Source: Brevundimonas sp. (GTDB lineage Bacteria; Pseudomonadota; Alphaproteobacteria; Caulobacterales; Caulobacteraceae). From it: 64,000 bases of DNA. The stretch is from NCBI RefSeq assembly GCF_013912065.1, contig NZ_JACESA010000010.1, forward strand, positions 62,001-126,000, written 5' to 3'. Below the pieces are notes generated by a model that was not told the origin of the DNA, ran no database searches, and saw nothing but the letters and a program-made list of their open reading frames with translations. Each line of letters starts with the position of its first letter. The stretch's first letter is position 1. Positions 1 to 64,000 of the stretch are shown piece after piece. A program made the translations under genes and the position numbers.

Positions 1-85
1 CACAGGCGCGACCATCAAGATCGCCGCCTCCAAGGCCGTCCGCTTCCGCGTGTCCAAGCCCCTTAAGGACGCCGTCAACGGCTAA
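1..85 (+). CDS. HU-family DNA-binding protein, C-terminal end only
   Basis: The window opens inside this gene; codons start at base 2 and end in TAA at 83-85. The 27 visible residues include IKIAASKAVRFRV and PLKDAVNG, the usual C-terminal strand and helix of HU/IHF-type nucleoid proteins, with the closing KDAVN found in HU. HU dimers bend and compact DNA in the nucleoid. The rest of the gene, its start and its promoter lie outside the window. IHF subunits are less likely because they usually end differently. Confidence 0.8.
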   Translation, partial: TGATIKIAASKAVRFRVSKPLKDAVNG

Positions 86-91
86 GGTTTC

Positions 92-111
92 TCGGTCCCC
101 ACGGGGACCGA
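92..111 (+). terminator. Probable bidirectional terminator hairpin after the HU gene
   Basis: A stem CGGTCCC (93-99) pairs with GGGACCG (104-110), extended by T92-A111, with a four-base loop. It sits between two converging genes (stops at 85 and 121). There is no strong T-run on either side, so termination efficiency is uncertain. Confidence 0.5.
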
Positions 112-120
112 TCAGCCGAT

Positions 121-2979
121 TTAACGGGCGGGGGTCGCGGGGCGATTCTCGCCCGTTTCACTTCTGAAGTCCTGTTTGGCCGCATTGACCCAGCCGACGA
201 AGGTGTCAGCGGTGGACGCGAGACCGGCGAAATCCCCCGCCCCCGCCACGCCCGACAGATTGTCGTCGAGCGCCACGCGGATCGCATTGGCCGAACGCGC
301 CTTGGCGATGAAGGGCGTGTACTGGCCGTGCAGACGGTCCAATGCGCCCCGGTTTCCGCTCAGCGAATAGCCGACGCCGGCGCGGATCAGCCAGCTTTCC
401 TCGACCGGCGTCAGCGGGGTCGTCGCCTGCTTGTAGCGGTCGCCCAGGCGGGCCTCGTAGAGCGGCGCCGCCTCCGCCCATTTCTGCTGTTTCCAGAAGA
501 TGTCGCCGCGCACCTCGCGGGCCGGGTCGGACTGGTCGCGATCCAGCACCTCCAGCGCATGATCATAACGGCCCAGGTCCATCAGGGCGCGGGCCTCCAG
601 CGCGCGACGCTCGCTGTTCATGGCGTTGGGCAACAGGGTGGTGCGCGAGCCCCACAGGGCCTGAAGCGCCTTCTCCGGCTGGCGGTCCATCAGATAGACG
701 GTGGCCAGATTGGTGGCGACCTGGGCCTTGGCCACGCCGCCCAACCGCTCGTCCACCTGATGCTTCAGCAGTTCGGCGGCCTGGTCCAGCAGATCGACGT
801 CGATCAGGCGACGCGACAGGCGGCGAACCATCTCGTCGCCGTCGGCCCCGATCGGGGTCAGTTCGCGGAAATCATAGAACAGCGCCAGGGCCTGGACCGG
901 CTGTAGGCCGTCGGCGGCGCCTTCCAGAAACAGGGCGCGGAAGGCGTTGGACTGATCGGCCTGGATCTCGGCGGCCCCCGGCACGCCCGCCATCCGCTTG
1001 CCGGCGCCGCGCAGGGCGTCCAGAGCCTCGCGGTAGCGACCCTGCTGCAGATAGAGGTCGGCCAGTTTGCGGATCACCGCCAGTTCGGTGGCGTCGCCGC
1101 GCCAACGCCATTTGAGCTGTTCCAGCTGCTGCGCCGCCTGGTCGGGCGTCAGGACGCCCTTGTCGAGCTCCAGGCTGATGGCGCCCAGTTTGGCGGGGGT
1201 GGCGATCCCGTCCAGCGGGGCGCGGGCCACGGCCTTGTAGACCTTCAGCGCGCGGTCCTTGTCGCCGGTCAGGTCAAACAGGCGGGCCTGGACCACCCGC
1301 GCCGTCAGCTGGTCGGCGGCCGAGGCGTTCTGGCTGAAGACATAGGCCAGCAGCTGGCGGGCGGCGGGCAGGTCGTTGGTCTCGATCGCCGCCAGGGCAT
1401 GGGCGGCGCCGAACCGGGCGCGCCATTCCTTGGGGAAGTCGTCGATGACCGAGGCGCCGGCCGCGAAGGCCCTGCGTGCGCCCGCCCAGTCGCCCAGCTG
1501 CGCGGCCAGGTAGCCCTGCCAGACCTTCGTGGCCGGATCGTTCGACAGCGAGGCCCCGGCGAAATCGACCTGGGCCTCCTCCAGCCGACCGACGCCGACG
1601 CGGGCGGCGCCGCGCAGGCCCCGCACCTCGGGCTCGCCCTGCATGTTGGGGGCCTTGGCGATCAGGGCGTCCAGCACGCCGATCGCCTCATAGTTCAGCC
1701 CCGATCCCACCAGGAAACGGGCCAGGGCCATCCGGGCCGCGATCGGCGCGCGGGGATTGTCGGTTCCGGCTATGGTCTCTTCGGCCGCGGCGTCCTGCAG
1801 ACGGCGATAGCGGGCCGAGAAGCCGTCCTCGCCCACGGCGCCCCAGTCCTCCAGGATCAGGGCCGGATGGGCCGCACGCCTCGGTGCGTCGCCTCCCGCG
1901 CCGGCGGTCTCCAGCGTCGCCGACGGCGGCGACAGGGTCAGGCCGTCCGGACGGCTGAGGGTGACCAGGTCGCCCGCCGCCTCGATCTTCAGGTCGTCGG
2001 TCGCCGTCTCGACCGCCAGACCCTGGGCGGTCGGGATCAGGCTGAGGTCCACGGTGCTGCGCGCGCCCGAGAACCCCTTGCCGGGCGCCAGGGCCGTGAC
2101 GGCGGCGAAACGGTCGCCGACCAGGGGATCGGTCAGCCAGACGGTCTTGGTCGCCCCGGCCATCCGCGCCACCAGGGTCGCCGAACCGTCGTCGGAACGG
2201 TCGACCTGGACGCCCGAAGCGCCGGCGGGCGGCCCGCCGATGGTCACGGTCCAGGTTCCGCCCTGCCCCTCGGCCGAGACCGGCAGGCCGTCCGGCGCGG
2301 CGATGCGCACGGCGGTATAGTCGGGACCGGCGGCCCAGCGCGCGTCCTTGGCAGGCCCCAGGGCCTTGGCCCCGGCCATGTCCATCTTGGCGGCCGTATC
2401 GAACACCACCCAGACGGCCTCGCCCCGGCGGAAGACGGCGGCGCCGACCGGCGCGCCCCACTGGAAGGTCAGGACGGTCTTGTCCGGCGTCGAGACGGCG
2501 CGGACGGGCACGGTGGAGTTGACGACGGCGGCCCGCTCTTCGGCCGTCGGCGCCGGCGCCTTGCCCGGCGCATAGAGGTTCAGCCAGACGGCGCCGTCGG
2601 CGACGCCGTAGCGGGCGTCGGCGCCCTCGGCCAGGGTCAGGACCAGGTCGGTGGCGCCGCCTCGCGCCATCCGGGTTTCGACGGCCTTGATCCCTTGCGG
2701 AGGATCGACGCGCAGGCGCGAGACATCGGGCGCCGCCGAGACGCCCATGCGGACGATGACCTTGTCCGCTTCGCGCCGGATCTGGCTGCGGACGCCGACG
2801 ACGCCGCCGAACTCGACCCGGGTGAACTGGCTGGACTGGCCGATGCTGATCGACAGCGGATCGCCGGACCGGGCGCCTTCCTGAGCGGGAGCGGACAGGG
2901 GCGCAAAGGCGACCGCGCCGGCCGCGGCGGCGGCCACGGACGACTTCAGGAAGCGCTTGCTGTGCGAGGTCCCGGACAT
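121..2979 (-). CDS. Exported tetratricopeptide-repeat protein of unknown function
   Basis: About 952 residues. I chose the ATG at 2979; a GTG seven codons upstream is also open. The N-terminus has a basic stretch (HSKRFLKSS), an Ala-rich hydrophobic core and a probable signal-peptidase site after APLSAPA, so the protein should act in the periplasm or envelope. Residues about 40-370 look like a beta-rich region with repeated short strands. Residues about 400-930 carry many TPR-like helix pairs (for example LEEAQVDFAGASLSNDP and YREALDALRGAGKRM), pointing to a scaffold role. It stands alone, divergent from the DUF983 gene. No enzyme motif is visible and I do not recognise a named family. Confidence 0.75.
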   Translation of the reverse strand: MSGTSHSKRFLKSSVAAAAAGAVAFAPLSAPAQEGARSGDPLSISIGQSSQFTRVEFGGVVGVRSQIRREADKVIVRMGVSAAPDVSRLRVDPPQGIKAVETRMARGGATDLVLTLAEGADARYGVADGAVWLNLYAPGKAPAPTAEERAAVVNSTVPVRAVSTPDKTVLTFQWGAPVGAAVFRRGEAVWVVFDTAAKMDMAGAKALGPAKDARWAAGPDYTAVRIAAPDGLPVSAEGQGGTWTVTIGGPPAGASGVQVDRSDDGSATLVARMAGATKTVWLTDPLVGDRFAAVTALAPGKGFSGARSTVDLSLIPTAQGLAVETATDDLKIEAAGDLVTLSRPDGLTLSPPSATLETAGAGGDAPRRAAHPALILEDWGAVGEDGFSARYRRLQDAAAEETIAGTDNPRAPIAARMALARFLVGSGLNYEAIGVLDALIAKAPNMQGEPEVRGLRGAARVGVGRLEEAQVDFAGASLSNDPATKVWQGYLAAQLGDWAGARRAFAAGASVIDDFPKEWRARFGAAHALAAIETNDLPAARQLLAYVFSQNASAADQLTARVVQARLFDLTGDKDRALKVYKAVARAPLDGIATPAKLGAISLELDKGVLTPDQAAQQLEQLKWRWRGDATELAVIRKLADLYLQQGRYREALDALRGAGKRMAGVPGAAEIQADQSNAFRALFLEGAADGLQPVQALALFYDFRELTPIGADGDEMVRRLSRRLIDVDLLDQAAELLKHQVDERLGGVAKAQVATNLATVYLMDRQPEKALQALWGSRTTLLPNAMNSERRALEARALMDLGRYDHALEVLDRDQSDPAREVRGDIFWKQQKWAEAAPLYEARLGDRYKQATTPLTPVEESWLIRAGVGYSLSGNRGALDRLHGQYTPFIAKARSANAIRVALDDNLSGVAGAGDFAGLASTADTFVGWVNAAKQDFRSETGENRPATPAR

Positions 2980-3012
2980 ATCCGTGGAGCCTTGCCTCAC
3001 AAGCTCTTTAAT

Positions 3013-3026
3013 CGCGGTTAACCGCG
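3013..3026. promoter_or_regulatory. Perfect 14-bp palindrome in a divergent intergenic region
   Basis: CGCGGTTAACCGCG is fully self-complementary and lies between the divergent TPR-protein and DUF983 genes, about 35 bp upstream of the former. It could be an operator. A neighbouring TTAA at 3008 is spaced six bases from the central TTAA, one short of the CtrA arrangement. Confidence 0.3.
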
Positions 3027-3086
3027 TTCACCCACTTGGACCGTTCGTCCACGCGACAGATCGGGGCGAAGGGGTCATGATGGGGC

Positions 3087-3473
3087 ATGATCGACTATCC
3101 CAAGCTGAGCACCCTCAAGACCGGCCTGGCCTGCCGCTGCCCCCGCTGTGGCGAGGGACCGCTGTTCAAGGGGTATCTGACCCTGCGCGAGGCCTGTCCG
3201 AAATGCGGGCTGAGCTATGGGTTCGCCGACCCGGCGGACGGCCCGGCCTTCTTCGTCATGTCGGCCGTCGGAGTGGTCGGCATGATCCTGCTGATGGTGT
3301 TCGAGTTCACCGTCAAACCGCCGATCTGGGTCCATGCCGTGGTCACCCTGCCGATCCTGGTGGCCATGTGCCTGGGCTGCCTGCGCCCGTTCAAGGCCTG
3401 GCTGGTCGCCGAACAGTTCGTGCACAAGGCCGCCCCGCCCGAGTTTTCCAGCAACGGCCGGCACGGGGACTGA
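3087..3473 (+). CDS. DUF983 family zinc-ribbon membrane protein
   Basis: 128 residues, the usual DUF983 size. Two CPxCG knuckles (CPRCGEG near residue 19 and CPKCGLS near residue 38) form a predicted zinc ribbon at the cytoplasmic N-terminus. Two hydrophobic helices follow (AFFVMSAVGVVGMILLMVF and VHAVVTLPILVAMCLGC). Family members are often encoded near cytochrome oxidase or haem genes in alphaproteobacteria, but their role is not settled. Here the neighbours do not suggest a job. It converges on the small lipoprotein gene with only 13 bp between the stops. Confidence 0.85.
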   Translation: MIDYPKLSTLKTGLACRCPRCGEGPLFKGYLTLREACPKCGLSYGFADPADGPAFFVMSAVGVVGMILLMVFEFTVKPPIWVHAVVTLPILVAMCLGCLRPFKAWLVAEQFVHKAAPPEFSSNGRHGD

Positions 3474-3486
3474 TCCCCTTCCCGCC

Positions 3487-3852
3487 TCAGTCGATGCAGA
3501 GCGTCGCGCCGGCCTTGCCGTCCTCGACCACGGCGTTGCAACCGAAGCGGTCGCTGTCGGCCTGGCAGACGCCGGCGGTCGCCGCGCCGGGCGCTAGGCC
3601 GGTGTTGCCTTCCAGGCGGCAGTCGCCCTGGCACTGGTCGCCGTCGGTGCAGGGCTTGCCGGCGTCGGCGTAGCGGATCACGCACTGCCAGGACTGCATC
3701 CGGCCGACCTGTTTCATCGTCCCGCCGCGCGTGGCGCAGGCCGAGGCGTCGGCGCTCTGCATCGGGGCGTCGGAGCCGGCGCCCGTCGTAGTCTGGGGCG
3801 AACAGGCGGCGGCCAGCAGGGCGGCGGCGGCGATAAGGGAAGCGCGGATCAT
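3487..3852 (-). CDS. Small cysteine-rich lipoprotein coupled to hmgA
   Basis: 121 residues from the ATG at 3852. The start [17 protein letters not shown] is a signal sequence with a lipobox (LAAAC), so lipidation and envelope location are expected. The mature part is short and holds several further cysteines (around SACATRG, SWQCVIR, KPCTDGDQCQGDCRLEG and GVCQ), suggesting disulfides. The start codon shares one base with the hmgA stop (TAATG), so it should be translated from the hmgA mRNA. A longer in-frame reading into hmgA exists but would destroy the signal peptide, so I reject it. Function unknown. Confidence 0.7.
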   Translation of the reverse strand: MIRASLIAAAALLAAACSPQTTTGAGSDAPMQSADASACATRGGTMKQVGRMQSWQCVIRYADAGKPCTDGDQCQGDCRLEGNTGLAPGAATAGVCQADSDRFGCNAVVEDGKAGATLCID

Positions 3853-5144
3853 TAGACCTGTCCTTTGGTGAAGCCCGACCAGACGTCGTCGTAGTCCAGC
3901 TGCATCTGCGGTGATTCCGACGCCCATTTCGTGACACGGATCGGGGCCCGGGTCTCGAACATGAAGGCCAGGGTGTCAGTGATCTTGTGCGGCTTCAGTT
4001 CCGCCTGGATCGCACCTTCGTAGCTGGCCTGATCCGGGCCGTGGCCGCTCATCCGGTTGTGCAGGCTGGCGCCGCCGGGCGCGAAGCCGCCGGCCTTGGC
4101 GTCATAGGCGCCGGTGACCAGGCCCATGAACTCGCTCATCACGTTGCGGTGGAACCAGGGCGGCCGGAAGGTGTGCTCGGCCACCATCCAGCGCGGCGGG
4201 AAGATGACGAAGTCGATATTGGCCGTGCCCGGCGTCTCGGACGGGCTGGTCAGGACGGTGAAGATCGACGGATCGGGGTGGTCGAAACTGACGGTGTTGA
4301 TCGTGTTGAACCGCGCCGTGTCGTAGCGGCAGGGCGCCAGATTGCCGTGCCAGGCCACTACGTCCAGCGGGCTGTGATCGAAGGTCGTGGCCCACAGGCG
4401 GCCGCCGTATTTCTGGACGCACTGGGTCGGGCGATCCACGTCCTCGAACGCCGCGACCGGGGTCTCGAAGTCGCGCGGATTGGCCAGACCGTTGGCGCCG
4501 ATCGGCCCCAGGTCGGGCAGGCGGAACGGGCTGCCGTAGTTTTCGCAGACATAGCCGCGGACAGGCCCTTCGATCTCGACCCGGAAGCGGACGCCGCGCG
4601 GGATCAGGACCACATGGCCCGGCTGGGCCTCGATCACACCCATTTCGGTGACGAACCGGTGGGCGCCCTGTTGCGGCACGATCAGCAGTTCGCCGTCGGC
4701 GTCGTAGAAAACCCGGTCGGTCATCGACCGGTTGGCGACATAGAGGTGGATCCCCGCCCCGGCCCCGCCGTCGGGCTCGCCGTTTCCGCCATAGGTGACC
4801 AGACCTTCGACCCAGTCGGTGGGGGTCTCGGGGATGGGCAGAGGGTCCCAGCGCATCCGGTTGGGATTGGGCGGGGTCTCGTCGAACGGGCCGGAGCGGA
4901 CGCGGCCCTGGTCGAAGGCCACATAGGGACCGTGCTGGGCCGAGGGGCGCAGCCGATACAGCCAGCTGCGCCGGTTCTCGGCGCGCGGGGCGGTGAAGGC
5001 GGTGCCCGACAGCTGTTCCGCATACAGGCCCATCGGCGTCTTCTGCGGCGAGTTCTGGCCCACCGGCAGGGCGCCGGGCGCCGCCTCGGTGGCGAAATGA
5101 TTGCCGAAGCCGGTCAGATAGGCGGGCGCGTTGGATCGCGTCAT
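3852..5144 (-). CDS. hmgA: Homogentisate 1,2-dioxygenase
   Basis: 430 residues, the normal family length. The enzyme uses a non-haem iron to open the homogentisate ring to maleylacetoacetate in tyrosine and phenylalanine breakdown, in the cytoplasm. Family segments are clear: [13 protein letters not shown] at the start, PRGVRFRVE, and the iron-site region with [21 protein letters not shown] and NRMSGHGPD supplying the His and Glu ligands. The start ATG at 5144 follows an AGGGAGAA ribosome-binding site. Neither maleylacetoacetate isomerase nor fumarylacetoacetase is next to it here. The upstream region holds a cluster of GTCTGAA half-sites that may control it. Confidence 0.95.
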
Positions 5145-5232
5145 GTGGTTCTCCCTATCCGGTTCATTTAGCGAGGCGGCCGCGCGACGTCACCCCAAGG
5201 GCGAGAAGGCGGTCCGGCGGCTTCCTGATCGC

Positions 5233-5284
5233 TTCAGACCCGAGATCGAAAAAAAATGGGTCTGAATAGTCTGAATAGTCTGAA
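5233..5284. promoter_or_regulatory. Cluster of GTCTGAA half-sites upstream of hmgA
   Basis: Three direct copies of GTCTGAA lie at 5260-5266, 5269-5275 and 5278-5284 with an exact 9-bp period. An inverted copy, TTCAGAC, is at 5233-5239. The first direct copy and the inverted copy together make a perfect 9-bp inverted repeat (TTCAGACCC/GGGTCTGAA). The cluster lies 90-140 bp upstream of the hmgA start, a suitable place for a regulator to bind. The regulator is unknown. Confidence 0.45.
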
Positions 5285-5485
5285 ATCGGCGTAGCGGGGA
5301 CGAGCGCCGCGCAGCGGGCAGGCAAGACATGTATTCAGCGTTCCTCTCCACGTGACTGACGACCGCCATTATACGGGCGTTCCGAAGAGCGTCGGGAAAG
5401 TCGAGAAGTTTGAGGGTCAGGTGGTTGATCTAGCGCGCAAAACTCTTCGAAATTGGGACGGCTGAGCTCTGGGTGCGCATTCCTG

Positions 5486-5659
5486 CTTTCGTCATTCCGG
5501 GCGAAGCGCAGCGAAGACCCGGAACCCAGCGGCGCCGTAAGGCGAAATCCGTCCGCCGCACGATGTCCGAAGATCGAATCCGCGACAGGTTCGCGTTCTC
5601 GCGCGCCGCTGGGTTCCGGGTCTGCGGGCCAAGCGGCCCTTCGCCCGGAATGACGAAAG
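5486..5659. repeat. Nested palindromic intergenic element
   Basis: Two perfect 20-bp inverted repeats are nested. Outer arms are at 5486-5505 and 5640-5659 (starting CTTTCGTCATTCCGG); inner arms are at 5516-5535 and 5603-5622 (starting GACCCGGAACCCAG). The whole could fold into a long hairpin or cruciform. A shorter relative occurs at 11687-11794. It resembles the dispersed palindromic elements of alphaproteobacterial genomes. Confidence 0.75.
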
Positions 5660-5821
5660 AGAGAGGTCCCGCCGCTCCGATGAAACAATAAGTTCCGCCG
5701 TCTCGCGCCCGAAAGCCGCCGCCGTCGCTTTCGCATTTCGGGTCGGCTGGGATAAGCAGGGACAGGGCCGGGGGACCGGTCCGTGCAGCATCACCCGGCG
5801 ACGTCGGGACAGGAGACAGAC

Positions 5822-6502
5822 ATGGCCCATGATCGCGTCAGCGTGCTTCAGGCGCTCGAGACCCAGGGCGTCTGCCCGGTCTTCTATCATCCTGATCCCG
5901 AGGTCAGTCTGAACGTCATTCGCGCCTGCGCGCGCGGCGGGGCGCCGGTGGTGGAGTTCACCAATCGGGGGGACTTCGCCTGCGACCTGTTCGGCGAGAT
6001 CAATCGCGAACTGATCAGGACCGATCCGGACGTGGTCCTGGGCATCGGTTCGGTGGTCGATAATGGCACGGCGGCGCTTTACCTGAACCGGGGCGCGCGC
6101 TTCGTGGTCAGCCCCTGCCTGGTCCCGGACGTGGCCCGTGTATGCAACCGGCGCATGGTCGCCTATTTCCCCGGCTGCGGCTCGGTGACGGACATCGGCG
6201 AGGCGCACGAACTGGGCTGCGACATCGTCAAGCTGTTCCCCGGCGCGTCGGTCGGCGGGCCGGACTTCGTCAAGGCGGTCAAGGGGCCGATGCCCTGGGT
6301 CAAGATCATGCCGACGGGCGGCGTCGATCCGGACGAGGCCTCGATCGCCAAATGGTTCGGCGCCGGCATCGTGGCGGCGGGCATGGGATCGAAACTGGTG
6401 ACGGACGCCGCCGTCAAGTCGGGCGACTGGGCCGCCATCGAGGCCTCGGTGGGGGCGGCGGTCGACGCCGTCGCCGCCTTCCGGGCGTCGAAGGCGGGCT
6501 GA
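5822..6502 (+). CDS. eda: KDPG/4-hydroxy-2-oxoglutarate aldolase-type enzyme
   Basis: About 226 residues from the ATG at 5822, preceded by AGGAGACAGAC. Family members cleave 2-keto-3-deoxy-6-phosphogluconate to pyruvate and glyceraldehyde 3-phosphate in the Entner-Doudoroff pathway. The TIM-barrel landmarks are present: VVEFTNRGD with the catalytic Glu, SPCLVPDV, FPGCGSVTDIGEA, the Schiff-base lysine in CDIVKLFPGA, and MPTGGVDPDE. An upstream in-frame start at 5783 would add 13 residues without a better ribosome site. Substrate could also be 4-hydroxy-2-oxoglutarate or another KDPG-like acid, since no edd or sugar-acid gene lies nearby. Confidence 0.85.
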   Translation: MAHDRVSVLQALETQGVCPVFYHPDPEVSLNVIRACARGGAPVVEFTNRGDFACDLFGEINRELIRTDPDVVLGIGSVVDNGTAALYLNRGARFVVSPCLVPDVARVCNRRMVAYFPGCGSVTDIGEAHELGCDIVKLFPGASVGGPDFVKAVKGPMPWVKIMPTGGVDPDEASIAKWFGAGIVAAGMGSKLVTDAAVKSGDWAAIEASVGAAVDAVAAFRASKAG

Positions 6503-6509
6503 CCGGAGC

Positions 6510-7040
6510 TCAGCCCGGACCGTCGGGGTCTTCCGGTCCCGGCGGCGGGGCGTCGACCGGCGGCGTTCCGACGCGAACGTGGCGGACGCCGGGCCCCTTG
6601 CGGGCCAGAAGTTGGGCCAGGGCCTGGCGGTCCTCGAGGTCCAGCTTTTCCAGCATGGCGATGGCGCCGCCTTCCAGCCGGGCCCGGCCGCGCATTTCGG
6701 CCGTCCGGGACTCGTCCAGCAGGGCCTGAACGCGGGCCACGTCCATCCGAGGTTCGCGCGCCGCCTCCACGGCCTGACGCCGCGCCTCGCGCGCCGCCTC
6801 GAAGTCGGGGCGGGCCGACAGGGCGACCGAACGCATAGAGGCGCGAACCTCGCGACGCACCTCGGGGCTGAGCTGGCTCACCAGCTGGGGGAAGCCGCCT
6901 TCGCGGCCCGGACGGCGTTGTTCGGCGACGCGCTCGTCGATTTTCGCCCGACTGACGAAGAAGGCGGCCCCGGCGCCGAGGGCGAACAGGTTCAGCGCCA
7001 CCGATGCGGCCAGCGCGATCTTCAGACTGCGACCGCTCAT
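6510..7040 (-). CDS. Periplasmic heavy-metal-resistance-like (Spy/CpxP-type) protein
   Basis: 176 residues from the ATG at 7040, which overlaps the anti-sigma gene stop by four bases (ATGA). The N-terminus is a membrane anchor (ALAASVALNLFALGAGAAFFVS). The rest is a charged, helical, Arg/Glu-rich domain with a pattern like LSPEVRREVRASMRS and ARREARRQAVEAA, as in the heavy-metal-resistance/Spy superfamily of periplasmic helical sensors or chaperones. The tail is Pro-rich. Its place behind an ECF sigma and anti-sigma pair suggests a periplasmic sensor or effector of that circuit. The exact signal is unknown. Confidence 0.65.
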   Translation of the reverse strand: MSGRSLKIALAASVALNLFALGAGAAFFVSRAKIDERVAEQRRPGREGGFPQLVSQLSPEVRREVRASMRSVALSARPDFEAAREARRQAVEAAREPRMDVARVQALLDESRTAEMRGRARLEGGAIAMLEKLDLEDRQALAQLLARKGPGVRHVRVGTPPVDAPPPGPEDPDGPG

Positions 7041-7453
7041 CCCAGAACCTCCGTGTCGTCCACTGCGACCAGGGTGGACTGATACAGGATCGCGTCGGCC
7101 CGTTCGTCGGCGGTGACATGGGTGGTCAGGCCCACGCCCGCGACGACGCCGGCGCAGGCCGCCGCCGCCCAGCCCGCGCCCAAGAACCAGGCGATCCGGT
7201 CCAGATGGAAGCGACGGGTCCGTGGCCTGGACTGGGGCGCGGCGGCCAGGATGCGCGCCGTCAGGGCGTCGGACGGCTTCGGGGCCGGGGCGGCGTCCAG
7301 CAGGACGTCCAGCGCCGCCGCCTGGTCCAGCACCGCCTTCAGCGACGGATCGGCCGCCAGCAGGCTTTCGGCGAAGGCGCGTTCGGAGGCGGGCCACCGA
7401 CGCAGGTCGGCGCCGTAGGCGTCCGCCAGGGCCTGTAACCGTTCCGCCTTCAT
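7037..7453 (-). CDS. Membrane-anchored anti-sigma-factor-like protein
   Basis: 138 residues with one membrane helix at about 90-110 (IAWFLGAGWAAAACAGVVAGVGL). The N-terminal cytoplasmic part is acidic and helical (LQALADAYGADLRRWPASERAFAE). It overlaps both neighbours by four bases, with the ECF sigma gene upstream, the standard arrangement for an anti-sigma factor. No HxxxCxxC zinc anti-sigma motif is visible, so the assignment rests on context and topology. Confidence 0.65.
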   Translation of the reverse strand: MKAERLQALADAYGADLRRWPASERAFAESLLAADPSLKAVLDQAAALDVLLDAAPAPKPSDALTARILAAAPQSRPRTRRFHLDRIAWFLGAGWAAAACAGVVAGVGLTTHVTADERADAILYQSTLVAVDDTEVLG

Positions 7454-8022
7454 CGACCGTCTCCTTCAGCGGCCCCCGGAGCGATGTCCGAAAGGGCCTG
7501 ACGCAATGCGCGGCGTCCGCGCGACAACAAACTCTCCAGCGCCTCGACGCTGATCTCCATCAGAGCGGCCGCCTCGATATTGGACAGCTCCTGATAATGA
7601 CACAGGACGACGGCCTCGCGCTGCCGATCCGGCAGATGTTTCAGCGCCGCCGCGACCCGCAACCCCGTCTCGGCCGCCAACAGGCCCCGATCCGGCGCCG
7701 GCCCCTCGTCGGGCCGGTCGGGCGGCGTGTCCGTGGGGATCTCGCGTCGTCGCCGCAGCCGGTCGTAGCAGAGGTTCAGCGCCACCCGGTGCAGCCAAGT
7801 GTCGAACCGGGCCTTGCCGGGGACCCATTTCGGGGCCTGTCGCCAGGCCTTGAGCATCGCCTCCTGGGCCACGTCCTCGGCCTCGGCCGCGTCGCCCAGC
7901 ATCCGTTGGGCCAGGGCCAGGATGCGCGGCAGCTTGCGCGCGACAAGCGTCTGGGCCGCCGCCGGATCGCCCTGACCCACGCGGCGCACCAGATCCTCGT
8001 CGGGGTCGACGATCGCGACCAA
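7450..8022 (-). CDS. ECF-type RNA polymerase sigma factor
   Basis: 190 residues. Region 2 is seen at DVAQEAMLKAWRQAPKW and ARFDTWLHRVALNLCYDRLRRR; region 4 at LPDRQREAVVLCHYQELSNIEAA and the helix-turn-helix VEALESLLSRGRRALRQ. The spacer is short, as in group IV sigma factors. No ATG fits the frame; I use the TTG at 8022, which follows GGAAGAGGCGGG. Translational coupling (ATGA) to the membrane anti-sigma-like gene and then to the periplasmic protein suggests an envelope-stress or metal-response circuit. Confidence 0.88.
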   Translation of the reverse strand: MVAIVDPDEDLVRRVGQGDPAAAQTLVARKLPRILALAQRMLGDAAEAEDVAQEAMLKAWRQAPKWVPGKARFDTWLHRVALNLCYDRLRRRREIPTDTPPDRPDEGPAPDRGLLAAETGLRVAAALKHLPDRQREAVVLCHYQELSNIEAAALMEISVEALESLLSRGRRALRQALSDIAPGAAEGDGR

Positions 8023-8088
8023 ACCCGCCTCTTCCGCTGCTGACGAAAGGGACCGATTCGCACGCGAAGCCCGACCCCGACACTGTTC

Positions 8089-8703
8089 TTACTCCGAAGC
8101 CGGCGCCGGGGAAGCCGGTTGTTGCGGCGCCCGGCCCGGACGGCGTTCGCCGCGATGGGCCGGCATGGCGGCGCGACGTTCTTCGGCGGTGACGACGCCG
8201 TTGCGGTCGGCGTCCATCTTGTCGAACCGTTCGCCCAGTTTGGCGGCGACGTCGGAGATCACCACAGGGCCCGCCTGGCGGCCGGGGCCGCGCATCGCAT
8301 GGCGGGGGCCGCCGCGATGACCGGCCCGTTCGGGGCGAGGGCCGCGCTCGCCGCGCGCTTCATGCGCGGCGTCGAACTCGGCGCGGCTGATGGCGCCGTC
8401 GCTGTTCGCGTCCAGCTTGGCGAACCGGGCGTCGGCGCGTTCGGCGCGTCGGGCCTGCATGGCGGTCTCGCGTTCCGCGACGCTGACGGTTCCGTCGCGA
8501 TCGGCGTCGAGCGCCGTCAGGCGGACGACGCGAGCCTCGACGAACTCCGCGCGGGTGATCTGGCCGTCACGGTCGGCGTCGCCGCGCTGGTGATGCGGGG
8601 CCGGGGCGCCGGCGGGGCGGGCCGCAGGCGTCTGGGCCGTGGCGACCCCGGCGACGGCGGCCAGTGCGACGGCGCTGAGGCCGGTCAGAAAGGTCTTTCT
8701 CAT
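8089..8703 (-). CDS. Exported EF-hand protein with four calcium-binding loops
   Basis: 204 residues with a clear signal peptide ending ATAQ. Four EF-hand loops can be read: DADRDGQITRAE, DADRDGTVSVAE, DANSDGAISRAE and DADRNGVVTAEE, each with Asp at loop positions 1, 3 and 5 (Asn in one case) and Glu at 12. Linkers are rich in Arg, Gly and His. Such proteins bind Ca2+ in the periplasm or at the surface. It lies 66 bp upstream of the ECF sigma gene on the same strand, so it may be the first gene of that operon or a target of it. Confidence 0.85.
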   Translation of the reverse strand: MRKTFLTGLSAVALAAVAGVATAQTPAARPAGAPAPHHQRGDADRDGQITRAEFVEARVVRLTALDADRDGTVSVAERETAMQARRAERADARFAKLDANSDGAISRAEFDAAHEARGERGPRPERAGHRGGPRHAMRGPGRQAGPVVISDVAAKLGERFDKMDADRNGVVTAEERRAAMPAHRGERRPGRAPQQPASPAPASE

Positions 8704-8750
8704 CTCGATATCTCCTCGGGCCGCTGGGACGCGGCCTTGACATTGCCCTG

Positions 8751-11672
8751 TCAGGAGATTGAACGCGGCGGTTCCGGATCTCCGTCGCGACCCGCCGGCA
8801 CCGCCCGTTCGAAGGCCTTTCGCGCCCGCGCCCGCAGTTCGGTCAGTTCGGTCTTCAGCGTCTCGAAGTCGGGCGCCCCGGCCGCCTCGGCCAGGCGCAG
8901 CTGGAAGACGCCGGGCTCGGCCTCCGGATCGACCCGGCCCTCGAAGGCGGCGGCCAGCAGATGGGCCAGACGCTGCTGCACCCGCCAGGCCTCGGCCAGA
9001 ACCGGGTCGTCGTGCAGGGCCTCCAGCGTCGAGAGGGTCAGGGGCTGGCCCGCCACGGCGGCCTGGAGCTGACGGAACTGGGCCGCGAACTCGGCGTCCA
9101 CCTGACCGCCCGGCGATAGTTTCAGGTCCCAGAAGCCGTGCGGACGGCGCTCGCGGTCCATCAGTGCGCGCATCCGGCGGATGTCGCCCGCGACGTCGAC
9201 GCCGGGGCGGGGCCGACGCAGGGCGGCCTCGATCGCCGCCGAGACCCTGAGCCCGAAGGCGGGGTCGCTGGCCCAGACCACGCGGGCGCGGGTCAGGACC
9301 ATGAACTCCCAGGTCTCGGCCTCGTGGGCGTAATAGTCGTCGAACCGGGACAGCCGCACCGAGACCGGCCCCTTGGACCCGGTCGGCCGCAGCCGCATGT
9401 CGACCTCGTACAGACCACCCTCGGCGGTGTGGGCCGACAGGGCGGCGATCAGCCGCTGGGTGAAGCGGGCGTAGAAGACGTCAGCGGACCAGCCCTTGAT
9501 CTCGGACGCCGCCTCGGCCGGGGCGTCATAGACGGTCATCAGGTCCAGGTCGGAACCGGCCGTCATCTCGCGCGATCCGGCCTTGCCCAGGGCCACGACG
9601 GCGACGGCGCCGGGGAAGGCGCCGCCCAGACGTTCGGCCTCGGTCAGGGCGGCCGGGGACAGGGTGCGCATGCAGGCGTCGGCAAGGGCCGCATAGGCGC
9701 GGCCGGCGGTTTCCGGTCCGGCGCGGCCGGTCAGGGCGTGGATGCCGATGCGGAACATCTGTTCGCGGTGCAGGCGGCGCACGGCGTTCATGGCGCCTTC
9801 GAAATCCTCGGTCTCGGCCGCCTCACGCAGGATCTGTTCGGTCAGGCCGGTGTCGTCGGACAGGTCGGTCAGGAAGCGGGCGTCCAGCACCCCGTCCAGC
9901 GCCGCCGGCTGACGACCCAGGGTCCGGGCCAGACGGGGGGCGAAGGCCATGACGCCCAGCACCATCTCGAACAGTCTCGGCTGGTTCAGGAACAGGGCCT
10001 GGACCTGGACCCCAGCCGCCAGGCCCGAGAAGAAGACCGCGAACCGGCGGAAGGCGTCGTCCGGCGCGCCCGACCGGGCCAGGGCCTCCAGCAGTCGGGG
10101 CGCCAGGCGGGTGAACAGTTCGCGACCCCTCGCGGTGCGCGTCGCCGGGATCCGGCCGTGGTGCCAGGAACGGATGGTGTCGGCGACGGAGGCGGCCTCG
10201 GAAAAGCCCATCCGGCGCAGGGTCTCCAGGGTCTCGGGATCGTTCTCGACGCCGGTGAAGACCAGGCTGCCATAGGCGGAGTCCAGCTCCTCCCCGCCCT
10301 CGAACAGTTCGCCGTAGCGGGTGTTCACCTGAACCAGCAGGGCCTCGACATGGGCGTCGAAGGCGGCGAGATCGCTCCATCCGGCCAGGGCGGCGACGGC
10401 GGCGCGGCGTTCGGGGTCTTCCGGCAGGCGGTGGGTCTGTTCGTCGTCCAGCATCTGGACCCGGTGTTCCAGCCCGCGCAGTTCGACATAGGCGGCGGAC
10501 AGGGCCTGGGCGACCGAGGCCGGAACATGATCGGCCTCGGACAGGGCGGTCAGGGCCTCAAGCGTGCGCTGGCGGCGCAGGGCGGGGTCGCGGCCGCCCA
10601 GGATCAGCTGCTGGGTCTGGGCGTAGAATTCGATCTCGCGGATGCCGCCCCGGCCCAGTTTCAGATTGGCGCCGGCGGCCTGCAGCCCCTCGCCGGTCTT
10701 GTGGACGTGGATCTGGCGCTTGATGGCCTGGATATCGAGCACGGCGGCGTAGTCGAGGCTGCGTCGCCAGATGAAGGGGCGCAGGGCCTTGACGAAGCGG
10801 GCGGCGGCGCGCGGGTCGCCCAGCACCGGCCGAGCCTTGATGAAGGCCGCCCGCTCCCAGTTCTGGCCGACGCTCTCGTAATAGGCCAGGGCCATCGGCG
10901 CGGCGACCACCGGCGGAGTCGAGGACGGGTCGGGCCGCAGCCGCAGGTCGACGCGGAAAACATAGCCGTCGGCGGTCCGCTCGCTCAGCAGGCCGGCGAT
11001 CCCCTTGCCGACGCGATTGGCGAAGTCCTGCATCTCTTCGCCCTCGCGCAGGGCCAGGCCCATCAGGCGAGGCTCGAAGAAGAGGGAGATGTCGATGTCG
11101 GACGAATAGTTCAGCTCGTCCGCGCCATGCTTGCCCATGGCCAGGCCGAACAGGCCAGGAATGGGGCCGCGCGGATCGTCGGGCGGCGAGACCAGTCGGC
11201 CCCGCGCCCGCTGCTCGGCGGCGACAGCCCGCAGCGCGGCGCGACAGACGGCGTCGGCGAAGGTGGATAGCGCGCCAGTGACCTGATCCAGATCCCAGAC
11301 CCCGCCCAGATCGGCCAGGGCCGTCAGCAGATGCAGGTCGGCCTTCAGCACCCGCAGCGGCGCCCGCACCGCGTCGGGTTCGTCGTCCAGGGCGTCGGTC
11401 TCGGCCAGTATCCGGGCCAGGCCGGCGGCGGGGTCGGTCTCCAGTATCCGACGCAGGTTCGCCGGACGGCGACGCATCAGGCCGGCGAGATAGGGCGAGG
11501 CCCCAGCGACCGGGGCCAGGGCCGGCCAGGCGGCGTCGAGGGTCGCGCGCCATCCGTCGGCGTCTGCGGCCTGGGTCAGGGTCTCCTGCAGGCGTTCGGC
11601 GGCGGCGGAATTGGCGACGGGGCCTGCGGGGCTCAGGATTTCGAACAGGGGTTGGGGCTTGGGATCGGGCAT
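8751..11672 (-). CDS. glnE: Bifunctional glutamine synthetase adenylyltransferase/deadenylase
   Basis: 973 residues, full length for GlnE. It adenylylates and deadenylylates glutamine synthetase in response to PII, tuning nitrogen assimilation. The two nucleotidyltransferase domains are visible: the N-terminal one around GMGKHGADELNYSSDIDIS-like residues (about 190) and the C-terminal one around GSREMTAGSDLDLMTVYD (about 690). Other hallmarks are LGRGGIREIEFYAQ and LRPTGSKGPV. It starts with ATG at 11672 and is preceded by a palindromic repeat that separates it from the histidine-kinase gene, so it is probably transcribed separately or by read-through. Confidence 0.95.
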   Translation of the reverse strand: MPDPKPQPLFEILSPAGPVANSAAAERLQETLTQAADADGWRATLDAAWPALAPVAGASPYLAGLMRRRPANLRRILETDPAAGLARILAETDALDDEPDAVRAPLRVLKADLHLLTALADLGGVWDLDQVTGALSTFADAVCRAALRAVAAEQRARGRLVSPPDDPRGPIPGLFGLAMGKHGADELNYSSDIDISLFFEPRLMGLALREGEEMQDFANRVGKGIAGLLSERTADGYVFRVDLRLRPDPSSTPPVVAAPMALAYYESVGQNWERAAFIKARPVLGDPRAAARFVKALRPFIWRRSLDYAAVLDIQAIKRQIHVHKTGEGLQAAGANLKLGRGGIREIEFYAQTQQLILGGRDPALRRQRTLEALTALSEADHVPASVAQALSAAYVELRGLEHRVQMLDDEQTHRLPEDPERRAAVAALAGWSDLAAFDAHVEALLVQVNTRYGELFEGGEELDSAYGSLVFTGVENDPETLETLRRMGFSEAASVADTIRSWHHGRIPATRTARGRELFTRLAPRLLEALARSGAPDDAFRRFAVFFSGLAAGVQVQALFLNQPRLFEMVLGVMAFAPRLARTLGRQPAALDGVLDARFLTDLSDDTGLTEQILREAAETEDFEGAMNAVRRLHREQMFRIGIHALTGRAGPETAGRAYAALADACMRTLSPAALTEAERLGGAFPGAVAVVALGKAGSREMTAGSDLDLMTVYDAPAEAASEIKGWSADVFYARFTQRLIAALSAHTAEGGLYEVDMRLRPTGSKGPVSVRLSRFDDYYAHEAETWEFMVLTRARVVWASDPAFGLRVSAAIEAALRRPRPGVDVAGDIRRMRALMDRERRPHGFWDLKLSPGGQVDAEFAAQFRQLQAAVAGQPLTLSTLEALHDDPVLAEAWRVQQRLAHLLAAAFEGRVDPEAEPGVFQLRLAEAAGAPDFETLKTELTELRARARKAFERAVPAGRDGDPEPPRSIS

Positions 11673-11686
11673 TCAACTCTTCCGCT

Positions 11687-11794
11687 CATCCCGGCGAAAA
11701 CCGGGACCCAGTGCTTTCGCTCGCCACAGCGTTGGACCACGATCCTGACACGGATCACAAGGCCGCGCGCCCAAAGCACTGGGCCCCCGGGATG
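11687..11794. repeat. Palindromic intergenic element, second copy type
   Basis: Arms CATCCCGG (11687-11694) and CCGGGATG (11787-11794) enclose a second perfect pair, CCCAGTGCTTT (11707-11717) and AAAGCACTGGG (11773-11783). The architecture and the CATTCCGG/CATCCCGG plus ACCCAG core match the larger element at 5486-5659, so both probably belong to one dispersed family. Confidence 0.7.
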
Positions 11795-11805
11795 AACGGA
11801 GAGAA

Positions 11806-13224
11806 CTAACCCTGGCTCGCCGGCGGCAGGACCAGGGCCACGCGCAGTCCCGGCCCGAAACCTTCGTAGGCGCCGGGGCCTTCGTCCAGCACCACCCGGC
11901 CGCCGTGGGCCTCGGCCACCGCCGTGACCAGGGACAGGCCCAGGCCAGAGCCCGGCTCGGTGCGGCTGTTGTCCAAGCGCACGAACCGCTGGACCACCCG
12001 TTCGCGGTCCTCTTCCGGCACGCCCGGCCCGGTGTCCGTCACCGAATATTCGATCTCGCCCGACGACCGTCGCCGCGCCCGCAGTTTCACCGCCCCGCCG
12101 GCCGGGGTGTATTTGATGGCGTTGTCGATCAGATTGGCCAGGGCCTGGGCCAGGAAGGGCTGGTTGCCCTCGATCATCAGGCCGGTCTCGACCTCGGCAG
12201 AGAAGTCGATGGACTTGTCCTCGGCCGCCGGTTCGTAAAGCTCGGCCATGTCGGCGGCCAGTTCCGAGGCGTCCATCAACTTGGGATCCGGCGCGCCCCC
12301 GGCTTGCAGACGGGCGATGGCCAGGACGGTGTTGAAGGTCTTCAGCAGATGGTCGGCCTCGTCCAGGGCGATGCCCAGGGCGTCGACCCCGTCGATCTTG
12401 CCCGCCTCGGCGTCGATCAGGGCCACCTCCAGCTTGGCCCGCATCCGCGTCAGGGGCGAGCGCAGATCGTGGGCGATGGCGTCGCCGGCGTGTCGGATCG
12501 AGGCCATCGATCCCTCCAGCCGATCCAGCATGGTGTTCAGCCCCTGGCCCAGTTCGTCCAGTTCGTCGCCGGTGTGGCGGATCACCGCCCGCTGTTTCAG
12601 GTCGCCGTCCTGCACCGCCTGGACCACGCGGTTCAGCCCGCCCATGGCGCTTTCGACCCGTCGGCTGACGTAGAGGCCGCCCGCCAGGCCCAGCAGCATG
12701 ACCAGGCCCATGGCGCCCCACAGGGCCTGGGTCAGGCGCGACAGATATTCCTCGATCCCGCCGATATCCTCGCCGACGAACAGGGTGTCGCCGCCGGCCA
12801 GCGGCATGATCACGCCGATGGAGCGGCGGTTCTCGACCCGACCGTCCGGATCGGTGCTGGTCAGGCGGAAGGTGCTCCATTCGCCGGCCCCGATCCGGCG
12901 CTGCTCCTGCAGATCGAAAGGCATGACCGACAGATTGCCGGTGACGATCCGGCCGTCCGGCCCGGTCAGCAGATACAGATAGGGACCGCCCCGGATCGTC
13001 CGTTCGACCAGGGCCTGGTTCAGGGCGTCGATTCCCCGCGTCCGATGGATGGCCGTCAGGGCCTCCAGCTCGGTCTCCACATCGGTCCGGGCGCGGGCCT
13101 GGGCCTCGGACGCCGAGGCGAAATAGACATAGGCCAGGATCGCCCCCGCCGCCGCCACGAACAGGGCCAGGAACAGCAGGGTCAGCCGGAAGGGGGTGCG
13201 GCGAAGGAGGGAGGGGAGGCGCAT
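11806..13224 (-). CDS. Membrane sensor histidine kinase with HAMP domain
   Basis: 472 residues. Membrane helices at about 14-35 and 167-186 flank a periplasmic sensing domain; a HAMP linker follows at about 187-240. The phospho-acceptor is His252 in AIAHDLRSPLTRM. The ATP-binding boxes are present: N-box LANLIDNAIKYT, G1 DTGPGVPEEDR and G2 GSGLGLSLV. Its partner should be the OmpR-type regulator at 13699-14370, from which it is separated by a DUF559 cassette. The start ATG at 13224 lies three bases from the cassette gene's stop, and the only purine-rich sequence upstream is inside the cassette's GC repeat. Confidence 0.92.
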   Translation of the reverse strand: MRLPSLLRRTPFRLTLLFLALFVAAAGAILAYVYFASASEAQARARTDVETELEALTAIHRTRGIDALNQALVERTIRGGPYLYLLTGPDGRIVTGNLSVMPFDLQEQRRIGAGEWSTFRLTSTDPDGRVENRRSIGVIMPLAGGDTLFVGEDIGGIEEYLSRLTQALWGAMGLVMLLGLAGGLYVSRRVESAMGGLNRVVQAVQDGDLKQRAVIRHTGDELDELGQGLNTMLDRLEGSMASIRHAGDAIAHDLRSPLTRMRAKLEVALIDAEAGKIDGVDALGIALDEADHLLKTFNTVLAIARLQAGGAPDPKLMDASELAADMAELYEPAAEDKSIDFSAEVETGLMIEGNQPFLAQALANLIDNAIKYTPAGGAVKLRARRRSSGEIEYSVTDTGPGVPEEDRERVVQRFVRLDNSRTEPGSGLGLSLVTAVAEAHGGRVVLDEGPGAYEGFGPGLRVALVLPPASQG

Positions 13225-13226
13225 GG

Positions 13227-13628
13227 TTAAGAGGGTTCTCCCTCCCCCTGCGGGGGAGGGTGGTCGCCGCGCAGCGGCGACCGGGTGGGGCGGGCAAGGC
13301 AAGACGCACGCACGTCCTCGACGATGCGCGCCAACTGGTCCCTGACCATGAGGTTGTCATAGCGCAACGTCACCAACCCCTCTCTCGCGAAGACAGCGTC
13401 GCGAACGCGATCCTGTCTTGCTCGATCTTCGACCAGATGAGAATCGCCGTCCACTTCCACGATCACGCCGCGAGCCCAGCAGAAAAAGTCGAGATAGTAG
13501 CCGCGAAGAGGCGCCTGCCGCCGGAAATGCAGCCCCTCCGACCGAAGGGCGCGTAGGGCGATCCACAGACGGGCTTCGGCGGGCGTCATCGTCTTCCGCA
13601 TCGCGCGGGCTCGAGCAATGATCGCCAT
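13227..13628 (-). CDS. DUF559 endonuclease-like protein in a repeat-flanked cassette
   Basis: 133 residues from the ATG at 13628. The family signature is clear: RKTMTPAEARLWIALR, LHFRRQAPLRGYYLDFFC, and VIVEVDGDSHL followed by the Arg-rich segment. DUF559 is related to the very-short-patch-repair and restriction endonuclease fold; the catalytic acidic pattern D...EVDG is preserved. Its activity is not established. The last residues (HPPPQGEGEPS) are encoded by the flanking GC repeat. The gene and inverted repeats together fill the space between a response-regulator gene and its kinase, which argues for a mobile or domesticated insertion. Confidence 0.82.
   Translation of the reverse strand: MAIIARARAMRKTMTPAEARLWIALRALRSEGLHFRRQAPLRGYYLDFFCWARGVIVEVDGDSHLVEDRARQDRVRDAVFAREGLVTLRYDNLMVRDQLARIVEDVRASCLARPTRSPLRGDHPPPQGEGEPS
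13236..13294. repeat. Left inverted repeat of the DUF559 cassette
   Basis: TTCTCCCTCCCCC, a GC hairpin and GGGTGGTCGCCGCGCAGCGGCGACC form a roughly 55-bp unit. An inverted, slightly shorter copy is at 13638-13689. The left repeat runs into the 3' end of the DUF559 gene. Confidence 0.8.
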
Positions 13629-13637
13629 GTCGCCCTG

Positions 13638-13689
13638 CCCTCCCCACCCGGCCGCTGCGCGGCCACCCTCCCCCGAGGGGGAGGGAGAA
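13638..13689. repeat. Right inverted repeat of the DUF559 cassette
   Basis: Read on the minus strand this is TTCTCCCTCCCCCTCGGGGGAGGG followed by TGGCCGCGCAGCGGCCGGGTGGGG, matching the left copy except for small indels in the two hairpins. It ends 9 bp before the response-regulator stop codon. Confidence 0.8.
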
Positions 13690-13698
13690 TAAATGCCC

Positions 13699-14370
13699 TT
13701 ACGCCTCCAACCGATACCCCGCCCCGCGCACGGTCTGGAGCATGGCCCGGTCGAAGCCCTTGTCGATCTTGGAGCGGAGGCGGCTGATGTGGACGTCGAT
13801 GACATTGGTCTGGGGGTCGAAATGATATTCCCAGACCTTTTCCAGCAACATGGTGCGCGTCACCGACTGGCCGGCGTGGCGCATCAGGAACTCCAGCAGC
13901 TGGAACTCGCGCGGTTGCAGGTCGATCTCGGTGGCCCCGCGATGCACGGTGCGGGCGATCAGGTTCATCTCTAGGTCCCCGACCTTGAGCACGGTCTGGA
14001 CACCGCCGGTCTCGCGCCGGCGGGCCAGGGCCTCGACCCGCGCGATCAGTTCGGCGAAGGCGTAGGGCTTGACCAGATAGTCGTCGGCGCCGGCCTTCAG
14101 GCCCGTGACCCGGTCCTCGACCTCGCCCAGGGCGGACAGGAACAGGACCGGGGTCTGGTCCCCGCCCTTACGGACGGTCTCGACCATGCCGACGCCGTCG
14201 AGGCGCGGCATCATCCGGTCGACGACATAGACGTCATAGCCGCCCTTCTGGGTCTCCAGCAGGCCGAAGGCGCCGTCCACCGCATGGGTCACCTCATGGC
14301 CGGCCTCGGACAGGCCCCGCACCATGGCCGTCGCCGCCTCGGCGTCGTCCTCGACCACCAGAATCCGCAT
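13699..14370 (-). CDS. OmpR-family response regulator
   Basis: 223 residues. The receiver domain shows VVEDD at the start, the phospho-acceptor Asp51 in VVDRMMPRLDG and Lys in VKPYAF. A winged-helix DNA-binding domain follows from about 128, with LQPREFQLLEFLMRH and the recognition region VIDVHISRLRSKID. The ATG at 14370 follows GGAGGGGTTTG; a TTG one codon upstream is not needed. It most likely pairs with the kinase at 11806-13224. A strong hairpin separates it from degP, so the two-component genes have their own promoter or rely on read-through. Confidence 0.92.
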   Translation of the reverse strand: MRILVVEDDAEAATAMVRGLSEAGHEVTHAVDGAFGLLETQKGGYDVYVVDRMMPRLDGVGMVETVRKGGDQTPVLFLSALGEVEDRVTGLKAGADDYLVKPYAFAELIARVEALARRRETGGVQTVLKVGDLEMNLIARTVHRGATEIDLQPREFQLLEFLMRHAGQSVTRTMLLEKVWEYHFDPQTNVIDVHISRLRSKIDKGFDRAMLQTVRGAGYRLEA

Positions 14371-14393
14371 CAAACCCCTCCCGGAATCAAAAC

Positions 14394-14421
14394 CGCCGCC
14401 GATGGTATCCCATCGGCGGCG
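14394..14421 (-). terminator. Rho-independent terminator of the degP gene
   Basis: A perfect 12-bp stem, CGCCGCCGATGG (14394-14405) with CCATCGGCGGCG (14410-14421), has a four-base loop. On the minus strand it is followed by TTTT and lies 34 bp after the degP stop, just before the response-regulator gene. Confidence 0.85.
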
Positions 14422-14454
14422 ATTCAGTGAGTTAAGCCTTGGTCAGAATGCCGA

Positions 14455-15990
14455 TCAGTTCTTCGGCAGTTCGAGAACGACCGAGGTCGCGCCGTTCGGC
14501 GTCCGGACCATGAGCAGCACGCCGGGGCGGCCCGCGCCACGTGCGGCGGTGATGGCCCTCTCGAGATCGGCAGGGGAGTTGACGACCTGGTTGTTGGCGC
14601 GCTGGATGACCGCACCGGCCGGAATGCCCAGTTGCGCGGCCTTGGAGCCAGGGACGGTCTCGACGACAACCACGCCCTCGACATCCGTCGGCAGACCGTA
14701 ACGCTGGCGCACGGCGGGCGTCAGGGACGCCACCTTCATGCCCTCGACCGTCGAGTTGGCTGTCGCTCCCGGCGTCGCGGAAGGACCGCCCTCGCGCGTC
14801 GAGGAATCCAGCTCTTCATCCGACGGCCGCTTGACGGCGCGGATCGCGATCTCCTGACGTCGACCGTCACGGAAGACGGTGAAGCGAACGGTCTGACCGA
14901 CATCGGTGGCCGCCACCATCCGACGGAGTTCCGAGGATCCGTCGATATCGCGACCGTTCACCTGAATGACGACGTCTCCGACCTGGACACCAGCCCGCTC
15001 GGCCGGGCCGTCCGCAGTCACCTCTCCGACATAGGCGCCCTTGATGCTGGCGGGCAGGCCTAGGGCTTCCGCCGCACCATCCGGCAGATTCTGGATGGCG
15101 ACGCCGACATAGCCGCGCTCGATCGTCTGGCCCTGCATCAGGCGGGACGTGACGGACTTGGCGACCTCGGCGGGGATGGCGAAGCCGATGCCGACCGAGG
15201 AGCCGGTCGGCGAATAGATGGCCGAGTTCACGCCGATCACGCGGCCGTGGATGTCGAAGGTCGGGCCGCCGGAGTTGCCCCGATTGATGGCGGCGTCGAT
15301 CTGGATGTACTCGTTGTATCCGGTCGGATCGATGTCGCGGGCCTTGGCCGAGACGATGCCGGCCGTGGCGGTGCCGCCCAGGCCGAAGGGATTGCCCACG
15401 GCGATGACCCAGTCGCCGACGCGCGGCTCGGCCGTCTCTTCGAAGCTGACGTATTTGAAGTCATCGCCCTCGACCTTGATCACGGCGAGGTCGGTGCCGG
15501 GGTCGCGGCCGATCAGACGGGCCGGCAGTTCGCGGCCGTCCGACATCTTGACCTTGATCTCGGTGGCGTCGGCGACGACGTGATTGTTGGTGACGATGAA
15601 GCCGTCCTGGGAGATGAAGAAACCCGAGCCGGCGCCCTGGGTCGTCTGGGGTTCGACGTCCTCGCCCTGGCCGCCGCGCCCCTGGGGCGGCACGAACTGG
15701 AACGGCAAGCCGGGGATCTGGAAGACGCCGCCCTGGGGCTGGTCGACCTTGACCGTCACGTCGATCTGGACGACGGCCGGCGCGACCTGATCGAAGATGT
15801 TGGCGAAACTGTTGGGCGCGCCGGGCGGAGGGGTGAAGCTGTCGCCATTGGCGGGGACCGGGCTGATCCGGTTCACCGCCTGGGGCTCGGCGTGGGCGCC
15901 GGGCCAGCTGATGACGCCGCCCGCGGTCGCCGCCGCCGCGAGGGTGAGGCCGGCCGCGGCCCCGAGAATGAACTCTTTACGCTTCAGCAT
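14455..15990 (-). CDS. degP: Periplasmic serine protease of the Do/DegP (HtrA) family
   Basis: 511 residues. A Gly/Ala-rich signal or anchor segment at about 8-30 exports it. The trypsin-like catalytic triad is His137 (TNNHVVAD), Asp167 (DPGTDLAVIKV) and Ser240 (NRGNSGGPTF). Two PDZ domains follow: the first near residues 290-380 (YVGVAIQNLP, AGVQVGDVVIQVNG), the second near 420-505 (VVVVETVPGSKAAQLGIPAGAVI). Such proteases and chaperones remove damaged envelope proteins. The gene stands upstream of a two-component system, a neighbourhood that fits envelope-stress control, but the regulation is inferred. DegQ is an equally valid name. Confidence 0.94.
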   Translation of the reverse strand: MLKRKEFILGAAAGLTLAAAATAGGVISWPGAHAEPQAVNRISPVPANGDSFTPPPGAPNSFANIFDQVAPAVVQIDVTVKVDQPQGGVFQIPGLPFQFVPPQGRGGQGEDVEPQTTQGAGSGFFISQDGFIVTNNHVVADATEIKVKMSDGRELPARLIGRDPGTDLAVIKVEGDDFKYVSFEETAEPRVGDWVIAVGNPFGLGGTATAGIVSAKARDIDPTGYNEYIQIDAAINRGNSGGPTFDIHGRVIGVNSAIYSPTGSSVGIGFAIPAEVAKSVTSRLMQGQTIERGYVGVAIQNLPDGAAEALGLPASIKGAYVGEVTADGPAERAGVQVGDVVIQVNGRDIDGSSELRRMVAATDVGQTVRFTVFRDGRRQEIAIRAVKRPSDEELDSSTREGGPSATPGATANSTVEGMKVASLTPAVRQRYGLPTDVEGVVVVETVPGSKAAQLGIPAGAVIQRANNQVVNSPADLERAITAARGAGRPGVLLMVRTPNGATSVVLELPKN

Positions 15991-16012
15991 CGTGGTCCTT
16001 GCGATCTTCTGT

Positions 16013-16030
16013 CGGGGCGAAACCGCCCCG
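16013..16030. terminator. Possible terminator hairpin after ccmH
   Basis: CGGGGCG (16013-16019) pairs with CGCCCCG (16024-16030) around AAAC. It lies in the 105-bp gap between the ccmH stop and the degP start; no T-run follows, so it may equally be part of the degP leader. Confidence 0.35.
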
Positions 16031-16095
16031 TCTTCGCGATTGATATAGGCCGAACGGCCCTGGCGCCAATTCCGGCGTTCGATGGATGGTCCTGA

Positions 16096-16602
16096 CTAGC
16101 GCCCGTCGTGAGGCGAGGTTGCGTCAGGATCGCGGCGAAGCTTCTCATTTCGGAGAATGTCCGCCAGCCGATCTTCCTCCTCCGGCGAAAGCGGCGCAAC
16201 CTCGGTCGTCGAGCGGCGCGCGCGCAGCCCCAGAACCGCCCCTGCCAGCACGACCAGAAGCAGCGGACCGAACCACAACAGCCAGGTTCCGACCCGCACC
16301 GGGGGGGTGAACAGGACATAGTCGCCGAAGCGGCGCACCAGATCCCGACGCACCGCCTGGTCGGAAGCGCCGGCGGCGATCTGTTCGCGGATCAGGCGGC
16401 GCATGTCGCCGGCCACGCCCGCCGGACTGTCGGCGATGGCCTCGTGCTGGCAGACCACGCAGCGGACATCCTCGAACAGGGCCTGGGCGCGGGCCTCCTG
16501 GGCCGGATCGGTCAGCGGACGGTCGGGGGCGGCGGCCGGTTCGGCGGCCGTCAGCATCAGGGCCAGGAGCGGCGCGGCCAGGAGGATCGCAAGCCGCCTC
16601 AT
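16096..16602 (-). CDS. ccmH: Cytochrome c maturation protein CcmH
   Basis: 168 residues. An N-terminal signal precedes the periplasmic domain carrying the redox motif CVVCQ within FEDVRCVVCQHEAIADS (about residue 48-52), which reduces or holds apocytochrome CXXCH cysteines for haem attachment. GDYVLFTPPV and a C-terminal membrane helix (WLLWFGPLLLVVLAGAVLGL) complete the usual CcmH/CycL fold. Its start overlaps the ccmF stop by four bases. It is the last gene of the ccm operon. Confidence 0.94.
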   Translation of the reverse strand: MRRLAILLAAPLLALMLTAAEPAAAPDRPLTDPAQEARAQALFEDVRCVVCQHEAIADSPAGVAGDMRRLIREQIAAGASDQAVRRDLVRRFGDYVLFTPPVRVGTWLLWFGPLLLVVLAGAVLGLRARRSTTEVAPLSPEEEDRLADILRNEKLRRDPDATSPHDGR

Positions 16603-18587
16603 GTCGACCGGCTCCGTCGCGCGCCGACGCCGAGCCGCAGACGGCGGTCCAGCAGGGACAACAGGCCGCCCAGGGCCATGATCATCGGGCCCAGGAAGAT
16701 CAGCCGCGCCCCGGGGTTCCAGTACAGACGCACGACCCAGGCCGGGGCGTCCAGCGCTCCCGCCCGTTCGCCGATCACCACATAGACGTCGTCCAGCCCC
16801 CGGAAATCGAGCCCGACCTCGGTGGTGGTCTGGCCGCCGGCGGGGAAGAAGCGGCGCTCGGCCGTGACGGGTGTCGCCCGGCCCCGGCCGTCGGTCGCCC
16901 GCACAGTCAGTCGGCCCTGTTCGGCCAGATAGTTCGGCCCCTCGATCACGCGGACATCGTCCAGGGTCACGGTCCAGGGGCCGGCGGACAGGCTCTGGCC
17001 GATCGACAGGGCGCGCGCCGTCTCAGCCTTGGAGCCGGTCTCGACCACCGCCCCCAGGATGAAGACTCCAAGGCCAAGATGGGCCAGGCTCATGCCCCAG
17101 GCGCCGAGCGGCAGGCCCTTCAGGCGGCGCAGGGTCTCGGGACCGGAGACGCGGAACAGCCGCGCCCTTTCGGCGACCTCGGCCAGGGCGCCGAGGATCA
17201 GCCAGGCGCCGAGACCGATCCCGGCGGCGGCCAGGGCCTTACGGGGTTCCCACAACGCATAGGCCAGTAGGGCGAAGGCGACGGAGAGACCCGCCGCGAC
17301 CGCCAGCCGCTGCATCGCCCCGGTCAGGTCGCCGCGCTTCCACGCCAGCAGCGGCCCGGCGGGCAGAATGAGGAAGGCGACCGTCATCAGCGGTACGAAG
17401 GTGGCGGCGAAATAGGGAGGGCCGACCGAGATGGTCGCGCCGGAGACAGCCTCGAGGATCAGGGGATAGAGGGTGCCCAAGAGGACCGTGGCGGCGGCGG
17501 CCGTCAGGAACAGGTTGTTCAGAACAAGGGCGCCCTCGCGGCTGACGGGGGCGAACAGGCCGCCGCCCTTCAGCTGGGGCGCGCGCCAGGCGAACAGGGC
17601 GAAGGCGGCGCCGGCGGTGATCCCGAGGATGGCCAGCAGCATCAGGCCCCGCTGCGGATCGACGGCGAAGGCGTGGACGCTGGTCAGGACGCCCGACCGC
17701 ACCAGGAAGGCGCCCAGCATCGAGAAGGTGAAGGCCAGCAGGGCCAGAAAGACGGTCCAGCCCGCCAGGGCCCCGCGCCGCTCGGTGACGACGGCGCTGT
17801 GCAACAGGGCGGCGCCGGCCAGCCAGGGCATAAAGGAGGCGTTCTCGACCGGATCCCAGAACCACCAGCCGCCCCAGCCCAGTTCGTAATAGGCCCAGAA
17901 GGAGCCCAGGGTGATGCCGACCGTCAGCAGGGCCCAGCTGGCCAGGGCCCAGGGCCGGACCCAGCGCCCCCAGGCGGGCCAGAAGGCCGTCTGGGCCCGC
18001 CCCTCGATCAGGGCCGCGACGGCCAGGGAGAAACAGACCGAGAAGCCGACATAGCCGGCGTAGAGCAGCGGCGGATGCACGGCCAGGGCCGGGTCCTGCA
18101 GCAGGGGGTTCAGCGACGCTCCCTGCAAGGGCGCGGGGTCCAGACGCGTAAAGGGGCTGGAGGTGAAGACGGCGAAGGCCAGGAACAGCGCCCCCAGCGC
18201 CCCCTGCACCGCCACGGCCGAGGCCTTCAATCCGAACGGCAGGCCGCGCGCCCGAGCCAAGGCGCCGCCGAAAACGGTCAGGACCAGGCACCACAGCAGC
18301 AGCGAACCCTCGTGACTGCCCCAGGCGCCGGCGACCTTGTACAACATCGGCTTGTCGGTGTGGCTGTTGGCCGCGACATTGGAGACCGAGAAGTCGGAGA
18401 CGACGAAGGCGTGGATCAGGGCCGCGAAACTCAGCGCTACAGCGCCTGCCGCCGCCAGGGCCGCGCCCTGGGCTGCGCCCGCCAGAACCGGACTGCGGCG
18501 CGCGCGCCCGGCTGCGGACAGGCCGGTCTGGAGGATCGACAGGGCCAGGGCCAGGGCCAGGGCGAAGGCCCCGAGTTCCGCGATCAT
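16599..18587 (-). CDS. ccmF: Haem lyase subunit CcmF
   Basis: 662 residues with about 15 membrane helices. The family hallmark, the tryptophan-rich WWD-type loop, is present as LGWGGWWFWDPVEN near residue 235, and SHEGSLLLW near residue 90. CcmF takes haem from holo-CcmE and joins it to apocytochrome c in the periplasm with CcmH and CcmI. It begins with an ATGA overlap on ccmE and ends with an ATGA overlap on ccmH, so the three genes are translationally coupled. Confidence 0.95.
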   Translation of the reverse strand: MIAELGAFALALALALSILQTGLSAAGRARRSPVLAGAAQGAALAAAGAVALSFAALIHAFVVSDFSVSNVAANSHTDKPMLYKVAGAWGSHEGSLLLWCLVLTVFGGALARARGLPFGLKASAVAVQGALGALFLAFAVFTSSPFTRLDPAPLQGASLNPLLQDPALAVHPPLLYAGYVGFSVCFSLAVAALIEGRAQTAFWPAWGRWVRPWALASWALLTVGITLGSFWAYYELGWGGWWFWDPVENASFMPWLAGAALLHSAVVTERRGALAGWTVFLALLAFTFSMLGAFLVRSGVLTSVHAFAVDPQRGLMLLAILGITAGAAFALFAWRAPQLKGGGLFAPVSREGALVLNNLFLTAAAATVLLGTLYPLILEAVSGATISVGPPYFAATFVPLMTVAFLILPAGPLLAWKRGDLTGAMQRLAVAAGLSVAFALLAYALWEPRKALAAAGIGLGAWLILGALAEVAERARLFRVSGPETLRRLKGLPLGAWGMSLAHLGLGVFILGAVVETGSKAETARALSIGQSLSAGPWTVTLDDVRVIEGPNYLAEQGRLTVRATDGRGRATPVTAERRFFPAGGQTTTEVGLDFRGLDDVYVVIGERAGALDAPAWVVRLYWNPGARLIFLGPMIMALGGLLSLLDRRLRLGVGARRSRST

Positions 18588-19123
18588 AGATGTTCCGTAG
18601 CGCTACCGGCCTGCGGCCTGCTTGAGCGCATGTCTTGCGCGCTACCGGCCTGCGGCCTGCTTGAGCGCTCCGCCTCCGGCCGCCACTCGCCCTTGGCCTT
18701 GATCCGGTCGGCGACCTCGCGGGGCATGTAGTTCTCGTCGTGCTTGGCCAGGACCTGGCTGGCGTGGAAGACGCGGTCAGGGCCGAAGGCCCCCTGGGCC
18801 ACGATGCCCTGGCCTTCGCGGAACAGGTCGGGCAGGTCGCCGTGATAGACGACGCGGGTCGTGGCGGCGTTGTCGGTGACGGTGAAGGCCACCACGCCGT
18901 CGCCGGTCTTTTCCACGCTGCCGGTCTCGACCAGGCCGCCCAGACGGATGTTGCGGCCCTGGGGCGCCTTGTCGGCGGTCGCCTCGGACGGGGAATAGAA
19001 GAAGGTCACGCTGTCCTGCATGGCCCACAGCGACAGGCCGACCGCGAGGGCCAGGATCGGGGCCACGGCCGCGACGACCCACAGGCGACGGCGCGCCTTT
19101 GGCGATTTGGGCAGCCAACTCAT
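18584..19123 (-). CDS. ccmE: Haem chaperone CcmE with a duplicated C-terminal tail
   Basis: 179 residues from the ATG at 19123. After a membrane anchor (LWVVAAVAPILALAVGLSLWA), the OB-fold domain ends with the haem-binding motif LAKHDENYMP, whose His bonds covalently to haem and whose Tyr acts as ligand. CcmE passes haem to CcmF. The C-terminus is odd: after KAKGEWRPEAE it continues with two copies of RSSRPQAGSA, encoded by a 30-bp direct repeat (18600-18629 and 18639-18668), 39 bp apart and in frame. The tail lies beyond the conserved fold and is probably dispensable. Confidence 0.94.
   Translation of the reverse strand: MSWLPKSPKARRRLWVVAAVAPILALAVGLSLWAMQDSVTFFYSPSEATADKAPQGRNIRLGGLVETGSVEKTGDGVVAFTVTDNAATTRVVYHGDLPDLFREGQGIVAQGAFGPDRVFHASQVLAKHDENYMPREVADRIKAKGEWRPEAERSSRPQAGSAQDMRSSRPQAGSATEHL
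18600..18668. repeat. In-frame 30-bp direct repeat at the end of ccmE
   Basis: The unit starting GCGCTACCGGCCTGCGGCC occurs at 18600-18629 and again at 18639-18668, with a 39-bp period equal to 13 codons. It adds a repeated RSSRPQAGSA to the CcmE tail. Confidence 0.85.
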
Positions 19124-19193
19124 GCGGCGGACGATCCGGGCTCGGAGGACAGACCGACCGCATATACCGGCGCCGCCCCGCCGGACCAACGCG

Positions 19194-20009
19194 TCATTGC
19201 GTCCCCGCCGGCAACCGCCGCTCCAGGTCGATCCGGCGCGGGTCGGTCGGGTCCAGGGCGGCGATCAGCGGCGTCCACATGGCCCGGGCCGTCGTCGCGT
19301 CGCCCCGGCGCAGCGCCGCCTCGCCCAGGAAGAAACGGGCGCCCAGCTGGTCGGGATCATGTTTCACCGCCTCGCGGAAGGCGGCCTCGGCGTCGCCGCC
19401 GATCTGGCCGTCATTGGCCCGCACCAGGCTCTCGCCCAGCCGCGCCCAGGCCTGGGCGTCGGTCGGATCCAGTTCGATCAGGCGGCGGAAGGCCGAGGCG
19501 GCGCCAAGAGGATCGTCGGCGGCGAACCGGGCGGCGCCCAGCATGGCGAGGGCCTGACGGTCGCCGGGCCGCTGTTCCACCACCCGCGCGGTGACGGCCG
19601 CCAGCTGGGCCGGCTCCAGCGTGTCCAGACGGTTCGCCCAGTCGTCGACGCGCCGCTCATAGGCCTGGTCCGGCAGGCCGGGCGAGCCGGTCAGGACATA
19701 GAGAACAAGGGCGCCCGCAGCCGTCGCCGCGATGCCGCTCAGCACCCAGAGCCGATCATGGTGTCCGACGACCGGCGCCGCCGCGACCCGGCCCGCCAGC
19801 AGTCGCCGTCCCGCCTCGGCCCGCGCGGCGACGTGGGCGGCCTCGTCCAGCAGGCCGCGCGTTTTCAGCCGGTCCAGTTCGTCCAGTTCGCGCCCGCCGA
19901 CATCCGCCTCGACGCCCGCCCTGGGATCGGCGCCGCGTCGCGCCCCGGCCAGCACCAGCAGGGCGGCCATCGCCGCCGCCAGGCCGGTCATTATCCAGAA
20001 GGCGATCAT
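19194..20009 (-). CDS. ccmI: Cytochrome c maturation protein CcmI
   Basis: 271 residues. Two membrane helices (about 3-22 and 87-107) bracket a cytoplasmic loop with leucine-rich, charged helices (LDELDRLKTRGLLDEAAHVAARAEAGRR). The periplasmic C-terminal part has TPR-like repeats (AMLGAARFAADDPLGAASAFRRL and AEAAFREAVKHDPDQLGARFFLGEAALRRGD), which in this family present apocytochrome c to CcmF-CcmH. It is followed after 70 bp by ccmE and preceded by an unrecognised gene 17 bp upstream. Confidence 0.9.
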   Translation of the reverse strand: MIAFWIMTGLAAAMAALLVLAGARRGADPRAGVEADVGGRELDELDRLKTRGLLDEAAHVAARAEAGRRLLAGRVAAAPVVGHHDRLWVLSGIAATAAGALVLYVLTGSPGLPDQAYERRVDDWANRLDTLEPAQLAAVTARVVEQRPGDRQALAMLGAARFAADDPLGAASAFRRLIELDPTDAQAWARLGESLVRANDGQIGGDAEAAFREAVKHDPDQLGARFFLGEAALRRGDATTARAMWTPLIAALDPTDPRRIDLERRLPAGTQ

Positions 20010-20026
20010 CCTCGCCGTCTATCGCA

Positions 20027-21445
20027 TCAGGCGGCGGCGGGCGAGGCCCCCGTGACGCCGGATCCCGTAAAGCCGTCGCCTTTGGGATACATGGCGCGGG
20101 CGGCCTCGGCGGCGGCGGCGCGACGGCGTACGGCCCGGGCCGCCTCAAGCGCCTCGATCAGGGTCAGGAAGCGCGCCGCCGTCCCCACCAGACGCAGGGC
20201 CGTATCCGAATCGGCGACATCGCCGTCGGCGATACTGTCCAGAGCCTCGTTGGCCCAGGTCGACAGATAGTCGGTCAGTTCCGTCTTCAGCGCCATGCGA
20301 TCCGCCTCGCACCCGAAGGTGACGGCCGCGCCGCGCAGCCCCGCGACCGCCGACAGCAGGGCGGCGGCCGCCTCGATCGGCTCGCCCTTGGCCGGCGCCT
20401 CCAGCCAGGGGCAAAGGCGCGTCATGCGGCCCGCCAGCACCTGGCGTTTCATCGGCAGGGCGGCGTGAACCGCGGCCGAGGTCGATTTCATCAGGCCCGA
20501 CAACTGTCCGGCGACCTCGACCCGCGCCATCCGCGCGGCCTTGCCCCAGGGCGAGTCCGGCCGCACCTGAAGACACATGTCCATTTCCGCCAGTACGCCG
20601 GCGCACCAGGCCGCGTCCTCGACCACCGGCGTCATGTCAGCCCCATCCCGCGGCGACAGGCCGGCGGCGATGCGCCGGACGCGCGTCTGGACCGAGGCGA
20701 GCAGGCGTTCGACGAAGACCCCCATTTCGGAATGACTGAGGATGGACTCGGCGTCGGCCAGGCGGCTGGTCCGCGTCACGACCCGCAGCATCCGCTCGGC
20801 GTCGGCGACATGGGCGAAGAGAATGTCGATCATCCGCCGCCCGCCGTCCGGCGAAATCGCCAGACAGTCCTGGATCAGCAGCCGCAGTCCCGCCGCCTGG
20901 TTGTCGTCGGGCCGTTCCAGCCAGACCGGCAGGCGCGGCACGGCGGTCCGCGCCAGGGCGACCAGGTCGAAACAGCCGGCCAGTTCCGCCGGAGTGGCGG
21001 CCGGGGCGCCCCGCGCCTGATCGACGGACGCGGGACGGGGCCAGACGTCTTCCGGACGGTCCCGCAACACCGCCGCGGCGCGCGCGCACAGACGGTCGGC
21101 CGCCAGGGTCCATTCGCCGTCGACGGAAACCGCTCCGTCCAGCAATGCCAGAAAAGCCTCCTCCCCCGCCCTCGCCTCGCGCCAGACCCTTGTCAGGACG
21201 GCGTGGGGGAATACCAGGGCCGGGATGCCGTCGGTGCGAGCCTGGAACAACGGCACAAGAGGACCGAAGGCCATGTCGCGCCGGGCGCGGTCGCGAACCT
21301 CCTCGGCCACCAGCGACGCCAGTTCCGCCGCCTTGCCTCCCCCCAGCGCCGGCGCGGCGACGCCCAGCTGCGCCAGGACGGCGTCCGGCGCGGCCTGGAC
21401 GACCGCTTGCAGGGCCGCGCGATGGGCTGCGGACAGCGAGGACAA
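20027..21445 (-). CDS. Unrecognised helical protein at the head of the ccm operon
   Basis: About 472 residues if it starts at the TTG at 21445, which follows GGGAG at a suitable distance; no ATG fits the N-terminus. It appears soluble and almost wholly helical, without signal peptide or membrane segment. Visible features are a charged segment (LVAEEVRDRARRDMAFG), RPDDNQAAGLRLLIQDCL, DGGRRMIDILFAHVADAERMLRVVTRTSR and an Arg/Ala-rich coil near the C-terminus. I see no catalytic motif and cannot name a family. Same strand and 17 bp from ccmI suggests co-transcription with cytochrome maturation genes. Confidence 0.6.
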   Translation of the reverse strand: MSSLSAAHRAALQAVVQAAPDAVLAQLGVAAPALGGGKAAELASLVAEEVRDRARRDMAFGPLVPLFQARTDGIPALVFPHAVLTRVWREARAGEEAFLALLDGAVSVDGEWTLAADRLCARAAAVLRDRPEDVWPRPASVDQARGAPAATPAELAGCFDLVALARTAVPRLPVWLERPDDNQAAGLRLLIQDCLAISPDGGRRMIDILFAHVADAERMLRVVTRTSRLADAESILSHSEMGVFVERLLASVQTRVRRIAAGLSPRDGADMTPVVEDAAWCAGVLAEMDMCLQVRPDSPWGKAARMARVEVAGQLSGLMKSTSAAVHAALPMKRQVLAGRMTRLCPWLEAPAKGEPIEAAAALLSAVAGLRGAAVTFGCEADRMALKTELTDYLSTWANEALDSIADGDVADSDTALRLVGTAARFLTLIEALEAARAVRRRAAAAEAARAMYPKGDGFTGSGVTGASPAAA

Positions 21446-21616
21446 GAGACACTCCCGACGACGGGCGATGGAAGCGGCCAGAGTGCCGCGTTTTAGGTTA
21501 ACATCAGCTTCTCGAGATTTCCGACGCCGGCGCCCCCTTGAGCCGTGGACAAGGCACGCCATATTCCCGCCACGACGACGCCTGGCGCATCCGCGCCCCT
21601 GGGCTAGGGAGCGCCG

Positions 21617-22549
21617 ATGCCGGTTATCGAGATCGAAGGCCTGACCAAGACCTACAAGTCGGGGCTTCAGGCGTTGAAGCACGTCGACCTGACGATAGAA
21701 AAGGGCGAGATCTTCGCCCTGCTGGGACCGAACGGCGCCGGCAAGACAACCCTGATTTCCATTGTATGCGGCATCGTCAACGCCACGACGGGGACGGTGG
21801 TCGCCGACGGTCACGACATCAGGAAAGATTTCCGCGCCGCGCGGACCAAGATCGGTCTGGTGCCGCAGGAACTGACCACCGACGCCTTCGAGACCGTCCT
21901 GGCCACCGTCACCTTCAGTCGGGGCCTGTTCGGCAAGGCGCCGAACCCGGCCCTGATCGAGCAGATCCTGAAAGACCTGTCGCTGTGGGACAAGCGGGAC
22001 GCCAAGATCATGACCCTGTCGGGCGGTATGAAGCGCCGGGTGATGATCGCCAAGGCCCTGAGCCACGAGCCGGACATCCTGTTCCTGGACGAGCCGACGG
22101 CAGGCGTGGACGTCGAACTGCGCCGCGACATGTGGATCATGGTGCGAAAGCTGCGCGAGCGCGGCGTCACCATCATACTGACCACCCACTATATCGAGGA
22201 GGCCGAGGAGATGGCCGACCGGGTGGGGGTGATCCTGAAGGGCGAACTGATCCTGGTCGAGGAAAAGACCGCCCTGATGAAGAAGCTGGGCAAGAAGACC
22301 CTGACGCTGAACCTGGTCGAGCCCTTGACCGCACTGCCGGCCGACCTGTCCGAGTGGGACCTGACGCTGAGCCCCGACGGGGGCGAACTGGAATACAGCT
22401 TCGACGCCAACGCCGACGACACCGGCGTGCCCTCGCTGATCCGTCGGCTGGACCGGCTGGAGATCGGCTTCAAGGACCTGAACACCCGCCAGAGCTCGCT
22501 GGAAGACATCTTCGTCAGCCTGGTCCACCGCGATGGGGAAGCCGCCTGA
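21617..22549 (+). CDS. ABC transporter ATP-binding protein (YadG/DrrA-like)
   Basis: 310 residues. All nucleotide-binding motifs are intact: Walker [10 protein letters not shown] (about residue 38), Q-loop VPQEL, signature [15 protein letters not shown], Walker [13 protein letters not shown] and the H-loop [15 protein letters not shown]. The C-terminal extension of about 90 residues is typical of ABC-2 exporters. The ATG at 21617 follows AGGGAGCG. It overlaps the permease gene by one base (TGATG), so the two proteins form one transporter. The substrate cannot be told from sequence. Confidence 0.93.
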
Positions 22550-23316
22550 TGAGTTTCAACGGATATGGCGTCTGGGCCATCTACAAGTTCGAGATGGCCC
22601 GGGCGCTGCGCACCGTCTGGCAGAGCATCGTCACGCCCGTCATCACCACCGCCCTGTATTTCGTCGTCTTCGGCGGCGCGATCGGCAGCCGGATGCAGGC
22701 GGTGGACGGGGTCGCCTATGGCGCCTTCATCGTGCCGGGCCTGATCATGCTGAGCCTGTTCACCCAGTCGATCTTCAACGCCTCCTTCGGCATCTATTTC
22801 CCCAAATTCACCGGCACCATCTACGAGATCCTGTCGGCGCCGGTGTCGGCGCTGGAGGTGGTGCTCGCCTATGTGGGGGCGGCGGCGACCAAGTCGGCGG
22901 TTCTGGGCCTGATCATCCTGGCCACGGCGGCCTTTTTCGTGCCGCTGCAGGTGCTGCACCCCGTGGCCATGCTGGCCATGCTGGTGCTGATCTCGGTGAC
23001 CTTCAGCCTGTTCGGCTTCATCATCGGCATCTGGGCCGGCAGTTTCGAACAGCTGAACTTCATCCCGATGCTGGTCGTGACGCCCCTGACCTTCCTGGGC
23101 GGTTCCTTCTATTCGATCGACATGCTGCCCGAGGGCTGGCGCACCGTGGCCCTGTTCAACCCGGTGGTCTATCTGATCTCGGGCTTCCGCTGGACCTTCT
23201 ACGGCCAGGGCGACGTCGCTATCGGCATCAGCGTGGCGGCGACGGTCGGTTTCTTCGCTGTTTGTCTCGCTGTGGTCATGTGGATGTTCAAGACAGGCTA
23301 TCGCCTCAAGACCTGA
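22549..23316 (+). CDS. ABC-2 type transporter permease (YadH-like)
   Basis: 255 residues starting at the ATG that shares its A with the ATPase stop codon. Six membrane helices are apparent, including [71 protein letters not shown] and the C-terminal [17 protein letters not shown]. The segment [18 protein letters not shown] is typical of ABC-2 permeases exporting drugs or polysaccharides. The pair with the upstream ATPase suggests an inner-membrane exporter. Confidence 0.93.
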
Positions 23317-23357
23317 ACCGTCACGAAACCGGCCAGATCGCCAGCGATTAGAGTTGC

Positions 23358-24368
23358 ATGTCCGACGCCCCCAAGATTCCGTCCACCGAGCCGAACGCCC
23401 AGCCTGAAGGGGCGCCCGAGCCCTTTGCGCGCAAACAGGTGACCTGGGGCCGCATGCCGGCGACGACCTTCCACGTCGGCCCCGTGCCGGTCGCCCCCAA
23501 TCCGCTTGACCGGATTCCGAACCGGCCGCCGCTGAAGACGCCGCTGGGCCAAGGCCAGGGGCAGGGTCTCGGTCAGGGTCAAAACCCGCTCGAGGGCAGT
23601 CTCCAGCCCCGGCGATCGCCGCCCGCCCCGCGTCCCGGCGGCAGCATCCTCGGCGGCTCGCTGATCCCGCAGGCGCGGCCCGGCGCCGGGCCCCTGCCGA
23701 CCCCGCCCAAGCCCGCGCCGCAACCGGCGCCCGCCGCGACGGACCTGACGGTGCGTCCGCTGCCCGGCGCGGAGCCGACCCCGCCGGAACCGATCGTCGA
23801 ACGCTCGACGGCGCCGGTCGTCGAGACGCCCCAGGTTGAAGCGCCCCAGGTCCAAGCGCCATTGGTCGAGCCGGTCGCACCCAGCGTCGCCCGCGCCCCG
23901 GCCAAGCGTCCGTCGCGCCTGCCGCTCTATGTCGGGGCCGGCGTTCTGGCCGTCCTGGTCCTGGGCGGCGGCCTGTGGTTCGCCCTGCGTCCCAGCCCGA
24001 CGCCGGTCACGCCCTCCGCGCCTCCCACCGAGACGGTCACGCCCGCCGTGGCCGCGCCTGTCGTCGAAACGCCTCAGCCGGTTCCGGCGGTCGAACCCGA
24101 ACCCGTGGAAACGACGCCGGAAGCAGACGCGCCCGTCGCTCCGGCGCCAGACGCCGCGACGGCTCCGGCCCGCACGACGCCCGCGCCCCGGACGCAGACC
24201 CCGACGCAGAACCAGACGCAGGCGCCGGTCGTGGCGACGCCCCAGCCCGCGCCGCTGATCGTCGAGACCGCGCCTCTGGTCATCGTTCCGCCCGCTCCGA
24301 CCGCCGCACGTCCGGCCCAGACCGATCCCGACGCGCCGGTCGTGACCCGGCCGCAGCCGCTGGACTGA
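23358..24368 (+). CDS. Proline-rich single-span membrane protein
   Basis: 336 residues. A long, disordered N-terminal part rich in Pro, Gln and Gly (GQGQGQGLGQGQN) precedes a single membrane helix at about 190-210 (LPLYVGAGVLAVLVLGGGLWFAL). After it comes a 125-residue tail of Pro/Ala/Thr/Val repeats such as PVVETPQ, PAPVVETPQPVPAVEPEPVE and TPTQNQTQAPVVATPQ. Topology would put the basic N-terminal side in the cytoplasm and the tail in the periplasm. No enzymatic domain is visible; a TonB-like or cell-wall-spanning role is possible but unsupported. It follows the ABC exporter by 41 bp. Confidence 0.6.
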   Translation: MSDAPKIPSTEPNAQPEGAPEPFARKQVTWGRMPATTFHVGPVPVAPNPLDRIPNRPPLKTPLGQGQGQGLGQGQNPLEGSLQPRRSPPAPRPGGSILGGSLIPQARPGAGPLPTPPKPAPQPAPAATDLTVRPLPGAEPTPPEPIVERSTAPVVETPQVEAPQVQAPLVEPVAPSVARAPAKRPSRLPLYVGAGVLAVLVLGGGLWFALRPSPTPVTPSAPPTETVTPAVAAPVVETPQPVPAVEPEPVETTPEADAPVAPAPDAATAPARTTPAPRTQTPTQNQTQAPVVATPQPAPLIVETAPLVIVPPAPTAARPAQTDPDAPVVTRPQPLD

Positions 24369-24374
24369 GACCTC

Positions 24375-24541
24375 GTCCGTCTCTCCCCGCTTGCAGGGAG
24401 GGGGACCGCCGCGCCTCTTGCGCGGGGGTGGAGGGGCTCTGGAAGTCCCACGGACATCGGTGATGCGGTGAAGAACCCCTCCGTCACGACGCTGAAGAGG
24501 CGTCGCGCCACCTCCCCACGAAGTGGGGAGGAGACGGTGGC
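24375..24541. repeat. Imperfect palindromic GC-repeat element
   Basis: The gap after the proline-rich protein gene holds CTCTCCCCGCTTGCAGGGAGGGGG near the left end and CCACCTCCCCACGAAGTGGGGAGGAG at the right end, with weaker inverted matches between (GGTGGAGGGG against CCCCTCC). It resembles the GC-hairpin repeats at 13236-13689 and 51447-51470 and may serve as a bidirectional terminator between converging genes. Confidence 0.6.
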
Positions 24542-24543
24542 CG

Positions 24544-24921
24544 TCACGCCGTGCGGATGATCCCGTCGGCCGCCGTCACGGGCCAGGGCGTCAGCCGGGC
24601 GCCGGCGCAGGGGCCGCCGCGGCATTCGCCGGTCAGGGGTTCGAACACCGCCCCGTGCCAGCCGCACAGGATCAGGGCGCCGTCCGGCGTCAGATAGCGG
24701 TCCAGCTCGACCGCGATGGGAAATCCGGCGTGCGGGCAACGGTCGACCCAGCCGGCCACCGCCCCGGCCTTGCGCACCACGAAGCCGTGGAAGAAGGCCT
24801 CGCCGATCTGGAGCACGAAGCCGCGCGAGCCGGGATCGGCGATATCGGTCTCGGCGCACAGGGCGACGCCCGGCGGGGTCTTCCAGACCCGTTGGCGCTC
24901 GGTCGGCGCCGCTTCAGACAC
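24544..24921 (-). CDS. Rieske [2Fe-2S] ferredoxin-like protein
   Basis: 125 residues starting with GTG at 24921, eight bases inside the gpsA gene. The two cluster-binding motifs are intact: CPHAG (Cys and His ligands, about residue 62) and CGWHGAVF (about residue 86). The cluster loop between them is [11 protein letters not shown] to LILCGWHG. Small soluble Rieske proteins act as electron carriers for oxygenases or nitrite-reductase-like enzymes; no partner oxygenase is adjacent. Overlap with gpsA indicates co-translation. Confidence 0.88.
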
Positions 24922-25912
24922 GCTCGGCCTTCAGCGGACGCGACAGCAGGCCGTCGATCAGGCCGTCGACGGTGATCTCTCCGGCCAGCAGGGCGGCTAT
25001 GCCCTCGGCGATGGGGGTTTCGACGCCCAGGCGGGCGGCTAGGGCGCGCACGGCTGGCGCGCTCTCATAGCCTTCGGCGACCGACCGTTTGCCCGCCAGG
25101 GCCTGTTCGATCGTCTGGCCCTGGCCCAGGGCGAGGCCCAGGCTCATGTTGCGCGACTGGGGGCTGGAACAGGTCAGGACCAGATCGCCCAGGCCGCACA
25201 GGCCCGCCACCGTCTCGGCCTGACCGCCCATGGCCACCGCAAGCCGGGTCATTTCCGCAAAGCCCCGGGTGATCAGGGCGGCATGGGCGCTGCGGCCCAG
25301 CTGACGTCCTTCGGAGACGCCGCAGGCGATGGCCAGGACGTTCTTCAACGCCCCGCCCGCCTCGGCCCCGACCAGATCGGTGGCCAGATAGGGGCGGAAG
25401 CCCGGCGCCGAGAGGGTGTTCAGCAGAGCCTGACCCAGGGCCGCGTCGGCGCAGGCCAGGGTGACGGCCGTCGGCAGGCCGCGGGCCACCTCGCCGGCGA
25501 AACTGGGGCCGGACAGAACGGCAGCCGGGGCGTTCGGCAGGGTCTCCGCCAGCACCTCGGTCATCAGTTTCATCGTGCCACGCTCGACGCCCTTGGAGCA
25601 CAGGACCACCGGAACCCCGGCGCGGTGATGGGGGGCGAAGGCCGTCAGGGTCGCCCGCATATGCTGGGCCGGAGGCACGGCCAGGATCAGGTCGCAATCG
25701 GCCAGGTCCGCCAGATCGGCGGTGAACTTCAGTTCCTCGGCCAGGGACACGCCCGGCAGGTACAGATCATTGGCCCGCGTCGTCGCCAGGGTCTCGACCA
25801 GCTGCGGCTCGCGCGCCTGCAAGGTCGTGTCCAGCCCCGCGCGGACGCAGACCTGGGCCAGGGCCGTGCCCCAGGCGCCGGCGCCGATGACCCCTGCGGT
25901 GCGGAATTCCAT
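24914..25912 (-). CDS. gpsA: NAD(P)-dependent glycerol-3-phosphate dehydrogenase
   Basis: 332 residues from the ATG at 25912, preceded by AGGAG. It reduces dihydroxyacetone phosphate to sn-glycerol 3-phosphate, the backbone for phospholipids. The Rossmann motif [13 protein letters not shown] opens the protein; [21 protein letters not shown], the catalytic-lysine segment [13 protein letters not shown] and [12 protein letters not shown] match the family. It follows tsaD by 26 bp on the same strand and overlaps the Rieske gene, so tsaD-gpsA-Rieske probably form an operon, a common alphaproteobacterial order. Confidence 0.95.
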
Positions 25913-25938
25913 AGGCTCTCCTGAGGCTCTGTTCAGAT

Positions 25939-27084
25939 TCACGCCTTGGCGCCCTTGCGGCCCGGCTTGTGCGAAGGATCGGCCAGGGCGCGCGCTTCGT
26001 CCAGCGGCCATCGCGGCCGGGCGACCACGTCGATGTCGCTGGTCAGGCCCAGGGCCAGTCGTTCGGCCCCGGCCAGAGCGATCATCGCCGCATTGTCGGT
26101 GCAATAGGCCATTGGCGGGGCCAGGAAGTCGAAACCGTGTTTCGCCGCCGTCGCCTCCAGCGTCGCGCGGATCGTCCTGTTCGCCGCCACGCCCCCCGCC
26201 ACCACGAACAGGCGGTGATCATGGGTTTCGGCATAGGCGGCGAGCGCCCGCTCTGATCGATCGGACAGCTGCCGGGCGATGGCGTTCTGGACCGCATCGG
26301 CCAGATCGGCCTTGTCCTGCTGGGTCTCGCAGGTCTGGGCGATACGGAAGGCCGCGGTCTTCAGACCCGAGAAGGAGAAGTCGCAGTCCTTGCGGCCCAG
26401 AAGGGCGCGCGGCAGGTCGATCTTCGACCCGTCGCCCTGCATGGCCAACCTTTCCAGCGCCGGTCCGCCGGGATAGCCGAGGCCCAGGGCCTTGGCGATC
26501 TTGTCGAAGGCCTCGCCGGCCGCGTCGTCGATGGTGGCGCCGATCCGGCTCATGTCGCCGATGCCGCGCACCTCCAGAAGCTGGCAGTGGCCGCCGGACA
26601 CCAGCAGCAGCAGGAAGGGATAGGCGACCTCGGCCCCCAGCCGGGCCGAAACCGCGTGGCCTTCCAGGTGATTGACCGCCACCAGGGGCAGACCGCGCGC
26701 CAGGGCCGCCGCCTTGCCGAAGCTGAGCCCCACCATGACCCCGCCGACCAGGCCCGGCCCGGCCGTGGCGGCGACGCCGTCCAGATCGTCATAGGCCAGA
26801 TCGGCCTCGGCCATGGCGCGGCGCGTGACCTCGGCGATCATCTCCACATGGCTGCGGGCGGCGATCTCGGGCACCACGCCGCCGTAGGCCGCATGGTCGT
26901 CGATCTGGCTGTGGACGACCGAAGACAGGACCTCGGCTCGGCCCCCCAGTTCCGAAGGGTGCAGCCGCACGACCGAGGCGGCGGTCTCGTCGCAGCTGGT
27001 CTCGAGGCCCAGCACCGTCAGCGCCCGGACATCCCGTCCAGTTGCCGCTGCGGCGGCGCTGCTATAGTCGGCGGAACTCTCCAT
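25939..27084 (-). CDS. tsaD: tRNA N6-adenosine threonylcarbamoyltransferase
   Basis: About 381 residues from the ATG at 27084. TsaD transfers the threonylcarbamoyl group to A37 of tRNAs that read ANN codons. Family signatures are [14 protein letters not shown] near the start, the metal-binding HLEGHAVSA (two His), [43 protein letters not shown] and [13 protein letters not shown], ending with the metal-site CTDNAAMIA. It is divergent from hemC across a 40-bp gap. A downstream start near VLGLETSC would also preserve the fold. Confidence 0.95.
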
Positions 27085-27124
27085 CGGGTCGAGGTAGCGA
27101 TCCGGCGTCCGGTAAGCAACGATC

Positions 27125-28078
27125 ATGAACCTTCCTCTCCGCATCGGCACCCGGCGGTCCAAGCTGGCCCTGGCCCAGTCGGGCATGATGCAGCGGGCCA
27201 TCGGCCGCGCCCTCGGCGTGTCCGAGAACGAGATCGAGGCCGCCGTGCCCCTGGTCGAGATCGTCACCACCGGCGACAGGATCCAGGACCGCCGCCTGAT
27301 GGAGCTGGGCGGCAAGGCGCTGTTCACCAAGGAGATCGAGGAGGCCCTGCTGGCCGGCCGGATCGACATCGCCGTCCATTCGATGAAGGACGTCCCGGCC
27401 GAACAGCCCGAAGGCCTGTGCATCGCCGCCATTCCTGAACGCGAGGACGCGCGCGACGCCTTCATCAGCCGCGACTTCGACAGTTTCGACGCCCTGCCCT
27501 TCGGCGCCCGGCTGGGCACCGCCAGCCTGCGGCGTCAGGCCCAGGCTCTGGCCCTGCGGCCGGACCTGAAGATCGAGATGCTGCGCGGAAACATCGACAC
27601 CCGGCTGCGACGCGCGGCCGATGGGGATTTCGACGCCATACTGCTGGCCGTCTCGGGCATGACCCGGCTGGGCGTGACCGACCATATCCGCGAGAAACTT
27701 TCGCTGGACGCCTTCCTGCCGGCGCCGGGCCAGGGCGCCCTGGCGCTCCAGACCCGCGCGGCCGATATCGACGCCCCCTGGGTCGCCGCCCTGAACCATG
27801 CCGAGACCGCCGTAGCCGTCGCCGCCGAGCGCGGGGCCATGACGGCGCTGGAAGGGTCGTGCCGCACGGCCGTCGGCGCCCATGCCCTGATCGAGAACGG
27901 CGTCCTGCGCCTGACCACCGAAATGCTGAGCCCCGACGGCTCGGCCCGGTGGCGCCGCGTCGGCGAACTGTTCCAGCCCACGCAAGCCGACGCCTGCGCC
28001 CTGGGCGAACGGCTGGGCGGCGAGGTCCATGCCTCCGCCGGCGATCAGGAGGTCGATCCGGAGAGCCTGGACGGATGA
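27125..28078 (+). CDS. hemC: Porphobilinogen deaminase (hydroxymethylbilane synthase)
   Basis: 317 residues. It joins four porphobilinogen units to hydroxymethylbilane in haem biosynthesis. RIGTRRSKLALAQ opens the protein; HSMKDVPAE, GTASLRRQAQ, LRGNIDTRL and the cofactor-binding cysteine in ALEGSCRTAVGAHA (about residue 245) are all present. The hemD start overlaps its stop by four bases, so the product passes directly to uroporphyrinogen-III synthase. The short divergent spacer to tsaD must hold both promoters. Confidence 0.95.
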   Translation: MNLPLRIGTRRSKLALAQSGMMQRAIGRALGVSENEIEAAVPLVEIVTTGDRIQDRRLMELGGKALFTKEIEEALLAGRIDIAVHSMKDVPAEQPEGLCIAAIPEREDARDAFISRDFDSFDALPFGARLGTASLRRQAQALALRPDLKIEMLRGNIDTRLRRAADGDFDAILLAVSGMTRLGVTDHIREKLSLDAFLPAPGQGALALQTRAADIDAPWVAALNHAETAVAVAAERGAMTALEGSCRTAVGAHALIENGVLRLTTEMLSPDGSARWRRVGELFQPTQADACALGERLGGEVHASAGDQEVDPESLDG

Positions 28079-28797
28079 CCTCTACTCGCCCCAACACCCT
28101 GGGTCCCCGCATCTGGATCACCCGAGCCGAGCCGGGCGCGTCCCGGACCGCCGCCCGGTTGCGCGACCTGGGACTTGACCCGGTGATCCAGCCCCTGCTG
28201 ACGGTGGAGGTCCTGTCTCCTCCGCTTCCCGATCTCGACCGATTCGCCGCCCTGGCCTTCACCAGCCGCAACGGCGTCGCCGCCTTCGCCGCCCTGACGC
28301 CGCGACGCGACCGCCCGGTCTTCGCCGTCGGGGACGCAACCGCCCAGGCCGCCCGCGAGGCCGGATTCGCCGCTGTCCGCTCGGCCGGGGGCGACCTGAA
28401 CGCCCTGGCTCGACTGATCGCCGTCGAGCTGAGCGACGCCGCCCTGCTGGTGCCCCAGGCGGAAACCCCGGCGGGCGATCTGGCCGCCGCTCTCGCCGTC
28501 GCCGAGGCCCGCGAGGTGTCCCTCCAGACCGTCGCCGTCTATCGTACGGCGCAGGCCCCGGCCCGCATTCCGGCCGCCTTCGACGCCATCCTGGTCCATT
28601 CTCCCCGCGCGGCGGAGGCGCTCGCCGGATTCGGCGCGGCCGCCCTGTCCCCCGCCCTCATCGCCTGTATCTCACCCGCCGCCGCCGCGCCCCTGGCCGG
28701 GATCGGCCTGACCCCGACCGTGGCCGAGACGCCCGACGACACGACATTGCTCGCGACCCTGAAAGCGGCGCTTGGCAAGCGCGATACGCCCGTATAA
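28075..28797 (+). CDS. hemD: Uroporphyrinogen-III synthase
   Basis: 240 residues from the ATG at 28075. HemD closes and inverts ring D of hydroxymethylbilane to uroporphyrinogen III. The sequence is weakly conserved, as usual, but WITRAEPGASRTAARL, LAFTSRNGVAAFA, PQAETPAGDLAAAL, YRTAQAP and LVHSPRAAEAL match the family and the order after hemC settles it. An earlier frame start inside hemC is a shadow. Confidence 0.9.
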   Translation: MTSTRPNTLGPRIWITRAEPGASRTAARLRDLGLDPVIQPLLTVEVLSPPLPDLDRFAALAFTSRNGVAAFAALTPRRDRPVFAVGDATAQAAREAGFAAVRSAGGDLNALARLIAVELSDAALLVPQAETPAGDLAAALAVAEAREVSLQTVAVYRTAQAPARIPAAFDAILVHSPRAAEALAGFGAAALSPALIACISPAAAAPLAGIGLTPTVAETPDDTTLLATLKAALGKRDTPV

Positions 28798-28838
28798 AGA
28801 GCGCCTCTCGCGCGGGCTGCTTCGTCCGTCGCAACCGG

Positions 28839-28914
28839 GCCGCTTTAGCTCAGCCGGTAGAGCACCTCATTCGTAATGAGGGGGTCGCGTGTTCGAGTCA
28901 CGCAAGCGGCACCA
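28839..28914 (+). tRNA. tRNA-Thr (anticodon CGT)
   Basis: A 76-nt cloverleaf with encoded CCA. The acceptor stem GCCGCTT (28839-28845) pairs with AAGCGGC (28904-28910). The D-arm contains AGCTCAGCCGGTAGAGC, the anticodon stem is CCTCATT-CGT-AATGAGG, and the T-arm has GTTCGAGTC. Anticodon CGT reads ACG, threonine. Confidence 0.97.
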
Positions 28915-29209
28915 TTTTCATGAGCCATGGTCAGATCAGCGCCTGTGGCGCAGCGAACCAAGCGCCTTCATTAAACTGTAACCCGTTGCGATACAGTATT
29001 TCAGCGATCAGGCAGACTTGGAACCAAGGCGCGCGGCAACAATCGCAAGCCAGATCATGTCGCCACAGAAATATAGCCACAAAATTCCCGCCTCGGTTGA
29101 GAAGTGGCATAATTTTTGTACGTAGACTTCCTGTAAAGTCGAGCTTTAGCTTGACGCCTTCGGCGATTTGGGGCCTGACGACGGGATTATCGTTCCCCCG
29201 AAGGCCAAG
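28915..29209. other. Lower-GC spacer between tRNA-Thr and an XRE regulator gene
   Basis: About 295 bp that are visibly richer in A and T than the surroundings (for example GGCATAATTTTTGTACG near 29105). It contains an ACTGTA-N11-TACAGT inverted repeat (28975-28997) and a near-palindrome just upstream of the XRE gene. I see no gene, and no second copy of the tRNA 3' end that would mark an integrated element. Confidence 0.5.
29138..29155. promoter_or_regulatory. Candidate operator upstream of the XRE regulator
   Basis: GTCGAGCTTTAGCTTGAC is an 18-bp palindrome with one mismatched pair, 54 bp before the regulator's start codon. XRE-type repressors often bind such sites in their own promoter; this is an inference from position. 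Confidence 0.4.
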
Positions 29210-29563
29210 ATGAGCGACACAGTAGATCCCATCGACATCGCCATCGGCGCGCGCATTCGCAGCCGTCGAGAAGAACTCCGCATAACCCAGGCCCAATTGG
29301 CCGCGGGCGCCGGCGTGACCTTTCAGCAGATTCAGAAGTACGAGCGCGGCGTGAACCGCGTCTCGGCCGCCCGACTGCTGCAGATCGCCGCCGTGCTGAA
29401 ATCCACCGGCGCCGCCCTGTTGGGCGAGCTGGACGTGGCCGAGGGCGACGAACTGGTCCTGGCCTCGCCGGGCGTGGCTGAACTTCTGTCTGCCTTCCGC
29501 GGCATCCGCGACGCCGAGAAGCGCGACGCCCTCCTGGTCGTGGCCAAGGGCCTGCGCGGCTGA
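29210..29563 (+). CDS. XRE-family helix-turn-helix regulator
   Basis: 117 residues from the ATG at 29210. The Cro/C1-type HTH spans about 15-70: IRSRREELRITQAQLAAGAGVTFQQIQKYERG with the recognition helix in VTFQQIQKYE. The C-terminal third is helical with DAEKRDALLVVAKGL. Small single-domain regulators of this type occur widely in Caulobacterales. The gene stands between tRNA-Thr and a converging four-gene cassette; its stop lies three bases from the last gene of that cassette. Confidence 0.88.
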   Translation: MSDTVDPIDIAIGARIRSRREELRITQAQLAAGAGVTFQQIQKYERGVNRVSAARLLQIAAVLKSTGAALLGELDVAEGDELVLASPGVAELLSAFRGIRDAEKRDALLVVAKGLRG

Positions 29564-29565
29564 GG

Positions 29566-29922
29566 TCAGGGGCGAGGCTGCAGCAGCCGTTCGACGGCGG
29601 GCCCCTCGCCTCCACCAATCGTCAGATCGGCCAGCCATGTCTGGACCGATTCAAGCGCGAGGGTGTCCAGGCTGTCCGACCGGCCGGCGTCGGCGATGTT
29701 CTGCCTTACGATCTCCAGCAGACAGGCCGCTTCGGTTGCATTGGACGGCGTATGGTTCAACAGCCGGGCCTCGGCCTCGACCATCGGCCCGAGATCCAGT
29801 TCGGCCAACAAATTGTCTTCGCTGGCCACGAGCCCGGACAGGCCCAGTCTGTCCGCCAGATGCGCGGTTTCGAACCAGGACCGGAAGAGCGGCAGAAAGT
29901 TCGTGAGGGCTTGAGCGTTCAC
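29566..29922 (-). CDS. Hypothetical 118-residue protein, last gene of a small cassette
   Basis: Starts with GTG at 29922, overlapping the preceding gene's stop (GTGA). The predicted protein is soluble, acidic and helical, with SWFETAHLADRLGLSGLVASEDN, ATEAACLLEIVRQNIADAG and TWLADLTIGGGEGP. No cysteine pair, signal peptide or known motif is visible apart from one cysteine. Translational coupling to the membrane protein upstream suggests that the two work together. No family recognised. Confidence 0.6.
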   Translation of the reverse strand: MNAQALTNFLPLFRSWFETAHLADRLGLSGLVASEDNLLAELDLGPMVEAEARLLNHTPSNATEAACLLEIVRQNIADAGRSDSLDTLALESVQTWLADLTIGGGEGPAVERLLQPRP

Positions 29923-30383
29923 GATCGGATATCCTTGTAGTTATGAAATGCGCGGTTTCTTGCGCGTTCTGATTTTGCGTAGGGGGCGGTGTTCGCTTCC
30001 CAGACGCCGAAAAGCGCCAGCACCATGATCTCGACCCAGGCCACCATACGGGTGGTCACGATCGACCAGGTCAGGGCGTCGGGCCCGACCAGGGAAGAGA
30101 CATGGGTGCCGAGCGCCAGAAGTTGGGCGCCGGCAGCGAACAACAGCCACCAGCGGTCATAGCGGAGGCTGAGCCGGACGAGCAGCGCCAGGAGACCGAG
30201 GGAGATCAAGGCCACCGCCCACCGGAACTGCCCCAGGACGAGATGGTCGACCCAGCCGGACAAAAGCTGCGCGAGAAAAAGCCCCGCCGCCGCCTGCCGC
30301 TCGGGCCACCCGCCCTTCCAGACCAACGTCCCCAAGGTGACGATGGTCAGGCCCGTCCCGAAAATCCATAGGGGTGACGGCAT
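29919..30383 (-). CDS. Small multi-span membrane protein of the LuxR-TM cassette
   Basis: 154 residues with four or five membrane helices: PLWIFGTGLTIVTLGTLVW, AAGLFLAQLLSGWVDHLVL, WAVALISLGLLALLVRL, WLLFAAGAQLLALGTHVSSL and MVAWVEIMVLALFGVWEA. The short loops carry conserved-looking Trp and Arg residues (RYDRWW). The C-terminus is basic and cytoplasmic. No transporter signature is seen. It lies 14 bp after a small gene and overlaps the next by four bases. Confidence 0.65.
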   Translation of the reverse strand: MPSPLWIFGTGLTIVTLGTLVWKGGWPERQAAAGLFLAQLLSGWVDHLVLGQFRWAVALISLGLLALLVRLSLRYDRWWLLFAAGAQLLALGTHVSSLVGPDALTWSIVTTRMVAWVEIMVLALFGVWEANTAPYAKSERARNRAFHNYKDIRS

Positions 30384-30397
30384 TCCGTCGACGCCGG

Positions 30398-30733
30398 TCA
30401 GGCGGCGATCGGGAAGACAGCGGGCGCCGCCGATGCCGAGGTCTTGGTTTCACCCATGCCCTCCATGCGCCAGCCGATATCGTGGACCTCCGCGACCTCG
30501 AACAGGCCCGCATGCCCCGAGGCCACCGTCGCACGGACCTTGGCCAGATGGTTGAGGCCAGTGACGATGTCCTCCAGAGCGGATTGACCGACCTCCGCCG
30601 CCAAACGCGCCTCGACCCGTCCCTCAAGCGAGGTCTGGATCAGCTTGCAGACTTCGATCATCGCCTGGTCGATCGCATGTTCCGCGGTTCTGACCTGGCG
30701 AGCGACCCTCACCCCGATATGCATGCTTCTCAT
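30398..30733 (-). CDS. Hypothetical 111-residue helical protein of the LuxR-TM cassette
   Basis: Begins MRSMHIGVRVARQVRTAE at 30733. The body is helical and amphipathic (IDQAMIEVCKLIQTSLEGRVEARLAAEVGQSALEDIVTGLNHLAKVRATVASGHAGL). The end is Ala/Ser-rich. No signal peptide or membrane segment. Small proteins of this appearance accompany LuxR-HTH genes in related alphaproteobacteria as far as I recall, but no function is known. It is 28 bp downstream of the LuxR-type gene and 14 bp upstream of the membrane protein gene. Confidence 0.6.
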   Translation of the reverse strand: MRSMHIGVRVARQVRTAEHAIDQAMIEVCKLIQTSLEGRVEARLAAEVGQSALEDIVTGLNHLAKVRATVASGHAGLFEVAEVHDIGWRMEGMGETKTSASAAPAVFPIAA

Positions 30734-30761
30734 TTGCCGTCCTCCAAAAATGGCCCCCGCG

Positions 30762-31208
30762 TCAGCGGGCCCATTCGGGAGCGATCCGGTCGAACAGGGA
30801 GGGAACCACCATGCCTGCCGTCACGATCCCGATGGCGAGCAACAGGGCGACGGCGGCCCCCGCGACGATGACCGCCAGTCGCCCGACCACGCCGCGAGGC
30901 GGAGGCGGTAGGGACCAGGCGGCCCCAGAGACGGGACCGTCGTCGTCCGGAAGCTCGGCCGACGCCGCATCAACAAGCGCGTGTTCGCCCAGATCGGAAA
31001 TGAGTATCGGCGCCCCTGAGTAACCGCTACTCAGCCGCTTCGCCGCCAGCCGGCGATCGGAAACCCCCATCTTGGCATAGGCGCGATGGAGGTGGTTGCC
31101 GACGGTTCGGGGGGAAATGCCAAGGCGCGCGGCGATCTCCTTGTCCTCGAGGCCCAGCCCCGCCAGGCGGACGCACTCGATTTCTCTTGGCGACAGGCTT
31201 TCAGGCAT
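30762..31208 (-). CDS. LuxR-type HTH protein anchored by a C-terminal membrane helix
   Basis: 148 residues. The N-terminal 60 residues are a complete LuxR/FixJ-type helix-turn-helix: LSPREIECVRLAGLGLEDKEIAARLGISPRTVGNHLHRAYAKMG. There is no receiver or ligand-binding domain. After a linker a single membrane helix lies near the C-terminus (VVGRLAVIVAGAAVALLLAIGIV), followed by about 20 residues. This puts DNA-binding in the cytoplasm and the tail in the periplasm. It is the first gene of a tight same-strand cluster of four. The neighbouring metK promoter lies 85 bp upstream in divergent orientation. Confidence 0.85.
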   Translation of the reverse strand: MPESLSPREIECVRLAGLGLEDKEIAARLGISPRTVGNHLHRAYAKMGVSDRRLAAKRLSSGYSGAPILISDLGEHALVDAASAELPDDDGPVSGAAWSLPPPPRGVVGRLAVIVAGAAVALLLAIGIVTAGMVVPSLFDRIAPEWAR

Positions 31209-31293
31209 TCATCCGCTCCCACGCAATCCTCATAGCGGATTTCGCCGTCGCAACCAGATACGGAGTACGACGGGGCCAGGGCCGGATGATCAC

Positions 31294-31322
31294 TTGAACA
31301 TATAAGCATGTCTTTATATGTT
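31294..31322 (+). promoter_or_regulatory. metK promoter overlapped by a palindromic operator
   Basis: A sigma-70-like promoter can be read as TTGAAC (31294-31299), 17 bp, TATGTT (31317-31322). The same bases carry an inverted repeat, AACATATAA (31297-31305) and TTATATGTT (31314-31322), which would let a repressor block both hexamers. ArsR-type SAM or SAH-responsive regulators of methionine genes are known to use AT-rich palindromes of this kind in Proteobacteria; the match is from memory and should be checked. Confidence 0.6.
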
Positions 31323-31351
31323 TGACGGGCTTTCACTGACAGGAGCCTCTC

Positions 31352-32557
31352 TTGGCCGCTCGTTCCTCCTTCCTCTTCACCTCGGAAAGCGTTTCCGAGG
31401 GACACCCGGACAAGGTCGCGGACCGTATCTCGGACACGGTCGTCGACGCCTTCCTGTCGAAGGACCCCGAAGCGCGGGTGGCGTGCGAGACCCTGGTGAC
31501 GACGCAGCGGATCGTCCTGGCGGGCGAGGTGCGCGCCACGCAGCCGGGCAACACCAAGGAAGAGAACGAGGCCTTCACCCAGACCATCATCGACAGCCTG
31601 GAGCCGCTGGTCCGCGCCGCGGTCAGGGACATCGGCTATGAGCAGGAAGGCTTCGACTGGCGGACGGCCGAATACGCCTGCTACCTTCACGCCCAGTCGG
31701 CCGATATCGCCGTCGGCGTCGACTCGACCAACGAGAAGGACGAGGGCGCGGGCGATCAGGGGATCATGTTCGGCTACGCCTCGAACGAGACGCCGGAACT
31801 GATGCCGGCCACTCTGCAGTACAGCCACAACATCCTGAAGCGGCTCGCCGAGGTTCGCCACGCCGGCGGCTCGCAGCTGGAGCCCGACGCCAAGAGCCAG
31901 GTCACGATCGAGTATCAGGACGGCAAGCCGGTCCGCGCGACCTCCATCGTCCTGTCGACCCAGCACGCCAAGGGACTGAGCTCGGCCCAGGTCGCCGAGA
32001 TCGTCAAACCCCATATCCTGGACGTGCTGCCGGAAGGCTTCACCGACGAAAACACCGTCTGGCACATCAATCCGACCGGCATCTTCGAGATCGGCGGGCC
32101 GGACGGCGACGCCGGCGTGACCGGCCGCAAGATCATCGTCGACACCTACGGCGGCGCGGCGCCCCACGGCGGCGGCGCCTTCTCGGGCAAGGACCCGACC
32201 AAGGTCGACCGTTCGGCCGCCTACGCCTGCCGCTACCTGGCCAAGAACGTGGTCGCCGCCGGTCTGGCCGACCGCTGCACCATCCAGATCTCCTACGCCA
32301 TCGGCGTGGCCAAGCCCCAGTCGATCCACGTCGACCTGCACGGCACGGGCAGGATCTCGGAAACGGTTCTGGAGGAAAAGATCCTGGACCTGATCGGCGG
32401 CGCCACGCCGCGCGCCATCCGTCAGCACCTGGGTCTGAACAAGCCGATCTACGCCCGCACCACCGCCTATGGCCATTTCGGCCGCGAGCCGGATGCGGAG
32501 GGCGGTTTCAGCTGGGAAAAGACCGATCTGGTCGATCAGCTCAAGGCGCTGGCCTAA
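31352..32557 (+). CDS. metK: S-adenosylmethionine synthase
   Basis: 401 residues, normal length, starting with TTG at 31352 after AGGAG. MetK joins methionine and ATP to make SAM. The ATP-site motif [25 protein letters not shown] near residue 130, [16 protein letters not shown] and [11 protein letters not shown] are all present. The gene is divergent from the LuxR-TM cassette and converges on the pentapeptide-repeat gene with four bases between stops. Its promoter lies under a palindrome, and the leader is too short for a riboswitch. Confidence 0.97.
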
Positions 32558-32561
32558 GAGG

Positions 32562-33833
32562 TCAGGCGGCCTGGTCTTCGATGATCAGTCCGCGCACGCC
32601 CGTCAGGTTCGCGTCGGTAAGATCGATCTGACGGGTCTGGGCGCCATGCAGAGTGGCGCGCCCCAGGTCCGCCCCCGTCATGACGGCGCGACGCAGATCG
32701 GCTCCCGACAGGTCCGCCCCTCTCAGCACCGCTCCGGTCAGGTCGGCGGGCAAGAGCCGGTCCGCGCCAATCAGAAGCGGACCCAGCTGGGCCTCGCGCA
32801 GATCCGCGCTGTTCAGCTTGGCGTTCTTCAGTCGGGCCCCGCGCAGATCGGCCCGATAGAGTTTGGCCGAGCGCAGGTCGGCGTTCTCGAGATGGGCGCC
32901 CTGAAGCTGCACCCCCTCCATGTCGAGGCCGTAGAAGACGGCGCCCTTGGCGGACAGGGCGGTCAGGTTCAGGCCGGTGATCGATTTCAGCGGTCGCAGA
33001 TCGACGCCGTCGAACACCGACGGCTGGCCTTCGCCGCCGCCGGTCTCGCACCAGCGGGCGTGTTCGCGCAGCATTTCAGCGGCCGGCATCCGGTCGACGG
33101 ATTCGCCCGCCGAGCGCTTGTCCGTCAGCGCGCCTTCCATATTGGCGCCGTCGGCGCACCACATGGTCATGGTGCATCCGACCAGGATGGCGTCGCGCAT
33201 GTCCGCGCCGGACAGGTTGGCCCCGGAAAGATCGGCCCCGGCCAGGTCTGCGCCGCGGAAGTCGGCCTGTTTCAGATTGGCGCGGACCATCTTGCAGTCC
33301 TTCATCACGGCGCCGGAGAAGTCGGCCTTGACGGCGATGACGCCGGACATCCGGGATCGCTGCAGATTGGCGCCGGCGAGACAGGCGCCCGTGGCCTCGG
33401 TCTCCTCGCGCGCACGGGGTGAGATGACCTTGAAGCCCAGCTTGGAGTCGGCCGCCGCGATGGTGCCCTCGCGCAGATCGGCCTCGAACAGGTCGGCGCC
33501 CGACAGGTCCGCGCCGCGCAGACAGGCGCCGCGAAGATCGGCGCGACGCAGGCTGGCCTCGGCGAGGGTCGCGTCCTGCATGTCCGCGCCGAAGAAGTTG
33601 GCGTTGTCCAGCCTGGCGCCGGTCAGATCGCAGCCCTCCAGACAGGCGGCGGCGAAGTCGGCGTCGGCGAGGTTCCGCCCCTTGAGGCTGAGGCCCGAGA
33701 TGTCCATCCAGGCGAAGACCGCGCGGGCGCCGCCGGGGCGCGCCTGAAACAGCCGGTCGTGCCGGGCGCAGACTACGTCCAGTTCCGCCTGGGTCAGGCG
33801 CTTGCGTACAATGGGTTCAGCGGCCTGGGCCAT
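32562..33833 (-). CDS. Pentapeptide-repeat protein
   Basis: 423 residues built almost wholly from A(D/N)LxX repeats, in at least three blocks: about 45-120 (LADADFAAACLEG, LDNANFFGADMQDATL), 150-220 (KADFSGAVMK, RGADLAGADLSGANLSGADMRDA) and 310-415 (LENADLRSAKLYRADLRGARL, LRGADLSGADLRRAV). Such repeats form a right-handed square beta-helix. Some relatives mimic DNA and protect gyrase, but most have no known role. Between the second and third blocks a 60-residue non-repeat segment contains WCADGANMEG and HARWCETGGGEG. No signal peptide or membrane helix is visible, so a cytoplasmic location is likely. Confidence 0.88.
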   Translation of the reverse strand: MAQAAEPIVRKRLTQAELDVVCARHDRLFQARPGGARAVFAWMDISGLSLKGRNLADADFAAACLEGCDLTGARLDNANFFGADMQDATLAEASLRRADLRGACLRGADLSGADLFEADLREGTIAAADSKLGFKVISPRAREETEATGACLAGANLQRSRMSGVIAVKADFSGAVMKDCKMVRANLKQADFRGADLAGADLSGANLSGADMRDAILVGCTMTMWCADGANMEGALTDKRSAGESVDRMPAAEMLREHARWCETGGGEGQPSVFDGVDLRPLKSITGLNLTALSAKGAVFYGLDMEGVQLQGAHLENADLRSAKLYRADLRGARLKNAKLNSADLREAQLGPLLIGADRLLPADLTGAVLRGADLSGADLRRAVMTGADLGRATLHGAQTRQIDLTDANLTGVRGLIIEDQAA

Positions 33834-33886
33834 TGAACCAGAATAAACCCTGCCGGCTTAAGAAAGCCTTGAGCAACAGGGGGTTG

Positions 33887-34516
33887 TCAGTCCGTCAACA
33901 GACCCTGCTCCCGCAGGGCCTCCGCGAGATCGCCGGGCGAGGTCCAAAGACGGGTGTAGCCCGCCTCTCCGAGCCGCTTCAGTTCGGTCACCAGGTCGGC
34001 CTTGGGCGAGGCGGCGAACCGGCCGTCGAAACCGGCGCCGTCCTTGCTGATCCGCACCATAGGCCGCCCAGTCTCGAGCCGGTGCAGGAAGCCTTCGCAC
34101 AGAGCCGAGCCCTCGTCGCACATCAGGCCTGTCTCGACCACAAGTCCCTTGCCGCGCAGGCGTTCGGTGCCGCGGCCGGCGGCGAAGGGCGAGGGGTCGA
34201 GGCAGGCGATGACGACCCGGGCCACCTGGGCCTCGGTCAGGAAATGGGCGCAGGACTGCCGACCCGACGACCGGGCGCCGCAGGGTTCCAGCGTGACATA
34301 GACGGTCGCGCCCTCGATCTGGTCGCCGGCGGCGGGCACGGCCTGTTCCTCGGCGTGGGGACGTCCGCCGGGCGCCGTGGCGGCCTGGGCGATGATCCGA
34401 CCGTCCTTGACGATGACGCAGCCCACCGCCGGATTGGGCCAGGTCTCGCCCATGCGGCCGGTCGCCAGTTCGATGGCCTGGGCCATGAAGGCGCGATCGG
34501 CGTCGGTCCAGCTCAT
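33887..34516 (-). CDS. RibD-like cytidine/pyrimidine deaminase, lacking most of the reductase domain
   Basis: 209 residues from the ATG at 34516. The zinc deaminase motifs are intact: GRPHAEEQAV (His and catalytic Glu) and EPCGARSSGRQSC (two Cys). This is the N-terminal half of RibD, the diaminohydroxyphosphoribosylaminopyrimidine deaminase of riboflavin synthesis. The reductase part is cut short: only its start (GFLHRLETGRPMVRISKDGAGFDG) remains, and the protein ends about 150-170 residues earlier than a bifunctional RibD. It is coupled to gpmA (ATGA overlap). It may be a deaminase working with a separate reductase, or a specialised paralogue. Confidence 0.75.
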   Translation of the reverse strand: MSWTDADRAFMAQAIELATGRMGETWPNPAVGCVIVKDGRIIAQAATAPGGRPHAEEQAVPAAGDQIEGATVYVTLEPCGARSSGRQSCAHFLTEAQVARVVIACLDPSPFAAGRGTERLRGKGLVVETGLMCDEGSALCEGFLHRLETGRPMVRISKDGAGFDGRFAASPKADLVTELKRLGEAGYTRLWTSPGDLAEALREQGLLTD

Positions 34517-35226
34517 GCGATCGTCGGCAGCTCTTCGGCGCGGCTGGCGTCGAGATAGCGGGCGGCGGTCGGCTTCAGCGCCTCGTCCAGGTCGATTTCC
34601 AGCGGATTGCCGGTGGGAATCTCCACGCCCACGATCTTGTCGTCGGGCACGGCGAACAGCAGTTTGACGATGGCCCGCAGCGAATTGCCATGGGCGGCGA
34701 TCAGCACGTCCTCGCCGGCCTTCAGCCGCGGCGCGATCTCGGCGTCCCAATAAGGTTTGACGCGGTCCAGGGTGGTCTTCAGGCTTTCGGTGTCCGGGAT
34801 GGACTGCCCCGCATAGCGGGGGTCGGCGTTGAAATCGAACTCGCCGCCCGGAGCCAGCGGCGGAGGCGGCACGTCATAGCTGCGACGCCAGATCTTGACC
34901 TGATCCTCGCCGTGCTTCTCGGCCGTCTCGGCCTTGTTGAGCCCCGTCAGGCCGCCGTAGTGGCGCTCGTTCAGACGCCAGTCCTCGATCACCGGCACAT
35001 CGGTCAGTCCGGCCGCCTGCAGGGCCAGGGCGCCGGTGCGTTTGGCGCGCGTCAGGACCGAGGTGAACATGACCGCGGGCTTGAACCCCGCCTCGGCGAT
35101 CAGCGCGCCGCCGTGGCGCGCCTGGGCCTCGCCCTCCGCCGTCAGATCGACGTCGACCCAGCCGGTGAAGCGGTTCTCGAGGTTCCATTGGCTCTGGCCA
35201 TGGCGGAGCAGGATCAGGCGCGGCAT
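34513..35226 (-). CDS. gpmA: 2,3-bisphosphoglycerate-dependent phosphoglycerate mutase
   Basis: 237 residues from the ATG at 35226. It interconverts 3- and 2-phosphoglycerate in glycolysis. The phospho-histidine motif LILLRHGQSQWN opens the protein; NERHYGGLTGLNK, the second histidine in VLIAAHGNSLRA and the GpmA insertion PPPLAPGGEFDF are present. The frame is open further upstream (two extra Met codons), but the ATG at 35226 gives the usual N-terminus. It overlaps the deaminase gene by four bases. Confidence 0.95.
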   Translation of the reverse strand: MPRLILLRHGQSQWNLENRFTGWVDVDLTAEGEAQARHGGALIAEAGFKPAVMFTSVLTRAKRTGALALQAAGLTDVPVIEDWRLNERHYGGLTGLNKAETAEKHGEDQVKIWRRSYDVPPPPLAPGGEFDFNADPRYAGQSIPDTESLKTTLDRVKPYWDAEIAPRLKAGEDVLIAAHGNSLRAIVKLLFAVPDDKIVGVEIPTGNPLEIDLDEALKPTAARYLDASRAEELPTIA

Positions 35227-35369
35227 TCGGTCGGTCCTCTTCAAGGTGCTCAGTCCGGGTAGGCCGCCGTCATGAAGGGGTCAAGGTTTGGGCCGCAACG
35301 CAATATTGCGCCGCACCCCCTCCGACCGACCGGCTTGTCGTGGTCCGGACGGCCGGTTAGGCTTTCGCC

Positions 35370-35447
35370 ATGTCCGACCGTCTCTTCTATCCCCTGGCCC
35401 TGGCCGCCATCGCCGCCCTGATCGCCCTGGCCGTCGTCTGGCCCTGA
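35370..35447 (+). CDS. Possible 25-residue single-span membrane peptide
   Basis: ATG at 35370, TGA at 35445. The translation MSDRLFYPLALAAIAALIALAVVWP is a short hydrophilic start and one membrane helix. The only ribosome-site-like sequence is TTAGG about 10 bases before the ATG. The frame uses normal GC-rich codons for this genome (CTG, GCC, GTC). It lies between the divergent gpmA gene and the converging TonB receptor gene. Small peptides like this are often missed; reality is uncertain. Confidence 0.45.
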   Translation: MSDRLFYPLALAAIAALIALAVVWP

Positions 35448-35460
35448 GCGGGATTGGGCG

Positions 35461-37974
35461 TCAGTATAGGATCTTGCGCAGATTGATCCGGAACACCCGG
35501 CCCTGGGGATCCAGATAGTCTCGCTGGTAGTTGACCGGGGTCGCGCCGTCGCTGCTGGTCACTGAAATCCGGTCGTCGAAGATGTTCTGCACCCCGATGC
35601 CGACGCGCGCGCCCTTCAGGAAGGGCATGCGTTCGACCAGGGACGTGCGTTGGGTCAGGTCGGCGAAGGCGAACAGGTTCACCGTCATCCGATCCGAGAA
35701 ATCAAGATCGGCCGAACCCGCGCCATTGCCTTCGACGGTCGTGCCCGACTTCCAGTTGGCGTTGACGAAGGTCCCGAAGCCGTTCTTGAACACCCCGGTC
35801 TGCACCTGGACCTCGTGGCGGGACTGGCCGCCCGAACCGGAGATCGAATCTCCGTCCAGCAGGTCCAAGGGCGCCAGACCGTCGCGGATCACCACCTCGT
35901 CCTGAACACGCCATGTGTGGGTCAGGGAGAAGTTGAACATCCCCTGTCCCGGCTGCATGCCGGGTCCGCTGGCCCCGCGCATGCGCCCGCCGCCGCCGCC
36001 CGGACCGCCAGGCCCGCCGCCGGAACGACCGCCGCCGGGCGGCGGACCGCCCATCATCATGCCGCCGCCGGGTCGCTGTCCCATCAGGGCCGGGTTCGGC
36101 TTGCCGAACGGTTTGGAGAAGTTGAAGCCCCACTGCACGTCCTGCTGTTCCCGGCTGGCGAAATTCAGCGGGCGCGCGTCGATCGACAGCAGGTTTCCGT
36201 CGGCGTCGCGGACGAACCGCTCCGGCAGGGCGGCCTCGAGGTCCGGAGTGATGGCGGGGAAGCTGGAGAGCTCGTTCTCGGCCTCGGTGCGGGTATAGGC
36301 CAGGTTCAGGCGCAGATCGGTTGCAGAAAGGGGCTGCCAGTTGACGCCCAGCTTCAGGATCCGACGGTTCTCGGCCTTCAGATTGGGATCGCCGCCGGTG
36401 ATCCGGGTGATCTCGACCGTCTGGTTGGTGTTGAAATCGAAGACGGCGGTGTTCGGGGTCGCCACGGTCGGATCATTCAGTTGCTGGATCGTGGGGGCCT
36501 TGTCCTCGTCGGAATAGTTGGCGGTCAGGGACAGGCGTTCAACCGGCGACCAGTTCAGCCCGGCGCCCAGGCTCGCCACGCCGCCGAAGTCGGACAGTTC
36601 CTGATAGGCCAGGTTCATATTGGCCGACAGATCGCCGATCTTTGGCAGGACGCCACGATCCACGTTGGAGATCGGCAGGTCGAAGTTGGCCTGCAGGCTA
36701 CCCAGGTCCCGCGATTGCGACCGGTCGGTCGCCACGCCCGAACGCACGCTCTCGGAATCCAGGGACTGGTGTTCGCCCCCGACCTTGAAGGTCGTGGTGA
36801 CGCCGCCGGCGGGCAGTTCCCAGGCCGTGCCGTTCAATACGAACTCGGCCTCGGCGGTCTGGGAGACCGAATTGGCGGTGTCGCGGGCGACCACGGTGAC
36901 CGCGCCGCTGATGTCGCCGTACGGGTCCACGGTCGTATCCCCGGCGTCGATCGCCGCCTGCAGGGCGCCGGCGTCGACGCCGCGCCCGGTAGTGGTGTCC
37001 GTCTCGGTACGGCTGTATTCGCCCGTGGCCGTCCAGCGCCAGTCGCCCAGATAGCCGTCCAGGACCGAGCCCAGTTCGGCGGCGCGGGTGTTGGTCTGGC
37101 GCGTCAGGGTGCCGGGCAGATCGACATAGCGGTACAGATCCGCCGCGTCGCCGCCTGGCGACCAGGGATTGTTCTCCGGCAAGTTCAGGGTCACCCCGGG
37201 CAGGCCCAGATAGCTGCGGCTGCTGCTGTCCTCCAGGCTGCCGCTCAGGGTCATGCCGACCTTGTCGTTCAGGTCGTGCTTGTAAGTTCCCGCAACCGAC
37301 GCCTCGGCCGCACGCGGCTGAAGGGTGCGATAGGCGTTCAGGTCCGTGTCGCCGGTCGAATCGAGCGGGACGCCCGTATCGCTGCGGTCGATACTCCGCT
37401 CGGACTCGTACAAGGCGTTGCTGCTATTGCCGTTGACGTCCAGCGACCAGCGGTCGGCGCCGGCGATCTTCAGAAGATTGTTTTCGCTCTGGGTCGTCGT
37501 GCGGCCGCCCTGGTCCGAGCGGCTGACGTTGACCGAGGAGGTCAGGGAGCGGAAGTCGGCCTTAAGCACGATGTTCACGACGCGCTGGTTGGCGCTGTAG
37601 CCGTAGGACAGGGCGGTTTCTTCCGGCAGAACGTCGAAACGCTCGATCGCCTCGGGGGGAATGCCCCGGATCTCGCGGAAGCCGGAGATACGGCGCCCGT
37701 TCACCAGGAAGATCGGCGATCCTCCGCGCGCGCTTCGGGTCTGGGCCTCAAGAAGGGTGACGAGTTCGCCGATATTGGTCGCGCCGAACGCCTGGATCTG
37801 GGCCGAGTCGTACGAGACGATCGGCTCCTGCCCGCCCAGGGCGACCCCTCGCTTGACGCCGGTCACATTGACGTCCGGCAGGACCACGGACGGTTCCGCC
37901 TCTTGCGATTGTTGGACAGCGGCGGGCTCGGCGGTCGAGGCCAGCGCAATCAGCATGAGCGCGGTCGGGGTCAT
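35461..37974 (-). CDS. TonB-dependent outer-membrane receptor with a Gly/Met/Pro-rich insertion
   Basis: 837 residues from the ATG at 37974. A signal peptide (MLIALASTAEPA) is followed by a TonB-box-like stretch (VVLPDVNVTGVKR), the plug domain (IGELVTLLEAQTRS, IFLVNGRRISGFREI, IERFDVLPEETALSYGYS) and a beta-barrel ending in an aromatic terminal strand (VFRINLRKILY). Near residues 650-700 there is an extended Gly/Pro/Met run (GGGMMMGGPPPGGGRSGGG and following) that should form a flexible surface loop. Such receptors import siderophores, metals or glycans; the ligand is unknown here. It lies downstream of a chemoreceptor gene on the same strand, with its own intergenic region. Confidence 0.9.
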   Translation of the reverse strand: MTPTALMLIALASTAEPAAVQQSQEAEPSVVLPDVNVTGVKRGVALGGQEPIVSYDSAQIQAFGATNIGELVTLLEAQTRSARGGSPIFLVNGRRISGFREIRGIPPEAIERFDVLPEETALSYGYSANQRVVNIVLKADFRSLTSSVNVSRSDQGGRTTTQSENNLLKIAGADRWSLDVNGNSSNALYESERSIDRSDTGVPLDSTGDTDLNAYRTLQPRAAEASVAGTYKHDLNDKVGMTLSGSLEDSSSRSYLGLPGVTLNLPENNPWSPGGDAADLYRYVDLPGTLTRQTNTRAAELGSVLDGYLGDWRWTATGEYSRTETDTTTGRGVDAGALQAAIDAGDTTVDPYGDISGAVTVVARDTANSVSQTAEAEFVLNGTAWELPAGGVTTTFKVGGEHQSLDSESVRSGVATDRSQSRDLGSLQANFDLPISNVDRGVLPKIGDLSANMNLAYQELSDFGGVASLGAGLNWSPVERLSLTANYSDEDKAPTIQQLNDPTVATPNTAVFDFNTNQTVEITRITGGDPNLKAENRRILKLGVNWQPLSATDLRLNLAYTRTEAENELSSFPAITPDLEAALPERFVRDADGNLLSIDARPLNFASREQQDVQWGFNFSKPFGKPNPALMGQRPGGGMMMGGPPPGGGRSGGGPGGPGGGGGRMRGASGPGMQPGQGMFNFSLTHTWRVQDEVVIRDGLAPLDLLDGDSISGSGGQSRHEVQVQTGVFKNGFGTFVNANWKSGTTVEGNGAGSADLDFSDRMTVNLFAFADLTQRTSLVERMPFLKGARVGIGVQNIFDDRISVTSSDGATPVNYQRDYLDPQGRVFRINLRKILY

Positions 37975-38084
37975 GAAACAGCGTTCCGGAGAGGAGAGGT
38001 CAGCCTCCTTGGGACGTGACAATCATGGCTGGAAAGCGGCTAAATCCATGACATTTCAGACAGCGTTGCGGCGATTACACAATC

Positions 38085-38117
38085 GGCGAAAAGTTGCGAC
38101 GGAAGTCAACTTTCGCC
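38085..38117. promoter_or_regulatory. Inverted repeat upstream of the TonB receptor gene
   Basis: GGCGAAAAGTTG (38085-38096) faces CAACTTTCGCC (38107-38117), a match with one bulged A. It lies about 110 bp upstream of the receptor start, so it could be an operator or a leader structure. Confidence 0.35.
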
Positions 38118-38159
38118 GCGTTCAACTCTGTTGGCGCGCATTCAGATGTTGGCCGAGAA

Positions 38160-38198
38160 GCGAGGTCGAGGCGGGCTTCAGCTCCAGCTCGACCTCGC
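38160..38198 (-). terminator. Probable terminator hairpin of the chemoreceptor gene
   Basis: GCGAGGTCGAG (38160-38170) pairs perfectly with CTCGACCTCGC (38188-38198) across a 17-base loop. It starts six bases after the chemoreceptor stop on the minus strand and is followed there by TTCTC. Confidence 0.45.
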
Positions 38199-38203
38199 CT
38201 TGA

Positions 38204-40144
38204 TCAGAACTCTTCCCAGCCGTCGGCGTCGGAGGTCAGAACGACATCGCGGCCACCGGCGACCTTGACCACCCGCTGCGCGGCGCGCGGCGCTGGACGG
38301 GAAGCCGGGCGAGGCGTCGGGTGGGCCGAGACGCGGGCGGGCGCCGAGCGGGGCGCGCGACCGCCCGAGACCTGGAAGAAGGACACCTGGGACGACAGCT
38401 CGGCCGTCTCCTGGCGCAGGGCGTTGCTGGCTGCGGTGGCCTGCTCGACCATGGCGGCGTTCTGCTGGGTCACCTGATCCATCTGGTTCACGGCGACGTT
38501 GATCTCGTGCAGGCCCGTCGCCTGTTCCTTGGCGGAGGCGGCGATTTCGACCACCAGGGCGCTGATGTCGTTCACCTGCGAGGCGATGGCCTGCAGGGCC
38601 TGCCCGGCGTCGCTGACCAGACGAACCCCGGCCTCGACCTCGGCGCCAGAACTGTTGATCAGACCCTTGATCTCCTTGGCGGCCTCGGCGGATCGCTGGG
38701 CCAGGGCCCGCACTTCCGAAGCGACCACCGCGAAACCACGACCGGACTCGCCGGCGCGCGCCGCTTCGACCCCGGCGTTCAGGGCCAGAAGATTGGTCTG
38801 GAAGGCGATCTCGTCGATGACGCCCACGATCTGGCTGATCTGGCGCGATCCGTCCTCGATCTTCTGCATGGCCTCGACGGCGTTCATGACGACGGCGCCC
38901 GAGGCTTCGGCGCTCTGGCGAGCGCCGCTGGTGACGGTGGCGGCCTTGGTCGCGCCTTCGGCGGTCTTGCGGACCGTGACCGTGATCTCGTCCAGGGCGG
39001 CGGCGGTTTCCTCCAGGCTAGCGGCCTGCTGTTCCGTGCGGCGGGAAAGGTCGTCGGAGGCCTGGCTGATCTCACCCGCGCCGGACTCGATGCCGTGGAC
39101 CGATCCGAGCACCCCCGTCACCGCTTCTTCGAGACGAGCGATGGAACGGTTGAAATCGGCCTTCAGGACTTCGCTGCGCGCCGGGAAGGCCGCGTCGATG
39201 CGATAGACCAGATCCCCGTCGGCCAGGGCCGACAGACCCTTGCCCAGGTTTTCGATGACGACGGCGTTCTCGGCCGCCTCCTGGGCCGTGGCCGCTTCGC
39301 GACGGCGGCGTTCGACCTCGGACTCGTCGCGCATCGTTTCCGCTTCGAGTTCCAGAGTCTTGGCGCGCAGACCGTTGTCGCGGAAGACCTGCATGGCACG
39401 CGCCATGGCGCCGACCTCGTCCTTGCGGTCCGTGTCGGGGATGGCGACGTCCAGCTTGCCCTCGGCCATGACCGACATGGCGCCGGTCATGCGGCGCACG
39501 GGCGCGACCATCATGATGGACAGTTGAACGCCCAGGAAGACGGCGGCCGCGACCAGGATCAGTCCCCCGACCGCCAGGGCGACGAAGGAGGCGGTGATCG
39601 CCGAGGCATGCTGGGCGTCGCGCAGGTTCATCCGCTCGACTTCGATGTCCCGTACTTCGGTGATCGCTTTTGTGATGTGGGTGACGCGCACCCGATCGCC
39701 GGAATCGATCACGACGCGGCGTGCGGCGTCGATCGCGGCGGGATCCAGAGCCGCCTCGGTCAGGGGCGTCCCGAACTCGGCGCGCCATGCGGCGGCGTCC
39801 GCTTCGGCCTTCGTGACCAGCGCGCTCTCTTCCGGCGTCAGACGAGCGGCCTTCAGGGCGGCGACGGACTGTTCGAACTGTTCCCAGCCCTTTCTGTAGA
39901 CGTCGAGATAATCCTCGTTTCCGGTCAGCAGCACGCCGCGCATCTGCGAGTTCAGGCGAATAAAGCCCTTCTCGGCCACATGGGTGTGCTCAACGATCGC
40001 CCTGCTTTCGGCGTTCAGATCGGCGGCGGTCTTCATCTCCGACAGTTGGGAGAAGACCGCGCCGATCATGGCGGCCGCCACGGTCAGCAGGATTGCGAAG
40101 GCGATGGCCAGCTTGCGCTGCATCGGGATGTTCTTCGGATTCAT
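38204..40144 (-). CDS. Methyl-accepting chemotaxis protein
   Basis: 646 residues. Membrane helices at about 15-32 and 187-212 enclose a periplasmic helical sensor of the CHASE3/4HB type (HTHVAEKGFIRLNSQMRGVLLTGNEDYL). A HAMP domain (VAPVRRMTGAMSVMAEGKLDVAIP) and the signalling domain follow, with the hairpin tip EIAFQTNLLALNAGVEAARAGE and flanking methylation helices. The C-terminus ends DGWEEF, close to the NWETF-type tether that binds CheR and CheB. It should report an unknown periplasmic signal to CheA. I use the ATG at 40144; a start six codons upstream is possible. Confidence 0.95.
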   Translation of the reverse strand: MNPKNIPMQRKLAIAFAILLTVAAAMIGAVFSQLSEMKTAADLNAESRAIVEHTHVAEKGFIRLNSQMRGVLLTGNEDYLDVYRKGWEQFEQSVAALKAARLTPEESALVTKAEADAAAWRAEFGTPLTEAALDPAAIDAARRVVIDSGDRVRVTHITKAITEVRDIEVERMNLRDAQHASAITASFVALAVGGLILVAAAVFLGVQLSIMMVAPVRRMTGAMSVMAEGKLDVAIPDTDRKDEVGAMARAMQVFRDNGLRAKTLELEAETMRDESEVERRRREAATAQEAAENAVVIENLGKGLSALADGDLVYRIDAAFPARSEVLKADFNRSIARLEEAVTGVLGSVHGIESGAGEISQASDDLSRRTEQQAASLEETAAALDEITVTVRKTAEGATKAATVTSGARQSAEASGAVVMNAVEAMQKIEDGSRQISQIVGVIDEIAFQTNLLALNAGVEAARAGESGRGFAVVASEVRALAQRSAEAAKEIKGLINSSGAEVEAGVRLVSDAGQALQAIASQVNDISALVVEIAASAKEQATGLHEINVAVNQMDQVTQQNAAMVEQATAASNALRQETAELSSQVSFFQVSGGRAPRSAPARVSAHPTPRPASRPAPRAAQRVVKVAGGRDVVLTSDADGWEEF

Positions 40145-40177
40145 GCGATCATCTCTCGGCATGCCACTGTGAAGGAA

Positions 40178-40201
40178 CCCGGAACGGCGAACCGTTCCGG
40201 G
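40178..40201 (-). terminator. Terminator hairpin of the porin gene
   Basis: CCCGGAACGG (40178-40187) pairs perfectly with CCGTTCCGGG (40192-40201) around CGAA, which reads TTCG on the minus strand, a stable tetraloop. It lies 14 bases after the porin stop and is followed by TTCCTTC. Confidence 0.65.
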
Positions 40202-40215
40202 CGGAGGCTGGTCGT

Positions 40216-41613
40216 TTAGAAGGCGGTCTGCACGCGGACGGTGGCGGTGTTGCCGCTGTCGTCGCCGGCGAAGGTTCCGGTGCGATTATCCACCGACCAG
40301 GCGCTCCAGTGAGCGGAGACGCGGGTGTTGTTCGTGGGATACCAGTTGACGCCCAGGAGCCAGGTGTCGCCCTCGCCGCCGGTCGGACTGTCGCTGTAGT
40401 CGGCGGTGTCATAGCGACCGACGACCTCGACCGCGCCATAGCCGTCGGTTCCCAGGGGGTTCAGAACCTTGGGCCGCGACCAGGTGCCGGTGCGGGTCGA
40501 AAGCGGCGGCTTTTCGCCGGTGATGAAGAAGCCGGCCGAGATGCTGTAGGCGTCCTGATCGTAATCCCGCGCGGCGGTTTCGACGACACGCTTGCCGCCT
40601 TCGGCCATCAGCCAGCCCGAACGATGCACGCCGCCCAGTTCCAGGCCCAGGCCCTTGCTGCCCTTGGGATCGACATAGGCGCCGCCGGCCAGACGCAGAT
40701 TGTCGTTGCCTCGCGACGAGACGACCAGGCTGCGGGAGGCGACGGAAGCGTTCGGGGTCAGGTCCTCGACGAAGCCCCAGCCGCCGATGTGCAGGAAGCC
40801 GGCGTCGGTCTTGAACGGCGACCAGTGGGTCCGGGCCATCAGAGTGACGGAGTCGTTGGTCGTGCCGCCGCTGATGGCGTCGCCGGTCAGAGACAGCGAA
40901 GCGTGCCAGACGCTGCCCGTCAGCTTGGACGACAGGCCGACGCCATAGGCGCCGCGTTCCGGTCCGACGGTCGAGACCATCAGGCTGCGCTCCAGGAACG
41001 GGACCATGTCCTCGGCCGTGCCGCCTTCGACGCCGCGGTCATTCAGGCGTTGACCGGCGGAGACTTCCAGATCACGGCCGCCCAGCTTGCGATTATAGGA
41101 CATGAAGGCGTTGGCGACGCTGACCGAGTTGTCGGCGATGTCGCCTTCGATCCAGTAGCTGAAGCCGCCGGGGGTCTTGCCCTGAGCGCCCAGGCGCAGG
41201 CCGCGCAGTTCGGTGGTGGTCAGATTGCGGCTGTCGAAGTCCGAGCCGAAGGTGTTCGACAGGTCGGCCGTGACGCGAATACGCGGCTTGAAGGTGAAGC
41301 CGTCCGGGCTGCGCAGCTCGGGCAGGCCCGTGGCCCAGTCGACCGAAGTGGTCGCGGTCGCCGCCTGGGCGACCGGACGCGGCGCGGGGGCGGCGACCGG
41401 GGCCGGGGTCCCGGCTGCGGCGGCTTGCGCCGGGGTCTGGGTCTGAGATTGGGCTTCGAGTTGTTCGAGGCGGGCGGACAGGGCTTGAACCTGAGCACGC
41501 AGAATGGCGATTTCATCGGCGCTGGGCGCGGTTTGGGCGAAGGCGGAGGTGGCGAGCGCAGCAAGGCCGACACCTGCCACGAGGGCGCGGGAAGTAATCA
41601 TGGGGGTGCTCAT
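40216..41613 (-). CDS. OprP/OprO-type outer-membrane porin
   Basis: 465 residues. A signal peptide ends ALATSAFA. A short coiled coil (ILRAQVQALSARLEQLEAQSQTQTP) and a Pro/Ala linker precede the barrel, as in phosphate-selective porins. Barrel strands include FTFKPRIRVTADLSNTFG, FSYWIEGDIADNSV, FLERSLMVSTVGPERGAYG and the final strand TRVSAHWSAWS...TATVRVQTAF with terminal Phe. The family transports phosphate or polyphosphate in Pseudomonas, but in alphaproteobacteria the substrate is often unknown. Starts at 41613 or, four codons later, at 41601. It lies downstream of dctA on the same strand, with a hairpin between them. Confidence 0.88.
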   Translation of the reverse strand: MSTPMITSRALVAGVGLAALATSAFAQTAPSADEIAILRAQVQALSARLEQLEAQSQTQTPAQAAAAGTPAPVAAPAPRPVAQAATATTSVDWATGLPELRSPDGFTFKPRIRVTADLSNTFGSDFDSRNLTTTELRGLRLGAQGKTPGGFSYWIEGDIADNSVSVANAFMSYNRKLGGRDLEVSAGQRLNDRGVEGGTAEDMVPFLERSLMVSTVGPERGAYGVGLSSKLTGSVWHASLSLTGDAISGGTTNDSVTLMARTHWSPFKTDAGFLHIGGWGFVEDLTPNASVASRSLVVSSRGNDNLRLAGGAYVDPKGSKGLGLELGGVHRSGWLMAEGGKRVVETAARDYDQDAYSISAGFFITGEKPPLSTRTGTWSRPKVLNPLGTDGYGAVEVVGRYDTADYSDSPTGGEGDTWLLGVNWYPTNNTRVSAHWSAWSVDNRTGTFAGDDSGNTATVRVQTAF

Positions 41614-41724
41614 CGGCAGTGGGTGGTTATGGACAACAGGCGTAAAGCCTGACCGTTAAGCGAACGCCCAAACGCGAATAAGCAGAACTGCGTACTGCGG
41701 TTGAGGCGGCCTCGAATGCAGCGC

Positions 41725-41751
41725 AGGCGCCGCGCTTTCGCGACGGCGCCT
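41725..41751. terminator. Possible terminator hairpin after dctA
   Basis: AGGCGCC (41725-41731) pairs with GGCGCCT (41745-41751), with a second small stem CGCG/CGCG inside. It lies 17 bases after the dctA stop on the minus strand and has no following T-run. Confidence 0.4.
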
Positions 41752-41767
41752 GTTTCCGGGGAGGAAG

Positions 41768-43123
41768 TCAGTCGGCGGTGACGAGGTCCTTGTCACCGGG
41801 TCCGGCGGCCGGGTCGGGCCGGGCGGCGATAGGCTGGGCCGGACCGTTGAGCGCCGCGTGCAGCGCGTCCCGATCCAGTTCGCCCTCCCAGCGGGCGACG
41901 ACGATGGTGGCCACCGCATTGCCGATGAAGTTGGTCAGGGCCCGGCATTCGCTCATGAACCGGTCGATACCCAGGATCAGGGCCATGCCCGCGACCGGAA
42001 CGGTGGGGACCACAGACAGGGTCGCCGCCAGGGTGATGAAGCCCGCCCCGGTGATGCCGGCCGCCCCCTTGGACGACAACATGGCGACCAGCAGCAGCAG
42101 GATCTGCTGTTGCAGCGTCAGCTCGATGTTCAGTGCCTGGGCGATGAACAGGGCCGCCATGGTCATATAGATGTTGGTGCCGTCCAGATTGAACGAATAG
42201 CCGGTCGGCACGACCAGGCCGACCACCGACTTGGAGGCGCCGGCGCGTTCCATCTTGTTCAGCAGCGACGGCAGGGCGGCCTCCGACGAGGAGGTGCCGA
42301 GGACCAGCAGCAATTCTTCCTTCAGGTAGCGGATCAGCTTCAGGATGTTGAATCCGTTGGCCCAGGCCACCAGACCCAGGACGCCGACCACGAAGACGAT
42401 GGCGGTGATGTAGAAGGTGGCGACCAGGGCGGCCAGGTTGGCGATCGAGCCGATGCCGTATTTGCCGATGGTGAAGGCGAAGGCGCCAAAGGCGCCGATG
42501 GGCGCGGCCTTCATCAGGATCGCCACCAGTTTGAAGAAGGCGTGGCTGATCGATTCCAGGAAGTTCAGCACCGGCTTGCCGACGTCGCCGACCATGGCCA
42601 GGGCGATGCCGAACAGGACCGAGACGAACAGGACCTGCAGGATGTTGCCGTCGGCAAAGGCCGAGACCATGGTGTCGGGAATGACGCCGGTCAGGAAGCC
42701 GACGATCGTCGTCTCGTGCGCCTGTTCCGAATATTTGGCGACCGCGCCGACGTCCAGGGAAGCCGGGTCGATGTTCAGACCGTGTCCAGGCCGAACCAGG
42801 TTGGCGATGATCAGGCCGATGATCAGGGCCAGGGTCGAGAAGGTCAGGAAATAGGCGAAGGCCTTGGCCGCCACCCGGCCGACCCGGCCGATGTCGCGCA
42901 TTCCGGCGATGCCGGTGACGATGGTCAGGAAGATGACCGGAGCGATCACCATCTTCACCAGTTTGATGAAGGCGTCGCCCAGCGGCTTCAGGCCCTCGCC
43001 GAACGTCGGCCAGAAATGCCCGATGAAGGCGCCCGCGACGATGGCGGTGAGGACCTGAAAATAGAGATGCCGGTAGAAGGGGCGGCGGACGGCCGGCTCG
43101 GCGGCGGAAGGTAGCGCGATCAC
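41768..43123 (-). CDS. dctA: C4-dicarboxylate/cation symporter DctA
   Basis: 451 residues starting with GTG at 43123 after AGGAG. DctA imports succinate, fumarate and malate. About nine membrane elements are visible. Family motifs: [22 protein letters not shown], the serine-rich hairpin loop [17 protein letters not shown] (re-entrant loop), [21 protein letters not shown], and [17 protein letters not shown] with the Asn/Asp cation site in the following [12 protein letters not shown] region. It is divergent from dctB-dctD, its expected regulators, and two palindromes lie between. Confidence 0.95.
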
Positions 43124-43304
43124 GGAAGGCTCCTGTCACTGCGGGACCATCCCGCTTTCCTCGACGGGCCTCGCTGCTTGCGTCGAGGCTCCAGCCCCTA
43201 ATGTCCGCCCGTCTCCGAACGCATCCAAACTCCATCGAAGGACATTTTAATCTCTTGTTTTTACAAGATAATGCCTTTCCACTCCTGTTAGACACGATGC
43301 AGTT

Positions 43305-43355
43305 TGTGCGGAAGAACGCACACAGGCATGGCCTATCTGTGCGAAATGTCGCACA
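43305..43355. promoter_or_regulatory. Two tandem perfect palindromes between dctA and dctB, candidate DctD sites
   Basis: Site 1 is TGTGCG-GAAGAA-CGCACA (43305-43322). Site 2 is TGTGCGA-AATG-TCGCACA (43338-43355). Their centres are 33 bp apart, close to three helical turns. The TGTGCG...CGCACA form resembles, from memory, the tandem DctD-binding sites upstream of rhizobial dctA. The second site ends 10 bp before the dctB start codon. Confidence 0.6.
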
Positions 43356-43364
43356 AATGGGTTC

Positions 43365-45203
43365 ATGATCAGAGCCGCGCTCGGAAAATTTATCGAAAGA
43401 TCGTCGAGTCTGACTCGCGGTCCATGGATCCTGCTGTTGGGCTGGCTGATCGCCGGCGTCGCCCTGGCCTGGATCGCGGGCGAGTTCGCGCGACGCGACG
43501 CGGTCGGCGAGTTGGAAAGACAGGCCCGCGCCGGCGCCGCCCTGCATGCGGCGGTGCTGCGCAGCGAACTGGACAAGCAACGCGCCATCCCCATCGTTCT
43601 GGCCGGCGATCCCGACGTGTCGGAGCTTCTGGCGGCGCCGGATGCAGCGGCGGTCGACCGCGTGGATCGCAAGCTGGAGCGGCTGGCGACCCAGACCCGG
43701 GCGGCCGTCATCTACATCCTCGACGCCGAGGGTCTGACGCTGGCGTCCAGCAACTGGCGGGCCTCGACCAGTTTCGTCGGCGCCCGCTATGGCTTCCGGC
43801 CCTATTTCAGCAATGCGATGCGGGACGCCGAGGGGGAGTTCTACGCCCTGGGCACCCGCAGCGGCCGCCCGGGTCTCTATCTGTCGCGACGGGTGGATTC
43901 CTCCGGGGGCGAACCCTTGGGCGTGGTGGTGCTGAAGGTCGAGTTCGACGCGCTGGAGGCCGAATGGCGGGCATCCGGCGAACCCGCCTGGGTGACCGAT
44001 CCCGGCGGCGTCGTCCTGGTCACCAGCGTACCGGAATGGCGGTTCCGGGCCGTCGCGCCGATGGACGACCGGCGGCGTCGCCTGAGCCTGACCGACCTGA
44101 CCCTGAGCCCCGGCGCCCTTTCGCCCCTCCCCTTCCAGACGCCGGACGGCGACCGTCCGCGCCTGGTGCGGACCGCCGTCGGCGACGGCCGTCCGCAGAC
44201 CTGGATGCATTCAGAGACGGACACGGCCACGCCCGGCTGGACCCTGCATCTGCTGACGCCGGAAAGAGGGGTGGTCGGGGCGGCCGTCAACGGCGCGCGG
44301 GGTCTGACCCTGTTGGCCGTCAGCCTGCTGGCCCTGGCCGCCGCCCTGCTGATGCGCCGACGTCGTCAGGCCCGCGCCCGCGCCCGTGCGGAGGAAGAGG
44401 GCCGGGTCGAGCTGGAGCGCCGCATCGACGAACGCACCCGTGCGCTGCGCGAAGCCAATCTGGCCCTGAACCGGCAGATCGAGGAACGCCGTCGCGCCGA
44501 GGCCGCGCGCGAACTGCTGCGCGACGAGTTGGTTCAGGCCAGCAAGCTGGCGGCCCTGGGCCAGATCGTCGCCAGCGTGGCTCACGAGATCAATCAGCCG
44601 GTCGCCGCCATCCAGACCCAGGCCGAGACGGCGGGCGTGCTGCTGGAGCGGGGACAGACGGACAAGGCCCAGGGGGTGCTGCGCCGGATCGGCGAGCTGA
44701 CCGGCCGCATCGGCGCCATCACCCAGGACCTGCGCCTGTTCTCGCGCAAGGCGCCGCCGGTTATCGACGAAATCCAGCTGGAGGACGCCATCCAGGGCGC
44801 GCTGCAGCTGACGCGCGGCCGGCTGGAAGAACGCGGCGTCGATCTGGAGCGACGCGGCGACGGCGAGGTGCGGGTCCGCGCCGACCAGTTCCGACTGGAA
44901 CAGGTGATCGTCAATCTGATCAAGAACGCCGCCGAGGCCATGGAGGATCAGGACGACGCCCGGCTGATCCTGACCGTGGCGCGCGAGGGCGACCGCGTCC
45001 GCCTGATTTTCGCCGACAACGGGCCGGGCGTCGCGCCGGAGGTGGCGCGTCAGCTGTTCACCCCGTTCGTCACCACGCGGGCCAACGGCCTGGGACTGGG
45101 CCTGGTCATCTGCCGCGACATCGTCGCCGGCTTCGGGGGCGAACTGGATCTGGTCGCCAGCGACGAGGGCGCGACCTTCGTCGCCACGTTGAGGACCGCA
45201 TGA
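43365..45203 (+). CDS. dctB: C4-dicarboxylate sensor histidine kinase DctB
   Basis: 612 residues. Membrane helices at about 22-40 and 305-325 bracket a long periplasmic double-PAS-like sensor (IYILDAEGLTLASSNWRASTSFVGARYGFRPYF is the classic DctB dicarboxylate-binding region). A coiled coil (RRQARARARAEEEGRVELERRIDERTRALREANLALNRQIEERRRAEA) leads to the kinase core with the phospho-accepting His in ASVAHEINQPVAAIQ, N-box VIVNLIKNAAEAM and G-boxes FADNGPGVAPE and GLGLGLVICRD. The start ATG at 43365 has no clear ribosome site. The dctD start overlaps the stop (ATGA). Confidence 0.94.
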   Translation: MIRAALGKFIERSSSLTRGPWILLLGWLIAGVALAWIAGEFARRDAVGELERQARAGAALHAAVLRSELDKQRAIPIVLAGDPDVSELLAAPDAAAVDRVDRKLERLATQTRAAVIYILDAEGLTLASSNWRASTSFVGARYGFRPYFSNAMRDAEGEFYALGTRSGRPGLYLSRRVDSSGGEPLGVVVLKVEFDALEAEWRASGEPAWVTDPGGVVLVTSVPEWRFRAVAPMDDRRRRLSLTDLTLSPGALSPLPFQTPDGDRPRLVRTAVGDGRPQTWMHSETDTATPGWTLHLLTPERGVVGAAVNGARGLTLLAVSLLALAAALLMRRRRQARARARAEEEGRVELERRIDERTRALREANLALNRQIEERRRAEAARELLRDELVQASKLAALGQIVASVAHEINQPVAAIQTQAETAGVLLERGQTDKAQGVLRRIGELTGRIGAITQDLRLFSRKAPPVIDEIQLEDAIQGALQLTRGRLEERGVDLERRGDGEVRVRADQFRLEQVIVNLIKNAAEAMEDQDDARLILTVAREGDRVRLIFADNGPGVAPEVARQLFTPFVTTRANGLGLGLVICRDIVAGFGGELDLVASDEGATFVATLRTA

Positions 45204-46537
45204 CGCCCCTGCCGCTGCCCCAGACCGTCGCCCTGGTCGAGGACGACGCCGACTTCCGTCAGGCCCTGGTGGAGCGATTGACGCTCGAAGGCCTGGAGGT
45301 CCGCGCCTTCACGGCGGCCGAGCCGGCGCTGAAGGCGCTCGACGCCGACTTCGCCGGGGTGGTCGTCACCGATCTGCGGATGCCGGGGATGGACGGGCGA
45401 CAACTGCTGACGCGGCTGCAGGCCCTAGACCCCAGCCTGCCGGTCATCATGATCACGGGGCATGGCGACATCGCCGACGCCGTCGCCGCCATGCACGACG
45501 GCGCCTATGATTTCGTCGCCAAACCCTTTCCGTTCGAACGGCTGCAGGACAGTCTGAACCGGGCGCTGGAGAAGCGCGGCCTGGTGCTGGAGAACCGCCG
45601 TCTGAGCGCTCTGGCCGCCGAGGGCGGACACGAACTGCCTCTGGCGGGGTCGTCCCGCGCGATCACGGCGCTTCGGGCGACGATCGCCCAGATCGCCGAC
45701 GCAAGGATGGACGTGCTGATCGAAGGCGAGACCGGGGTCGGCAAGGAGGCCGTCGCCCGCGCCCTGCACAACGGCGGCCGTCGGCGGCTGGCGCCCTTCG
45801 TCGCCGTCAACTGCGGCGCCCTGCCCGACGGCCTGATCGAGAGCGAACTGTTCGGCCACGAACTGGGCGCCTTCGCCGGGGCCATGCGACGGCGGGTGGG
45901 GCATGTGGAGCGCGCCCACAACGGCTCGCTGTTCCTCGACGAGGTCGAGAGCATGCCCCTGGCCGTGCAGGTCAAGATGTTGCGGGTGCTTGAGGAGCGC
46001 GAGATCCACCCGATCGGCGCCAACGAGCCCCGCGTGCTGGACCTGCGCATCCTGGCCTCGGCCAAGCTCGATCTGGGCGAGGCGGCCCGGCGCGGCGATT
46101 TCCGCGAGGACCTATTCTATCGGCTGAACGTGGTGCGGCTGCGCGTGCCGCCGCTGCGCGAACGGCGTGAGGACGTCCCGCTGCTGTTCGCCCATTTCCT
46201 GCGCCGCGCCGCCGACCGCCACGGGGTCGAGCCGCCGTCGATCGATGACGGGATCCGGCGTCGCCTGCTGGAGGAGAACTGGCCCGGCAATATCCGCGAA
46301 CTGGCCCATTTCGCCGAACGGGTCGTGCTGGGCCTGGAGGAAGGGAACGCCGCAGACCCCGCCGATCTCAGCCTGCCCGACCGGCTTCACCGCTTCGAGG
46401 GCGAACTGCTGCGCGGCGCCCTCCAGACCCATCGTGGCGACATCGTCGCCGTGCTGGAAGAGATGCGGATTCCGCGCAAGACCCTCTACGACAAGCTCCA
46501 GCGCCACGGGCTGAGACCAGCCGACTTCCGTGCCTGA
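45200..46537 (+). CDS. dctD: C4-dicarboxylate response regulator DctD (NtrC family)
   Basis: 445 residues. Receiver domain with Asp58 in VVTDLRMPGMDG; AAA+ domain with Walker A GETGVGKE, ELFGHELGAFAGA, Walker B NGSLFLDEVES and the arginine region RGDFREDLFYRLNV; C-terminal Fis-type helix-turn-helix (AVLEEMRIPRKTLYDKLQRHGL). It should activate dctA through sigma-54. The loop that contacts sigma-54 reads GAFAGA rather than the canonical GAFTGA, which is unusual (see findings). Its stop is three bases from the stop of the converging hybrid kinase gene. Confidence 0.93.
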   Translation: MTPLPLPQTVALVEDDADFRQALVERLTLEGLEVRAFTAAEPALKALDADFAGVVVTDLRMPGMDGRQLLTRLQALDPSLPVIMITGHGDIADAVAAMHDGAYDFVAKPFPFERLQDSLNRALEKRGLVLENRRLSALAAEGGHELPLAGSSRAITALRATIAQIADARMDVLIEGETGVGKEAVARALHNGGRRRLAPFVAVNCGALPDGLIESELFGHELGAFAGAMRRRVGHVERAHNGSLFLDEVESMPLAVQVKMLRVLEEREIHPIGANEPRVLDLRILASAKLDLGEAARRGDFREDLFYRLNVVRLRVPPLRERREDVPLLFAHFLRRAADRHGVEPPSIDDGIRRRLLEENWPGNIRELAHFAERVVLGLEEGNAADPADLSLPDRLHRFEGELLRGALQTHRGDIVAVLEEMRIPRKTLYDKLQRHGLRPADFRA

Positions 46538-46540
46538 TCG

Positions 46541-49045
<2,505 letters not shown>

Positions 49046-49135
49046 GCGGCTTCCGATTTGGTCGGAGACTGACACGCGGTTCGTTGAATAAGCCTTATCG
49101 ACGTATCGATGGCGATCCTTCTGCGGTCTGCGGCA

Positions 49136-49173
49136 GACTCCGCGTTGACCGCCCCCGGGCTTTCGGCTATAGG
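49136..49173 (+). promoter_or_regulatory. rpsT promoter with an adjoining GANTC site
   Basis: TTGACC (49145-49150), a 17-bp spacer and TATAGG (49168-49173) form a good sigma-70-type promoter 68 bp before the rpsT start. A GACTC methylation site (49136-49140) lies just upstream of the -35 element. Confidence 0.65.
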
Positions 49174-49240
49174 CCCGCCCTCTTGAGATTTCCGCGCCGT
49201 GGACGTGTGCTCCGCGGCGTTTTCCGTTCGAAGGTTTGAA

Positions 49241-49510
49241 ATGGCTAACAACCCCGGCGCCCGCAAGGCGATCCGCAAGATCGAAGCGCGGACCGAAGTT
49301 AACAAGGCGCGCCGCTCGCGGGTCCGCACCTATCTGCGCAAGTTCCAGGAAGCTCTGGCCGGTGGCGACGCCGCCGTCGCCAAGACCGCATTCGTGGAAG
49401 CCCAGTCCGAGCTGATGCGCGCCGTCTCCAAGGGCGTCGTCCACAAGAACACCGGCTCTCGCAAGGTGTCGCGTCTGGCCGCCCAGCTGAAGAAGCTTTC
49501 GGCCGCCTAA
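49241..49510 (+). CDS. rpsT: Small ribosomal subunit protein bS20
   Basis: 89 residues. bS20 binds 16S rRNA early in 30S assembly. The basic, helical sequence with [25 protein letters not shown] and the C-terminal [23 protein letters not shown] matches the family closely. The ATG at 49241 follows AAGG. A rho-independent terminator is located 69 bp downstream. The position immediately upstream of dnaA is common in alphaproteobacteria. Confidence 0.97.
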
Positions 49511-49578
49511 GCCCTTCAGGGATTTCCCGACCACGGAACGGCTGTCGTCGTTTCGTTACGGGGTTTTATCGTGTTTTC

Positions 49579-49610
49579 AACGGCGAAGGGGCAAGTGCTC
49601 CTTCGCCGTT
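49579..49610 (+). terminator. Rho-independent terminator of rpsT
   Basis: AACGGCGAAGG (49579-49589) pairs perfectly with CCTTCGCCGTT (49600-49610); the stem is followed by TTGTGTTTTC. Confidence 0.85.
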
Positions 49611-49648
49611 TTGTGTTTTCCCGTTAACTCTCCTTAAGCACGAATACG

Positions 49649-49737
49649 GACTCCACGCAGGGGAAACCGCGAAATTCCCAAGCAGGATTAGCGTTTGACG
49701 GAGTCAAACAATTTAACTGCGAATCGACCAACGAATC
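49649..49737 (+). promoter_or_regulatory. GANTC cluster and palindrome in the dnaA promoter region
   Basis: Four GANTC (CcrM-type) methylation sites lie within 89 bp: GACTC 49649-49653, GAGTC 49701-49705, GAATC 49721-49725 and GAATC 49733-49737. The second is embedded in a perfect inverted repeat, GTTTGAC-GGA-GTCAAAC (49693-49709), whose left arm contains a TTGAC -35-like sequence. In Caulobacter, dnaA transcription depends on the methylation state of such sites; the same use here is an inference. Confidence 0.6.
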
Positions 49738-49963
49738 AGCGTTGACCGGACCGGCTCTGAGCGTAAGTTTTGGCCTCTAACGCACTTCCATCCCAACACG
49801 GATGAAGACGGCGCGGGACGATAGTTTCGCGTCGGCGGGAGATGTCTGTCCAGGAGCTCGGCCCCGTCCGAAAAGCATCGCTTTTCGGCGCAGGAGAAGT
49901 CGTCCCTGAACCATCGCCCTGAAGCGCCGAAGGTCGGAATGGTTTTTAGTGGGTGGCGGAACG

Positions 49964-51442
49964 ATGGTTGGAGGTGCGACGGCGATGGTGGGCGGCGCCA
50001 ACGGATCGAACATGACAGATCCGGACCGCATCTGGACTGAGGCCTCAGGGCGGTTGCGGGCGGAGATCGGCGACGGTCCCTTTTCGTCCTATATCGCGCC
50101 TTCCGCCGTGCGGGTGGATTCGGCCGGCCAGCTGATCCTGGTCACCCCCACCGCCTATGCACGTGACTGGGTCCGCAAGAACGCCCTGCGCCGGATGAAC
50201 GAGCTGTGGCTGGGGCTGGACGGCCTGAACCGCCGCCTGGACGTCCGCTGCCGCGCCGAAGTCGGCTCCGCCCCGCCCGCCTCGGCCATACGCGCCGGCA
50301 ATATCGTGGACGCCACCCCCCGGCTCGCCGCCCTGTCGTCTTCCAGCCTGACCGCCGCTCCCACGATCGCCCCGGTCGCCGACGGCGCCCGCGCCGTGCG
50401 CGCCGCCGGCCTGCAGGAACGCCTGACCTTCGACAGTTTCGTCGAGGGCCAGGGCAACGCCTTCGCCCTGGCCATCGCCAAACAGGTGGCCAGCTGGGCC
50501 GACGGCCATTTTAATCCGGTCTTCTTCTGCGGCCCTTACGGCTACGGCAAGACCCACCTGCTGAACGCCATTGCGTGGGAAGCCCAGCGCCTGCGGCCGG
50601 AGGCCAAGGTGGTCTATCTGACCGCCGAGCGCTTCCTGTCGACCTTCGTCAAGGCGATGCAGGACCGTTCGACCGCCGCCTTCAAGGAAAGCCTGCGTTC
50701 GGCCGACATGCTGCTGCTGGACGACGTCCAGTTCGTCGGGGGCAAGACGAGCACCCAGGAAGAACTGCTGTCGACCCTGACCGCCCTGATCGAGGACGGC
50801 AAACGGATCGTCTTCTCGGCCGACCGCGCGCCGATGGCCCTGACCGAGGTCGAGCCCCGCCTGCGCAGCCACTTAGCCGCCGGCCTGACCTGCCCGGTCG
50901 AGGCGGGCGACCGCGAGCTGAAGATCGCCGTGGCCCAGAACCGTCTGAAGGCCCTGTCGGCCCTGGGCGTGGTCCAGGGCGAGGCGGCGCCGGAGGTCCT
51001 GGCCCAGCTGGTCGATCGCACCCCCGGCTCGATGCGCGAGCTGGAGGGCGCCGTGAACACCCTGGCCGCCGCCGCCGGATCGCGCCTGTCCACCGTCTCG
51101 GTCGACGAGGCCTCGGTCCTGCTGGGCGCCGCCCTGCGCGGCGGTCCCGAGCGCCGCATCACGGTGGACGAGATCCAGAAAACGGTCGCGGACCACTTCA
51201 ACCTGAAGCAGGCCGACCTGCTCAGCGAGCGCCGCACCCGTTCGGTCGCCCGTCCGCGCCAGATCGCCATGTATCTGTGCAAGCAGCACACGACCCGTTC
51301 CTATCCTGACATCGGCCGTCGCTTCGGCGGACGCGACCACACCACGGTCCTGCACGGCGTGCGCAAGATCGAGGAACTGATGGCTCAGGACGACCAGATC
51401 GCCCGCGACGTCGAGGCCCTGACCCGCAAGCTGCGGGGCTGA
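49964..51442 (+). CDS. dnaA: Chromosomal replication initiator DnaA
   Basis: About 492 residues from the ATG at 49964, which follows GGCGGA; a GTG at 49949 and an ATG at 50012 are alternatives. Domain I is at about 15-90 (IWTEASGRLRAEIGDGPFSSYIAPSAV), the linker is Ala/Ser-rich, and the AAA+ domain has Walker A GPYGYGKTHLLNA, Walker B LLLDDVQFVGGK and sensor-2 PGSMRELEGAV. Domain IV ends with the DNA-binding signature RRFGGRDHTTVLHGVRKIEEL. DnaA melts the origin to start replication. dnaN follows after 138 bp that hold a GC hairpin. Confidence 0.97.
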   Translation: MVGGATAMVGGANGSNMTDPDRIWTEASGRLRAEIGDGPFSSYIAPSAVRVDSAGQLILVTPTAYARDWVRKNALRRMNELWLGLDGLNRRLDVRCRAEVGSAPPASAIRAGNIVDATPRLAALSSSSLTAAPTIAPVADGARAVRAAGLQERLTFDSFVEGQGNAFALAIAKQVASWADGHFNPVFFCGPYGYGKTHLLNAIAWEAQRLRPEAKVVYLTAERFLSTFVKAMQDRSTAAFKESLRSADMLLLDDVQFVGGKTSTQEELLSTLTALIEDGKRIVFSADRAPMALTEVEPRLRSHLAAGLTCPVEAGDRELKIAVAQNRLKALSALGVVQGEAAPEVLAQLVDRTPGSMRELEGAVNTLAAAAGSRLSTVSVDEASVLLGAALRGGPERRITVDEIQKTVADHFNLKQADLLSERRTRSVARPRQIAMYLCKQHTTRSYPDIGRRFGGRDHTTVLHGVRKIEELMAQDDQIARDVEALTRKLRG

Positions 51443-51446
51443 AATC

Positions 51447-51470
51447 CTCCCTCCCCTGCGGGGGAGGGAG
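51447..51470. repeat. GC hairpin repeat between dnaA and dnaN
   Basis: CTCCCTCCCC (51447-51456) pairs perfectly with GGGGAGGGAG (51461-51470) around TGCG. The same motif borders the DUF559 cassette at 13236 and 13689. It may serve as a terminator for dnaA; followed by AAATCT rather than a T-run. Confidence 0.7.
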
Positions 51471-51580
51471 AAATCTGTGAACGGCTCGAACCGCCTTCCT
51501 TGCCCCGCCCGCCTAATCCGCTAGTGTCCTAGGCCACTTAACCGCGACCCTTCGAGTCGGGCCGCGCCGGGCGAGACGAC

Positions 51581-52699
51581 ATGCAACTGACCATCGAACG
51601 ATCCGCGCTCCTGAAGGCCCTGGGCCATGTGCAGAGCGTGGTCGAACGTCGAAACACCATTCCCATCCTGTCCAACGTCCTGCTGAGCGCCGGGCGAGAC
51701 CGTCTGGCCTTCGCGGCCACCGACCTGGACATGGAGATGGTGGACGAGGCCGAGGCGACGGTGAACGTCGAGGGCCAGATCACCGCCCCCGCCCACACCC
51801 TGTACGAGATCGTGCGCAAGCTGCCGGAAGGCGCCGAGGTCTCGCTGCTCTATTCGGGCGACGATCCCCGCCTGGTGGTCTCGGCCGGGCGGTCGCGCTT
51901 CAACCTGCCGGTCCTGCCGGCGGGCGACTTCCCGGTCATGTCGACCGACAGCGCCGGCGCCTCCTACGTCATGCCCAAGGAAGACCTGGCGCGACTGATC
52001 GACAAGACCCGGTTCGCCGTCTCGACCGAAGAGACCCGCTATTATCTGAACGGCCTGTATCTGCACACGGTCGCCGAGGCCGGCGTGCCCCTGCTGCGCG
52101 CCGTGGCCACCGACGGCCACCGTCTGGCCCTGGCCGAGACCCCGGCGCCCGAGGGCGCGGCCGGCGGCCCCGGCGTCATCGTGCCGCGCAAGACCGTGGA
52201 CCAGGTCCGCCGCCTGCTGGACGACGCCGGCGGCCCGGTCGAGGTCACGGTCTCGGCCCAGAAGATCCGCTTCCAGATGGGCGAGGCCAGCCTGACCTCC
52301 AAGGTCATCGACGGCGCCTTCCCCGACTATCTGCGCGTCATTCCCAAGGGCAATGACAAACAGGCCGACATCGACAACGCCCTGTTCGCCAAGGCCGTCG
52401 ACCGCGTCGCCACCATCTCGGCCGAGAAGAGCCGGTCGGTGAAACTGGCCTTCGACAACGACCGGGTGAAGCTGACCGTCCGCAACATGGAGGCCGGACA
52501 GGCCGAGGAAGAGGTCGAGATCGGCTATTCCGACGAACCGTTCGAGATCGGCTTCAACGCCCGCTATCTGCTGGACGTCGCCGGCCAGATCACCGGCGAA
52601 AACGCCGCCTTCCGCTTCGCCGACCCGGCCTCGCCGACGCTGGTGCTCGATCCGGGCGATCCGGGCGTCCAGTACGTACTGATGCCGCTGCGGGTGTGA
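51581..52699 (+). CDS. dnaN: DNA polymerase III sliding clamp (beta subunit)
   Basis: 372 residues, the standard length. Three clamp domains of about 120 residues are visible; LKALGHVQSVVERRNTIPILSNVLL, ETRYYLNGLYLHTV, ATDGHRLALAET and YPDYLRVIP-like FPDYLRVIP match family blocks, and the end [10 protein letters not shown] is the typical C-terminal strand near the partner-binding pocket. The ring-shaped dimer tethers polymerase III to DNA. The stop overlaps the start of an unusual lipoprotein gene by four bases (GTGA), so recF is separated from dnaN here. Confidence 0.97.
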   Translation: MQLTIERSALLKALGHVQSVVERRNTIPILSNVLLSAGRDRLAFAATDLDMEMVDEAEATVNVEGQITAPAHTLYEIVRKLPEGAEVSLLYSGDDPRLVVSAGRSRFNLPVLPAGDFPVMSTDSAGASYVMPKEDLARLIDKTRFAVSTEETRYYLNGLYLHTVAEAGVPLLRAVATDGHRLALAETPAPEGAAGGPGVIVPRKTVDQVRRLLDDAGGPVEVTVSAQKIRFQMGEASLTSKVIDGAFPDYLRVIPKGNDKQADIDNALFAKAVDRVATISAEKSRSVKLAFDNDRVKLTVRNMEAGQAEEEVEIGYSDEPFEIGFNARYLLDVAGQITGENAAFRFADPASPTLVLDPGDPGVQYVLMPLRV

Positions 52700-53733
52700 C
52701 ACAGGCAAGTCAGCCTGGACTGCATCGGCGCAGCCTCATCTCGCTGGTACCTGCGATTGCGATTGCTGGCTGCTCTAGGTCAGCGTCGGCCGACAACACA
52801 TACGCAGTCGTTGATACCTCCTCCGAAATCGCCTTGGCCCCGGATGGAAGTCGTTGCGTTATTCAATCGACGACCAGCGGCATCAACACCATTCTGGTGA
52901 TGCGCAGCGACTTTTCCGACGCGACGCTTCTCTCTTTACCTGAGAAAAATTTCTGGGTGCGGGATGTGTCATTCGGCGAGGATGCCGACCACATTTTGTT
53001 TTCGGCGGGGGCGCCGGAGTTCGGCGGGTTCGACACGAGCATCCGCGTATACCGGCTAAACCTCGCAAGGCCCGGCGCGCAGCCCATTCATACCGGCTAC
53101 GACTTTAATCGCGTCCCCACTATCTCTCCGATGGGCCACAAATTGGCCTTCGCCAGCCGCAGCAATGGCGGGACCAGTCTATGTGTGTACGAAAGGCATT
53201 TGGCCGACGGGACGGTTACGCAATATTCTCCGGTACCGTTTCAGTCCATTCAACGCATGGCCTACCGTTCCGATGGAACACTGGTCGTGAATGGAACTCC
53301 AGGGTTCGATCCGTTCGATACTACAAAGATTGACGAGGCCAACGGCTTTCAGCGCGTCTTCCTGCTAGGACCGAGCGGCACCGCCGATCCTTCACCCTTC
53401 ATGGCATTGGGTGCAAAAAACTTGGCCCTCCATGGAGCGCATGACGATCAGGTTCTCTTGACCGCGCGATATGACGCTCCGTCTGGAGCTGCAGATATCC
53501 GCGTCGCCCTGATGGATAGCGACCTTGCCGCCCATCGGTTCATTGACTTTTCAGAGATGAAGGGCCGCACCATAACGGGGGCGGCGATCGCCAGCCGGAA
53601 CGGCCTAACGGCGGCGCGCGGTGTCGATGTCACGGATGTCGGCCGTGCCGGATTTCTGGTCATCAAGGATTTCGGAAACGCCTTGATCTCTGACTTGGCG
53701 GCTCAAGCAACCCGTTACACCGTCGTCCTTTGA
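52696..53733 (+). CDS. Low-GC lipoprotein with TolB-like beta-propeller repeats, inserted between dnaN and recF
   Basis: 345 residues starting with GTG at 52696. The N-terminus [17 protein letters not shown] is a lipoprotein signal with lipobox IAGC. Several PD40/TolB-type propeller blades can be read, such as [33 protein letters not shown] and [26 protein letters not shown]. No enzyme motif is seen. Codon use is clearly different from the flanking genes: many A/T third positions (for example GTTATTCAATCG, CAATATTCTCCG), which suggests recent transfer. It has no place in the usual dnaN-recF-gyrB order. Confidence 0.75.
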
Positions 53734-53755
53734 TGGGTTCGCGAGCGGCCGTCAT

Positions 53756-54892
53756 TTGAGCCTGATTTCCCTCACCCTCACCGACTTCCGTTCCTATGAG
53801 GGCGCACGGCTGGAGATGACCTCCGGCCCCGTGGTGCTTCACGGCCCGAACGGTGCGGGAAAGACCAATCTGCTGGAGGCCGTCAGCCTGCTGACACCCG
53901 GCAAGGGGCTGCGCGGCGCGACCGCCGCCGAGATGGGGCGGCGTGAGCCGGGCGAGGCGGTCGGCCGGGCCTGGGCCGTCATGGTCGAGCTGGACGACGA
54001 GACGCGGCTGGGCACCGGCGTCCAGACGGCGGGGGCGGCGCGGCGGATCGTGCGAATCGACGGCGAGACGGCCCAGCCGGGGCGGCTGCTGGACTATCTG
54101 CGGCCGGTCTGGGCGACGCCCGAGCAGGATCGGCTGTTCTCGGACGCCCGGGCCGAGCGATTGAAATTCTTCGACCGGTTGGTGTTCGCCGCCGATCCCG
54201 ATCACGCCGCCAGCGTTTCGACCTATGAGAAGGCCCTGCGCGAGCGGCTGCGGCTGTTGACCGATGCGGCCGACGGACGCGAGGCCGACCCGGTCTGGCT
54301 GGACGCGCTGGAGGCCCGGCTGGGCGAGGCGGGGGCCCGCGCCGCCGTCGCCCGCGTCGCCGCCCTGCACGCGCTCCAGGCCGCCATCGACGCCCGGGGC
54401 GACCGTCCCTTCCCCCAGGCCGACCTGGGTCTGGACGGTCCCGCCGAACAGATGGTCGAGGCGGGCGCGGAAGAGGACGAGATCGCCGCCGCGATCCGCG
54501 ACGGCCTGGCCAGGGCGCGCGCTCGCGACGGCGCCGCCGGCCGGTCCCTGTTCGGCCCCCACCGGACCGATCTGACGGCCCTGCACCGCGAGAAGAACCG
54601 CCCCGCCGCCGAGGGGTCTTCCGGCGAACAGAAGGCTCTGGTGTTGAACCTGATCCTGGCCCAGATCGCCCGGCTTGCAGCCCCGTCCGGAACCGGTTCC
54701 GCCCGGCCGATCCTGCTGTTGGACGAGGCCCCGGCCCACCTCGACCAACGCCGCCGCGCGGCTCTGTTCGACGAGATCGTCGCCCTGAACCTCCAGGCCT
54801 TCATGACCGGCACCGAACGCGATCTTTTCGCCGGTCTGGAGGGCCGCGCCCAGTTCGTGCGCGTGGCCGGCGGCGCCCTCGAAAACGACTAG
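53756..54892 (+). CDS. recF: DNA replication/repair protein RecF
   Basis: 378 residues starting with TTG at 53756; no ATG fits the frame. RecF helps load RecA at single-strand gaps with RecO and RecR. The SMC-like ATPase motifs are Walker [15 protein letters not shown] (about residue 30), the signature [14 protein letters not shown] (about 285) and Walker [27 protein letters not shown] and FGPHRTDL are family blocks. It follows the low-GC lipoprotein gene by 22 bp and precedes gyrB by 144 bp. Confidence 0.95.
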
Positions 54893-58644
<3,752 letters not shown>

Positions 58645-58717
58645 GGGCAGGCTTTCCTCTTGTTCGGCGTCTGAGATAGCGATCCGGCCGTCGGATGTGA
58701 ACCGGCCCGGCGCGGGA

Positions 58718-59674
58718 TCAGGCGAAATGCAGTCGCCGGTAGCGCCCCCGGAAATACAGCAGCGGATCGCGACGCGGCTCGAACCGGGCGCGGGTCACCC
58801 GGCCGATGAAGACCAGATGATCCCCGGCCTCGACCACCTGATGGGTCGCGCATTCGAAACTGGCCAGGGAGCCGGACAGGATGGGGGCGCCGGTTTCCCA
58901 GGTCTCCCAGGCCACGCCGTCGAACCGTTCGGCGGTCGATCGGGCGAAGGCGCCCGACATCGGCTGCTGGCCGATATGCAGCACATTGATGGCGAAATGC
59001 TCCGCCCGCTGGAACCGCTCCAGATTGGACGAACTGCGCGCCAGGCAGAACAGGATCAGCGGCGGATCCAGCGACACCGACGAGAAAGAGTTGGCGGTCA
59101 GGCCCACCGGCTGGCCCGTCTCGTCCAGGGTCGTCACCACCGTCACCCCGGTCGCGAAACAGCCCAGGGCGTCGCGCAGGGTGCGGGGGTCGGAGCCGGA
59201 CTGATAATACAGGGCTTCGCGCGGCGCCTGGCGTTCCAGAAAACCCAGTATGGCGGCCTCGTCCGTCTCGCCCGGTTCGTGCAGGGCGGCGGGGTCCAGC
59301 GTGAGCAGCGGCAGATTGTCCAGGATCGCAGCCGCCTCGCCGGGCGTGTCCCCGACCACGATCAGGCAGCTGGCCAGGGCGGGGCCGGTGACCACCAAGG
59401 CCGGGGCGACACGCGCCAGCGTCTCGGCCGAACACAGAATGGCGGGCCGCGAAGATATGTCGATCAACAGCCCCCGTAGGGCGGCCGCCTCCTCTCCCGG
59501 TTCGAGCACCGGCGCGATCAGCACATGGCGACCCGCCTCGACCATTGCGCGAACCCACTGTCGCCAGCCCGGCGACAACCGCTCGGGCGGGCCGATCATC
59601 AGGACGACCGGATCCTCGGGATCGCCCCAACCCTGGACGTCAAGGCCTCCGATCCGGGGCGGCGATATGGTCAT
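58718..59674 (-). CDS. Flavin reductase domain fused to an N-terminal alpha/beta domain
   Basis: 318 residues. The C-terminal half (about 160-315) is a HpaC-like NAD(P)H:flavin oxidoreductase: LRDALGCFATGVTVVTT, GLTANSFSSVSLDPPLILFCLARSSSN, FAINVL, and HHxVxAGDH-type THQVVEAGDHLVFIGRV. The first 150 residues are not part of that family: VVLMIGPPERLSPGWRQWVRAMVEAGRHVLIAP, LLIDISSRPAILCSAETLARVAPALVVTGP resemble an alpha/beta-hydrolase-like or Rossmann-like fold without an obvious catalytic triad. The fusion is unusual (see findings). It probably supplies reduced flavin to an oxygenase encoded elsewhere. Confidence 0.8.
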   Translation of the reverse strand: MTISPPRIGGLDVQGWGDPEDPVVLMIGPPERLSPGWRQWVRAMVEAGRHVLIAPVLEPGEEAAALRGLLIDISSRPAILCSAETLARVAPALVVTGPALASCLIVVGDTPGEAAAILDNLPLLTLDPAALHEPGETDEAAILGFLERQAPREALYYQSGSDPRTLRDALGCFATGVTVVTTLDETGQPVGLTANSFSSVSLDPPLILFCLARSSSNLERFQRAEHFAINVLHIGQQPMSGAFARSTAERFDGVAWETWETGAPILSGSLASFECATHQVVEAGDHLVFIGRVTRARFEPRRDPLLYFRGRYRRLHFA

Positions 59675-59765
59675 GAAACGAGGCGGTCCAATCCGGGCAA
59701 GAGGCGTCTAATAGGGCAGGTCCGGCCGTGGACGCCACGATTTACGCAGGCGCATCCGGATCAGA

Positions 59766-60668
59766 TCACCCGGCGTCCAGATCCGCCAGCCGGCCCCGCA
59801 GCATCTGCAACATGGCCGAGAAGTCCCGCCCACCGTGACCCAGCCCGTCGAACAGGGCGTACATCGCCTCGGCCTGGGCGCCCAGCGGGGTCGAGGCGCC
59901 CGACTTTGCCGCCGCATCCTGGGCCAGTTTCAGATCCTTCAACATCATGGCCGTGGCGAACCCACCCTGATAGTCGCGGTTCGACGGTGCGGTCGGGACC
60001 GGGCCGGGCCAGGGATAATAGCTGGTCACGCTCCAGCACTGACCCGACGACTTGGAGGCGATCTCGAAGAACCGCTCGGGGTCCAGACCCAGCTTCTCGG
60101 CCAGGGCGATCGCCTCGCATGTGCCCAGCATGGATACGCCCAGCAGCATGTTGTTGCAGATCTTGGCCGCCTGGCCGGCGCCGTGATCACCGGCGCGGAT
60201 CGTGATCCGGCTCATCGGCTCCAGCGCCGCCTCGACGCGGGCGAAATCGCCTTCGTCGCAGCCGACCATGAAGGCAAGGGTTCCGGCGTCGGCCGCCGCC
60301 GTTCCGCCCGACACCGGCGCGTCGGCGAAGGCGTAGCCGGCGGCCTTGGCCAGATTCGCCACCTTGCGCGCCGTCTCGACGTCGATGGTGGAACAGTCCA
60401 GCAGAAGGGCGCTGGAGGGCGCGGCGCCGATGATCTGTTCCGAATAGACCTTCAGCACATGGGGGCCGGCGGGCAGCATGGTGATGACCACTTCGGCGTC
60501 GCGGACCGCCTCGGCGACCGAGGCGACGGGCGTGCATCCGGCGGATCCGGCCCGGTCCAGCGCCGCGGCGCTGAGGTCGAAGGCGGCGACGGCGTGGCCC
60601 GCCTTAGCCTGGTTGGCGGCCATGCCGCCGCCCATATTGCCCAGGCCGATGAAGGCGATCTTGGTCAT
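59766..60668 (-). CDS. mmsB: 3-hydroxyisobutyrate dehydrogenase
   Basis: 300 residues. It oxidises 3-hydroxyisobutyrate to methylmalonate semialdehyde in valine breakdown. The NAD-binding GLGNMGGGMAANQAKAGHAV, the substrate loop DAPVSGGTAAADAGTLAFMVG, and the catalytic Lys in AGQAAKICNNMLLG are all clear. It is the last gene of a same-strand cluster with hydrolase, acyl-CoA dehydrogenase and mmsA, which together convert isobutyryl-CoA to propionyl-CoA. Confidence 0.95.
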   Translation of the reverse strand: MTKIAFIGLGNMGGGMAANQAKAGHAVAAFDLSAAALDRAGSAGCTPVASVAEAVRDAEVVITMLPAGPHVLKVYSEQIIGAAPSSALLLDCSTIDVETARKVANLAKAAGYAFADAPVSGGTAAADAGTLAFMVGCDEGDFARVEAALEPMSRITIRAGDHGAGQAAKICNNMLLGVSMLGTCEAIALAEKLGLDPERFFEIASKSSGQCWSVTSYYPWPGPVPTAPSNRDYQGGFATAMMLKDLKLAQDAAAKSGASTPLGAQAEAMYALFDGLGHGGRDFSAMLQMLRGRLADLDAG

Positions 60669-60696
60669 GGTCTCTCTCCCTTGGTCGGCGTCGCTG

Positions 60697-61767
60697 TCAG
60701 GGCAGCGGCGTCCATTTCTCGTTGTCCGGCAGCGGCGCGAACAGCGCGTCCAGCGTCGCCTCCGTAACGCCCGACAGGTCCGCCGGGGACCATCGGGGCG
60801 TGTTGTCCTTGTCCACGATCACGGCCCGCACGCCTTCCTGGAAGTCGTGGGTGCGCACCACCCGACCGCCCAGGGCGTACTCCATCGCCATATTGTCGGC
60901 GAAGGCCGTCAGGGTCGCTCCGGTTCGCAACTGGCGCAGCGTGACCTTCAGCGACTGCGGCGACTTGGTCTTCAGTGTCGCCAGCTGGACCATGGCCCAG
61001 TCGGACCCGTCCGCCTCCAGCGCCGCGAAAATCTCTTCGACCGTGTCGAAGGCGAACAGCCGATCAATGGCCTCGCGATGGGGGTTCAGCGGCGACTCTT
61101 CCGGCTCGGTCGGACAGACCCAGCGGTTCGCTTCCTCCAGCGGGTCCCCCTGGTTCGCCAGCAACGCGGCCTTGAAACCTTCGATGTCGATGGCCGGAAC
61201 GAAGTGGGTGTGTATCCCGAGTTCCACCGTATCCGCCGCTTTCAGCCGCGCCCCCGTCAGCGCCAGCCACACGCCTGTCTGCCCCGGCAGGCGCGGCAGG
61301 AACCAGCCGCCGCCCACGTCAGGGAACAGGCCGATGCCCGTCTCCGGCATGGCGTAGGTCGTCCGCTCGGTGGCGATGCGGATGGCCGCAGGCTCCGAAA
61401 TCCCGACCCCGCCGCCCATGACGATCCCGTCCACGATGGCCGTGATCGTCTTGGGATAGTCGAACATCAGGTGGTTCAGTCGGTATTCGGCCAGGAAGAA
61501 GGCCCTGGCCTCCGATGCATCCCCCGCCCCGCTCTCGGCGATCATGCGGATGTCGCCCCCGGCGCAGAAGCCGCGCTCGCCCGCATGGTCGATCAGGACG
61601 GACTTCACCGCCGCGTCGTCGCGCCAGCCCACCAGCGCCTCGGTCATCGCCTCGCACATCGACCGGTTCAGCGCATGGATCGCCTTGGGCCGGTTCAGAG
61701 TGATCCGGCCGACGCCGTTGTCGATCCGGGCGATGACCTCTTCAGTGGCCACGGGGGCTTCGCTCAT
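60697..61767 (-). CDS. 3-hydroxyisobutyryl-CoA hydrolase (crotonase family)
   Basis: 356 residues from the ATG at 61767. Length, the oxyanion motif ERGFCAGGDIRMI and PETGIGLFPDVGGGWFLPRLPG mark the hydrolase branch of the crotonase family rather than an enoyl-CoA hydratase (about 260 residues). It frees 3-hydroxyisobutyrate from CoA, feeding mmsB. The start overlaps the acyl-CoA dehydrogenase stop (ATGA), so both are co-translated. A bona fide enoyl-CoA hydratase is not seen in this cluster and may lie beyond the window. Confidence 0.9.
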   Translation of the reverse strand: MSEAPVATEEVIARIDNGVGRITLNRPKAIHALNRSMCEAMTEALVGWRDDAAVKSVLIDHAGERGFCAGGDIRMIAESGAGDASEARAFFLAEYRLNHLMFDYPKTITAIVDGIVMGGGVGISEPAAIRIATERTTYAMPETGIGLFPDVGGGWFLPRLPGQTGVWLALTGARLKAADTVELGIHTHFVPAIDIEGFKAALLANQGDPLEEANRWVCPTEPEESPLNPHREAIDRLFAFDTVEEIFAALEADGSDWAMVQLATLKTKSPQSLKVTLRQLRTGATLTAFADNMAMEYALGGRVVRTHDFQEGVRAVIVDKDNTPRWSPADLSGVTEATLDALFAPLPDNEKWTPLP

Positions 61768-62900
61768 CGTCCCATTTCCCGCGCAATGATCACCCGCATG
61801 ATCTCGTTGGTTCCTTCCAGGATGCGGTGGACCCGCAGATCGCGGACGATCCGTTCCAGCGGATAGTCCTTCAGATAGCCGTAGCCGCCGTGCAGTTGCA
61901 GGGCCTCGTCGGCGATCTGGAAACAGGCGTCGGTAGCCAGACGTTTGGCCATGGCGCACCATTTGGTCTTTTCCGGGTGGTCCACGTCGATGGCCCAGGC
62001 GCCGCGCAGCACCATCAGCCGGGCCGCCTCCAGATCGGTCGCCATGTCGGCCAGGCGGAACTGCAGCGCCTGGAACTGGCCCAGCGGCTGGCCGAACTGT
62101 TTGCGAGTCGTGACGTATTCCTGGGCCGTCTCCAGCGCCAGCCGCGCTCCGCCCAGCGAGCAGGCGGCGATGTTCAGCCGGCCGCCGTCCAGACCGGCCA
62201 TGGCGTAGCGGAAGCCCGCCCCCTCCTCGCCCAACAGATTGGCGACGGGCACGCGGCAGTCGTCGAACTGGACGATGGCGGTCGGTTGGGCGTTCCAGCC
62301 CATCTTCCGCTCCTGAGCCCCGAACGACAGGCCGGGCGTCCCGGCCTCGACGACGACGGCGCTGACGCCTTTCGGCCCCTCGACGCCCGTGCGGACCATG
62401 ACGACATAGACGTCCGACGTCCCCGCGCCCGAGATGAAGGCCTTGGAGCCGTTCAGCACATAATGGTCGCCGTCCCGCACCGCCGTCGTCCGCAGCGCCG
62501 CCGCGTCGGAGCCGGAGCCCGGCTCGGTCAGGCAGTAGCTGGCGATCTTCTCCATTCCCACCAAGGCGGGGACGAACCGTCCGCGCAGATCGTCCGACCC
62601 GAACCGGTCGATCATCCAGGTCGCCATATTGTGGATCGAAATGAAGGCCGCCGTCGCCACGTCGCCGCGCGACAGCTCCTCGAAGATCAGCGCCGCCTCG
62701 ACCCGGCCCAGGGCCATGCCGCCGTGCTCCTCGCCTGTGTAGATGCCGCAGAAGCCCATTTCGGCCGCCTGTTTCATCACATTGACGGGGAAATGCTTGT
62801 CCTCGTCCCAGCGGGCCGAATGGGGCGCCAGCTCGGCGTCGGCGAAGGCGCGGGCCGCGTCCTGGATGGCGCGCTGGTCGTCGGTAAGGGCGAAATTCAT
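61764..62900 (-). CDS. Acyl-CoA dehydrogenase, probably isobutyryl-CoA dehydrogenase
   Basis: 378 residues with the full acyl-CoA dehydrogenase fold: SYCLTEPGSGSDAAAL (FAD/substrate region), LNGSKAFISGAG, QFGQPLGQFQALQFRLADM and the C-terminal catalytic region LQLHGGYGYLKDYPLERIVRDLRVHRILEGTNEIMR. The Glu in RILEGTNEI is the base used in short-chain family members. Position in the mmsA-acd-hydrolase-mmsB cluster identifies isobutyryl-CoA as the likely substrate. It is seven bases from the mmsA stop. Confidence 0.92.
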   Translation of the reverse strand: MNFALTDDQRAIQDAARAFADAELAPHSARWDEDKHFPVNVMKQAAEMGFCGIYTGEEHGGMALGRVEAALIFEELSRGDVATAAFISIHNMATWMIDRFGSDDLRGRFVPALVGMEKIASYCLTEPGSGSDAAALRTTAVRDGDHYVLNGSKAFISGAGTSDVYVVMVRTGVEGPKGVSAVVVEAGTPGLSFGAQERKMGWNAQPTAIVQFDDCRVPVANLLGEEGAGFRYAMAGLDGGRLNIAACSLGGARLALETAQEYVTTRKQFGQPLGQFQALQFRLADMATDLEAARLMVLRGAWAIDVDHPEKTKWCAMAKRLATDACFQIADEALQLHGGYGYLKDYPLERIVRDLRVHRILEGTNEIMRVIIAREMGR

Positions 62901-62907
62901 ACCGGCC

Positions 62908-64000
62908 TCAGCGCATCGTCGGAATGACGAACGAACTGTCCGAATGCTCCAGCGCGCTGTCGGGCCACCGCGCCGTCACGGTCTTGGTCTTGGTCCAGAA
63001 ACGGACGCCCTCCATACCGTGCTGGTTGATGTCGCCGAAGGCCGAACGCTTCCAGCCGCCGAAGCTGTGATAGGCGACCGGCACCGGGATCGGCACGTTT
63101 ATCCCCACCATGCCGACATTGACCCGGGCGGCGAAGTCGCGGGCCGCACGGCCGTTCTGGGTGAAGATGGCGACGCCGTTGCCGTACTGGTGGTTCGACG
63201 GCAGGGCCAGGGCCTCTTCGAAGGTCTCGGCACGGACGATCTGCAGCACCGGGCCGAAAATTTCCTCCTGATAGGACGACATCTCGGGCTTCACATGGTC
63301 GAACAGCGACGGGCCGATGAAATAGCCCTTCTCATGCCCCTGAAGGCTGAAGTCGCGACCGTCGACGACCAGTTCGGCGCCTTCCTGGACCCCCTTCTCG
63401 ATCCAGCCGGCGACACGGTCGCGGTGCTGGGCCGTTACGACGGGGCCATAGTGGGCGCCCGCATCGGTCGAGACGCCGACGCGAAGACTGGGGATTTCCG
63501 CGACCATCCGCTCGCGCAGTTCGTCTGCGGTCTTCTTGCCGACCGGCACCACGACCGGCAGGGCCATGCAGCGCTCGCCGGCCGAACCGTAGGCCGCGCC
63601 GGCCAGGTCCTTGATCACCTGATCCATGTCGGCGTCAGGCAGGACGATGCCGTGGTTCTTGGCCCCGCCCATGGCCTGGACCCGCTTATGGTTGGCGGCC
63701 CCGGTCTGATAGACATAGTGGGCGATGTCGGACGAGCCGACGAAGCTGACGGCGTGGACCAGCGGATGGGTCAGGATGGCGTCGACCGCCGTCTTGTCCC
63801 CGTGCACCACGTTCAGCACGCCGTTCGGCGCCCCGGCCTCCAGCATCAGCTCGCCCAGACGCACCGGCAGGGAGGGATCCCGCTCCGACGGCTTCAGCAC
63901 GAAGGTGTTGCCGACCGCGATGGCGACGCCGAACATCCACATCGGGATCATGCCGGGGAAGTTGAACGGGGTGATGCCCGCGACCACGCCCAGAGGCTGG
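62908..64000 (-). CDS. mmsA: Methylmalonate-semialdehyde dehydrogenase (CoA-acylating), N-terminus outside window
   Basis: The gene continues beyond 64000; about 364 C-terminal residues are visible of some 500. The aldehyde-dehydrogenase core is clear: VVAGITPFNFPGMIPMW, FVLKPSERDPS, FVGSSDIAHYVYQTG, and the active-site Cys in YGSAGERCMALPVVV. NIPIPVPVAYHSFGGW-like VPIPVPVAYHSFGGWKRSAFGD is typical of MmsA. It turns methylmalonate semialdehyde into propionyl-CoA and completes the valine pathway. It is the upstream member of the cluster. Confidence 0.95.
   Translation of the reverse strand, partial: QPLGVVAGITPFNFPGMIPMWMFGVAIAVGNTFVLKPSERDPSLPVRLGELMLEAGAPNGVLNVVHGDKTAVDAILTHPLVHAVSFVGSSDIAHYVYQTGAANHKRVQAMGGAKNHGIVLPDADMDQVIKDLAGAAYGSAGERCMALPVVVPVGKKTADELRERMVAEIPSLRVGVSTDAGAHYGPVVTAQHRDRVAGWIEKGVQEGAELVVDGRDFSLQGHEKGYFIGPSLFDHVKPEMSSYQEEIFGPVLQIVRAETFEEALALPSNHQYGNGVAIFTQNGRAARDFAARVNVGMVGINVPIPVPVAYHSFGGWKRSAFGDINQHGMEGVRFWTKTKTVTARWPDSALEHSDSSFVIPTMR

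Follow-up and report, generated by a model that had tools for sequence, protein, structure and literature searches.

In a Brevundimonas sp. genome, a small gene of the DUF559 family lies between the genes of a response regulator and a sensor kinase, closely bracketed by inverted repeats, raising the question of what such a cassette is and of how the gene and its repeats are related. The window analyzed here (the whole stretch of 64,000 nucleotides, positions 62,001 to 126,000 of contig NZ_JACESA010000010.1) carries, on its minus strand, the gene order response regulator, DUF559 gene, kinase, with DUF559 being the sole ORF filling the cassette. The relevant features are as follows:

11806..13224, minus strand: sensor kinase with HAMP, HisKA, and HATPase domains, downstream neighbor
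13227..13628, minus strand: DUF559 (PF04480) coding sequence for a predicted PD-(D/E)XK nuclease; probable start codon ATG 13628, with 2 bp separating the end of the ORF from the kinase ATG
13236..13298, plus strand: REP on the kinase side, inverted, with hairpin 1 at 13240-13260 and hairpin 2 at about 13262-13282
13283-13290, plus strand: mirror tail GGGTGGGG of the kinase-side REP, placed by the tail rule
13632..13689, minus strand: REP on the response-regulator side, with hairpin 1, hairpin 2, and a GGGTGGGG tail toward the gene
13699..14370, minus strand: OmpR-type response regulator, upstream neighbor (listed ORF 13699-14373, ATG 14370 preferred)
51447..51470, strand not assigned: single hairpin similar in sequence to the core of the REP hairpins, located between dnaA and dnaN (as named in the original prediction)

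The two REP-like repeats, of about 60 bp each, are inverted around the gene as the original prediction had claimed, with arms of 20-37 nt that are 73-90% complementary and pair positions of about 13236-13298 with 13632-13689. Each consists of hairpin 1 (CCCTCCCCC/GGGGGAGGG type), hairpin 2, and the GGGTGGGG tail directed toward the gene; the tail mirrors the arm GGGGAGGG, such that a pyrimidine arm, a purine arm, and a mirror purine tail lie on one strand. The gene matches Pfam PF04480 with E-values of 9e-24 (long ORF) and 3e-24 (short ORF), the scores of the window ORFs being 83.9 and 85.4 bits against a cutoff of 20.6. Translation likely starts at ATG 13628, just inside the right repeat, and not at 13805, in overlap with the response regulator. 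The left repeat encodes the C-terminus PPPQGEGEPS, in agreement with the prediction, which also correctly placed the beginning of the unit 9 bp past the response-regulator stop; its statement that the unit ends 2 bp before the kinase ATG is true of the DUF559 ORF but not of the repeat, which ends 11 bp before ATG 13224. The hairpin core reported between dnaA and dnaN is present, with 2-3 mismatches to the 19-nt core, and no second hairpin of the same core was seen near it. At 3 mismatches, the 19-nt core has 10 matches in the window, with 4.5 expected; since 3 of 100 shuffles give as many, the dnaA-dnaN site alone proves little.

A kinase search covering 73 genomes, our own included, gave a match in all, and the best 30 loci, again including our own, were examined. 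Among these best 30 of 73, the response regulator-kinase spacer holds the cassette in 10 genomes, our own included (spacer 461-548 bp), a gene-less repeat pair of another class in two (138-140 bp), and another inverted repeat in five (133-151 bp); the two genes adjoin directly in 13 (-1 to 21 bp), and relatives with such junctions, whose existence had been predicted, are thus real. The identity of DUF559 tracks that of the kinase among the 10 cassettes (45 pairs, Pearson 0.74), a correlation that suggests long residence of the cassette at this site. On the kinase tree, genomes with and without the cassette are intermingled (8 changes are needed, versus a mean of 8.6 after shuffling, with 209 of 500 shuffles as low), suggesting repeated loss, gain, or allele exchange. 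The bases beside the cassette are unlike those of close direct-junction relatives, so that a clean or scarless insertion cannot be read off at the window site. The proposed insertion of a mobile or domesticated endonuclease into the two-component pair is therefore upheld as to a repeat-ended nuclease cassette and the direct junctions in relatives; a fresh clean insertion is disfavored by the differing flank bases, the kinase tree, and the DUF559-kinase correlation, and no evidence of domestication was found. Separately, an unrelated inverted-repeat element with GTGGCGA/TGGTGA-type units was observed in the spacer at five loci (L146, L147, L151, L160, and L161); one exact 17-mer of this element occurs in 2 of 303 loci (L160 and L161) and not in the window.

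Genome-wide, the 21-nt core was found with up to 2 mismatches at 38 palindromic sites, compared with none for the reversed control. Among these sites are seven inverted pairs of 144-237 bp that belong to the window's repeat class and contain no gene, and a doubtful eighth at a contig start; the remaining sites are related hairpin classes or solitary. The ends of the cassette match those of the gene-less pairs on both sides, and a related GGCARGGCG-like stretch lies just inside the tail in the cassette and gene-less pairs alike. Gene-less copies with the same ends thus exist in this genome. No target-site duplication was seen by eye at the seven pairs with both flanks. Only one other PF04480 match is present in the genome, in a gene lying between two repeat pairs of a different class (CCTTCTCCCC/GGGAGAAGG, tail GGATGAGGGG). 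The expectation of further DUF559 copies with the same flanking repeat therefore held insofar as the second copy is repeat-flanked, but not for the class of its repeat. PF01797, the profile of the Y1/RAYT transposase, has no match in the genome.

Bracketing was scored in further DUF559 elements by comparing 200 bp on each side with the reverse complement of the other side, with a cutoff of at least 36. The loci were not drawn at random but taken from the best-scoring DUF559 matches or from among the first of the matches listed, and elements were dropped if the domain was shorter than 240 nt, the flanks were shorter than 200 nt, or the sequence was identical to another. This left 89 elements from 91 loci in the window's order (one locus, L104, having no match), 49 from 50 in the class, and 70 from 80 in named genomes (10 had short flanks). 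Among the matches listed, inverted flanks reached the cutoff in 64 of the 89 elements of the order, compared with 2 of 749 control sites at the same loci and 1 of 32 neighboring genes. In the class-wide set, they did so in 21 of the first 30 elements listed (control sites, 0 of 302) and in 36 of all 49 listed (neighboring genes, 0 of 24). For the named genomes, the count among the matches listed was 52 of 70 (control sites, 0 of 810), distributed as follows: Alphaproteobacteria 30/39, Gammaproteobacteria 9/15, Betaproteobacteria 5/6, Hydrogenophilia 1/1, Planctomycetia 1/1, unclassed 6/6, Myxococcia 0/1, and Desulfobulbia 0/1. Pooled, 152 of 208 distinct DUF559 elements among the matches listed are bracketed, whereas this is true of 2 of 1861 control sites. 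The elements are not all independent, many being orthologs; 146 of them group into 85 site clusters. The rarity of bracketed control sites and neighboring genes led us to reject chance as the cause. Counting against a nuclease-driven origin of the repeats, 56 of the 208 listed elements lack a strong inverted flank. One locus carries two tandem DUF559 domains about 330 bp apart (L129:1146-2102).

The two flanks, moreover, are matched. Among the 146 listed elements, a hairpin of an assigned class was found on both flanks in 95, on one in 38, and on neither in 13, and both flanks share a class in 88 of the 95 listed elements with two (shuffled mean 26, maximum 39). That at least one flank is without a classed hairpin in 51 of the 146 listed elements is a further point against the nuclease-driven reading. 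Repeat class also follows the protein: on a DUF559 tree of the 52 site clusters whose flanks share one class (102 columns, many forks open), 16 class changes were counted compared with 28.7 after shuffling, with 0 of 200 shuffles as low. This signal comes from the CCTTCTCC, CCCTCCCC, and CCCTCTCC classes, and the CCTCCCC and CCTTCCCC classes showed no clustering on the tree of 52 clusters. Thus, the linkage between DUF559 and the repeats extends to a matching of class from flank to flank and from protein to repeat. Ordinary terminators are disfavored, the repeats being paired, of several classes, and linked to DUF559.

What the main classes have in common is the relation of tail to stem: the tail repeats the purine arm in mirror order, with A read as A or T. 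The G*GC, A*AT, and T*AT triads of an antiparallel purine triplex would account for this relation. The arm and tail pairs are GGAGAAGG with GGATGAGG, GGAGAGGG with GGGTGAGG, GGGGAGGG with GGGTGGGG, GGGGAAGG with GGATGGGG, GGGAGGGG with GGGGTGGG, and GGGGGAGG with GGAGGGGG. The mirror tail is complete (8/8) in 287 of 425 REPs, compared with 75 (maximum 95) for shuffled tails, and of the nine commonest classes, eight have own-class mirror rates of 67-90% and one a rate of 41%. Of 422 asymmetric arms, 186 fit the mirror reading better than the direct one, 27 fit the direct one better, and 209 fit both equally.

Judged by its sequence, the repeat flanking DUF559 is typically the intrastrand-triplex repeat motif already published, as described in the accessible part of that paper (PMC4666352). 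According to the same text, these repeats (Holder et al., 2015) fold in vitro and are unsupported in vivo, the E. coli consensus is CCCTCNCCCN3-6GGGNGAGGGN3GGGNGAGGG, and E. coli has five inverted pairs of the motif (PMC4666352). The accessible text reports no association with mobile elements, flanking genes, or gene classes, and words beginning with "nuclease", "DUF", or "ycjD" are absent from the paper (PMC4666352). E. coli motif no. 9 (1351204-1351239) lies between fabI and ycjD, 167 bp past the ycjD stop; ycjD is named a DUF559 protein in RefSeq, and K-12 YcjD matches PF04480 with an E-value of 1e-49. We estimate that at most 36 of 4760 annotated E. coli features adjoin any of the paper's 18 motif regions, and hence that the chance of ycjD adjacency is near 1%. 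No matching repeat was found on the other side of ycjD, and this one-sidedness counts against the nuclease-driven reading. The ycjD locus (L303) is polymorphic in E. coli, with at least 80% of the locus found in one place in 3362 of 5426 genomes.

If DUF559 and the repeats belong together, their numbers might be expected to covary among genomes. Strong DUF559 matches were defined by E<=1e-20, a threshold chosen after inspection of the class-wide matches, and genomes whose matches were all weak, 31 within the class and 23 beyond it, were omitted from the main contrasts. The class sample of 387 genomes comprised 95 with strong DUF559, 261 without, and the 31 weak ones. Each sample was counted with one hairpin pattern (CTCTCCCN{2,8}GGGAGAG in the class), so that other classes are missed; figures for at least 10 copies are given because each DUF559 gene itself adds a few hairpins. 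In the class, the strong-DUF559 genomes have a mean of 17.6 and a median of 8 copies, with at least 10 in 45 of 95, versus a mean of 0.68 and a median of 0 in genomes without DUF559, with at least 10 in 4 of 261; the mean of the weak-match-only genomes is 1.74. The association is also observed within families and genera: in families holding both states (n=31), the genomes with DUF559 have the higher count in 25 cases, the lower in 3, and an equal one in 3, and within genera (n=17), higher in 13, lower in 2, and tied in 2, with one genus showing a count of 59 with DUF559 versus 0 and 0 without. Outside the class (181 of the 289 phylum-sample genomes, counted with the published triplex stem), the median is 24.5 in 26 strong-DUF559 genomes versus 0 in 132 without, at least 10 copies are found in 19/26 versus 4/132, and DUF559 genomes are higher in 7 families, lower in none, and tied in 1; the 23 weak-match-only genomes have a mean of 6.70.

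The exceptions count against a nuclease-driven origin. Among genomes in which no DUF559 was detected, at least 5 repeats occur in 10 of 261 in the class and 5 of 132 outside it, and 19 of the 95 strong-DUF559 genomes have zero copies of the first pattern. For a sister pattern, these 19 have a median of 9 versus 3 in 20 DUF559-less relatives (p 0.012), and 12 of 19 versus 4 of 20 have at least 5 copies and three times background; several of the 19 still lack the sister pattern too, and counterexamples with no DUF559 detected are G350 (88 copies), G488 (48), and G478 (35). In the E. coli control genome, the profile search gave no PF04480 match, though K-12 YcjD matches strongly; either ycjD is absent from the control strain or genes can escape the search, and some genomes counted as being without DUF559 may be false negatives. 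One genus of the samples holds genomes with 88 and 103 hairpins (G160 and G473), several of whose first-listed places are pairs about 80-210 bp apart. Genome G713 has 140 triplex stems with a weak DUF559 match only (E 1.3e-5), whereas in its congener G697 the match is strong and the stems number 206; perhaps the nuclease was recently lost or decayed in G713 after the repeats had spread. With respect to a RAYT as the mover, Y1_Tnp, the superfamily of RAYT, showed no association with repeat number over the 387 genomes of the class: none of 48 Y1-positive, DUF559-negative genomes has at least 5 repeats, compared with 39 of 70 Y1-negative genomes with strong DUF559. This candidate was rejected, as Y1 does not predict the repeats and none is present in our own genome.

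An indication of movement was found in G115, of the window's order, whose single-contig chromosome of 3.37 Mb carries a 669-bp unit twice, on opposite strands and with about 151 kb between the copies, which agree at 662 bases. In each copy, the DUF559 gene lies between two REPINs of 120 bp that are in direct order and match at 114 positions. The identity extends as far as the triplex tails, which read CCCCTCACCC and GGATGAGGGGG at the two ends, and the outer flanks of the two copies gave no match by blastn or tblastx. The whole REPIN-DUF559-REPIN unit was thus duplicated recently in this genome; no target-site duplication was seen by eye at the two copies. Among the matches listed, homology is limited to the element region in 12 of 81 locus pairs whose DUF559-spanning DNA is at least 78% identical, with outer flanks unrelated in 7 of these pairs and showing some homology in 5.

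The protein itself is a predicted nuclease. In an alignment of 34 diverse sequences (A1), E13, D42, E53, and D55 are invariant, and H59 and D66 are present in at least 90%. This E-D-ExD-H-D pattern looks like an active site and agrees with the EDxHD type of Vsr repair endonucleases. Against the PDB, the DUF559 profile gave 8 matches at E<=1, among them the solved endonuclease-like protein 3hrl, a close relative (E 5.7e-37), and, weakly, the mobile-intron protein 3r3p (I-Bth0305I, of the EDxHD family; E 0.004); Vsr is not among the eight. In earlier work, as far as its accessible text goes, a profile of YcjD found Vsr at 1e-5 (PMC1189080). Likewise, the available part of the report on Caulobacter VsrA describes a Vsr-like protein containing a DUF559 domain, functionally linked to a cytosine methyltransferase and proposed to be a VSP repair nuclease (PMC12907096). 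The window DUF559 gene, whose immediate neighbors are the response regulator and kinase, has no cytosine methyltransferase beside it, and is a free-standing ORF between REPs, not contained in an intron or intein.

DUF559 is thus associated with triplex REPs by observation, and we consider it probable that it acts as a Vsr-like nuclease by which its cognate triplex REPs are propagated, with the window cassette being a member of a large family of two-part selfish elements. One part would be the small single-domain Vsr-like (EDxHD) nuclease, DUF559. The other would be the cognate REP, a polypyrimidine/polypurine hairpin, often followed by a second hairpin and then by a purine-rich tail, which mirrors the purine arm and could fold back as an intrastrand triplex. 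Such REPs are scattered between genes in inverted, REPIN-like pairs, with the nuclease gene inside or between pairs. The nuclease may recognize the folded REP, probably when it is single-stranded at replication, and nick or cut it, and host repair would then complete the copying, by which repeats and gene would spread. The mode of action would thus resemble that of RAYT/REPIN, the enzyme being unrelated. We prefer REPINs moved in trans by the nuclease to a nuclease homing into REPs. Two points concerning the joining step count against this scheme: PD-(D/E)XK enzymes normally hydrolyze and do not join, and neither a clean empty site nor a target-site duplication was found at the response regulator-kinase relatives, own-genome pairs, or G115 copies. 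The stronger proposal, that DUF559 is a new class of mobility enzyme, recognizing a hairpin-plus-triplex end and copying REPs and its own gene with no transposase, is tentative, and we give it somewhat less than even credence.

A rival account is homing into existing REPINs: DUF559 would cut in REPs, the flanking REPs would serve as homology arms, and the REPINs would be moved otherwise. The weak similarity to 3r3p fits such a process, as does the 669-bp duplicate, which is exactly REPIN-gene-REPIN with its 120-bp REPINs in direct order, as gene conversion would leave it. The orientation of the nearest tails can be read in the same way: of 205 elements among the matches listed, 75 have both nearest tails directed toward the gene and 9 have both directed away from it, the others being mixed or without a tail or hairpin. 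However, homing predicts REPs to be common in genomes without DUF559, where at least 10 copies were found in only 4 of 261 and 4 of 132 genomes, and no Y1 transposase is available in our own genome to move the REPINs; we consider homing unlikely.

A host function, with DUF559 as a Vsr-like repair or structure-processing nuclease kept by repeat-rich genomes and the linkage being secondary, would agree with the conserved active-site pattern and with the repair role proposed, in the accessible text, for the DUF559-containing VsrA (PMC12907096). It does not, however, predict bracketing by repeats of one class, co-inheritance of protein and repeat class, or duplication of the gene together with its repeats, and is distinctly improbable. 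The least credible account, already disfavored and given hardly any weight here, is a passive one in which any short intergenic gene would acquire neighboring REPs, as terminators or as targets of insertion, and DUF559 is cargo. REPs are indeed intergenic, and other short elements occupy the response regulator-kinase spacer in 7 of 30 genomes, but control sites and genes at the same loci are rarely bracketed (56 control genes, not size-matched), and a passive model does not give the copy-number association within genera.

The preferred reading, that the nuclease propagates its cognate REPs, would allow two orphans, DUF559 and the triplex repeats, to explain each other. DUF559 nucleases are widespread and little studied, and the association points to a partner gene for repeats of previously unknown origin; a search of the openly accessible literature, preprints aside, revealed no report of a link between DUF559 and repeats of this kind. 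If the stronger proposal of a new class of mobility enzyme is true, the triplex repeats of E. coli, Neisseria, and others would be the non-autonomous fraction of one ancient nuclease-driven family. If the nuclease drives the repeats, REPIN-like DNA can also arise by a route independent of RAYT, whose enzyme and folded substrate are testable in E. coli K-12. The association also cautions against calling DUF559 genes repair enzymes by default.

Among known systems, a close parallel is REPIN/RAYT, in which, according to the accessible text, inverted REP doublets occur and the enzyme gene is flanked by the same repeats (PMC3116915). As there, inverted REP doublets are dispersed between genes here, the enzyme gene lies inside the same repeats, several families can share one genome, and the window-class inverted pairs (seven of 144-237 bp) fall within the REPIN size of about 100-250 bp. 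RAYT REPs carry a GTAG/CGTC tag at the hairpin foot, as described in the part of the source available (PMC3733652). The differences are that a predicted PD-(D/E)XK nuclease takes the place of a Y1/HUH transposase, Y1 genes do not track the DUF559 repeats, and the tail mirrors a hairpin arm. The TM/PIT intrastrand triplex repeats share the same three-block motif, the E. coli consensus in the accessible text corresponding to one class here (PMC4666352), but the repeats described here are linked to DUF559 and show covariation in several class variants. MITEs and their parent IS provide a likeness in that copies lacking the gene have the same ends as the copy that carries it, but DUF559 is the only ORF filling the cassette, and no target duplication was seen. 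The mobile-intron nuclease 3r3p belongs to a related nuclease family and its gene lies within a mobile unit, but the profile match is weak, and neither an intron nor an intein is present here. Finally, Vsr and Caulobacter VsrA share the Vsr-like nuclease, with VsrA having a DUF559 domain; unlike the window gene, which has no neighboring methyltransferase, VsrA is proposed, in the accessible text, to act in mismatch repair, and "palindrom" and "transpos" are absent from that paper (PMC12907096).
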